Source: Candidatus Saccharimonadota bacterium
Lineage (GTDB): Bacteria > Patescibacteriota > Saccharimonadia > Saccharimonadales > UBA4665
Direction: 5' to 3'
DNA: 36,693 nt
Assembly: GCA_003153395.1 (NCBI GenBank)
Contig: PLYP01000007.1
Span: 1 to 36,693, forward strand
Each line of letters starts with the position of its first letter. The stretch's first letter is position 1. The notes below the pieces were generated by a model. The model had not been told where the DNA came from. It was given only the letters and a program-made list of their open reading frames with translations, and searched no databases. Shown in pieces: positions 1 to 36,693 of the stretch. The position numbers and the translations under genes are program-made.

Positions 1-861
1 GAAGATATGCCATTTATGGAAGACGGAACTCCTGTTGACATAATTCTTAACCCGCTTGGTGTGCCATCCAGAATGAACGTCGGTCAGTTATTTGAAACTC
101 ACTTAGGTATGGCTGCACGAGCATTAGGTATGAAAGTAACCAGCCCTTCATTTAATGGTGTTCCAGTTCCTAAAATAGAATCACTGCTAAAAGAAGCAGG
201 ACTGCCAGAAGACGGTAAGCAACAGCTATTTGACGGACGAACCGGTGAATCGTTCAAAGAACGTACAACTGTTGGTAGCATGTACATGATCAAGCTTAAC
301 CACATGGTAGCTGATAAAATCCATGCCCGAAGCACTGGACCATACACCATGGTTACTCAGCAGCCTCTAGGTGGTAAGGCCCAGAATGGTGGTCAAAGAT
401 TCGGAGAGATGGAAGTATGGGCATTGGAAGCTTATGGAGCTGCAAATACCTTGCAGGAAATGCTAACCATTAAGTCCGATGACGTATACGGAAGAAGCAA
501 AGCCTACGAATCTATAATTAAGAAAACTCAGATTGTAGGACCTAAAGTACCTGAAAGCTTTAACGTTCTTGTTAAAGAGCTTCAAGGACTTGGTCTTAAA
601 GTTGACCTTGTTCACTCCGATACTGTAGTAGACGCTGAAGAGGTACTAGCTACAAATATTCATGAGGAAGCTACTCATCCAGCAGAACTTCCAATACCGC
701 AAGCATCAATTTCGGATATTGATGTAACCGAAGAAGGGGTTGCTGTTGAGGACTTCAGTGACGTAAGCGAGGAAAGTGATGTAACTATGGTTGAGAGAGC
801 ATTAGTTACAGGAGAAGAAAACGATATACAAGCAACAGATGACGAAGGGAAGGAGGGTTAA
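1..861 (+). CDS. rpoB: RNA polymerase beta subunit, C-terminal part (5' end outside window)
   Basis: This is the C-terminal part of the RNA polymerase beta subunit, part of the catalytic core of transcription. The reading frame is open from base 1, so the 5' end lies outside the window. About 286 residues are visible. They include the conserved stretch [13 protein letters not shown] near the start, the [10 protein letters not shown] segment, and the [20 protein letters not shown] block near residue 125, which packs against beta'. The last roughly 70 residues are a very acidic tail rich in Glu, Asp and Val that E. coli RpoB lacks. The tail's final codons contain the AGGAGG ribosome binding site of rpoC, two bases downstream, so the two genes are probably coupled in translation. 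Confidence 0.97.
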
Positions 862-863
862 AC

Positions 864-3800
864 ATGGCACTACAACGTTACCCTACAAATAATACAGATA
901 TAGCGGATTTTGACGCCGTAAGATTAGCGGTCGCTAGTCCTGAAGACATCTTGGAATGGAGTTATGGCGAAGTAACGAAACCTGAAACCATTAACTATCG
1001 AACTCAAAAACCAGAACGCGATGGTTTGTTTTGTGAGCGAATCTTTGGACCAGTAAAAGACATTAATCCGCACGATGCTAAATATAAGGGTGTAAGAAGC
1101 CGCGAAGCAGCCGTAGATAAGAACGGCGAATTGGTTACCAGAAGCATTGTGCGGCGTGAGAGAATGGGGCATATTAATTTAGCCGTACCTGTTTCACACA
1201 TCTGGTTCCTTAGAGGAACACCTAGTGCTATGGGCCTTCTTCTAGGTCTTACTGTTAAGAACTTAGAGAGAGTTGCCTACTTTGCTAGTTACATAATCAA
1301 GAGCGTAAATATTGAAAAACGCGATCAGATTATGAAGGATAAGGAAGCCGAGTTTGAAGCCGCAAACCAAGCCATTACTATTCGATATGAGAATGAAGCT
1401 AAGGATGAAACCGCGAATGTTAAAACTCTGGCAGAAGCTCAGTCCAAAGAACTGGAAGAATTAAGCAAAGAACTTGATCTATTCAGAGAACAACTAAATG
1501 GACTAGTAAGACTAAGCCTGATAAACGAAACAGACTACCGTAATCTTCCAGCCGAACTAAGAAGCTTAGTTACTGTAGGCATGGGGGGCTCTTCTCTTAA
1601 GGATTTATTAGGAGAAATAGATCTTAAGCAACTCATTGGAGATCTAAATACTGAAGCTGAAAGTGCTAAGGGTCAAAGGCGCAAAAAGATAATGAAGCGA
1701 CTTAGGTTGCTTGAGAGCATGGACCGAGCAGGAATTAAGCCAAATAGTATGTGTATCAGCGTACTCCCGGTTATACCTCCAGATCTTCGACCAATGGTCC
1801 AACTTACTGGTGGACGTTTTGCGACTAGCGACCTAAACGATCTCTACAGGAGAGTTATTAACCGAAATAACCGACTAAAGAAATTGATCGATCTAAATGC
1901 TCCGGAAGTAATAAGACGAAACGAACAGAGAATGCTTCAAGAAGCTGTTGATGCTTTAATAGATAATAATAGCGCTAGATCAGGTCGTGCAGTTGCTGCC
2001 ACCGGACAAAGGCGACGACTTAAAAGCCTGAGCGATATGCTTAAGGGTAAGCAAGGTAGATTCCGCCAGAACCTACTTGGTAAAAGAGTAGACTACTCCG
2101 GCCGTTCAGTAATTGTAGCCGGACCAGAACTTAAGATATACCAATGCGGACTTCCTAAAATGATGGCGCTTGAACTATTTAAGCCATTTGTAATAGGTGA
2201 GCTAATATTCCGTGAACAAGCTCACAACATTAGAAGCGCTTCGAGACTAATAGAAATGGGAGAAACAGTAGTCTGGGACGCGCTAGACGAAATGATAAAA
2301 GGCAAGTACGTTCTACTTAACCGTGCCCCTTCCCTTCACAGACTTAGTATCCAGGCATTTCAACCGGTACTTATTGAAGGACGTGCCATACAGCTGCACC
2401 CCTTAGTTTGTAAAGGTTTTAACGCTGACTTTGACGGTGACCAAATGGCCGTTCACTTGCCACTTAGCGATAAGGCTCAAGCTGAAGCCAGAGATATCAT
2501 GGCAGCTAATAAGAACTTGCTTAAGCCAGCTGATGGTTCGCCGATTCTTCATATTGAGCAAGACATAGTGCTTGGCTGTTACTACCTAACGTACGAGCGA
2601 CCAGATAGTGATATTAAGAACATAATAAACTTTTCTAGCATAGAAGAGGCTCTAATGTCACTTGATGCAGATAAAATAACCTTGCAGAGTTATGTACGAC
2701 TTCCATACAGAGGAGTAATGCGCGAAACAACTATCGGAAGATTACTGTTCAATGAAATATTCCCGGACGACTTCCCACTTCAAGATATTACTATGACTAA
2801 AAAGCGATTACAGAAAGTTATGGCTCAGGTATACGCCCAATATGGTCAGGAAAAAACTTCGGAAATTGCCGATGATCTTAAAGACCTAGGCTTCTATTAC
2901 GCCACTATTTCCGGCTTAAGCATGGGAATGGGTGACTTCGAACCAATTAAGGGCATGGATAAAGCTCTTGATGAAGGCGAGGATCGGGCTATCGCTATTG
3001 CTGAACAGTACGAAGAAGGATTCATAACTGATGATGAAAGACACCGTTTAACTGTAGATAACTGGGCAAAAATTGATTCGCGGGTCCAGGAAATGCTTGC
3101 TGAACAAATGGTAGGCCAAGACTCCTCAATGGCTATCGCTATTAACTCAGGTGCCAGGGGAAATGTCTCTCAGCTAAAAAGTGCTGTAGGAATGCTTGGA
3201 GTACTTCAAGACGCCGCAGGAAACGTAATTGAGCTACCTATTAAATCCGGCTATGTTAGCGGATTAAGCCCGTTGGAATACTTTACTGGTACCAGGGGAA
3301 CCAGGAAGGCACTTATAGACATTGCTCTTAAGACTGCTGACGCTGGTTATCTAACCCGAAGACTGGTTGATGTTTCACAAGATGTATTTACACTTGAAGG
3401 CGAATCTGACGATCCAGGCTTTGCCATGTTAAGGTCTGACGCAGAGTTTATTGGCGTCCCTTACGGATCTAGACTTGAGGGAAGGTATACTGCGACAACT
3501 ATTAAAGGCATTGCTAAAAAAGGCCAGTTAATTAGTAGTGAAATCGCAAGTAAGATAGATAGCGATGCTGCAATGGACGGCGTTAAAATAATGAGTGCTC
3601 TAAGTTGTACTAACGTACGAGCTGTATCTCAGAAATCTTACGGCGTTGATCCGGCCACTGGAAACCTAGTAGTAGACCATCATCCGGTAGGCGTTATTGC
3701 TGCCCAGAGTATTGGTGAGCTTGGTACGCAGTTAAGCTTAGACTCTAAGCACCGTTCAGGCGGTGTAGTTGCTGACGCAGCCGCTCAAGGACTATCACGT

Positions 3801-4745
3801 GTAGAGGAACTCTTTGAAGTAAGAACTCCTAAGGGACAAGCATACTTAACTGCTATTACTGGTATTGCAAACACTTGGGAAGAAGGCGATCACTATGTAG
3901 TTCAGGTTACTGCTGACATGAAAGAGAAGGTCGAGCTGAAACTTGGTGAACGTAAAGCAACTATTAAAAACGGCCAGGAAGTAGTAAGCGGTGATGTTGT
4001 TGCTGCGCTAGAAGATGCTTCCGAACCACTAGTCGCTCCAATGGGTGGTAAAGTTCAGATTACTAAATCAGCTATCGTCATAACTCCAACCAAACAAAGC
4101 GTAGTGAGATATGAAATCCCAGGCTTTAAGCAATTACAGGTTACTGATGGCCAAGAAGTTGTAAGCGGCCAAAGGCTTACTAGTGGATCAATTAATCTAC
4201 ACGAGCTAATGATGCTTCAAGGAGTGGAATCAACACAGCGCTACATCATGAACGAAATATTAAAGATATTTGCCGGTCAGGGTCAAACTGTTGCTGACAA
4301 GCACCTTGAAATAATCGTTCGACAAATGTTTAGTCGCGTACAAATCGAAGAGGCTGGAGACAGCGAATTCGTAACCGGAGACGTTGTGAGCAAGCTTGCT
4401 GTGGTCGAAACAAACGATGCATTAGTAAGCGAACGTAAACGCCCAGCTAAGTACAATCAGCTTCTGCTTGGTATTACCAAGGCTTCCCTAAGTACCGATT
4501 CATTCTTAAGCGCCGCTTCATTCCAAGACACAACGCGTGTACTAATCGCTGCTGCTACAAGCGGTAAAGTAGATAAGCTATATGGGCTTAAGGAAAACGT
4601 GATTCTTGGACGTAAAATTCCAGTAGGAACTGGAGCCAAGCGTGAAGGTGATGAAGATGTTGATGATGACGCGCTTGAAGGAGATGATCAGATAATTGGA
4701 TCTCCAAGTAGTGGTCAAGGTAGCACTGTTGAGGCGAACGCCTAA
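864..4745 (+). CDS. rpoC: RNA polymerase beta' subunit
   Basis: This is the catalytic beta' subunit of RNA polymerase, 1293 residues and close to family length for bacteria without the large insertions. The Mg-binding NADFDGDQMAVH motif is at residues 520-531, and GVIAAQSIGE precedes the trigger loop near residue 945. Two things are odd. The N-terminal zinc ribbon, which follows FCERIFGPVKD and has four Cys in E. coli, has no Cys here (residues about 66-95). The second zinc site also lost its pattern: C915 remains, but the usual VCxxCYG reads VSQKSYG at 921-927. The trigger helix after GTQ (residues 957-967) reads LSLDSKHRSGG rather than the near-universal LTMRTFHxGG. The C-terminal 25 residues are acidic and low complexity. 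The ATG at 864 has an ideal AGGAGG site upstream. Confidence 0.97.
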   Translation: MALQRYPTNNTDIADFDAVRLAVASPEDILEWSYGEVTKPETINYRTQKPERDGLFCERIFGPVKDINPHDAKYKGVRSREAAVDKNGELVTRSIVRRERMGHINLAVPVSHIWFLRGTPSAMGLLLGLTVKNLERVAYFASYIIKSVNIEKRDQIMKDKEAEFEAANQAITIRYENEAKDETANVKTLAEAQSKELEELSKELDLFREQLNGLVRLSLINETDYRNLPAELRSLVTVGMGGSSLKDLLGEIDLKQLIGDLNTEAESAKGQRRKKIMKRLRLLESMDRAGIKPNSMCISVLPVIPPDLRPMVQLTGGRFATSDLNDLYRRVINRNNRLKKLIDLNAPEVIRRNEQRMLQEAVDALIDNNSARSGRAVAATGQRRRLKSLSDMLKGKQGRFRQNLLGKRVDYSGRSVIVAGPELKIYQCGLPKMMALELFKPFVIGELIFREQAHNIRSASRLIEMGETVVWDALDEMIKGKYVLLNRAPSLHRLSIQAFQPVLIEGRAIQLHPLVCKGFNADFDGDQMAVHLPLSDKAQAEARDIMAANKNLLKPADGSPILHIEQDIVLGCYYLTYERPDSDIKNIINFSSIEEALMSLDADKITLQSYVRLPYRGVMRETTIGRLLFNEIFPDDFPLQDITMTKKRLQKVMAQVYAQYGQEKTSEIADDLKDLGFYYATISGLSMGMGDFEPIKGMDKALDEGEDRAIAIAEQYEEGFITDDERHRLTVDNWAKIDSRVQEMLAEQMVGQDSSMAIAINSGARGNVSQLKSAVGMLGVLQDAAGNVIELPIKSGYVSGLSPLEYFTGTRGTRKALIDIALKTADAGYLTRRLVDVSQDVFTLEGESDDPGFAMLRSDAEFIGVPYGSRLEGRYTATTIKGIAKKGQLISSEIASKIDSDAAMDGVKIMSALSCTNVRAVSQKSYGVDPATGNLVVDHHPVGVIAAQSIGELGTQLSLDSKHRSGGVVADAAAQGLSRVEELFEVRTPKGQAYLTAITGIANTWEEGDHYVVQVTADMKEKVELKLGERKATIKNGQEVVSGDVVAALEDASEPLVAPMGGKVQITKSAIVITPTKQSVVRYEIPGFKQLQVTDGQEVVSGQRLTSGSINLHELMMLQGVESTQRYIMNEILKIFAGQGQTVADKHLEIIVRQMFSRVQIEEAGDSEFVTGDVVSKLAVVETNDALVSERKRPAKYNQLLLGITKASLSTDSFLSAASFQDTTRVLIAAATSGKVDKLYGLKENVILGRKIPVGTGAKREGDEDVDDDALEGDDQIIGSPSSGQGSTVEANA

Positions 4746-4757
4746 ATCTGTTACAAT
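4729..4757 (+). promoter_or_regulatory. Promoter of the str operon, inside the end of rpoC
   Basis: A -35 box TTGAGG (4729-4734) lies 17 bases before a -10 box TACAAT (4752-4757), which has an extended -10 TG at 4749-4750. Predicted transcription start is near 4764, giving a leader of about 96 bases before rpsL. The -35 box overlaps the last rpoC codons. Confidence 0.6.
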
Positions 4758-4804
4758 AAGCGTTAATAGAAATATTAGTTAAACATTTTTAGCAGTCCGA
4801 GCCA

Positions 4805-4823
4805 GGAAGTAAGGCATACTTCC
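4805..4823 (+). promoter_or_regulatory. Hairpin in the rpsL leader
   Basis: A perfect 7-bp stem, GGAAGTA (4805-4811) with TACTTCC (4817-4823), closes a five-base loop. It lies in the predicted str operon leader, about 37 bases before the rpsL start. It has no U-tract, so it is not an intrinsic terminator. A ribosomal-protein binding site for feedback control is a plausible but untested role. Confidence 0.45.
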
Positions 4824-4859
4824 AAGAAGCAGTAGATTGCAGAATCCAAAGGAGAATAA

Positions 4860-5273
4860 ATGCCAACAATAAATCAATTAGTACGTAAACCTCGTACTAA
4901 GGTCGGTAAAAATTCTGGTTCACCAGCACTTGATCGTGTTGTTAATAGCCTTAAAACTAAGAGTTATGACAAACCATCACCTTTTAAACGTGGTGTGTGT
5001 GTCAAAGTGACTACTAAGACACCAAAAAAGCCTAACTCCGCGCTTCGTAAAGTTGCCCGTGTACGATTAAGCAATGGATACGAAGTATGGGCATATATTG
5101 GTGGCGAAGGACACAATCTACAAGAACACGCCGTAGTTTTAGTTCGCGGCGGAAGAGTTAAAGACCTTCCAGGTGTTCGTTACCACATCGTGAGAGGCAG
5201 CCTAGATCTTCAAGGTGTTAATGACCGCAAACAAGGTCGTTCAAAATACGGCACTAAGAAAGCGAGCAAATAA
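4860..5273 (+). CDS. rpsL: Small ribosomal subunit protein S12 (uS12)
   Basis: S12 sits at the decoding centre of the 30S subunit and helps check codon-anticodon pairing. The hallmark loops are intact: [11 protein letters not shown] at residues 54-64 and [10 protein letters not shown] at 100-109. The lysines that mutate in streptomycin resistance have the sensitive (wild-type) residue. At 137 residues it is about 13 longer than E. coli S12, mainly from an insertion at about residues 21-42. AAGGAG precedes the ATG. It is the first gene of the str operon, has its own promoter in rpoC, and overlaps rpsG by one base (TAATG). Confidence 0.98.
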
Positions 5274-5752
5274 TGCCTAGGAAAAAAACTAAGTCATTAG
5301 TTCGCGATATTAAGGGCGACCGACTATATAACAGTGTTCAAGTACAGCGACTCATTAATCGTGTAATGCTTAACGGTAAAAAACAAGTTGCTGAAAAGCT
5401 TGTTTATGGCGGTATGCAAAAAGCGGCCCAAAAACTTAAAGTGGATAACCCTCTAGAGGTTTTTGATCAGGCGTTTAAAAATGTTCAGCCTCATATGGAA
5501 ACTAGAAGCCGACGTGTTGGTGGAGCAAACTACCAAATTCCATTTGAAGTTAAAGGCCAAAGACAAAACCACTTAACCACAATGTGGTTTGTTGCGGCTG
5601 CCAGGGCTCGAAAAGGCATCAGCATGGAAGACCGAATCGCAGCAGAACTATTCGACGCTTATAACTCGCAAGGTACGGCTGTTAAGAAGCGTGAAGACAC
5701 TCATAAAATGGCAGACGCTAACCGAGCATTTGCTCATTTCGCGAGAACTTAA
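5273..5752 (+). CDS. rpsG: Small ribosomal subunit protein S7 (uS7)
   Basis: S7 is the primary assembly protein of the 30S head and lines the E site. The 159-residue length is normal. The N-terminal block (PRKK, then VQRLINRVMLNGKK near residues 25-40), ETRSRRVGGANYQIPFEV near residue 80 and the closing ANRAFAHFA segment are typical. Its ATG overlaps the rpsL stop by one base, indicating translational coupling. In E. coli, S7 represses its own operon; the leader hairpin before rpsL and another after this gene could serve here, but that is inference. Confidence 0.98.
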   Translation: MPRKKTKSLVRDIKGDRLYNSVQVQRLINRVMLNGKKQVAEKLVYGGMQKAAQKLKVDNPLEVFDQAFKNVQPHMETRSRRVGGANYQIPFEVKGQRQNHLTTMWFVAAARARKGISMEDRIAAELFDAYNSQGTAVKKREDTHKMADANRAFAHFART

Positions 5753-5778
5753 CCGATGGCAGTTGAGCACAGTGACGC

Positions 5779-5794
5779 AGATCCAATCGGATCT
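5779..5794 (+). promoter_or_regulatory. Hairpin between rpsG and fusA
   Basis: A perfect 6-bp inverted repeat, AGATCC (5779-5784) with GGATCT (5789-5794) around AATC, lies in the 76-base gap between rpsG and fusA. No U-tract follows, so it is unlikely to terminate. It could be a processing or regulatory site. Confidence 0.4.
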
Positions 5795-5828
5795 TAGATA
5801 TTAACAGAAAGAGAATTTACAGAGAATT

Positions 5829-7916
5829 ATGGCAACTAAGAAAACACCTATAGATAAAATACGTAACATTGGAATTATTGCGCACATTGATGCCGGTAAA
5901 ACTACTACGACCGAAGGGATTTTATACAGAACTGGTTTAAAACATAAGATCGGTGCAGTTCACGAAGGTGAAACGACTACCGACTGGATGGCTCAAGAGA
6001 GAGAGCGCGGAATAACTATTGTTTCAGCGGCTGTTACTTCTTATTGGAAAGACCACCAGATAAATATTATAGATACCCCGGGGCACATTGACTTTACAGT
6101 AGAAGTTGAAAGATCACTGAGAGTTCTTGATGGTGCGGTCGTGGTTTTTGATGGAAAAATGGGCGTTGAGTCTCAGTCTGAAACTGTTTGGCGACAAGCA
6201 GATAAGTATAAGGTTCCTCGTATTTGCTTTATTAATAAAATTAACCAAACCGGAGGTGATTTCTATAAATCTCTCGACTCAATTCATAACCGTCTAAGTA
6301 AACGAGCTTTTCCGATTCATTTACCGATTGGCTTTGAGCAGAAAATCAATGGTATTGTCGACCTAGTAGACATGAAAGCTTATACCTACGAAGAATTTAC
6401 CGATCATGAGCTAATTGAAAGCGAAATTCCAGAAGACATGCTGGACAAGGTTAAAAAGTATCGTTCGCTGCTCGTAGAAAATGCCGTTGCCGAAGACGAA
6501 AAAATGCTCGAGAAGTACTTTGAAGTAGGTGAAGAGGGATTATCTCCAGATGAAATTAAACAAGCTATAAGAACTGCAGTACTAACTGGTAAATTCTTCG
6601 CAGTGTCCGGAGGAGATGGTCGTGGGGTTATAGTAGAAAAACTACTTGACGCTGTTACAGATTTTCTTCCTAGTCCACAGGAGACCGGGTCCGTATGGGG
6701 TACCAATCCTAAGACTGGCGATGAAATTGAACGTAAGCCATTGGAGAATGAGCCATTCGCAGGTCTGGCTTTTAAGATTGCAGCTGATCCTTTTGTTGGT
6801 AAGCTGGCTTACTTTAGGGTTTATTCCGGAAAGCTTCAGTCAGGGAGCTATATTCTAAACAGCTCGACTGGTGAAAAAGAACGTGTTGGACGTATCGTTA
6901 GAATGCAGGCCGATAAGCGAGAAGACGTTACAGAAGTAGGAGCTGGAGATATTGCGGCAATAGTTGGGCTAAAAGGCACGACTACTGGTAATACGCTATG
7001 CGAACCTGCTAACCCTATAGTTCTGGAAAGCATCACCTTCCCCGATCCTCCGGTATCTATTGCAATAGAGCCAAAAACTAAAGCCGACCAAGAAAAAATG
7101 AGTATAGCCTTGCAGCGACTTGCAGAAGAAGATCCAACTTTTAGAATAAATGTTAATGATGAAACCGGCCAGACAATTATTTCAGGCATGGGCGAGCTTC
7201 ATTTGGAAATCCTAGTAGATAGAATGAAACGCGAGTTTACAGTTGAAGCTAATATAGGTCAGCCTCAGGTTGCCTACCGAGAAACTATTAGAAAATCCGG
7301 CGTTGAAGTACAGGGTAAATTCATTCGTCAAAGTGGTGGCCGTGGTCAATACGGAGACGTCTGGTTTAGACTTAGTCCTAATGAAGACGGTAAAGGTTTA
7401 GAGTTCATCAACTCCATTAAAGGTGGCGTTATTCCTAATGAATACATTAAACCTGTTGAGCAAGGTATAACGGAAGCTATGAGCAACGGAGTTATAGCCG
7501 GCTATCCGGTAGTGGACATTAAAGCTGAGTTATATGACGGCTCATACCACGATGTCGACTCCAGTGAAATGGCCTTTAAGATTGCTGGCTCAATAGCACT
7601 TCAAGAAGGTGTGAAAAAATCTGGCCCCGTAATTCTAGAACCTATCATGAAAGTGGTAGTTGTTACTCCAGAAGAATTTATGGGTGAAGTTATAGGAGAT
7701 TTAAACAGTAAACGTGGACGTATCGAAAACATGGAAGACCTAACACCGGGAATAAAAGAGATAACTTCTTTTGTCCCCCTAGGTGAAATGTTTGGCTATA
7801 CAACCAATCTTAGAAGCGCGACTCAAGGAAGGGCCAGCTCAAGCATGGAACTCGACCATTATGCTGACGTCCCGCCAAATATTGCCGAAGCAATTATTGC
7901 CAAAAACGCAAAATAG
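5829..7916 (+). CDS. fusA: Translation elongation factor G, with altered G4 motif
   Basis: EF-G is the GTPase that drives translocation of tRNA and mRNA on the ribosome. The 695-residue length is normal. The P-loop AHIDAGKT is at residues 18-25, switch I RGITI near 58-62, and DTPGH with the catalytic His at 82-86. Domains II to V follow; domain IV has the expected GGRGQYGDVW segment. The G4 motif, normally NKMD or NKLD, reads NKIN at 136-139, so the Asp that recognises the guanine base is Asn. All other GTPase motifs look intact, which argues for a working enzyme. The start has only a weak upstream purine stretch. It is the third str operon gene. Confidence 0.96.
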   Translation: MATKKTPIDKIRNIGIIAHIDAGKTTTTEGILYRTGLKHKIGAVHEGETTTDWMAQERERGITIVSAAVTSYWKDHQINIIDTPGHIDFTVEVERSLRVLDGAVVVFDGKMGVESQSETVWRQADKYKVPRICFINKINQTGGDFYKSLDSIHNRLSKRAFPIHLPIGFEQKINGIVDLVDMKAYTYEEFTDHELIESEIPEDMLDKVKKYRSLLVENAVAEDEKMLEKYFEVGEEGLSPDEIKQAIRTAVLTGKFFAVSGGDGRGVIVEKLLDAVTDFLPSPQETGSVWGTNPKTGDEIERKPLENEPFAGLAFKIAADPFVGKLAYFRVYSGKLQSGSYILNSSTGEKERVGRIVRMQADKREDVTEVGAGDIAAIVGLKGTTTGNTLCEPANPIVLESITFPDPPVSIAIEPKTKADQEKMSIALQRLAEEDPTFRINVNDETGQTIISGMGELHLEILVDRMKREFTVEANIGQPQVAYRETIRKSGVEVQGKFIRQSGGRGQYGDVWFRLSPNEDGKGLEFINSIKGGVIPNEYIKPVEQGITEAMSNGVIAGYPVVDIKAELYDGSYHDVDSSEMAFKIAGSIALQEGVKKSGPVILEPIMKVVVVTPEEFMGEVIGDLNSKRGRIENMEDLTPGIKEITSFVPLGEMFGYTTNLRSATQGRASSSMELDHYADVPPNIAEAIIAKNAK

Positions 7917-7933
7917 CACCTCATATAAAAGTC

Positions 7934-7962
7934 TTTACAAAGATACAAAATTTCCTTATACT
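7934..7962 (+). promoter_or_regulatory. Promoter of tuf
   Basis: A -35 box TTTACA (7934-7939) is 17 bases before a -10 box TATACT (7957-7962). Transcription would begin near 7969, giving a leader of about 90 bases with a small AGCTC/GAGCT hairpin (8019-8035) before the ribosome site AGAGGAG of tuf. A separate strong promoter fits the high demand for EF-Tu. Confidence 0.6.
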
Positions 7963-8060
7963 ATCCCCGGTAACTTGCGTGGGTTCTATTATTCTCATGC
8001 AAAAGTTTTAAATCAGTTAGCTCAATGTCAGAGCTTAAATAATTAGAGGAGCAAACTCAT

Positions 8061-9245
8061 ATGGCAGATAAATTCGATCGTAGTAAACCGCATGTTAACG
8101 TTGGAACAATGGGACACGTTGACCACGGAAAAACTACATTAACAGCAGCTATTACAGCTGTACTAGCAAAAAGACTACCAAGCCCAGTCAACAAGTCAGT
8201 GGCTTATGACCAGATAGACAACGCACCTGAAGAAAAAGCGCGTGGTATTACCATTGCTACATCTCACCAGGAATATGAAAGCGAAAAAAGACACTACGCT
8301 CACGTAGATATGCCTGGTCACGCCGATTACGTTAAAAACATGATTACCGGTGCCGCACAGATCGACGGAGCAATTCTGGTTGTTGGTGCTAACGACGGAC
8401 CATTACCTCAGACCCGCGAGCACGTATTGCTTGCCCGACAGGTTGGAGTTCCATATATTCTTGTATTTCTAAACAAGATGGACCTAGCTGACCCAGAACT
8501 AGTTGACCTTGTTGAGGAAGAAATTCGTGAATTACTAGAAAAGAACGGATTCGACAAAGACGCTCCAATAATCCGCGGCTCTGCAACTAAAGCCCTAGAA
8601 GGCGATGCTGCTAATGAAGACGCAATTATGGAACTAGTTAAAGCTATGGATGAATCTATTCCAGAGCCTAAGCGTGATCTAGAAAAACCATTCCTTATGC
8701 CAATAGAGGATGTTTTTTCTATTAAAGGACGTGGAACTGTTGCTACAGGGCGAATTGAAACCGGAATCGTTAAGATTAACGATGAAGTTGAAATTGTTGG
8801 CATTAAAGACACAACTAAAAGTGTTGTTACTGGAATCGAAGCTTTCAAGAAAAGCCTAGACCAAGGACAAGCTGGAGACAATGCCGGTATTCTGTTACGC
8901 GGAATTGAGAGAGATGACATTGAGCGCGGGCAGGTTCTTGCTAAGCCAGGGACAATTACTCCTCACACAGAATTTGATGCTGAGATTTATATTCTTGCTA
9001 AGGAAGAAGGCGGACGCCACACTCCTTTCTTTAAGGGCTACAAGCCTCAGTTCTATTTCCGAACCACGGACGTAACTGGAGAAGTTGAACTTCCTGCTGA
9101 CAAAGAAATGGTTATGCCGGGAGACACAGTGACATTTAAAGTTAAGCTTCTAGCACCAATTGCCATGGAACAAGGTCTAAGGTTCGCTATCCGTGAAGGT
9201 GGACGAACTGTTGGTGCTGGAGTTGTTACTAAGATCGTAAAATAG
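8061..9245 (+). CDS. tuf: Translation elongation factor Tu
   Basis: EF-Tu delivers aminoacyl-tRNA to the ribosomal A site using GTP. At 394 residues it is the same length as E. coli EF-Tu. The P-loop GHVDHGKT is at 18-25 and RGITI at 61-65. DMPGH is at 83-87, where most bacteria have DCPGH, and the base-recognising NKMD is at 138-141. Unlike fusA next door, the G4 Asp is intact. Domains II and III follow with the usual RGTVATGR and [14 protein letters not shown] blocks. The ATG at 8061 has an AGAGGAG site. A promoter lies in the 144-base gap after fusA, so tuf can be expressed independently. Confidence 0.98.
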
Positions 9246-9305
9246 TTAAATAAATTTCTGCTGACTAAAAGTCCTTTTGAAAAAGTAAAGAGATGTTACA
9301 GCAGG

Positions 9306-9323
9306 CTAACTTTAATAAGTTAG
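9306..9323 (+). promoter_or_regulatory. Hairpin just before the rpsJ ribosome binding site
   Basis: A perfect 7-bp stem, CTAACTT (9306-9312) with AAGTTAG (9317-9323) around TAAT, ends where the Shine-Dalgarno region GGAAGGA begins. A weaker outer pairing, CTGCTG (about 9259) with CAGCAG (about 9300), is also possible. The placement suggests control of rpsJ translation, but no U-tract is present. Confidence 0.4.
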
Positions 9324-9339
9324 GAAGGAATATCACCTT

Positions 9340-9669
9340 ATGGCAGACGCCAAACCAACTGAAGGCAAACAGAGAATTAGAATCAGGCTTAAGGCCTATG
9401 ATCACAAAGTAATTGATCAGGCTGCTAAGCAAATAATAGATACTGCTTTAAGAACCGGAGCTACACTGGCCGGCCCGATACCTTTGCCTACCAGAAGGAG
9501 CACTTACACAGTCATTAAAAGCCCTCACGTCTTTAAAAAAGGACGCGAGCAATTCGAAATGCGGGTGCATAAACGCTTAATAGACGTTTTTGAACCTACA
9601 CCTAAGACTATAGACAGTCTTATGAACTTGTCACTTCCAGCTGGATGTGACGTTGAAATAAAAATGTAG
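9340..9669 (+). CDS. rpsJ: Small ribosomal subunit protein S10 (uS10)
   Basis: S10 is a 30S head protein that in many bacteria also binds NusB in antitermination. The 109 residues carry the family blocks [13 protein letters not shown] (14-26) and [14 protein letters not shown] (about 45-58), followed by the typical [23 protein letters not shown]. It is first in the S10 gene order but separated from rplC by 181 bases that hold a promoter-like sequence and a leader. It may therefore be transcribed partly apart from the rest. A hairpin precedes its ribosome binding site. Confidence 0.97.
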
Positions 9670-9696
9670 CAATACTTTTGTAGAATTTGCAACACA

Positions 9697-9726
9697 TTGA
9701 CAGGTGTAGACTTTACGTGGTACTCT
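9697..9726 (+). promoter_or_regulatory. Probable promoter and leader before rplC
   Basis: TTGACA (9697-9702), a perfect -35 box, lies 18 bases before TACTCT (9721-9726), a poor -10 box helped by an extended TG at 9718-9719. Start would be near 9733, leaving about 118 bases before rplC. That leader has short pairing segments, such as TCTG with CAGA around 9769-9784, and two GCCAG repeats. It could be a ribosomal-protein autoregulatory leader. Confidence 0.45.
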
Positions 9727-9850
9727 GTTATGGTATCTCGTAAAAATTGAACTTGGTGAGCGCCAGTAGGTCTGCCATTAACAGAGGTAGAAACCGCTAA
9801 CCGCCAGGACTTTTAATTTTAACTTTAGAGACAATTAATGAAAGGTAACA

Positions 9851-10462
9851 GTGAAGGCAGTTATTGCTAGAAAACTTGGAATGACTAGTACTATCAGTGA
9901 AGATGGTGCGCTTCAGGCTGTTACTCTCCTTTCTGTTGCTGACCATACAGTAATTTCCCATAAGACTGTCGAAAAAGACGGTTACAACGCGGTTCAGATA
10001 GGAACCGAAACGGCAAAGAAGCTCAGTAAGAGCGTCACCGGACACGTCAAAATGTCAAAGGTTATGCCCAAAATTATTCGTGAATTTAGAACAAATGAAA
10101 TCCCAGAAGATCACAACGTCGGCACCAAATACAGCGCCGACGTTTTTAGTGTAGGAGACGAGGTATCTGCTACCGGTCTTACTAAAGGTAAGGGTTGGGC
10201 AGGAACTATTCGCCGTCACAATTTTCACAGAGGACGTAAAACTCACGGTGGTAGGTCGTATCGTCGACCTGGATCAATCGGATCAATGTACCCTCAGCAT
10301 ATATTCAAAGGAACTAGAATGGCTGGTCGCTTAGGACATGAACAAATTACCGTAAAGGGTCTTAAAGTGGCACTTATAGATGTAGACAACGGTGTGATCG
10401 GTGTTACGGGATCAGTCCCCGGCCCCCGAAAAGGACTTATTGTCATTAAGGCGGCTCAGTAA
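9851..10462 (+). CDS. rplC: Large ribosomal subunit protein L3 (uL3)
   Basis: L3 is an early-assembling 50S protein whose loop reaches toward the peptidyl transferase centre. The 203-residue length is normal. The opening KAVIARKLGMT is diagnostic. The central KGKGWAGTIRRHNFHRG and the PGSIGSMYPQHIFKGTRMAG loop match the family. The start is GTG at 9851, preceded by AAAGGT. An ATG at 9838 is in another frame and would not give the conserved N-terminus. It overlaps rplD by one base. Confidence 0.97.
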   Translation: MKAVIARKLGMTSTISEDGALQAVTLLSVADHTVISHKTVEKDGYNAVQIGTETAKKLSKSVTGHVKMSKVMPKIIREFRTNEIPEDHNVGTKYSADVFSVGDEVSATGLTKGKGWAGTIRRHNFHRGRKTHGGRSYRRPGSIGSMYPQHIFKGTRMAGRLGHEQITVKGLKVALIDVDNGVIGVTGSVPGPRKGLIVIKAAQ

Positions 10463-11106
10463 TGGCAGTTTCTACTTTTACTAAGTCAGGTGCTAAAGCC
10501 ACTACACCTGCCAAGTTGGATAAATCTGTATTTGGTATCGAGATAAAAAATCACGAACTTATTAAGCAGGCATATGTTGCATACCAAGCTGGTGGACGAG
10601 ACAACCTGGCAATTACTAAAACCCGTGGTTTAATCCGTGGTGGTGGTAAAAAGCCATGGGCTCAAAAGGGTACTGGTAGAGCTCGGTTTGGTTCTTCAAG
10701 AAACCCAATATGGCGAGGTGGAGGAATAGTTTTTGGGCCTACTGGCGAAGAAAACTTTATTAAAAGAATTAATATTAAAGCTAAGAGGCAAGCCTTAAGA
10801 CAGAGTCTTTCAATTGCAGCAACTGAAAATAAAGTAAACGTTATTGAAGACTTTGATATCAAATCTGCTAAGACTTCCGAGTTAGTCAAACTACTGACTA
10901 AGTTAAATGCTGGAAGAAATACACTAATTGTAGTTGAGAAGAAAACTCCAGAGTTATTAAGATCTTCTCAAAATCTAAAGAGTGTTGTCATATCAAGCGC
11001 TAAATTCCTAAACGTATATGACATTCTAAATGCTGATCAGCTTATTTTTACTGTAGACGCTCTTAAAGAGACTACTAAATGGCTTAAAGCTGAGGAGAAA
11101 GCGTAA
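10462..11106 (+). CDS. rplD: Large ribosomal subunit protein L4 (uL4)
   Basis: L4 lines the nascent peptide exit tunnel; in E. coli it also represses the S10 operon. The 214 residues include the tunnel loop with KTRGLIRGGGKKPWAQKGTGRAR (roughly residues 53-75) followed by GSSRNPIWRGGGIVFGP. The start overlaps the rplC stop (TAATG), and the stop overlaps rplW in the same way. Whether L4 feeds back on the long rplC leader here is unknown. Confidence 0.97.
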   Translation: MAVSTFTKSGAKATTPAKLDKSVFGIEIKNHELIKQAYVAYQAGGRDNLAITKTRGLIRGGGKKPWAQKGTGRARFGSSRNPIWRGGGIVFGPTGEENFIKRINIKAKRQALRQSLSIAATENKVNVIEDFDIKSAKTSELVKLLTKLNAGRNTLIVVEKKTPELLRSSQNLKSVVISSAKFLNVYDILNADQLIFTVDALKETTKWLKAEEKA

Positions 11107-11534
11107 TGAGTAAAACCATCACCCTTCGTCCTCGACTAAGTGAAAAGACATACAGCTTAAGTGAAAAACATGTCTATGTAGTGGAGATTCCTTCAGACGT
11201 TAATAAGCATTCAGTTGCTCGCGCTGTTGAGGCTCAATTTGAAGTTAAGGTTAAGAATGTAAATATTGTTAACGTTAAAGGTAAAAGCAAAAGAATCATG
11301 AGCCTAAACGGTAAAAGATATATGAATGCCGAAGGAAAAAGAAATGACATTAAGAAAGCTTATATTACTTTAGCTGAAGGATACGGCTTGCCTTTCTTCG
11401 CGGCAGTTGAAGAAGAAGAAAAGAAAGAACAGAAAGTACAGGAAAAGGTTAATAAAGCTGCTGCTAAGCAATCAGAGAAAGAAAACAAGCCCAAGCGTGG
11501 TTTACGAAGACGCAAAAGCGAGGAAGACAAATAA
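11106..11534 (+). CDS. rplW: Large ribosomal subunit protein L23 (uL23), with long charged tail
   Basis: L23 sits at the exit of the peptide tunnel and is the docking site for trigger factor and SRP in bacteria. Residues 1-95 are a normal L23: RPRLSEKTYSL near the start, VEIPSDVNKHSVARAVEAQFEVKVKNVNIVNVKGK in the middle. Residues about 98-142 form an added Glu/Lys/Arg-rich tail absent from E. coli L23, probably disordered or helical and near the tunnel exit. One-base overlaps join it to rplD and rplB. Confidence 0.95.
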   Translation: MSKTITLRPRLSEKTYSLSEKHVYVVEIPSDVNKHSVARAVEAQFEVKVKNVNIVNVKGKSKRIMSLNGKRYMNAEGKRNDIKKAYITLAEGYGLPFFAAVEEEEKKEQKVQEKVNKAAAKQSEKENKPKRGLRRRKSEEDK

Positions 11535-12388
11535 TGGCCATTAAACAATACAAGCCGACTACTCCGGGTAAAAGAGGAATGACAACTCAGGATTTTGCAG
11601 ATATTACTACAAAAAAACCTTTGAGGTCTCTACTTGTTGCTAAAAAGCGTGGTAGTGGACGCAACAATCAAGGACGTATTACCACTAGACACAAGGGCGG
11701 CGGTAGCAAAAAGTTTTACAGAAAAGTTAACTTTAAACTAGCAGCCGGTACGTCGGCAGTTGTAGAGCACATAGAATATGATCCTAACAGGAGCGCACGG
11801 ATAGCCAGAATTAAAGAAAATAACGGTACTTATCACTACATACTTGCAACTCAAGGCATGAAGGTTGGACAGAGCGTTAGTAGTGGCGAAGAATCTACTA
11901 TAGATTCTGGTAACCGCCTAGCCCTTAAAGATATTCCTATTGGCAGTACTATTCACGCAATTGAAATGAAAGTAAACGGTGGCGCACAAATTGCCAGGAG
12001 CGCCGGAAACAGTGCTCAGCTTATGGGGATAGACAACGCCTACGCCCAAGTAAGATTACCTAGCGGCGAAGTTCGTTTAATAAGTGAACAATGTATGGCT
12101 TCAATAGGAGTCGTTGGTAATGAACAGCACCAGAACATTAAATACGGTAAGGCCGGACGAAGTAGACATCGCGGCATAAGACCATCTGTTAGAGGTGTAG
12201 TTATGAACGCTGTTGATCACCCGCACGGTGGTGGTGATGGCGGACGCCACGGTATTGGTGGTGGTAAGAATCATGGTTCCGCTCCGAAGACTCCGTGGGG
12301 ACAAAAGACCCTGGGATATAAGACGAGACGTCGCAAGAGTACCACGCAGTTTATTTTAAGAAGCCGACATGAGGCGAAAAGGAGATAG
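11534..12388 (+). CDS. rplB: Large ribosomal subunit protein L2 (uL2)
   Basis: L2 is one of the most conserved 50S proteins and is needed for subunit joining and peptidyl transferase activity. The 284 residues include KKPLRSLL, the RNA-binding GRNNQGRITTRHKGGG (about 43-58) and the C-terminal DHPHGGGDGG segment with its important His, then TPWGQKTLGYKTRRRK. The glycine-rich loop after HPHGGG is a few residues different from the usual HPHGGGEGR. The last codons contain the AAGGAG site of the small unknown gene that follows. Confidence 0.97.
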   Translation: MAIKQYKPTTPGKRGMTTQDFADITTKKPLRSLLVAKKRGSGRNNQGRITTRHKGGGSKKFYRKVNFKLAAGTSAVVEHIEYDPNRSARIARIKENNGTYHYILATQGMKVGQSVSSGEESTIDSGNRLALKDIPIGSTIHAIEMKVNGGAQIARSAGNSAQLMGIDNAYAQVRLPSGEVRLISEQCMASIGVVGNEQHQNIKYGKAGRSRHRGIRPSVRGVVMNAVDHPHGGGDGGRHGIGGGKNHGSAPKTPWGQKTLGYKTRRRKSTTQFILRSRHEAKRR

Positions 12389-12389
12389 C

Positions 12390-12707
12390 ATGATTCAATC
12401 TGATAGATTAGCATTTGATAAAATTACAGCTCGCTTTGACGCAGAAGCTATGGGCTGGGTTGATCTTGGTTTCTCAGAAGTTGAACAGCAAGATCCTCTA
12501 GTTGATGTACCTCATTCCGTAATTGAGGAAGTAGCTATAAGGCTAGATGCTATATCACCTGAAACTAAAGCGAGATTTGAAGCGGCGCACCGCGAAGTAG
12601 AACTAACTGTAGGTGCTTATACTGCCATAAACGCGCGACGAGAAGAAGAAAGGTCTGAAGATTTTCTTGCATATGCTCTTAGCACATCACATGGAGGTAG
12701 CATCTAA
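12390..12707 (+). CDS. Unknown protein encoded inside the S10 operon, between rplB and rpsS
   Basis: A 105-residue protein I do not recognise. It occupies a position where nearly all bacteria have rpsS directly after rplB. The start is taken as ATG 12390, because AAGGAG in the last rplB codons lies at ideal distance. An upstream in-frame ATG at 12369 would add seven residues inside rplB. The stop overlaps the rpsS start by one base (TAATG), like the ribosomal genes around it, so it looks translated and coupled. The protein is acidic and predicted mostly helical, with no Cys, no signal peptide and no membrane segment. Residues about 35-85 ([16 protein letters not shown] onward) could form a helical bundle. 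A ribosome-associated or assembly role is only a guess from position. Confidence 0.85.
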
Positions 12708-12982
12708 TGAGCCGTTCACTTAAAAAAGGTCCATTTGTAGACTTTAAATTAGCCAAGAAAGTTGATGCTCTTGGAGACAACGACCGAACCATCATTAAAA
12801 CTTGGGCAAGATCTAGTACTATTCCACCAGAGTTTGTAGGCCGAACTATAGCTGTACATAACGGCAAAGTTCATGTACCGGTTTTTATCAGTGAAAATAT
12901 GGTTGGTCACAAGCTTGGTGAATTTGCACCAACTAGAAAATTCCGTTCACACGGTGGTAAATTAGCAAAGAATCAAGGATAA
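12707..12982 (+). CDS. rpsS: Small ribosomal subunit protein S19 (uS19)
   Basis: S19 lies in the 30S head and contacts the A-site finger of 23S rRNA. The 91 residues begin [12 protein letters not shown], which is diagnostic, and include [23 protein letters not shown] and [17 protein letters not shown]. Its start is overlapped by the stop of the unknown gene, so in this genome S19 translation probably depends on that gene rather than directly on rplB. Confidence 0.98.
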
Positions 12983-12991
12983 GGAAAGAAT

Positions 12992-13396
12992 ATGGCAGTA
13001 AAAGCAATCGCTAAAGGAGTAAGAATAAGCCCACGAAAAGTAGCCGTGGTAGCTGCTCTTGTGCGCAACCGAAGTGTTGAAGATGCTATGACAATTCTTG
13101 ACCATACGCCACGGCGAAGCGCTATAGCTGTAAGAAAAGTTATTAATAGCGCTAAAGCTAACGCTGAGCATAATCACAATTACAAACCTGCAACACTACA
13201 TATTACTGAAATTTCTGTATCTCCGGGACCAAGAATTAAAAGATACCGCCCCGCAGCCCGAGGCCGAGCCTTGCCATTCCAGAGAAAATCATCCCACATT
13301 AGAGTAGTTGTTGACGGAGAACAGCGAGAAGCTAAGAAGCCAGCCGCAGTCAAAGAAGAAGTTAAAGAAGTAAAAGAAATTAAGGAGACTAAATAA
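12992..13396 (+). CDS. rplV: Large ribosomal subunit protein L22 (uL22)
   Basis: L22 contributes a long hairpin to the wall of the peptide exit tunnel. Family features are RISPRKVAVVAALVRNRSVEDA at residues 10-31, then SAKANAEHNHN, and the hairpin with GPRIKRYRPAARGRA near residues 78-92. The last 20 or so residues are a Lys/Glu repeat tail (KEEVKEVKEIKETK) beyond the E. coli end. AAGGAAAG precedes the ATG. It overlaps rpsC by one base. Confidence 0.97.
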   Translation: MAVKAIAKGVRISPRKVAVVAALVRNRSVEDAMTILDHTPRRSAIAVRKVINSAKANAEHNHNYKPATLHITEISVSPGPRIKRYRPAARGRALPFQRKSSHIRVVVDGEQREAKKPAAVKEEVKEVKEIKETK

Positions 13397-14025
13397 TGGG
13401 ACAAAAAGTAAACCCAATTAGCATGCGTCTCCAAGTAAATAAGGATTGGCGCAGTAAATGGTTCGCAGACAAGCGAGATTACGCTAAATTTCTTAAAGAC
13501 GATCTTACGACAAGAAAACTAATATCTACAAAACTTGGAAGCCGTGCAGCTATCAATAAAGTAGAGATTACTCGTACACCTAATTTAGTAACAGTTACTA
13601 TTTCTACTGCTAAAGCCGGTGTTGTTATTGGTAGGGGCGGAACGGGTGCTACCGAACTTAAACAGCAAATTGAGAACATCTATAAAATTCCAGTAAGAGT
13701 AAATATTGAAGAAGTTAAAAAGCCCGATTTGTTTGCAAAACTAGTCGCTGAAAATATAGCTCATCAATTGGAGAGAAGAATTAGCTTTAGACGCGCCACA
13801 AAATCTTCAGCCGCCGCAGTAATGCGCGCTGGCGCTAAGGGAGTAAGAATAGAGGTTGCGGGACGGCTTAATGGAGCAGAAATGTCCAGGCGTGAAAAAG
13901 AAGTTGCTGGTTCAGTACCGCTTCATACTATCCGCGCGGATATTGACTACGCTCAAGTTGCAGCCCACACAGTTGCTGGAATTATTGGCGTAAAAGTTTG
14001 GATTTATAAGGGAGAGGTTCAGTAA
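13396..14025 (+). CDS. rpsC: Small ribosomal subunit protein S3 (uS3)
   Basis: S3 guards the mRNA entry channel of the 30S subunit and takes part in mRNA unwinding. The 209 residues start with [12 protein letters not shown] and contain the KH domain [19 protein letters not shown] at roughly 74-92, then the C-terminal domain with [22 protein letters not shown]. It lacks the long C-terminal extension of some bacteria. It is joined to rplV by a TAATG overlap and followed by rplP after one base. Confidence 0.97.
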
Positions 14026-14026
14026 A

Positions 14027-14440
14027 ATGTTACTTCCTAAAAGACAAAAGTATCGAAAGGTCAGAAAAGGCCGAGTTCGAGGCGTCGCTACTTCAGGTAA
14101 TTACATAGCATTTGGTGAATTTGCTCTTCAGGCCCAAGGTCAAGACAGAATTACTTCCAGGCAAATTGAAGCTGCCAGACAAGCCATGACAAGGTACATT
14201 AAAAGAGGTGGTAAAATATGGATTCGCATATTCCCTCATACTCCAGTAACCCGAAAGCCTCAAGACGTAAAAATGGGTAGCGGTAAAGGTAATCCAGAAT
14301 TTTTCGTTGCTAAAGTACGACCCGGAACTATACTTTTTGAAATGCAGGGAGTCAGCGAAGAAACTGCTAGAGAAGCTATGCGACTTGCGGCACACAAATT
14401 GCCCGTAAAGACTAAGTTTCTAGTTAGGGAGGAAGCTTAA
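14027..14440 (+). CDS. rplP: Large ribosomal subunit protein L16 (uL16)
   Basis: L16 helps place the A-site tRNA and completes the 50S functional core. The 137 residues begin [11 protein letters not shown] and carry [32 protein letters not shown] and [13 protein letters not shown]. The position equal to the hydroxylated Arg81 of E. coli (VRMGKGKG) is Lys here (VKMGSGKG). The start lies one base after the rpsC stop and is preceded by GGGAGAGG. Confidence 0.97.
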
Positions 14441-14444
14441 ACTC

Positions 14445-14645
14445 ATGAAAGTTATTGAAATAAGAAAATTAAGCACTGCCGAACTTACAGTTGAGAGTAC
14501 TAAATTACGTGAGGAAATAACTGAGCTAAAAAGACGTTTGTACTTGGGCGAATTAGACAATGTTCGAGTAATTAGGAACAAGCGTAAAGATTTAGCACGA
14601 ATGATGACCGTCCTCAGTGACGCACTTATAAAGGAGGCCAAGTAA
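14445..14645 (+). CDS. rpmC: Large ribosomal subunit protein L29 (uL29)
   Basis: A small two-helix 50S protein near the tunnel exit, next to L23. The 66 residues match the family: STAELTVESTKLREEITELKRRLYLGELDNVRVIRNKRKDLARMMTVL. The Leu/Arg pattern of the final helix is typical. It has a GGGAGG site five bases after rplP, and its stop overlaps the rpsQ start by one base. Confidence 0.95.
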   Translation: MKVIEIRKLSTAELTVESTKLREEITELKRRLYLGELDNVRVIRNKRKDLARMMTVLSDALIKEAK

Positions 14646-15013
14646 TGGCTAGGACAATTGTAGGAGTTGTAACTTCGAATAAAACTGATAAAACCATTGT
14701 GATTACGGCACATACTCGTAAGACGCATCCTTTATATAGGAAGCAATATACTGTTACGACCAAATTTATAGCTCATGATGAGAAGAATGAAGCCGAAATT
14801 GGAGATAAAGTAACCATCGTAGAATGCAGACCTATTAGTAAAAGAAAGCATTTCACGCTTCAAGAAATTAATGAAAAGCCAGTACTAAGAGCTGACAAAC
14901 TGGCAGCAGTTAAAACTGAAGACAGCGGCAAAAAGGACTCTAAGAGCAAGGCTAAAGAAGAAGTCGAAGATGTCGAAAAAGATAAGAAAGATAAGAAGGA
15001 GTCTAGTAAATGA
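14645..15013 (+). CDS. rpsQ: Small ribosomal subunit protein S17 (uS17), with charged tail
   Basis: S17 binds 16S rRNA helices 7 and 11 early in 30S assembly. Residues 1-82 form the normal OB-fold protein: [19 protein letters not shown] at the start, [17 protein letters not shown] and [18 protein letters not shown]. About 40 extra residues follow, rich in Lys, Glu, Asp and Ser with no hydrophobic core, so probably disordered. It ends in TGA within an ATGA overlap with rplN. Confidence 0.96.
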
Positions 15014-15378
15014 TTCAGCAAGAATCTAGATTACTAGTTACAGATAACAGCGGCGCTAAGGAAATCCTTTGCATTAGGGTTCTTGGTGGCTCAAGAAGGC
15101 GCTACGCCAATGTTGGTGACATAATTGTAGCAACCGTTAAAGATGCTACACCTAACGGAACCGTTAAGAAGAAAACCATAGTCAGAGCGGTAGTGGTTAG
15201 AACCAGAAACCAAATTAGACGTAAAGACGGCTCAACTATTAAGTTTGATGACAATGCGGCGGTAATAATAGACGAAGCCAAGCAACCTAGAGGCACGCGT
15301 ATATTTGGCCCAGTACCAAGAGAATTACGTGATCAAGGCTATGCCAGAATAGTTTCGCTTGCTCCGGAGGTACTCTAA
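15010..15378 (+). CDS. rplN: Large ribosomal subunit protein L14 (uL14)
   Basis: L14 lies on the 50S interface and is the anchor of the silencing factor RsfS. The 122-residue length is standard. [18 protein letters not shown] at the start, the [21 protein letters not shown] block and the C-terminal [29 protein letters not shown] are textbook. The ATG overlaps the rpsQ TGA by four bases. Confidence 0.98.
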
Positions 15379-15702
15379 ATGACTTACAAGATTAGACTAA
15401 AAAAAGGCGATCTTGTAATGGTCCGTGCTGGAAAGTACAAAGGCAAGACCGGTAAGATAATTGCTACCCATCCTAGTGCTAACAAGGTTACAGTTGAAGG
15501 TATTAACATTGCCAAGAAGCATGTTAAGCCCAATAATGCACATCCTCAAGGGGCAATTGTAGAGTTAACAAAGCCTATCTGGGTTAGTAAAGTCGGAATA
15601 GTTGAAACTACTACTAAAAAACCAAGCAAGATTGGTTACAAAGTAGATAAAGATGGCAATAAAGTAAGAATATTTAAATCAAGCGGAAAGGAGATAAAGT
15701 AA
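15379..15702 (+). CDS. rplX: Large ribosomal subunit protein L24 (uL24)
   Basis: L24 is an assembly-initiating 50S protein. The KOW motif KGDLVMVRAGKYKGKTGKI spans residues 9-27. VEGINIAKKHVKPN and the C-terminal PSKIGYKVDKDGNKVRIFKSSGKEI match the family. The length of 107 residues is standard. It starts directly after the rplN stop and overlaps rplE by one base. Confidence 0.97.
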   Translation: MTYKIRLKKGDLVMVRAGKYKGKTGKIIATHPSANKVTVEGINIAKKHVKPNNAHPQGAIVELTKPIWVSKVGIVETTTKKPSKIGYKVDKDGNKVRIFKSSGKEIK

Positions 15703-16310
15703 TGGCTGCAACTACAGGCAAGAAGACTGCACCTAAAGCTAGTAAAGCTATTATTTATCGTCCTCGGCTTAGAGTTAATTACGACAGCACTATTGTTAAG
15801 GAGCTACTTGCCGAACTGGATCTTAAAAATCCACATCAGGTACCAAAACTAGAAAAGATTGTTATTAATATCGGCCTAGGTAGAGCTAAAGACGATAAGA
15901 AAATGATGGAAGCCGCAACTAATACTATCCGTAAAGTTACCGGTCAGCAGCCAATTCAAACCGCTGCTAAGAATTCTATCGCTGGCTTTAAACTACGCGA
16001 AGGCAACAAGATAGGCCTTAAAGTTACGCTCCGTGGTGACAAAATGTACGAGTTTTTGGATCGTCTTATTACTTTAGTAATTCCCCAACTTAGAGATTTT
16101 CACGGTGTAAGTAATCGAGCTTTTGACAGGCAAGGCAACTATAGCTTAGGGCTGCAAGATCAATCAGTCTTTCCTGATCTAACGTTTGAGGAAACATCTA
16201 AATCCCATGGTATGCAAATAGTAATCGTAATTAATGGTAAAGATAAGGTTCATTCTAAAGCTCTATTACAGAAGTTTGGAATGCCATTTGAGAAGGAGGA
16301 TAAGGAATAG
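15702..16310 (+). CDS. rplE: Large ribosomal subunit protein L5 (uL5)
   Basis: L5 binds 5S rRNA in the central protuberance. It has 202 residues; E. coli L5 has 179. The extra length is an N-terminal Lys/Thr/Ala-rich extension of about 17 residues. Family blocks are [16 protein letters not shown] (about 47-62), [21 protein letters not shown] and the C-terminal [18 protein letters not shown] with ISYDKI-like ending. The ATG overlaps the rplX stop by one base, which supports the extended start. Confidence 0.96.
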
Positions 16311-16311
16311 T

Positions 16312-16581
16312 ATGGCTAAAACTTCAATTGTGGCACGAGATGCCAAAAGACTAAGAATGATAGAGCAGTACAGTGCAAAGCGAGCTGAGCTTAAGAAGCT
16401 TGGAGACCTGGAAGGATTAGCTAAGCTACCTCGTAACAGCAGCCCCACTCGTCGGACTAACAGATGTTTAGAAACTGGACGTTCACGCGGATACATGCGC
16501 CAGTTTGGACTGAGTAGAATTAGTTTTAGAGAACATGCCAGCAAGGGTGAAATTCCTGGCGTAACGAAAGCGAGTTGGTAA
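16312..16581 (+). CDS. rpsN: Small ribosomal subunit protein S14 (uS14), zinc-free long form
   Basis: S14 is a late-assembling 30S head protein. The start is ATG 16312, one base after the rplE stop, with AGGAGGA nearby inside rplE. A longer in-frame opening that begins inside rplE would not give the family N-terminus [13 protein letters not shown]. The 89 residues match the long, E. coli-like form, with [30 protein letters not shown]. It has only one Cys and lacks the CxxC...CxxC zinc motif of the short form. Confidence 0.96.
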
Positions 16582-16590
16582 GAGGAGAAT

Positions 16591-16992
16591 ATGAGTACAA
16601 CTACTACAGATCCAATCGCAGATATGTTAACACGAATACGTAATGCTATTTTAGTGCGAAAAAACGAGATTAGCTTACCTCATTCCGCAATAAAAGAGTC
16701 GGTTGCCCGATTACTAAAAGAAACTAATTTTATTGATGATGTATCTGTTGAAAAAGCTGATATTGGAAAAAAGCTAAAGCTGACCATTTACTCCAATACT
16801 TCCAACCCTCGGATTAAAGAGATTGTTAGGCTGTCTAAGCCAGGACGAAGATATTACGTTAACTCCAAAGAGATTCCTGTGGTAATGCGCGGGCGAGGCA
16901 TAGTCATTCTATCGACATCAAAGGGTCTGATGACTGGTGGAAAAGCCAAAACCGAGCACATCGGCGGCGAATTAATTTGTAAGGTTTATTAA
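16591..16992 (+). CDS. rpsH: Small ribosomal subunit protein S8 (uS8)
   Basis: S8 organises the 16S rRNA central domain; in E. coli it represses the spc operon through the L5 region. The 133 residues include DPIADMLTRIRNA at 7-19, SLPHSAIKESVARLLKE, and the C-terminal GRGIVILSTSKGLMT. There a few extra residues (KAKTEH) are inserted before the final GGELICKVY. AGAGGAG precedes the ATG. Confidence 0.97.
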   Translation: MSTTTTDPIADMLTRIRNAILVRKNEISLPHSAIKESVARLLKETNFIDDVSVEKADIGKKLKLTIYSNTSNPRIKEIVRLSKPGRRYYVNSKEIPVVMRGRGIVILSTSKGLMTGGKAKTEHIGGELICKVY

Positions 16993-17012
16993 AGGAATTA
17001 AGGAATAAGAAT

Positions 17013-17552
17013 ATGAGTCGAGTAGGAAAACTGCCGATAGAACTGCCAAGCGGTGTGACAATTACTGCCACTGACTCAGATATTACAGTGTCAGGTTCTA
17101 AAGGTACTCTTAAGCAATCAGCGCTAGAAGGTATAACTGTTAAGCAAGAAGAGAACCAGATAATAGTTACAAGAATTAATGATGAACCGGAATTTAGAGC
17201 AAAGCACGGTTTAATCAGAGCGCTTATCAATAATATGGTGCTCGGTGTTACTCAGGGCTTTTCCAAGAAGCTAGAAATAAACGGAGTTGGTTATCGAGTA
17301 GCTCAGCAAGGCCAGGATTTAAAGCTAAATCTGGGTTTTTCTCATGATGTTATATATAAGGTTCCAGCTGGTATTACTACTGTCGTCGAGCAAAATACAA
17401 TTACTGTCAGCGGAATAGATAAACAGCAGGTAGGACAAGTGGCTGCTGAGATCAGGTCTTTAAAGAAACCAGAACCTTATAAGGGCAAAGGAATTAAGTA
17501 TTCAGACGAGCGAATTTTACGTAAGAGCGGTAAGAGCGGTAAGGAAAAATAA
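17013..17552 (+). CDS. rplF: Large ribosomal subunit protein L6 (uL6)
   Basis: L6 lies near the sarcin-ricin loop and factor binding site. The 179-residue length is typical. It begins MSRVGKLPIELPSGV, carries GVTQGFSKKLEINGVGYRV in the middle and ends with the diagnostic KPEPYKGKGIKYSDE, followed by RILRKSGKSGK. AAGGAATAAG precedes the start. Confidence 0.98.
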   Translation: MSRVGKLPIELPSGVTITATDSDITVSGSKGTLKQSALEGITVKQEENQIIVTRINDEPEFRAKHGLIRALINNMVLGVTQGFSKKLEINGVGYRVAQQGQDLKLNLGFSHDVIYKVPAGITTVVEQNTITVSGIDKQQVGQVAAEIRSLKKPEPYKGKGIKYSDERILRKSGKSGKEK

Positions 17553-17555
17553 TCT

Positions 17556-17915
17556 ATGAGTAAGCAATTAATCCACAAATTAGAAAATAAAAATCGCCGT
17601 CGAGGAAGAATTCGCTCTGTTGTTAATGGCACCACTAAACGGCCTAGATTAAGCGTACATGTAAGCAATTTACACATTACTGCTCAGGTTATTGATGATG
17701 AAAAGAAACAGACGATCTGCCACGTTACGACAATAGGCCAGAAGACGCTCAAAGGAACCATGACTGAAAAAGCTCAGTGGGTAGGCAGCGAAATTGCTAA
17801 ACAAGCTAAAGCAAAAAAAATAAAGAAGATTGTCTTTGATAGAGGTGGTAAGCTTTATCATGGACGTGTTGCCGCACTTGCTGATGCAGCTCGTAAAGAA
17901 GGATTGGAGTTTTAA
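17556..17915 (+). CDS. rplR: Large ribosomal subunit protein L18 (uL18)
   Basis: L18 binds 5S rRNA together with L5. The 119 residues show RPRLSVHVSNLHITAQVIDD (about 29-48) and the C-terminal KIVFDRGGKLYHGRVAALADAARKEGLEF typical of the family. It follows rplF by three bases and precedes rpsE by two. Confidence 0.97.
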   Translation: MSKQLIHKLENKNRRRGRIRSVVNGTTKRPRLSVHVSNLHITAQVIDDEKKQTICHVTTIGQKTLKGTMTEKAQWVGSEIAKQAKAKKIKKIVFDRGGKLYHGRVAALADAARKEGLEF

Positions 17916-17917
17916 TT

Positions 17918-18529
17918 ATGGATGATAAGAATAGAAGACGAAATCAATCAAACCGTAGGGGTGATTTCCCAGTTGAGGAAAAACAATATGACGAGCGAAC
18001 GCTACAAATTGACCGAGTAGCACGCGTAGTAAAAGGCGGCCGTAGATTTAGATTTCGAGCCTTAGTTGTTGTTGGTGATAAAAAAGGCAAAGTCGGCATT
18101 GGATCAGCTAAAGGTGCCGATGTAACACTTGCTGTAACTAAAGCTACTGAAGTTGCTAAAAAACACGTTGTTAACATTTCGCTATATAAAGATACGCTGC
18201 CCCACGAATCAGAAGCTAAAGTTTCCGGCGCACATATTTTAATTATGCCTGCCAGGCCGGGAACCGGACTAATTGCGGGCGGAGTCGTTAGAACTGTGCT
18301 AGAAGTCGCCGGCGTCCATAACGCCTTAAGTAAATCTCTGGGTTCAAGCAATAAAACTAATACCGCATACGCCACAATAGAAGCGCTGCAAAACCTAGTC
18401 CCCGCCAATAAATGGACCACGTATAAGCCAAAAACTAAAGCTGCTAAGACAGTCAAAAAGACAGAAGAATCTCCAAAAAAGGAAGAACCAAAGAAAGCAG
18501 TTAAGAAAACAGCAAAGGTAAAGGCCTAA
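17918..18529 (+). CDS. rpsE: Small ribosomal subunit protein S5 (uS5), with charged tail
   Basis: S5 lies at the back of the 30S neck and affects decoding accuracy. Family blocks are RVARVVKGGRRFRFRALVVVGD (residues 33-54), GKVGIGSAKGADV, and GTGLIAGGVVRTVLEVAGV around residue 120. The length of 203 residues includes an Arg/Asn-rich N-terminus and about 35 added C-terminal residues rich in Lys, Thr and Ala. rpmD (L30), which normally follows rpsE, is absent: rplO starts four bases after the stop. Confidence 0.97.
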   Translation: MDDKNRRRNQSNRRGDFPVEEKQYDERTLQIDRVARVVKGGRRFRFRALVVVGDKKGKVGIGSAKGADVTLAVTKATEVAKKHVVNISLYKDTLPHESEAKVSGAHILIMPARPGTGLIAGGVVRTVLEVAGVHNALSKSLGSSNKTNTAYATIEALQNLVPANKWTTYKPKTKAAKTVKKTEESPKKEEPKKAVKKTAKVKA

Positions 18530-18533
18530 ATAA

Positions 18534-19019
18534 ATGAAGTATCATCAGCTAAAAACTAATAAGCCAAAATCGCCTAAAAGAGTTGGGCGAGGTATTTCCG
18601 CTGGCCAAGGTAAAACAGCAGGAAGAGGCACAAAAGGTCAAGGCGCTAGGACTGGTTCGACTAAGAAACCAGGATTTGCTGGTGGATCTAATCCTCTAAT
18701 GCAAAAACTTCCTAAGCTACCAGGCTTTAGAAGCTATAAAATTAAAAATGAAGTTGTCTACACTGGACAGCTAAATGGTTTAGGAAATAAAACCATTGAT
18801 GCATCACTGCTTGCGGAAGCAGGACTCATAAGCAATGCATTCGTTACAGTGAAAGTTATAACAAAAGGTGACATAACAAAAAGCGTTAACGTTAAACTTC
18901 CTAAAGCTAGCGAGAGCGCAATAGCGGCTATTCAATCAGCTGGCGGTAGTTTCGAAAAAGTAAGCCGCTTATCTAGACCTGTTACTTCAAAAAAGAAAAC
19001 AGCCCCTAAAACCGATTAA
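18534..19019 (+). CDS. rplO: Large ribosomal subunit protein L15 (uL15)
   Basis: L15 is a late 50S assembly protein. The glycine/basic N-terminus (KRVGRGISAGQGKTAGRGTKGQGAR at about 16-40) and GFAGGSNPLMQKLPKLPGF are diagnostic. The length is 161 residues, with a short Lys-rich end. It directly follows rpsE without the usual rpmD and is followed by an ABC exporter instead of secY. Confidence 0.97.
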   Translation: MKYHQLKTNKPKSPKRVGRGISAGQGKTAGRGTKGQGARTGSTKKPGFAGGSNPLMQKLPKLPGFRSYKIKNEVVYTGQLNGLGNKTIDASLLAEAGLISNAFVTVKVITKGDITKSVNVKLPKASESAIAAIQSAGGSFEKVSRLSRPVTSKKKTAPKTD

Positions 19020-19032
19020 AGATAACCTTAGT

Positions 19033-20838
19033 ATGACAAATACGAAATTTTCTAGTCATGAACTAGAAAGGGATAAGACTGTAACTAGGGCATTGCACCA
19101 TTTGTTTTGGGATGCCATGACCCATACTAAATTTTATTTCATAATTACAGCTCTTTGTTATTCACCATCCTTCTTTATTAATCAGATCTTCGTACCCCTG
19201 CAAATTGCTTATGGCATTCAAGCTATAATTAAACATCAATATTCGCTTGTCGGACATTATGCAATATATATATTGATACTTACTCTAATTGGGCAGCTCA
19301 TTTATGCTCTCGCTACCTGGGCATTTAATAGGAACGGCGTTTACGGAGCAGGATATGTTCAGAAAAACGTCTACGCAAACTACTTAAGCAAAGATTATGA
19401 GTTTTATTCCTCGTCATATATTGGGTCTTTAGGTTCAAATGCAACTCGACTAGGCGATGCATTTGCGGGGTATAATCGCCTGGCATTATTCGAAATACCC
19501 AGAAATGCCGTGATAGTGATTACCGGACTAGCTGTAATTGCGATAAAGTCACTACCTTTGGCGCTTATTACGTTAGGCTGTATATCCCTCGTAGTTGGCA
19601 TTACCGTAATATACTCCGGGTACAGGCTAAAATATCGTCGAATAGTAAGTTTAACTAACAGCAGGCTATCTGCGGTTTTAGGCGACGCATTATCCCACGC
19701 GCCTGCTGTTAAAAGCTTTGCAAAAGAAAACTATGAAATAAATAGAATGCTAAAACCGCTCAGGGAATGGCAAGTGGCTCAATTAAAGTCTTGGGATTTA
19801 TTTACTCCAGGTAATTTCGTTAGAAACATGCTTTTAGCTGTAACTGTAGCAATATTACTTATTGTGTCTTCTAGACTGTATCAAGAAAACCGGATAACTA
19901 TAGCTATCATTGCCCTTGTTCAGTTATATGTCATTAGAATTATCAACGTTACAATTGACTCAGCCGAAATGATAAAAGAATATGAAACAATTATGAGCAA
20001 TTCATATGATGCTGTAGCAACTATGCTCACACCGCGCAGTGTGTTAGATCCTTTAAAACCGGCAAAACTTAAGATTAATGAAAATATTACCGTTAATTTC
20101 TCTGCTGTGCGGTATCGCTATCCCGATGTAAATGAGAACGTATTTGCCGTCAATAATTTTAATCTAAGCGTTAAATCCGGCGAAAAAATCGGATTAGTTG
20201 GTTATTCAGGTAGCGGTAAAACAACGCTTACAAAACTGCTATTAAGATTCATGGATGTTAGCGAAGGTGAAGTTTTACTGAATGACACGAATATAAAGGA
20301 CGTTAAACAAGAAGACCTTAGAAATCTGATTGCCTACGTACCCCAAGATCCTGTTCTATTTCACAGAACCATTAAAGAGAACATTGCATATGGTGATCCA
20401 AACGCCAGTAATAAAGATATACTGGAAGCCGCTAGGTCCGCTTATGTAGATGAGTTTATCGACGAATTGCCTAATAAATATGACTCAATGGTTGGAGAGC
20501 GTGGCGTCAAGCTGTCTGGCGGTCAGAGGCAAAGAGTTGCAATTGCTCGGGCATTCTTAAAAAATGCTCGCATATTGATTCTAGATGAAGCTACAAGTTC
20601 ACTTGACTCTAAGAGCGAACAATATATACAAAAAGCTCTCTGGGATCTTATGGAAAATAAGACAGCAATCGTTATTGCCCATAGGCTTAGTACCATCCAA
20701 AAGATGGATAGAATTGTAGTAATGGACAAAGGTAAGATTTCCCAAATCGGAAGCCATGATAAATTACTAGAAGATCAAAACAGTATATACGCGAGATTGT
20801 GGGCTAGACAAAGTGGTGGTTATCTCGTAGAAAACTAG
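19033..20838 (+). CDS. ABC exporter, membrane and ATPase domains fused (half-transporter)
   Basis: A 601-residue half-transporter of the ABCB/MsbA type, probably acting as a dimer in the cytoplasmic membrane. Residues 1-330 form a transmembrane domain with about six hydrophobic segments (about 35-60, 70-95, 155-195, 270-310). The nucleotide-binding domain follows. The Walker A motif GYSGSGKTT is at 390-398, the Q-loop in VPQDP near 440, the signature LSGGQRQR at 494-501, and Walker B ILILDEATSSLD from 514 with the catalytic Glu at 519. The H-loop is AHRLST. The substrate cannot be told from sequence. Its place between rplO and secY, 13 bases after rplO, is unusual. The ribosome site is weak. 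There is no partner half-transporter next to it, so a homodimer is likely. Confidence 0.93.
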   Translation: MTNTKFSSHELERDKTVTRALHHLFWDAMTHTKFYFIITALCYSPSFFINQIFVPLQIAYGIQAIIKHQYSLVGHYAIYILILTLIGQLIYALATWAFNRNGVYGAGYVQKNVYANYLSKDYEFYSSSYIGSLGSNATRLGDAFAGYNRLALFEIPRNAVIVITGLAVIAIKSLPLALITLGCISLVVGITVIYSGYRLKYRRIVSLTNSRLSAVLGDALSHAPAVKSFAKENYEINRMLKPLREWQVAQLKSWDLFTPGNFVRNMLLAVTVAILLIVSSRLYQENRITIAIIALVQLYVIRIINVTIDSAEMIKEYETIMSNSYDAVATMLTPRSVLDPLKPAKLKINENITVNFSAVRYRYPDVNENVFAVNNFNLSVKSGEKIGLVGYSGSGKTTLTKLLLRFMDVSEGEVLLNDTNIKDVKQEDLRNLIAYVPQDPVLFHRTIKENIAYGDPNASNKDILEAARSAYVDEFIDELPNKYDSMVGERGVKLSGGQRQRVAIARAFLKNARILILDEATSSLDSKSEQYIQKALWDLMENKTAIVIAHRLSTIQKMDRIVVMDKGKISQIGSHDKLLEDQNSIYARLWARQSGGYLVEN

Positions 20839-20853
20839 GCTGTTAGTTTTTTG
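20831..20853 (+). terminator. Possible weak terminator after the ABC exporter
   Basis: AAAACTA (20831-20837) pairs with TAGTTTT (20844-20850) around a six-base loop and is followed by more T. The stem is A/T-rich and overlaps the stop codon, so it is at best a partial terminator ahead of the secY promoter. Confidence 0.3.
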
Positions 20854-20879
20854 TTTAACCCTTATTTCTGTGGTTTAAT
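20851..20879 (+). promoter_or_regulatory. Possible promoter of secY
   Basis: TTGTTT (20851-20856), 17 bases, then TTTAAT (20874-20879) with an extended TG at 20871-20872. Start would be near 20886. Moderate match; it would let secY be expressed apart from the exporter gene. Confidence 0.4.
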
Positions 20880-20911
20880 GGTAGGTAAGCAATGAGAGAA
20901 ATAAACCGGGT

Positions 20912-22420
20912 ATGAACTGGAAGATTATTGGACGTTCGCTATCGCACCCCGATATGCGCAAACGTATTATTGCAGTACTTGGAATACTGTTAATTTTTCG
21001 TATACTTGCTCATTTACCTGTACCGCTAGCTAACCCACAAACCCTACACCAGGTTTTGCAAAACCTATTCAGCTCCAGCCAAACGCCACAGCTCTTAAGT
21101 TTTATAAATGTACTTTCCGGCGGTGCCTTAGCTAATTTTTCAATTATGATCGCCGGTATGGGCCCTTACATTAATGCGTCCATTATTATGCAGCTCCTAA
21201 CTAAGGCTATTCCTCAGCTCGAGGCACTTCACAAAGAAGGCGAGTTCGGTCAGAAAAAGATTAATCAATATACCCGTCTTCTTACCTTCCCGCTCGCAAT
21301 AGTACAGTCCATCGGATCTATATACCTTATTAGACAAGCCGCGCAGTCCATTGGCGGTATTGGAGATATAACTGCCCATACATCACTAATGCAGTGGGTT
21401 GTAATGGTTTCGGCGCTTACTGGAGGTTCGATGCTGCTTATGTGGCTGGGTGAGCTTATAACCGAGCAAGGGATAGGAAATGGCATATCGCTTATTATTA
21501 CTGTTGGAATTGTAAGTAGGCTGCCGTCAAATATTAGCCAGCTATTTACAACGGCCGTTAGTAAAGGTCATCATATAAGTCTGTTAGGCTATACCATGCC
21601 GTTTAATAAAAGTGGGGTTATTACAGGTATATTAATTCTGGTTTCAGTTTTGGCGGTCACCTGGATAGTAGTAATGCTAAACGAAGCCGCGCGTAATCTT
21701 ACGGTGAACTACGCCAAGAGAGTGCAGGGAAACCGAGCCTACGGCGGGATTACCACGCTACTTCCGGTTAAATTAATTACGGCTGGAGTTGTACCAATAA
21801 TTTTTGCGGTGGCATTTTTAAGCGTACCAAGCTTTATTGGCCAATTGCTGACAAGCAACCATAATGTACATTTAGCGCATATTGGGGCTAATCTAACTAG
21901 CTGGTTCCAAACTCCTTCAGCCTCAACTTTTGCGAGCGAGGGGCTTAAAGCATATATATATCCGATAACCTATTTCCTTTTAGTCTTCGTATTCACCTTT
22001 TTCTATACCAGCATTACATTCAACTCCAAAGAGATAGCGGAAAACTTGCATAAACAAGGTGGTTTCATTGAGGGTGTACGAGGCGGTGAACAGACTGAAA
22101 AGTATCTTTCGCAGATAATTAACAGGCTTACCTTTTTTGGAGCCTTTGCGCTTGGTCTTCTGGCGGTTGTTCCTATAATTGCTCAGGTATTCGTTAACGC
22201 CAGTATAACTATCGGTGGCACCAGTATTCTAATTCTTGTATCTGTGGCCCTACAAACATTGCGAGCCGTAGAGTCCAGAGCTCTGATGGTAACCTATGAC
22301 CAGTATTCACAGCCGGAATTCTTTAATGATTCTGAAGCGCCATCTGATGCTGCTCTTGGAATAAACAGGCCTAAATATATACCCGGATTCATCTATAAGC
22401 GCCGTTCCTCTAAGAAGTAA
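20912..22420 (+). CDS. secY: Protein translocase channel subunit SecY
   Basis: SecY is the channel for protein export and membrane insertion. The 502 residues are longer than E. coli SecY (443) but keep the ten-helix layout. The first helix is near residues 18-36, followed by a re-entrant plug region (FINVLSGGALANFSIMIAGMGPYINASI). The cytosolic loop that contacts SecA and the ribosome has RNLTVNYAKRVQGNRAYGG near 250-270. The next loop has KEIAENLHKQGGFIEGVRGG near 375-395. Some extra length lies in the periplasmic loop around 310-340. There is no adk or map after it, unlike many spc operons. The SD before ATG 20912 is poor (GAGAG further upstream). Confidence 0.96.
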   Translation: MNWKIIGRSLSHPDMRKRIIAVLGILLIFRILAHLPVPLANPQTLHQVLQNLFSSSQTPQLLSFINVLSGGALANFSIMIAGMGPYINASIIMQLLTKAIPQLEALHKEGEFGQKKINQYTRLLTFPLAIVQSIGSIYLIRQAAQSIGGIGDITAHTSLMQWVVMVSALTGGSMLLMWLGELITEQGIGNGISLIITVGIVSRLPSNISQLFTTAVSKGHHISLLGYTMPFNKSGVITGILILVSVLAVTWIVVMLNEAARNLTVNYAKRVQGNRAYGGITTLLPVKLITAGVVPIIFAVAFLSVPSFIGQLLTSNHNVHLAHIGANLTSWFQTPSASTFASEGLKAYIYPITYFLLVFVFTFFYTSITFNSKEIAENLHKQGGFIEGVRGGEQTEKYLSQIINRLTFFGAFALGLLAVVPIIAQVFVNASITIGGTSILILVSVALQTLRAVESRALMVTYDQYSQPEFFNDSEAPSDAALGINRPKYIPGFIYKRRSSKK

Positions 22421-22447
22421 ACGACTCCTATTGCAATGGCCTAGATA

Positions 22448-22477
22448 TTGACATGAATATTTTACAAATAGTATAAT
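22448..22477 (+). promoter_or_regulatory. Strong upstream promoter before infA
   Basis: TTGACA (22448-22453) and TATAAT (22472-22477), both perfect consensus boxes, are 18 bases apart. Transcription would start near 22484 and give a leader of about 87 bases before infA. The leader includes a short AGAGAA/TTCTCT inverted repeat (about 22512-22524). Confidence 0.65.
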
Positions 22478-22523
22478 TAATGTAGTTTAAAACCACATTT
22501 TCCTATTTTATAGAGAAATTCTC

Positions 22524-22552
22524 TTTACAGGTGCCGTGGGGACTGATATAAT
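22524..22552 (+). promoter_or_regulatory. Second promoter close to infA
   Basis: TTTACA (22524-22529), 17 bases, TATAAT (22547-22552) with extended TG at 22544-22545. Start would be near 22559, leaving a 12-base leader with no Shine-Dalgarno sequence before the infA ATG. Confidence 0.6.
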
Positions 22553-22570
22553 TGACCCCTAGTTATATTT

Positions 22571-22792
22571 ATGGCTGCAAACAAGGAAGTAATCGAACTA
22601 ACGGGTAAGATCGTTGAGACCCTACCAGGAACGCAGTTCAGAGTGGAACTTGAGAATGGCCATCAAATTATAGCTCACGTTGCCGGTAAGATGAGGAAAC
22701 ATTTTATCCGAATCGTACCCGGTGACAGCGTAACGGTCGAGTTGACCCCTTACGATCTAACTAAGGGCAGAATCACCTATCGCAAAAGTTAA
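22571..22792 (+). CDS. infA: Translation initiation factor IF-1
   Basis: IF-1 binds the 30S A site during initiation. The 73 residues form the usual single OB-fold: [66 protein letters not shown]. All typical elements are present and nothing is missing. No Shine-Dalgarno sequence lies before the ATG. Two promoters precede it, one so close that the mRNA leader would be only about 12 bases. It opens the last ribosomal block (rpmJ to rpsI). Confidence 0.97.
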
Positions 22793-22840
22793 TATTCAAG
22801 CAGTGTGTCATTGCTTTAGAAGTAAAGGAGCATGATCCGC

Positions 22841-22957
22841 ATGAAAGTGCGTGCAAGCGTTAAGAAAATTAGTCCAGACGATAAGATAGTACGACGCAAA
22901 GGTCGTATTTACGTTATTAATAAATTGAAGCCTAAGCACAAGCAAAGGCAAGGTTAA
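22841..22957 (+). CDS. rpmJ: Large ribosomal subunit protein L36 (bL36), cysteine-free
   Basis: The smallest ribosomal protein, 38 residues, easily missed because of its length. It begins [10 protein letters not shown] and ends KHKQRQG as in the family. The usual zinc ligands are lost: where most L36 proteins have CRNCKIVRRKG this one has [11 protein letters not shown], and the third Cys is also replaced. Only the His near the end remains. The start chosen is ATG 22841, the conserved MKVR start, ten bases after AGGAG. An in-frame ATG at 22832 is too close to the ribosome site. Confidence 0.95.
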
Positions 22958-22961
22958 AAAT

Positions 22962-23348
22962 ATGGCAAGAATTTCAGGCGTTAATATACCAGATGAAAAA
23001 CAAGTATGGGTATCCCTTACTTATGTCTATGGCATTGGCCCTAACACCGCTAAGAATATTCTTAAGAGGGCTAACGTAGACGTTATCACACGAGTTAAGA
23101 ACCTAACAGACGGAGAAATTTCTAAGATTCAAGAAGTTATAAATGCAGATTATGTAGTTGAGGGTGAGCTACAGCGAATTGTCAGCGGTAATATTAAACG
23201 CTTAAAAGATATTAAGGCTTACCGTGGAGTTCGACATTCAGCTAATTTGCCTGTTCGCGGTCAACGTACAAAGACAAATGCTAGAACAAGGCGAGGACGC
23301 AAGGTTACAGTTGGTGGAACAGCAAAAAAGGTAGCAACTAAGACTTAA
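22962..23348 (+). CDS. rpsM: Small ribosomal subunit protein S13 (uS13)
   Basis: S13 sits in the 30S head and forms bridges to the 50S. The 128 residues include [10 protein letters not shown], the helix-two-turn-helix [14 protein letters not shown] (22-35), and the basic C-terminus with [25 protein letters not shown] (about 82-106). It starts four bases after rpmJ, with AAGG in the rpmJ tail as the likely ribosome site. Confidence 0.97.
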
Positions 23349-23356
23349 GGTAATTT

Positions 23357-23806
23357 ATGGCAGATACTGAAGAAATTATTACAGAACAAGTACCAGTAGT
23401 TGAAGAGACTACTGCTGAAGTTAAAAAGACTACCAAGAAGAAAAAAGCCAAGAGAAGTGTACCTGCTGGACATGTTCATGTTCTAGCAACGTTTAACAAT
23501 ACTATTATTACTTTTACTGATACAAAAGGTAATGTGCTAACAAAGAGCAGTGCTGGTGCTTGCGGTTTCCGTGGTTCTAAAAAGGGAACTGCATACGCTG
23601 CTCAGGTGGCCGCTGAACAAGCAGCTCAAGCAGCTAAGCAGCAATTTGGTTTTTCTAAAGCCGATGTTTATATAAAAGGTATTGGCTTGGGACGTGATTC
23701 AGCCGTTAGAGCTTTAGCAGGTTTAGATATTTCAGTAGATTGTATCAAAGACGTTACCGGCCAACCGCACGGCGGAGTACGACCTAGGAAAGCGAGAAGG
23801 ATCTAG
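23357..23806 (+). CDS. rpsK: Small ribosomal subunit protein S11 (uS11), with N-terminal extension
   Basis: S11 lines the 30S platform near the E site and the anti-Shine-Dalgarno helix. The 149 residues include about 35 extra N-terminal residues, first acidic then a Lys run (KKTTKKKKAKR). The core follows: HVHVLATFNNTIITFTD, GACGFRGSKKGTAYAAQVAA and the diagnostic C-terminal PHGGVRPRKARRI. Spacing to rpsM and rpsD is short. Confidence 0.97.
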   Translation: MADTEEIITEQVPVVEETTAEVKKTTKKKKAKRSVPAGHVHVLATFNNTIITFTDTKGNVLTKSSAGACGFRGSKKGTAYAAQVAAEQAAQAAKQQFGFSKADVYIKGIGLGRDSAVRALAGLDISVDCIKDVTGQPHGGVRPRKARRI

Positions 23807-23808
23807 AC

Positions 23809-24426
23809 ATGGCAAGAGACCGACAATCTATAGTTAAAATGAGTCGCCGAGAAGGCTATGCTCTTCATCCCAAAGCACACAAAGCTTTGGTTAAAAGAAC
23901 AGCTAAGCCTGGTCAGATTAATAGTCGACCACCTCGAGGTAAACCCAGTCAGTACTCACTTCAATTAAGAGAGAAGCAGAAGGTTAAAAGACTTTACGGC
24001 TTATTGGAGCGGCAGTTTAGTAATCTGATGAAAGAAGCAAACGCCGAACAAGGCCAATCTGGCCAGATATTGCTTAGAAAGCTAGAACAGCGAGCTGATA
24101 ACGCAATTTACCGAGCAGGTTTTGCTCCCAGCCGTAGAGCAGCCCGACAGTTAGTTACACATGGCCACTTTTTGTTAAACGACACCAGAGTTGACATTCC
24201 ATCCATCCGGCTAAAACCCGGCGATACGCTTGTTATTAGACCTCACAGCTCTAAGACAGAATATTTCAAGAATCTAGACGACGTTAGCCCAAGCCCAAGT
24301 GAAATACCTGCGTGGCTAAAGGTAGACCGTAAAAAAGTTACTTTAAATGTAACTGGTTTGCCAACTCGAGATGACGTCGAACCAGATATAAATGAACAAT
24401 TAATCGTAGAGTATTACTCGCGCTAA
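23809..24426 (+). CDS. rpsD: Small ribosomal subunit protein S4 (uS4), zinc-free
   Basis: S4 initiates 30S assembly and, in many bacteria, controls the alpha operon. The 205 residues contain the S4 RNA-binding domain, with RADNAIYRAGFAPSRRAARQLVTHGHFLLND near 102-132. The N-terminus has no cysteines, so it is the zinc-free type. The GQINSRPPRGKPSQYSLQLREKQKVKRLYGLLERQF block near residues 37-72 is typical. Confidence 0.97.
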   Translation: MARDRQSIVKMSRREGYALHPKAHKALVKRTAKPGQINSRPPRGKPSQYSLQLREKQKVKRLYGLLERQFSNLMKEANAEQGQSGQILLRKLEQRADNAIYRAGFAPSRRAARQLVTHGHFLLNDTRVDIPSIRLKPGDTLVIRPHSSKTEYFKNLDDVSPSPSEIPAWLKVDRKKVTLNVTGLPTRDDVEPDINEQLIVEYYSR

Positions 24427-24444
24427 AGAAGGAGCATTATAAGC

Positions 24445-25404
24445 ATGGCAAATACTACTATTCACACACCAAGCCTGGTCAAGGTTGACGAGCACAGCAG
24501 TGTCAGCGCGTCTTTTGTGGTTGAACCATTGCACAGTGGTTATGGAATGACACTTGGTAACTCACTGAGGAGAGTTTTACTTTCAAGCATTGCCGGAGCT
24601 GCAGTGACAGCATTTAAAATAGAGGGCGTTACTCATGAATTTACTGACGTACCCGGCGTTAAGGAAGACGTTGTGGACATCATGCTAAATCTTAAAGGAG
24701 TACGTTTCCGCGTTTATGGTAACGAATTACAGAATCTTCGAATTGTAAAAAGCGGTAAAGGAAACGTAACTGCTAAAGACATTCAGACAAACGCAGATGT
24801 AGAAATTGTAAATCCTGATCACGTTATTGCCACAATCGATGACGCTAAGGGTAAATTAACAGCAGACCTAACAGTAGAAATTGGCCGTGGTTACAGAACC
24901 ATTGAAGAAGGCGCAATTAAAAAAGCTAGCGATATGATAGCCTTAGATGCCATATTTAGCCCAGTGCTACGAGTTCGTTATAAAGTTGAGAACACACGTG
25001 TTGGTCAGGCTACAGATCTAGACAGATTGCTGCTAACTGTAGACACAGACGGATCTATAACTCCTCAAGAAGCTTTTGAGGAAGCATCTGCAATCTTGGT
25101 TAATCAATATACTGCCTTAGCTGGTAAAACAAGAGTTCCGGTTGGCGAAGTATTGGGAGAAAACACCGGTGGCGGTGATTCTGAGTTCGGTGGTGACTTG
25201 AGCGGTGACGAATCAACTGCCTTAGATACTTCTATTGAAGACCTGAACCTTACAGCAAGAACAACAAACGCCTTAATTAATAACGATATTCACACAATTA
25301 GAGACCTATTTGCACTTAATGATGCTGAGCTAAAAGATCTTAAGGGATTCGGTAGCAAAGCACTAGATGAAGTTAAAGAAAAATTAGCGGAGCTGGAGCT
25401 TTAA
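24445..25404 (+). CDS. rpoA: RNA polymerase alpha subunit
   Basis: Alpha dimerises to start RNA polymerase assembly. The N-terminal domain carries EPLHSGYGMTLGNSLRRVLLSSIAGAAVTAFKIEGV (about 28-63). After a Gly/Asp-rich linker (about 235-255) the C-terminal domain, residues 258-319, has LNLTARTTNALINNDIHTIRDL and LKGFGSKALDEVKEKL, the helix-hairpin-helix that touches UP elements and activators. The 319-residue length is normal. GAAGGAG precedes ATG 24445. Confidence 0.98.
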   Translation: MANTTIHTPSLVKVDEHSSVSASFVVEPLHSGYGMTLGNSLRRVLLSSIAGAAVTAFKIEGVTHEFTDVPGVKEDVVDIMLNLKGVRFRVYGNELQNLRIVKSGKGNVTAKDIQTNADVEIVNPDHVIATIDDAKGKLTADLTVEIGRGYRTIEEGAIKKASDMIALDAIFSPVLRVRYKVENTRVGQATDLDRLLLTVDTDGSITPQEAFEEASAILVNQYTALAGKTRVPVGEVLGENTGGGDSEFGGDLSGDESTALDTSIEDLNLTARTTNALINNDIHTIRDLFALNDAELKDLKGFGSKALDEVKEKLAELEL

Positions 25405-25407
25405 ACA

Positions 25408-25911
25408 ATGCATCGTCACGGCTATAAAGGCAGGAAACTACACCGGGAAAAGGATCAAAGGCAGGCTCTTATTAAAGGCCTAGCCGATTCTTTAATTCAA
25501 TATGAAACTATAGAAACCACCCTGCCTAAAGCTAAAGAAGTAGTCACCTACCTAGAGAAGCTTATAACTAAAGCTAAAGTTGGTGATCTTCACAACCGAC
25601 GACAAGTAATTCAGGGTTTGCAGACCTTAACCAATGCTCATAAATTAGTTGATGATATCGCCCCCAAACTAAAAGGGCGTACTAGTGGTCATTTAAGGAT
25701 TGCTAAAACTGAACTAAGACGAGGTGACAATGCTCAGTTAGCACGAATAAGCTTTGTAGATGATCTTAAGTCAGCTCCTGTTGCTCAAGCCGCAAAAGTA
25801 GAAAAGGCTGAAACATCGGCTAATAAGCCTAAAGTATCCGCAAAGAAGGCAGCACCTAAAACCACCACTAGAGCAAAAGTGGCTGTTAAAAAAACTAAGG
25901 AAGTTAAGTAA
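25408..25911 (+). CDS. rplQ: Large ribosomal subunit protein L17 (bL17), with basic tail
   Basis: L17 lies by the tunnel exit. Residues 1-115 match the family: MHRHGYKGRKLHREKDQRQALIKGL (the usual start is MRHRxxGRKLGR), then YETIETTLPKAKEV and the C-terminal RRGDNAQLARISFVD. About 50 extra residues of Lys, Ala, Thr and Val follow. The stop overlaps the rplM start by one base. Confidence 0.95.
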   Translation: MHRHGYKGRKLHREKDQRQALIKGLADSLIQYETIETTLPKAKEVVTYLEKLITKAKVGDLHNRRQVIQGLQTLTNAHKLVDDIAPKLKGRTSGHLRIAKTELRRGDNAQLARISFVDDLKSAPVAQAAKVEKAETSANKPKVSAKKAAPKTTTRAKVAVKKTKEVK

Positions 25912-26351
25912 TGAAGACTTATAGCGCTAAACCCAGTGATGTTGTCAGAAAATGGTACATAATTGACGCCACTGAAGCGCCAGTAGGAAGAATTGCGACT
26001 AGGATTGCAGCTCTCCTTATGGGCAAAGGTAAACCTCAATTTACCCATCATATAGACTGCGGAGATTACGTTATCGTTATAAATGCCAAGCAGCTAGTAG
26101 CAACCGGCGATAAGGCCAATAAAAAAGTCTATTACCGTCACAGTAGTTACCCTGGCAACTTAAAAGAAGCAACGCTAGGTGAAAAGCTAACTAAAGATCC
26201 GTCATTTGTAATTACTAACGCTGTCAGAGGTATGTTACCGGTCAATAAACTAAGAGCCGAAAGACTTAACAGGCTAAAGGTTTATGCAGATGCAGAGCAT
26301 AAGCATGATCCCCAGAAACCTGAATTAATTTCAATAAAGGACATTAAATAA
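25911..26351 (+). CDS. rplM: Large ribosomal subunit protein L13 (uL13)
   Basis: L13 is an early 50S assembly protein. The 146 residues include RKWYIIDATEAPVGRIATRIAALLMGKGKP (13-42) and the VNAVRGMLP-like segment (TNAVRGMLPVNKLRAERLNRLKVYADAEHKHDPQKPE). One-base overlaps join it to rplQ upstream and rpsI downstream; the rplM-rpsI pair is conserved in most bacteria. Confidence 0.98.
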   Translation: MKTYSAKPSDVVRKWYIIDATEAPVGRIATRIAALLMGKGKPQFTHHIDCGDYVIVINAKQLVATGDKANKKVYYRHSSYPGNLKEATLGEKLTKDPSFVITNAVRGMLPVNKLRAERLNRLKVYADAEHKHDPQKPELISIKDIK

Positions 26352-26749
26352 TGGCTAAAGATTCATACTTTTACGCTCTAGGAAGACGAAAAAGCGCTAC
26401 CGCTAGAGTGCGCATTAAAAGTGGCAAAGGTGTTATTACCGTAAACAGCACACCAGCTGACGAGTATTTTGCGGCTAGCAAGTATCTACTAACAAAGCTT
26501 CAGCAGCCATTTGTGGCACTAGATAATGTAAATAAGTTTGATGTAAGTGCAGTTGTGTCTGGAGGCGGACACGAAGGCCAAATAGAAGCTATACGCCTTG
26601 GAATTAGTAAAGCATTAGTTGTAGTGAACGAGGACTTTAAGAGCACGCTTAAACGAGCCGACCTACTGGGCCGAGACTCAAGAGAAAAAGAACGAAAGAA
26701 ATTCGGACTTAAAGGCGCACGTAAACAGAGGCAGTTTACTAAGCGTTAA
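26351..26749 (+). CDS. rpsI: Small ribosomal subunit protein S9 (uS9)
   Basis: The C-terminal tail of S9 touches the P-site tRNA. The 132 residues start with YALGRRKSATARVRIKSGKG and end in the diagnostic RKKFGLKGARKQRQFTKR, with the final Lys-Arg conserved. It closes the + strand ribosomal block. Its stop is six bases from the stop of pabB on the other strand, with no good terminator between the convergent genes. Confidence 0.98.
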   Translation: MAKDSYFYALGRRKSATARVRIKSGKGVITVNSTPADEYFAASKYLLTKLQQPFVALDNVNKFDVSAVVSGGGHEGQIEAIRLGISKALVVVNEDFKSTLKRADLLGRDSREKERKKFGLKGARKQRQFTKR

Positions 26750-26754
26750 TCTCT

Positions 26755-28515
26755 TTAGAGACTATTTAACTTTTGTAAAAATTGATCAAACACCTGTACT
26801 TTTGCTAGTAGTTTTTTAGTTGGCATAGTCTTTTTTTCTGTCCAAACAACATCTGGACTATACGTTTCCAAAATCTGAGCATACGGAACTCTACTAGCTC
26901 CAACGAAAATTGATACGTCGACAATTGTTGACGCACCGTTACTTCTAAACTTTGTATTGAAGCTACTACTTAACACCTTTTCTGTCGCAACATTAGTCTG
27001 TCTTGTAAAAGCGATACCTTGGTTTCTGAAAGCTTTACCCATTGACTTACCGCCGACAACAGCACGATGTATTTCCGGATAGGCATCGATGCCTTTTTGC
27101 ATAAACTTAACTTCTGACAGCTCTAATATTTGTTTACTGGCAATTACTTTAGTGCTTATAATTCGTCTATTATTATCTTGATAAAGAATTTTTACTTCGG
27201 TAGGCCCGAATTGTTGTTCTAATATATCACTTGATAATTTAGTTTCGTGAATATAGGCTGGCATGAAAGATTTGGCTTTATCGAGAGACTCCTGGTATTC
27301 TCCCCCCTCGGTTGAGTCGTAAACTATTCCTCCCCCGACCGATAAATACACATTCTTATCTTTTTTTAGTATTGTGCGTATAGCAGTATTGCTATCAAGG
27401 TCACCGTTTGGTTTGATGCTAAAAATAGATCCGTAATATATATTTCTGCGTTTTACTTCAAGTTCATCGATGATCTCCATTGATCTTTTTTTAGGACAGC
27501 CAGTAATAGAGCCGCCCGGTAAAACGGAAATTAACGCTGCTATGGGACTGACGTCGTGTATAAGTTTACCGGTTATTTTTGAATTTGCATGCCAGAGTGT
27601 TGGATATCTTCTCATTTCCCTTATTGCTTCAACACTCACTGAACTAACTTCAGATATTGCTCCTAAATCATTACGCATGAGATCAGTTATCATATTTAGC
27701 TCCGCAGCGTCCTTGGGATTATTTAGTAAATCTTTTCTATTTACTTCGTCTTCTTTGGTTGTGTTACCTCTAGGTCGAGTACCTTTAATTGGCAATGTCT
27801 CGATATAGCCTTTTGTTACCCGTATAAAGCGCTCCGGCGAGAGACTAAGAATCTCGAAGTCATCACCCTCTATATAGGCTTGAAAATCGGATTGGCTTGA
27901 ACTCGATAAACTGCAGAATAAATCTCGGGCATTTGAGTCAGTTTTTCCTTCCAAGCGGTGAGTAAAATTTATCTGATAGACATCACCGTCCTCAATATAT
28001 TGTTTTACCTTCTTAAATGCGCGCCTATAATCACTACGTGATTGGGTAGGGTGAAGCAAGGTTGAATAGGGTTTCATAGGTAAATTGCGAGCTGGGCGCA
28101 GCAAGATATCTTTCACTGTGGCTATATACTGCGTACTTCTCGAGTGTATATGCGCGCCAGACTCGTCAAAGGTAATCCAATTATCAAAACTGGCTAAAAG
28201 GGCTAATGGCGTTTTAATGTCATCATCAGACTTGAGAGGAACGCCGTGCATCATAGCTCCAAAATCATATGACAAGTAACCAATTAATAAACGCCCCTTA
28301 CTTCGCTGTTCTTCAGCAAATATTTCGATCTCTGAACTGATATCTTCTACCCGAGCATGCGCTGGCTTATAGATTGAAGCAGGATTCCAGCCTAGTACAT
28401 TGCCCCAGCTGTCTGACGACACGCCGGCGTGAGCGAAAACGCTTTTATCATCGTCTCCCAACCGGGCAAGTATGTCTGTTAACTTAACTCCAGGTAACAT
28501 TAAGGACTTTTGCAT
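26755..28515 (-). CDS. pabB: Aminodeoxychorismate synthase component I (PabB) fused to a chorismate lyase-like domain
   Basis: PabB converts chorismate plus ammonia to 4-amino-4-deoxychorismate, for folate. Residues 1-425 are the chorismate-binding enzyme: DVYQINFTHRL (178-188), SPERF (226-230), PIKGTRPRG (242-250), MITDLMRNDLG (275-285), PGGSITGCPKKRSMEIIDELE (333-353) and GGGIVYDSTEGGEYQ (394-408). The Lys in PIKGT (K244) marks PabB; TrpE has Ala there. Residues about 430-586 are extra. They resemble UbiC/DUF98 chorismate lyases, with a strand like EVKILYQDNNRRIISTKVI (440-458), GGKSMGKAFRNQGIAF (488-503) and TKFRSNG...IFVGAS (521-541). By eye the UbiC catalytic Arg and Glu are not clearly kept. 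It overlaps pabA by 16 bases. There is no pabC in the window. Confidence 0.88.
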   Translation of the reverse strand: MQKSLMLPGVKLTDILARLGDDDKSVFAHAGVSSDSWGNVLGWNPASIYKPAHARVEDISSEIEIFAEEQRSKGRLLIGYLSYDFGAMMHGVPLKSDDDIKTPLALLASFDNWITFDESGAHIHSRSTQYIATVKDILLRPARNLPMKPYSTLLHPTQSRSDYRRAFKKVKQYIEDGDVYQINFTHRLEGKTDSNARDLFCSLSSSSQSDFQAYIEGDDFEILSLSPERFIRVTKGYIETLPIKGTRPRGNTTKEDEVNRKDLLNNPKDAAELNMITDLMRNDLGAISEVSSVSVEAIREMRRYPTLWHANSKITGKLIHDVSPIAALISVLPGGSITGCPKKRSMEIIDELEVKRRNIYYGSIFSIKPNGDLDSNTAIRTILKKDKNVYLSVGGGIVYDSTEGGEYQESLDKAKSFMPAYIHETKLSSDILEQQFGPTEVKILYQDNNRRIISTKVIASKQILELSEVKFMQKGIDAYPEIHRAVVGGKSMGKAFRNQGIAFTRQTNVATEKVLSSSFNTKFRSNGASTIVDVSIFVGASRVPYAQILETYSPDVVWTEKKTMPTKKLLAKVQVFDQFLQKLNSL

Positions 28516-29066
28516 AGTATAAAGTTACTTATTATTTTATCTCCTTTAGGCGTCATGAATGAGTCTGGATGAAATTGGACCCCAAATACCGGTAACTTCT
28601 TGTGCTGCAAGGCCATAATACTGCCATCGTCTGACCAGCCGGTAAGTGTGAAATCTTTTGGTACACTGTCCAAAACTAATGAGTTATATCTTGCAGCAAT
28701 TAGAGGAGTAGATAGATTACGAAATAATCCAGATTTTGTATGGTTAACACTGTCTACCTTGCCATGTAGTATTTGCTGAGCTTTTATAACGTGGCTACCG
28801 AATACTTCTCCTATACATTGATGACCTAGACATACTCCCAGTATTGGGATTGTTTTATAGAATTGTCTAATAACTTCCAGGCTAATTCCACTATTCTCAG
28901 GACGTTTTGGGCCCGCGGAAATAACGATATGCGTCGGATTCATGCTCGAAATTTGCTCGATGCTTATTTTGTCATTTTTTCGTACTTCAACAATATGTCC
29001 CAACCCGGCTATCTGTTGGGAAAGATTGTAAGTAAACGAGTCATAGTTATCTATTATTAAAATCAT
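28500..29066 (-). CDS. pabA: Glutamine amidotransferase, aminodeoxychorismate synthase component II
   Basis: This subunit takes ammonia from glutamine and passes it to PabB. The 188 residues form a class I amidotransferase: DNYDSFTYNL at 6-15, oxyanion region SAGPKRPENSG (50-60), nucleophile C79 in GVCLGHQ, and His166 in QFHPDS. The triad Glu of the usual HPES is Asp168 here, a conservative but uncommon change. TrpG and PabA are not separable by sequence; pairing with a PabB that has the marker Lys supports PabA, though dual use for anthranilate is possible. The ATG lacks a clear ribosome site. A weak minus-strand promoter (AGCATA at 29114-29119 read in reverse, with a -35-like box 16 bases away) lies in the divergent gap. 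Confidence 0.88.
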   Translation of the reverse strand: MILIIDNYDSFTYNLSQQIAGLGHIVEVRKNDKISIEQISSMNPTHIVISAGPKRPENSGISLEVIRQFYKTIPILGVCLGHQCIGEVFGSHVIKAQQILHGKVDSVNHTKSGLFRNLSTPLIAARYNSLVLDSVPKDFTLTGWSDDGSIMALQHKKLPVFGVQFHPDSFMTPKGDKIISNFILCKSP

Positions 29067-29166
29067 TAGTTTTTAGCTTAACCCTATTTTGACCGGCACT
29101 TATTGGATAAGCAAGCATAAGAGGCTAGTGTTACCGATTAAGAATGAGCGTTTATATTAACTGCAT

Positions 29167-29195
29167 TTGACCCAATATACCTAATCTGGTATAGT
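29167..29195 (+). promoter_or_regulatory. Promoter of the DAHP synthase leader
   Basis: TTGACC (29167-29172), exactly 17 bases, TATAGT (29190-29195), with an extended -10 TG at 29187-29188. Seven bases beyond the -10 box is 29202, one base before the ATG of the leader peptide at 29203, so the transcript should be leaderless or nearly so. No Shine-Dalgarno sequence is present, which agrees. Confidence 0.75.
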
Positions 29196-29202
29196 CTTGC
29201 TT

Positions 29203-29280
29203 ATGAAGCAGCTTAGATCAATTCAAAACTGGTTTTTCTTTACCGACACTTTTATTGGCGGTAAGTTTGCTGTGAACTAA
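29203..29280 (+). CDS. Attenuator leader peptide rich in Trp and Phe
   Basis: A 25-residue open frame too short for normal gene finding. Residue 10 is Trp and residues 11-13 are three Phe in a row (NWFFFT), with more Phe at 17 and 22. Aromatic codon runs just before a terminator are the mark of a leader peptide that senses charged tRNA by ribosome stalling, as pheL and trpL do in enterobacteria. The stop TAA at 29278-29280 is 27 bases before the terminator stem. The peptide itself probably has no function. It should start translation directly at the mRNA 5' end, since the promoter places transcription start at 29202-29203. Confidence 0.8.
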   Translation: MKQLRSIQNWFFFTDTFIGGKFAVN

Positions 29281-29329
29281 AAAAAGATTAACCACAAGAC
29301 TACCAAAACCGCCAATAAGGCGGTTTTTT
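29240..29329 (+). promoter_or_regulatory. Transcription attenuator with mutually exclusive hairpins
   Basis: Four segments can pair in the classic way. Segment 1, TTACCG (29240-29245), pairs with CGGTAA (29259-29264) of segment 2. Segment 2, TTATTGGCGGT (29252-29262), is an 11-base perfect complement of segment 3, ACCGCCAATAA (29308-29318), forming the antiterminator. Segment 3 (ACCGCC) also pairs with segment 4, GGCGGT (29319-29324), forming the terminator. A ribosome stalled at Trp/Phe codons 10-13 (29230-29241) would cover segment 1, free segment 2 and so prevent termination. A ribosome that reaches the stop covers segment 2 and lets the terminator form. Confidence 0.8.
29308..29329 (+). 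terminator. Intrinsic terminator of the attenuator
   Basis: The stem ACCGCC (29308-29313) with GGCGGT (29319-29324) closes a five-base loop AATAA, extended by three A-T pairs, and runs into six T (29324-29329). It is the strongest intrinsic terminator in the window. It stands directly before the ribosome binding site of the DAHP synthase rather than after a gene. Confidence 0.85.
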
Positions 29330-29345
29330 ATATAAGGAATGAGTT

Positions 29346-30521
29346 ATGGAAACATTGACACAAGAAAGAGTAAATAGCAGGCCTGAGCTTGAAGCGAAAC
29401 TCTTACATCACTGGGCATTAGATCCGTTGGCTGCATCAGAATTGTCTAAAGGTGTCAGTGATGTTGGGGTTGAACATATAGATGGCTTGCTCCATAACAT
29501 TGAATCTGACTGGGATGCAATAGAGAAACGAGACGAAAACAGAGAAGAAATAAGTAGAATTATAAGCGGTGAATCAGATAAAAAATTAATTGTTGTTGGT
29601 CCGTGCTCGCTAGACAATAAAACTAAAGACTATGACAAATTGTTTGACTACATTGAAGAATTACAAGCAGAGCATCCTGATGCCTTAATAGCTCTGCGCG
29701 GCAACGGCGCAAAACCTAGAACCCAAGGTAAATTTAGAGGCCTGTACTACAGTACAGATCCTCAGGATAGACAAATCCAATTAGACGTATATAAGGATGC
29801 ATTTAAACGAGGTATACCTATCCTTACGGAAATTACTAATACCAATGAATTCGCTACCTTGGCACCTTACTTAAGTGCTATCTGGCTCGGGGCTCGCGAT
29901 ATGGGTTCTACAGATAAAAGATCACTATGCACAGCCACAAGAATTCCTGTTTTTATAAAAAACAGCCAAGACGGAAGTCCAGATACAGTTGAAAGTGCTA
30001 TCAGAAGCATAGGCATGAACACTGAAGATAATGAAGGCAGCGGTGTTGATCTAGGTTTCTTGAGTGCTACATATCTAGTTAATGGTATGCCGGCTAATAT
30101 AACAGTCGGCGAAGGCAATAAAAGCGTGGGCATAATAGCCCGAGGTCATAAGCTCGAAAATGATCTAGGACCAAGAACGCGTAAACGCCTGGTTCTAAAA
30201 CATATCGGAGAATTATGTACTCTGGCTGCAAAATTAAATACTGTAGTTCTATTAGATGGCAGCCATGATGTGCCGCCAATGCTAGATATACCAAAGACAG
30301 ACGGGGATAGATTTCCGAAAGTAGTCGATATTCTACTTAAAGCAGCCAGGCAAGGTCGTATAGTACATGCCGAGAGGCTGGCAGGATTAGTTGGAGAAGT
30401 GGGAACGACGGTAGGCGAAACAGATAAGAACATGATAATAAATGTAGCTAATAAGAAACGCATAACCACTCACTTAAAACGGCTGAAGTTATTAAGCCAG
30501 CACTTAGCTTTACTAATGTAA
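29346..30521 (+). CDS. 3-deoxy-7-phosphoheptulonate (DAHP) synthase, class I
   Basis: The enzyme joins phosphoenolpyruvate and erythrose 4-phosphate, the first step to chorismate. Its 391 residues are AroF/G/H-like but quite diverged. Visible matches to the family are VVGPCS (83-88) with the metal ligand Cys87, AKPRTQGKFRGL (122-132), GARD (182-185), IKNSQDG (204-210), and likely metal ligands His307 (DGSH), Glu343 (HAERL) and Asp360. An extra N-terminal region of about 60 residues could carry feedback control. AAGGAA lies seven bases before ATG 29346. Its expression is probably set by the Trp/Phe attenuator upstream. Divergent pabA/pabB use its product pathway. Which aro paralogue it corresponds to is not clear, so no symbol is given. 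Confidence 0.9.
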   Translation: METLTQERVNSRPELEAKLLHHWALDPLAASELSKGVSDVGVEHIDGLLHNIESDWDAIEKRDENREEISRIISGESDKKLIVVGPCSLDNKTKDYDKLFDYIEELQAEHPDALIALRGNGAKPRTQGKFRGLYYSTDPQDRQIQLDVYKDAFKRGIPILTEITNTNEFATLAPYLSAIWLGARDMGSTDKRSLCTATRIPVFIKNSQDGSPDTVESAIRSIGMNTEDNEGSGVDLGFLSATYLVNGMPANITVGEGNKSVGIIARGHKLENDLGPRTRKRLVLKHIGELCTLAAKLNTVVLLDGSHDVPPMLDIPKTDGDRFPKVVDILLKAARQGRIVHAERLAGLVGEVGTTVGETDKNMIINVANKKRITTHLKRLKLLSQHLALLM

Positions 30522-30598
30522 TAAGGACATCTTCATATAAGTTAATTGGTTAATTGCATGAACATTAACTATACTTTATACATAGTAGATATATATTT

Positions 30599-31630
30599 AT
30601 GAGTAAACCAGTAATCCTGACAGGCCTCAGGGCTAATAACGACCTCCACATCGGTAATTACCTAGGCGCACTGTTGCCAATAGTCGATATGGCCAATACA
30701 AAGTCTGATGAGTATCAGATTAATCTGTTTATACCCGATCTACACAGCTTTACTACTCCAATAGACCATGGGTCTCTTCAGGACGGTATCATGAATAATT
30801 TAAAATTGTATGTTGCTGCCGGATTTCCTCTAGATAATCCAAACGTTCATATATATAGACAGAGTTATATTCCTGCTCACAGTGAATTAACCTGGATACT
30901 CGACTGCTTTACCGGAATGGGCGAAATGTCTAGAATGACTCAATTTAAGGATAAATCACTATCTCTCGGAGAAGACAGAATAAGCGTAGGGCTTTTTAAC
31001 TACCCTGTATTAATGGCGGCCGACATACTGCTATATGGCGCAAGTTACGTGCCCGTTGGCGAGGATCAGTCTCAGCATATAGAATTTACGCGGGACGTTG
31101 CTGAGCGAATCAATTCCCAGTTTGGAGATATTTTTGTCATCCCTAAGCCCGTAAATGAGCAGCACGAATTCTTCGGTAAAGATCAAGGACTTAGAATTAA
31201 AGACCTAGTTGATCCGACTAAAAAGATGAGCAAATCTAGTGATAGTTCAAAAGGCATAATTTTTCTTAACGATGATATAGGCTCAGTTAAAGATAAAATA
31301 ATATCTTCTACTACAGATAGCATGAACTTAATTTCATATAGTAAAGAAACGCAGCCGGGGATAGCTAATTTAATAGATCTGTTGGCGCTAATAAGTGGTA
31401 AAAGTATCGAGGAAATAAAATCTAAGTACAACGGTCAAACACAGTACGGTCCTTTTAAGAATGATGTAGCAGAAGCTATGTCCAGTTTTATTGAAGAGTT
31501 TCAAGCTAAGCTTCTCGGGGTTGATGAAAGCGCAATCATGGAAAAACTAACTACTTCTGAAAAACAGATGAATGAGATAGCTAATTCGACACTCTTAAAA
31601 GTCCAAAAAGCGGTCGGACTGAGAAAGTAA
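30599..31630 (+). CDS. trpS: Tryptophanyl-tRNA synthetase
   Basis: It charges tRNA-Trp with tryptophan in the cytoplasm. The 343 residues are standard for this class I synthetase. The signature HIGN is at 17-20 (family HIGH) and KMSKS at 209-213. LTGLRANNDLHIGNYLGAL, PVLMAADILLYGA and VPVGEDQSQHIEFTRDVAERIN are characteristic of TrpRS. No Shine-Dalgarno sequence precedes ATG 30599. -10-like boxes TATACT (30570-30575) and TATACA (30577-30582) lie close, so a very short leader is possible. Following an attenuator-controlled aromatic gene, it places tryptophan supply and use together. The RluA-like gene starts at the next base. Confidence 0.95.
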   Translation: MSKPVILTGLRANNDLHIGNYLGALLPIVDMANTKSDEYQINLFIPDLHSFTTPIDHGSLQDGIMNNLKLYVAAGFPLDNPNVHIYRQSYIPAHSELTWILDCFTGMGEMSRMTQFKDKSLSLGEDRISVGLFNYPVLMAADILLYGASYVPVGEDQSQHIEFTRDVAERINSQFGDIFVIPKPVNEQHEFFGKDQGLRIKDLVDPTKKMSKSSDSSKGIIFLNDDIGSVKDKIISSTTDSMNLISYSKETQPGIANLIDLLALISGKSIEEIKSKYNGQTQYGPFKNDVAEAMSSFIEEFQAKLLGVDESAIMEKLTTSEKQMNEIANSTLLKVQKAVGLRK

Positions 31631-32488
31631 GTGGAAGAGAACGAAAAGCCAGCTTCTAAGAGGCTGGATATATACGTCCAATCTAAAATAAGCGGTATAA
31701 GCAGAGCCTTTGGTTCAAAGTTAATTGAAAGAGGCAAGGTTTTAGTAAACGGCAAGGCTGAAACTAAATCAGGTTATAGTTTAAAAAAAGAAGATAAAGT
31801 ATCTATAGATTTTACAGAAACAGATTCCGTAATACCAAAAATTGATATACCTATAATATATAAAGATAAGGATTGTTTAGTTATCGATAAACCGCTTGGT
31901 GTTCTAACTCACAGTAAAGGCGCCTTTAACCCGGAAGGGACTGTGGCCAGCTGGCTAAAATCATATGTAGCTGATATTGATAGCGGAGACAGAGCCGGTA
32001 TAGTACACCGACTAGATAGAGCAACAAGCGGCGTCATGATATGTGCTAGAAATAAAGAAGCACTTTTATGGCTTCAAAAACAGTTTTCGCAAAGAAAAAC
32101 AAAAAAAACCTACATTGCAATTGTAGAAGGAGAACTTGATCAGGATGAAGCGATAATAAATATGCCTATCGAACGAAATCCTAAAAAACCACAAACATTT
32201 AGAGTGGGCAGCAATGGTAAACCGGCCTCAACTCAATATAAAGTATTAAGTACTAATCAAATGTATAGTTTAGTTGAGCTAAAGCCCACCACCGGTAGAA
32301 CTCACCAGCTCAGAGTGCATCTTAAGCAGATTAATCATCCCATATTAGGTGATACTTTATATGGAGGAAAAACAGCTGATAGAATGTTCCTACATGCCCT
32401 TAGCCTTGAAATAACTTTGCCTAGTAAGGAAAGAAAAGTATTTGAGGCTAAGCTTCCTAAGATATTTGCTGAGATAATGAAATCGTGA
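31631..32488 (+). CDS. RluA-family RNA pseudouridine synthase with S4 domain
   Basis: It changes uridine to pseudouridine in rRNA or tRNA. The 285 residues have an S4 RNA-binding domain at about 10-65 (RLDIYVQSKISGISRAFGSKLIERGKVLVNGK) and the catalytic domain with IDKPLGVLTH (85-94) and HRLDRATSG (126-134), where D129 is the catalytic Asp. TTGRTHQLRVHLKQINHPILGDTLYGG follows. The start is GTG at 31631, directly after the trpS stop. It is closest to RluD/RluC, but the target site cannot be told. Its end overlaps the next gene by four bases (GTGA). Confidence 0.93.
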   Translation: MEENEKPASKRLDIYVQSKISGISRAFGSKLIERGKVLVNGKAETKSGYSLKKEDKVSIDFTETDSVIPKIDIPIIYKDKDCLVIDKPLGVLTHSKGAFNPEGTVASWLKSYVADIDSGDRAGIVHRLDRATSGVMICARNKEALLWLQKQFSQRKTKKTYIAIVEGELDQDEAIINMPIERNPKKPQTFRVGSNGKPASTQYKVLSTNQMYSLVELKPTTGRTHQLRVHLKQINHPILGDTLYGGKTADRMFLHALSLEITLPSKERKVFEAKLPKIFAEIMKS

Positions 32489-33330
32489 CACAACTATTGC
32501 TGCACCCTTCATCTAAAAATAGTATTGCTAAGATTATTGAGCGTCCGCCTCATGGTCTATTAATAGTGGGTCCGAATGGTATAGGTAAAATGTCGATAGC
32601 TAGTTTAATAGCTGAAACCATATTGGGTATAAAAGATATCAGGCAGTATCCATATGCCAATGTTATTTCGCCTAAGAATGACAAAATGATTAGCGTAGAA
32701 GAAGTACGTACGCTAGATAATTTTTTTAAATTAAAAATAAAACGATCAAATGCAATTAATAGAGTCGTAATTATTGAATACGCAAATAAACTAAGTATTC
32801 CTGCCCAAAACGCGCTGTTAAAAAACTTGGAAGAACCTCCTAGCGATGCATTAATAATTATGACTACAGACGAAAAACAGTCACTCCTGCCTACTATTCT
32901 ATCCAGACTGCAGACTATACATATAAATAAACCAAACACCCACGACTTAAAGGCAAACTATCCAGACATAGAAGACAAGCTACTTAATACGGCAGTAGCT
33001 ATAAGTGGCGGTAAACCGGGGTTACTAACTACTTTAATATCTGACCCTGGTCATCCGCTTTTTGAAGCAACTAAAGTTGCAAGGCAAATTATTAGCAGCA
33101 GCCAGTATGAAAGACTACTACTTGTAGACTCCTTAAGTAAAGATAAACAGCTAACAGTGAACGTTATACATATAATGTTACAGATGGCAGATATAAGTAT
33201 TAAAGACGTGACAAGCAAAACTGCAGCCAGATGGAGGAGCATATTAAACGCCTGCTATGAAGCAGAAGATGAATTAAAAAGAAATGGTCAAATTAAACTA
33301 GTTCTATTAAAGCTAATGTTAAGTCTATAA
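32485..33330 (+). CDS. holB: DNA polymerase III clamp loader delta'-like subunit (AAA+)
   Basis: A AAA+ protein of the clamp-loader family. GPNGIGKM at 29-36 is a Walker A motif that ends in Met-Ser where KT is usual. The segment ending NKLSIPAQNALLKNLEEPPSDALIIMTTDEKQSLLPTILSR contains the delta'/DnaX hallmark LLKxLEEPP. It has no four-Cys zinc module, unlike E. coli HolB. The length of 281 residues fits a shortened delta'. The start is GTG 32485 in a GTGA overlap with the RluA-like gene. The delta' call rests on the LEEPP motif, size, and absence of a longer DnaX C-terminus. The symbol is by role, not proven orthology. Confidence 0.8.
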   Translation: MTQLLLHPSSKNSIAKIIERPPHGLLIVGPNGIGKMSIASLIAETILGIKDIRQYPYANVISPKNDKMISVEEVRTLDNFFKLKIKRSNAINRVVIIEYANKLSIPAQNALLKNLEEPPSDALIIMTTDEKQSLLPTILSRLQTIHINKPNTHDLKANYPDIEDKLLNTAVAISGGKPGLLTTLISDPGHPLFEATKVARQIISSSQYERLLLVDSLSKDKQLTVNVIHIMLQMADISIKDVTSKTAARWRSILNACYEAEDELKRNGQIKLVLLKLMLSL

Positions 33331-33341
33331 GCTAACAGTGA

Positions 33342-33347
33342 TATAAT
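33342..33347 (+). promoter_or_regulatory. -10 box immediately before the TPR gene
   Basis: A perfect TATAAT with an extended TG at 33339-33340 and a poor -35 (TTAAGT, 33319-33324, 17 bases away). Start is predicted near 33354, three bases before the ATG, so the mRNA would be nearly leaderless. There is no Shine-Dalgarno sequence. Confidence 0.5.
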
Positions 33348-33356
33348 ACTAGAAAT

Positions 33357-34010
33357 ATGTACGAAATTCTTATTGTAATAGTTTTTGGATATTTAGCTTT
33401 TCATAACGCTCAAATACACGATGATGAGTATGCAAACTTATCGCGAAAAATGGGAGACCGTCTCGGTAAATTATGGGATATTGCCCATCAAGGTATGAGG
33501 GAAAATAGATTTTTACGCGCTGAAAAAGCATTGCTTACAATTTTAAAAATAGATCAAAAAAATGCTGCTGCGTATAATCGTCTTGGAATCCTATATGCTA
33601 AACAAAAAGAGTATAGAGACGCAATAGACTGTTTTGAAATAGCCTCAAGCATAGAGGCCACGGCTTCAAGCTTGCACAATTTAGGGCTTATATACTATGA
33701 AACAGAAAACTACGATAAGGCTGCCGTAGCTTTCGAGCAAGCTTTAAAGTTGGAAGATAATCTAGCAGCAAGGCACGTGGCTTATGCTAAAGTTCAGGAG
33801 AAATTAGGCAATGACAAACTCATGTTTCAAGAACTTGAAAAAGCAACTGAGTTAGAGCCTAACCGAGAAACCTACACGTTGCTACATAAAGCCTACGAAT
33901 CACACAATATGGCTGAAGAAGCCGATCTAATCGCCGACAGACTTAAAAAACTAAAAGTTCCGCAGGGAAGAGCCAAAAGAATTCTCAGACCCAGGCGAGT
34001 CATAGTCTAG
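33357..34010 (+). CDS. Membrane-anchored TPR protein
   Basis: A 217-residue protein of unknown role. Residues 1-15 (MYEILIVIVFGYLAF) form a hydrophobic segment that could anchor it or act as an uncleaved signal. Residues about 45-180 hold TPR repeats of the pattern A-A-x-N-x-LG-x-x-Y followed by A-x-x-x-F-E-x-A. Examples are NAAAYNRLGILYAKQKEYRDAIDCFEIA and SSLHNLGLIYYETENYDKAAVAFEQAL. TPRs bind proteins, so it probably acts as a scaffold at the membrane. The C-terminus is Arg/Lys-rich (RAKRILRPRRVIV). A -10 box sits just before the start and there is no ribosome site. Confidence 0.85.
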   Translation: MYEILIVIVFGYLAFHNAQIHDDEYANLSRKMGDRLGKLWDIAHQGMRENRFLRAEKALLTILKIDQKNAAAYNRLGILYAKQKEYRDAIDCFEIASSIEATASSLHNLGLIYYETENYDKAAVAFEQALKLEDNLAARHVAYAKVQEKLGNDKLMFQELEKATELEPNRETYTLLHKAYESHNMAEEADLIADRLKKLKVPQGRAKRILRPRRVIV

Positions 34011-34012
34011 TA

Positions 34013-34041
34013 TTGACAATAAACGCTATTAGTGATAATAT
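34013..34041 (+). promoter_or_regulatory. Promoter of the 34077 gene
   Basis: TTGACA (34013-34018), 17 bases, TAATAT (34036-34041) with extended TG at 34033-34034. Start is near 34048, giving a 29-base leader that contains a TAGGAG ribosome site at 34065-34070. Confidence 0.6.
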
Positions 34042-34076
34042 TGCACTTTATATCTACGAAAACATAGGAGTATTAC

Positions 34077-34484
34077 GTGGGATCAATCGAAGAAAGAACT
34101 TGTCAAAATTCATGCCCAGATTATCTTATTTGTGAAAGATTAGCTGACACAGCCTTCTCTTTAATATCGCTAGCTGAGCAAAAAGAAACTCTTACAGGCG
34201 TCAGCATTGATGGCGAAGACGAATTGGCGGGCGTTGTTTCTGATCTTCTTGAAGGTGAAGAATTCTCAGCTGATACAATACAAGGTCAAAGGGAAGAAGG
34301 TGGTATTTTGCTGGATGCTGCTCGTTCTCTTCAAAGTAGGCTTGTTGCAGCATGTCCTAGTGGAAAACCAAGTGGTTTAAGCGAATTAAGTCATGCCTGT
34401 CAATCTGGCTATCGCGGTGCTATAGATATCACTGAACTTGATTTAATTGAGTTAGCTAGTGATCTTGTCTCGGTCGAACAATAA
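34077..34484 (+). CDS. Unknown acidic protein with N-terminal Cys cluster
   Basis: A 135-residue protein I do not recognise. It starts at GTG 34077, six bases after a good TAGGAG site, with a strong promoter upstream, so it is very likely expressed. It is acidic (many Glu, Asp), has no signal peptide or membrane segment, and seems mostly helical. Three Cys lie near the N-terminus (C9, C13, C19; pattern CxxxCxxxxxC) and two more later (in AACPSG and HACQSG). These could bind metal or form disulfides, but no known motif fits. A further unknown gene follows 23 bases later. Confidence 0.75.
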   Translation: MGSIEERTCQNSCPDYLICERLADTAFSLISLAEQKETLTGVSIDGEDELAGVVSDLLEGEEFSADTIQGQREEGGILLDAARSLQSRLVAACPSGKPSGLSELSHACQSGYRGAIDITELDLIELASDLVSVEQ

Positions 34485-34507
34485 TACCATAGCAAATATT
34501 TCTTAAA

Positions 34508-34942
34508 ATGAACGCATTTAACAGAGATAGGCCTTACGACTGGGAATCGGCTAGAGATTTTAAAAGAACAGCTCTATCAGATGATCAAACATATGAAGCT
34601 GCCCGAATTTTAAGTATGCATAAAATAAGTGAAGAATCAGATGCTGCAAAGCCACTAAATTATTCACAAATAGATCAAGAAGCTGAACAGTATAGACAGA
34701 GTTTGAAAAGAGACCATGGCTTAGACGTAAACGATCCCAAAGTTTGGTTCGGCTTACTTATGGGCGCCACTATGATTCACAATGTAATTGACGAAAGTTT
34801 TGGTGAGTTAGAGGACATAGAAGGTCAATTAGGCACTACAGCAGATGTGTACTCTCAACCTTATATAGATGGCGGTAATTATACATTTGCAATGCTAAGA
34901 GCTTTAGCTCCCAAAGCAGTTCTGCTACAAATTAGATTCTAA
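34508..34942 (+). CDS. Unknown protein
   Basis: A 144-residue protein without recognised domains. Its N-terminal 75 residues are charged and predicted helical (RPYDWESARDFKRTALSDDQTYEAARIL). A slightly hydrophobic helix (VWFGLLMGATMIHNVI) lies near residues 79-94, and residues 125 to the end are hydrophobic (FAMLRALAPKAVLLQI). There is no signal peptide. No Shine-Dalgarno sequence precedes the ATG, so it may be translated by coupling from the gene 23 bases upstream or from a short leader. About 60 bases after its stop lies the first copy of a 29-nt repeat. Confidence 0.65.
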   Translation: MNAFNRDRPYDWESARDFKRTALSDDQTYEAARILSMHKISEESDAAKPLNYSQIDQEAEQYRQSLKRDHGLDVNDPKVWFGLLMGATMIHNVIDESFGELEDIEGQLGTTADVYSQPYIDGGNYTFAMLRALAPKAVLLQIRF

Positions 34943-35002
34943 ATGCGCAATATTGTTATAGTTCTGCTCTACGATAATTTAGCAGCATAAGTTAACAGGT
35001 AT

Positions 35003-35031
35003 GGTGCAGGGTAATAAACGATGTTAGATCC
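35003..35031 (+). repeat. 29-nt direct repeat, copy 1
   Basis: This copy and copy 2 (35628-35656) match at 24 of 29 positions. Both begin GGTGCAG and share the block AACGATGT. It lies between the stop of the 34508 gene and the 3' end (seven bases away) of the minus-strand gene. It has no internal symmetry that I can see. Confidence 0.65.
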
Positions 35032-35038
35032 ATTTTAA

Positions 35039-35587
35039 TTAGAGCGGCGGTAGACGAAAATTATCACGTACACTCTGTATAGCGTCGGCTAACTCAAAGG
35101 CGTCAACATCATGCAAGCCATGGGCTGCTTCATCAGCCATCCTGTCAAAGTATCCAACAAGCATATTGCAAGCTCGTGCAATGCCTGGCCGCATGAATAG
35201 CATGTCAACTGCCATATCGTATGCTTCCTCTGTAGAGAAGCCCACGGATCGAAAGCCAACAACATCACGATCAAATGCGCTAGGCTCAGGATCTAGGCCT
35301 TTGATTTCTCTTGCGAGACGTTGGTTTAATGTCTCTGACTCTTGATTTACCGCTAATTCACCGTCGGTGCTTAAAGTAATACAGCGGTCTAGGGCAAATC
35401 TTTGTCCGGCAGTGGAGCCAGATACAATAGTCTCAAGATTTGCACTGTATCCAAAGCGATCAATAGATACAGTAACGGTTTTATCAAGGGGATCCCGACC
35501 ATAAGCGGTCATGACTGTACGACGAAAAAGTGACATCATAGCATCACTTGGCTCTACACGTACAGACGGAACTTCTGCTGAAGCCAT
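35039..35587 (-). CDS. Unknown protein flanked by 29-nt repeats
   Basis: A 182-residue protein without recognised domains, the only minus-strand gene in this tail. Residues about 37-95 look like alternating strands (KTVTVSIDRFGYSANLETIVSG). Residues 105-182 appear helical, with GFSTEEAYDMAVDMLF and a closing DAFELADAIQSVRDNF. It is acidic, with two Cys and no signal peptide or membrane helix. A -10-like TATATT in minus orientation lies about 17 bases before the ATG, with only a weak ribosome site. Direct repeats stand at both ends of the gene, seven bases after the stop and about 40 bases before the start. Confidence 0.65.
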   Translation of the reverse strand: MASAEVPSVRVEPSDAMMSLFRRTVMTAYGRDPLDKTVTVSIDRFGYSANLETIVSGSTAGQRFALDRCITLSTDGELAVNQESETLNQRLAREIKGLDPEPSAFDRDVVGFRSVGFSTEEAYDMAVDMLFMRPGIARACNMLVGYFDRMADEAAHGLHDVDAFELADAIQSVRDNFRLPPL

Positions 35588-35627
35588 AAATGTATCATTC
35601 CACTAAATATAAAGAAAGGCAAGCGTT

Positions 35628-35656
35628 GGTGCAGCGTGATGAACGATGTCAGAGCC
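35628..35656 (+). repeat. 29-nt direct repeat, copy 2
   Basis: Second copy of the repeat, in the same orientation as copy 1, 625 bases downstream. It lies in the divergent gap between the minus-strand unknown gene and psuG, about 30 bases before the psuG -10 box. It could therefore also be a regulatory site for either gene. Confidence 0.65.
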
Positions 35657-35686
35657 GTTCTCTTATGCGTTACACCAGTTACATAA

Positions 35687-35692
35687 TATAAT
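35687..35692 (+). promoter_or_regulatory. -10 box placing psuG transcription at its start codon
   Basis: A perfect TATAAT whose seventh following base is 35699, the A of the psuG ATG. The -35 region is poor. Together with the absence of a Shine-Dalgarno sequence this suggests a leaderless transcript. Confidence 0.45.
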
Positions 35693-35698
35693 AAAACT

Positions 35699-36673
35699 AT
35701 GCCAGATCCCTTATCACATGAGCTCCAAACTGTAGAGGAACTTAAATATGTTGTCGAACTCCTGCCTGAAATTCAAGATGCATTACGGACTGGTCAAGCT
35801 ACTGTGGCTTTAGATTCCACAATTTACGGTGAGGCGGGACTTGGTAGGACGTGGCCTGAGGACACTAATGGTTTACACGAGCAGTTAGGACCAGGTCAAA
35901 TGTGCCTAGAACAAGTAGTCGAACAATTAGCTGAGGCAAACGTTGAGCCAGCTATTACAGCTGTTATAGAAGGAAAAGTAAAAGTCGGTTTAGCGCCAGA
36001 CGATTATTCAAGCATATACGCAACATCAGAAAAGGCGGGTGTCGGTTACATGGATGCTGCTGTTCGTGAGCATAAAACTGCGACCACGACCATTTCATCT
36101 GCACTATGGCTAGCGGAAAAGACTGGCATAAAAGTCCTAGCTACAAGCGGGATTGGAGGAATACATGTGGATCACTCCGATCGAAGCTCTGATATTGAGG
36201 CTCTAGCTACCTACTCAGTAGTGGCAGTTGCTGCTGGCATGAAAACGTTCCTCGACCGCGAGGCTACTTTAATAGCTTTGCAAGAATTAGGAGTTCCAGT
36301 GATAGGGTGGCGCACCAGCAATTGCCCATCATTTTATTCACGATCTACTGGCATTGAAATACCTAGAGTAGATACAGCTCAAGAGGTAATTGAAGTCGCT
36401 AGGCATAAGTGGGCTGATCGTAAGGGAGGAATATTGCTCGCCGTGCCAATCCCCGAGGAATATGACATTCCACTTAGCGAATTGCAGCCTATTATCGATG
36501 AGGCTAACGAAGATATTAAGGGTAGAGGAATTGTGGGGCCGGCGGTAACACCTGAGGTGTTAAAGTATATGCGTTCTATACTTGGAAATCGTTTAGTAAG
36601 GTCAAACCTAGCACTTGCAAAAGAAAATGCCAAAGTAGCTGCTGAAATAGCCTTAGCTTTCGCACATAATTGA
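35699..36673 (+). CDS. psuG: Pseudouridine-5'-phosphate glycosidase family protein, diverged
   Basis: PsuG enzymes break the C-glycosidic bond of pseudouridine 5'-phosphate to uracil and ribose 5-phosphate. The 324 residues follow the family: VALDSTI (37-42), ITAVIEGKVKVGL (86-98), LATSGIGGIH (147-156), AAGMKTFLD (178-186) with K182 at the Schiff-base Lys position, GVPVIGWRTSNCPSFYSRSTG (198-218) and the C-terminal GPAVTPEVL and NLALAKENAKVAAEIA. Two changes stand out. The active-site Glu of the usual ALEST motif is Asp39. About 14 extra residues replace the usual HGxPYPxN loop at 44-66. No psuK kinase is in the window, so the role is uncertain; another C-nucleotide substrate is possible. The transcript may be leaderless. 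Confidence 0.85.
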   Translation: MPDPLSHELQTVEELKYVVELLPEIQDALRTGQATVALDSTIYGEAGLGRTWPEDTNGLHEQLGPGQMCLEQVVEQLAEANVEPAITAVIEGKVKVGLAPDDYSSIYATSEKAGVGYMDAAVREHKTATTTISSALWLAEKTGIKVLATSGIGGIHVDHSDRSSDIEALATYSVVAVAAGMKTFLDREATLIALQELGVPVIGWRTSNCPSFYSRSTGIEIPRVDTAQEVIEVARHKWADRKGGILLAVPIPEEYDIPLSELQPIIDEANEDIKGRGIVGPAVTPEVLKYMRSILGNRLVRSNLALAKENAKVAAEIALAFAHN

Positions 36674-36688
36674 ATAGCAAAAAATCGT

Positions 36689-36693
36689 GGTGC
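36689..36693 (+). repeat. Possible third repeat copy, cut by the window end
   Basis: The last five bases, GGTGC, equal the first five of the 29-nt repeat and stand 16 bases after the psuG stop, a position like copy 1 relative to its upstream gene. Five bases can match by chance, so this is only a hint. Confidence 0.2.

Follow-up and report, generated by a model that had tools for sequence, protein, structure and literature searches.

A predicted ribosome-mediated transcription attenuator before DAHP synthase and trpS genes of Saccharimonadales

In a Saccharimonadales bacterium, the gene for a class-I DAHP synthase is preceded by a leader peptide open reading frame (ORF) with clustered aromatic codons and by RNA segments that can form either an antiterminator or a terminator, and homologous leaders recur throughout the order. 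We hold it very probable, on comparative sequence evidence, that this element is a ribosome-mediated transcription attenuator that senses charged aromatic tRNAs. On a wider scale, we lean slightly towards the existence of an order-wide regulon in this part of the Candidate Phyla Radiation (CPR), in which leaderless mRNAs with a mixed Tyr/Phe-Trp-Phe ribosome sensor would report aromatic supply to trpS and to the aromatic synthesis or scavenging genes that each lineage has retained, with recoding to single amino acids for branch-specific genes. To our knowledge, very little is known about gene regulation in CPR bacteria. A putative attenuator with precise parts can now be read from sequence in over a third of the sampled Saccharimonadales genomes, and it hints at a way in which an epibiont may monitor the amino acids available to it.

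Architecture of the leader

The window, by which we mean the whole stretch of DNA that was analysed (36,693 nucleotides), makes up a single contig of a genome of 0.92 Mb that is rated complete. The following features were found, with positions numbered along the window.

29167-29195, plus strand: promoter read from the sequence, with -35 TTGACC (29167-29172), a 17 nt spacer and extended -10 TATAGT (29190-29195); a promoter scan lists the -10 with TG
29202-29204, plus strand: putative transcription start at the leader start codon, placed from the -10, which ends 7 nt before the ATG
29203-29280, plus strand: leader peptide ORF MKQLRSIQNWFFFTDTFIGGKFAVN, 25 residues and stop, read directly, with homologous leaders in relatives
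29230-29241, plus strand: control codons Trp-Phe-Phe-Phe (codons 10-13), at the position of the Tyr/Phe-Trp-Phe core of relatives
29240-29245, plus strand: segment 1, protector strand TTACCG, 6 bp with CGGTAA (29259-29264)
29252-29264, plus strand: segment 2, antiterminator 5' arm, with a GGCGG core (29257-29261)
29306-29329, plus strand: intrinsic terminator, hairpin AAACCGCC-aataa-GGCGGTTT (29306-29326) and U-tract to 29329, -11.8 kcal/mol
29308-29318, plus strand: segment 3, shared as the 3' arm of the antiterminator and the 5' arm of the terminator, pairing with segment 2, terminator loop included
29334-29338, plus strand: Shine-Dalgarno AAGGA of DAHP synthase, read from the sequence, outside and 3' of the terminator
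29346-30521, plus strand: class-I DAHP synthase, 391 aa, first gene controlled (PF00793, E = 1.5e-19)
30599-31630, plus strand: trpS, tryptophanyl-tRNA synthetase, second gene of the presumed operon (TIGR00233, 286 bits against a cut-off of 177)

The stretch TTATTGGCGGT of segment 2 (29252-29262) pairs without a mismatch with its reverse complement ACCGCCAATAA (29308-29318) over 11 bp. The resulting antiterminator and the intrinsic terminator, which lies between the leader ORF and the first gene, are mutually exclusive. Predicted energies for the 1:2, 2:3 and 3:4 pairings of this leader are -6.4, -18.7 and -11.8 kcal/mol, respectively; by these values, the first and last together balance the 2:3 pairing, as the attenuation model requires. 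The core of segment 2 starts 15 nt past the last Phe codon. A covariance model of the element (see below), run with filters off, scores 69.5 bits at this leader and at most 18.6 bits elsewhere in the window. The coordinates that the initial annotation had given for the promoter, the 25-codon leader, the antiterminator, the protector and the terminator are right to the base when read against the sequence; its label of 'translational attenuator' should be replaced by transcription attenuator worked by translation.

The DAHP synthase retains the motifs GPCS, KPRT, GAR, KN, RG and SH, and a profile of its relatives matches solved DAHP synthases (to 1.5e-80), which suggests that the enzyme is probably competent; the protein scored below curated NCBIfam cut-offs. 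Its nearest named relatives come from Candidatus Saccharibacteria or Saccharimonadales MAGs, which bears out the CPR placement implied in the initial annotation. A contig scan with the protein alone returned no matches and a scan with the DAHP synthase alignment returned three relatives; plasmids yielded distant matches only, and no relatives were found among the viral contigs searched. Genes for TrpG/PabA-like and TrpE/PabB-like proteins lie upstream in divergent orientation. The C-terminal part (about residues 420-586) of the TrpE/PabB-like protein (26755-28515, minus strand) is without any Pfam match.

Proposed mechanism

From this anatomy and its conservation we infer the transcription start, the stalling and termination events, and the response to starvation. 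RNA polymerase would start at or beside the leader ATG, and ribosomes would load on the leaderless transcript. When charged tRNA-Trp and tRNA-Phe are plentiful (together with tRNA-Tyr in most relatives), the ribosome is predicted to reach the stop codon and to make segment 2 unavailable to segment 3, such that the 3:4 terminator would form and transcription would end before DAHP synthase. If instead one of the aromatic tRNAs lacks its amino acid, the ribosome is predicted to stall on the control codons (29230-29241) and thereby to cover segment 1. Segment 2 could then pair with segment 3, the terminator would not form and the DAHP synthase-trpS operon would be transcribed.

Leaders before DAHP synthase in related genomes

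Of 393 genomes of the order searched with a profile of the enzyme, 31 had a class-I DAHP synthase; in 26 of these 31, reading of the upstream regions placed a leader directly 5' of the gene. Each of the 26 consists of an ORF of 20-27 codons followed by a terminator (for example, peptides MSRLSANSNQYWFTDSSRGGYFAVFA, MKVKAQNYFYFWFTNPLKWRIAYNYQ and MNKLAVFFYWFTGPQLAVCSVRCSS). The aromatic cluster includes Trp in 25 of them, usually as Tyr/Phe-Trp-Phe; the exception, in genome G104, uses Tyr codons only (MKTNYVNYTYQVAFSGRVCL). The set of sensed amino acids originally proposed, Trp and Phe, thus fits the Trp-Phe-Phe-Phe run of the window and has to be widened to Tyr/Phe-Trp-Phe as the usual set across the order. 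Three genomes (G102, G133 and G149) have no leader directly before DAHP synthase and carry the element before trpS instead, and in G172 it precedes a prephenate dehydratase-racemase-DAHP synthase operon in which DAHP synthase is the third gene; for the fifth genome lacking a counted leader (G244), the upstream region was left out of the reading. A point against attenuation is the small number of control codons: roughly one for each amino acid in most members, where classical leaders have more.

Conservation and covariation of the pairings

The 2:3 pairing of the window leader is reached by 2% of codon shuffles and by none of 300 nucleotide shuffles. Permuting the codons after the core, leader by leader across the 26, left the real 2:3 duplex at the extreme end of the shuffles in nearly all of them, with Fisher p values of 4e-27 (codon shuffles) and 7e-29 (nucleotide shuffles) from counts that ignore kinship among genomes drawn from many families. 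Covariation was then measured on an alignment of the 26 leaders made from primary sequence. The antiterminator is paired in 79% of cells, a share that drops to 32-52% if the pairing is shifted by 1-3 columns. For covariation it scores 0.183; shuffles give 0.111 +- 0.019, and none among 500 reaches the real value. Two antiterminator pairs fall on the first bases of the terminator loop, where the terminator itself imposes no constraint, and both sides of these pairs have changed in 5 and 3 sequences. The terminator is paired in 81.6% of cells. The 1:2 protector hairpin, exact in the window, is paired in 59% of cells over the set, where it is not more stable than in codon shuffles (p = 0.07); some members may instead rely on pausing or on another protector. 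RNAalifold predicted no structure on the 26-sequence alignment, in which long gaps and competing pairings probably prevent any one consensus from emerging; the named structures were counted instead.

The GGCGG core of segment 2 is read in frames 0, 1 and 2 in 32, 9 and 38 leaders, respectively, and it follows the Trp-Phe codons at a distance of 14-15 nt in 55 of 68 leaders. Because all three frames are used at a mostly fixed distance, segment 2 appears to be kept as RNA and not as peptide. A ribosome stalled on the cluster would be expected to leave segment 2 exposed at roughly this spacing. Inspection of the region upstream of this gene in relatives had been suggested as a check on the initial annotation, and the pairings and aromatic codons are indeed conserved there, with covariation, in strong support of the attenuation mechanism that it put forward.

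The same data bear on a simpler reading, in which an ordinary terminator ends a short transcript, the ORF is present by chance and the operon is expressed through constitutive read-through. GCC-stemmed terminators often occur in intergenic regions, and a simple terminator scan of the window registered no excess of terminators in the region, having missed the one at 29306-29329, probably because extension of the stem consumes the T-run. However, covariation is found outside the terminator stem, the spacing is fixed and the order of promoter, leader, antiterminator and terminator is conserved over approximately 100 loci. Furthermore, the upstream neighbour is divergent and there is therefore no upstream transcript to end. 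We regard this reading as exceedingly improbable.

Promoter placement and leaderless start

The best -10 hexamer ends exactly 7 nt 5' of the start codon in 13 of the 26 DAHP synthase leaders, and the -10 distance again peaks at 7 nt across all 107 homologous leaders, which include those described in the next section. A full promoter in the same layout is present in 58 of the 107, versus 3.3 +- 1.6 in shuffled upstream regions. Motifs resembling a Shine-Dalgarno sequence precede 2 of the 107 leaders, versus 17 of 22 DAHP synthase genes. Because the -10 usually ends 7 nt before the start and a Shine-Dalgarno sequence is absent, the leader mRNA is probably leaderless, with its transcript probably starting at the leader ATG. 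With such a design, ribosome loading on the leader would not depend on a ribosome binding site.

Some other genes of these genomes also look leaderless. The prephenate dehydratase gene of G104 (L148, upstream of 1369) has a -10-like box approximately 8 nt before its start codon and, given this box, leaderless mRNAs may be common in Saccharibacteria.

Distribution across the order

Run against 345 genomes of the order, a covariance model built from the sequence-only leader alignment has matches in 127 (E<=0.1), and the element thus occurs in far more genomes than class-I DAHP synthase does. We read 81 further matches besides the 26 DAHP synthase leaders, and trpS is located within approximately 1.9 kb in 61 of them. 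The first recognised gene among the 81 is prephenate dehydratase in five (PF00800), class-II DAHP synthase in three (identified by PF01474 in L069) and tyrA in one (PF02153). A leader in G012 precedes DAHP synthase, tyrA, chorismate mutase/prephenate dehydratase and aminotransferase genes, and one in G121 precedes a similar operon that ends in trpS (gene names in both were assigned partly by reading the sequences, and some were checked by Pfam).

The idea that the element is a property of DAHP synthase, as it had been presented, was dropped: the covariance model places most copies before trpS, which also follows in the operon of the window. Stand-alone prephenate dehydratase or prephenate dehydrogenase genes in G104, G105, G184, G103 and G134 have no clear leader, and hence the element is not universal for the pathway. 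Weak or contig-end matches L126, L134, L135, L053 and L116 are without a clear leader-gene assignment.

Control codons and downstream genes

In six leaders, the control codons match the product of the genes that follow. Trp-Trp leaders precede trpEGDFCBA (G104) and trpC-F (G012), Phe-Phe leaders precede prephenate dehydratase (G165) and chorismate mutase-prephenate dehydratase (G318), and Tyr-rich leaders precede tyrA (G005, with Tyr-Tyr) and DAHP synthase-aminotransferase-tyrA (G104). Within G104, a Tyr leader is found on the Tyr operon and a Trp leader on the trp operon. In the G165 leader the logic is retained although the sequence differs (GGGGGCTT with AAGCCCCC). These matches, few as they are, would be hard to explain without codon sensing, and the related operons offer natural codon-swap variants for testing the attenuation model.

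The codon patterns also address the possibility that Tyr-Trp-Phe-Thr is an arrest peptide, which would stall the ribosome by its own sequence or in response to a free ligand such as tryptophan, rather than in response to uncharged tRNA. TnaC is an arrest peptide of that ligand-responsive type. In favour of this reading, the core of the peptide shows striking constancy, with [YF]WF in 83 of 107 leaders, and it does not change before trpS, where sensing of Tyr and Phe is hard to explain. Such sensing is not obviously useful where only trpS follows; our guess is that the Tyr and Phe codons of trpS operons were inherited from an ancestral aromatic operon. However, Phe-Phe, Tyr-Tyr or Trp-Trp can be present instead before prephenate dehydratase, tyrA or trp genes, several leaders have additional aromatic codons inserted (NWFFFT, YWFYFT, YWFVYFT) and the residues past the core vary. 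An arrest peptide is therefore an unlikely basis for the element.

Relationship to known regulatory systems

The best Rfam matches to the region are Phe_leader (RF01859, 31.6 bits against a cut-off of 55), Trp_leader (RF00513, 25.1 bits against a cut-off of 41) and Leu_leader, all below cut-off, and no Rfam leader family reaches its cut-off at the related loci. The operon might alternatively be controlled by a tRNA-binding T-box or a protein-bound, TRAP-like leader, with the ORF being incidental, and T-boxes usually control trpS and aromatic genes in Firmicutes. Yet neither a T-box nor any other cis-regulatory family of Rfam reaches the gathering level in the window or at 20 related loci, the ORF fills most of the space between promoter and terminator, and codon content tracks the target gene. 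Control of this kind is very unlikely.

The attenuator that we propose shares the four-segment logic of E. coli trpL and pheL. Those two leaders each sense one amino acid and carry a Shine-Dalgarno sequence, whereas the Saccharimonadales leaders have a mixed aromatic cluster and no Shine-Dalgarno sequence.

An attenuator before DAHP synthase is not new in itself. The aroR-aroF attenuator of C. glutamicum has a Phe-Tyr-Phe leader before DAHP synthase and is reported to operate by ribosome stalling and to answer to Phe and not to Tyr (Neshat et al. 2014, via PMC11802643 and PMC4046766). As far as aroR is described in these sources, the two systems are alike in that aromatic codons stand in a leader peptide upstream of DAHP synthase; that description mentions no Trp codon in aroR, whereas the Saccharimonadales element nearly always has Trp and, unlike aroR-aroF as described there, spans an order and mostly serves trpS. 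Attenuators have been predicted for Streptomyces trpS, and actinobacterial trp leaders have double or triple Trp codons (PMC1262725). The present element is like that of Streptomyces in placing a leader peptide attenuator before trpS, and unlike it in using Tyr/Phe-Trp-Phe in place of Trp doublets or triplets. According to PMC4046766, which cites Morbach et al. 2000, the ilvBNC leader peptide of C. glutamicum lacks a ribosome binding site; it offers a parallel for an attenuator leader translated without a Shine-Dalgarno sequence, although it concerns branched-chain amino acids in another phylum. A search of open-licence papers found no such attenuator described in Saccharibacteria or the CPR, which agrees with the initial annotation on this point. 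What is new here is the occurrence in the CPR, together with the putative regulon across the order, the mixed set of aromatic codons and the probable leaderless design.

Pathway content

Control of 'entry into the aromatic pathway', the role first suggested for the attenuator, is not established. Pathway content was tested family by family, and all 14 control genomes matched each family. Chorismate synthase (PF01264) had no match in 28 Saccharimonadales genomes, including the genome of the window (G000), which also had no match for prephenate dehydratase, prephenate dehydrogenase or TrpA. Among the families tested, no pathway for DAHP synthase is evident in this genome, which counts against our best explanation. 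Some of the 28 genomes still have DAHP synthase, tyrA, prephenate dehydratase and trp genes, which implies an unrecognised chorismate synthase or salvage in those genomes.

Intervening genes and duplicated elements

After the leader, trpS is often preceded by a small variable ORF or an Asp/Glu racemase-like gene. Poorly conserved ORFs of about 60-155 aa lie between attenuator and trpS in L046, L049, L051, L062, L071, L072 and others, and one such ORF had no match when searched against Pfam. Racemase-like genes occupy this position in L070, L079, L090, L100, L111, L123, L128 and L133, a LysE-type exporter does so in L102, and AstE/AspA-like genes are found there in L058, L075 and L115. Two copies of the attenuator, in tandem or close together, occur in G098:C10, G107:C29, G171:C23 and G178:C21, and in some of these the aromatic codons of the copies differ.
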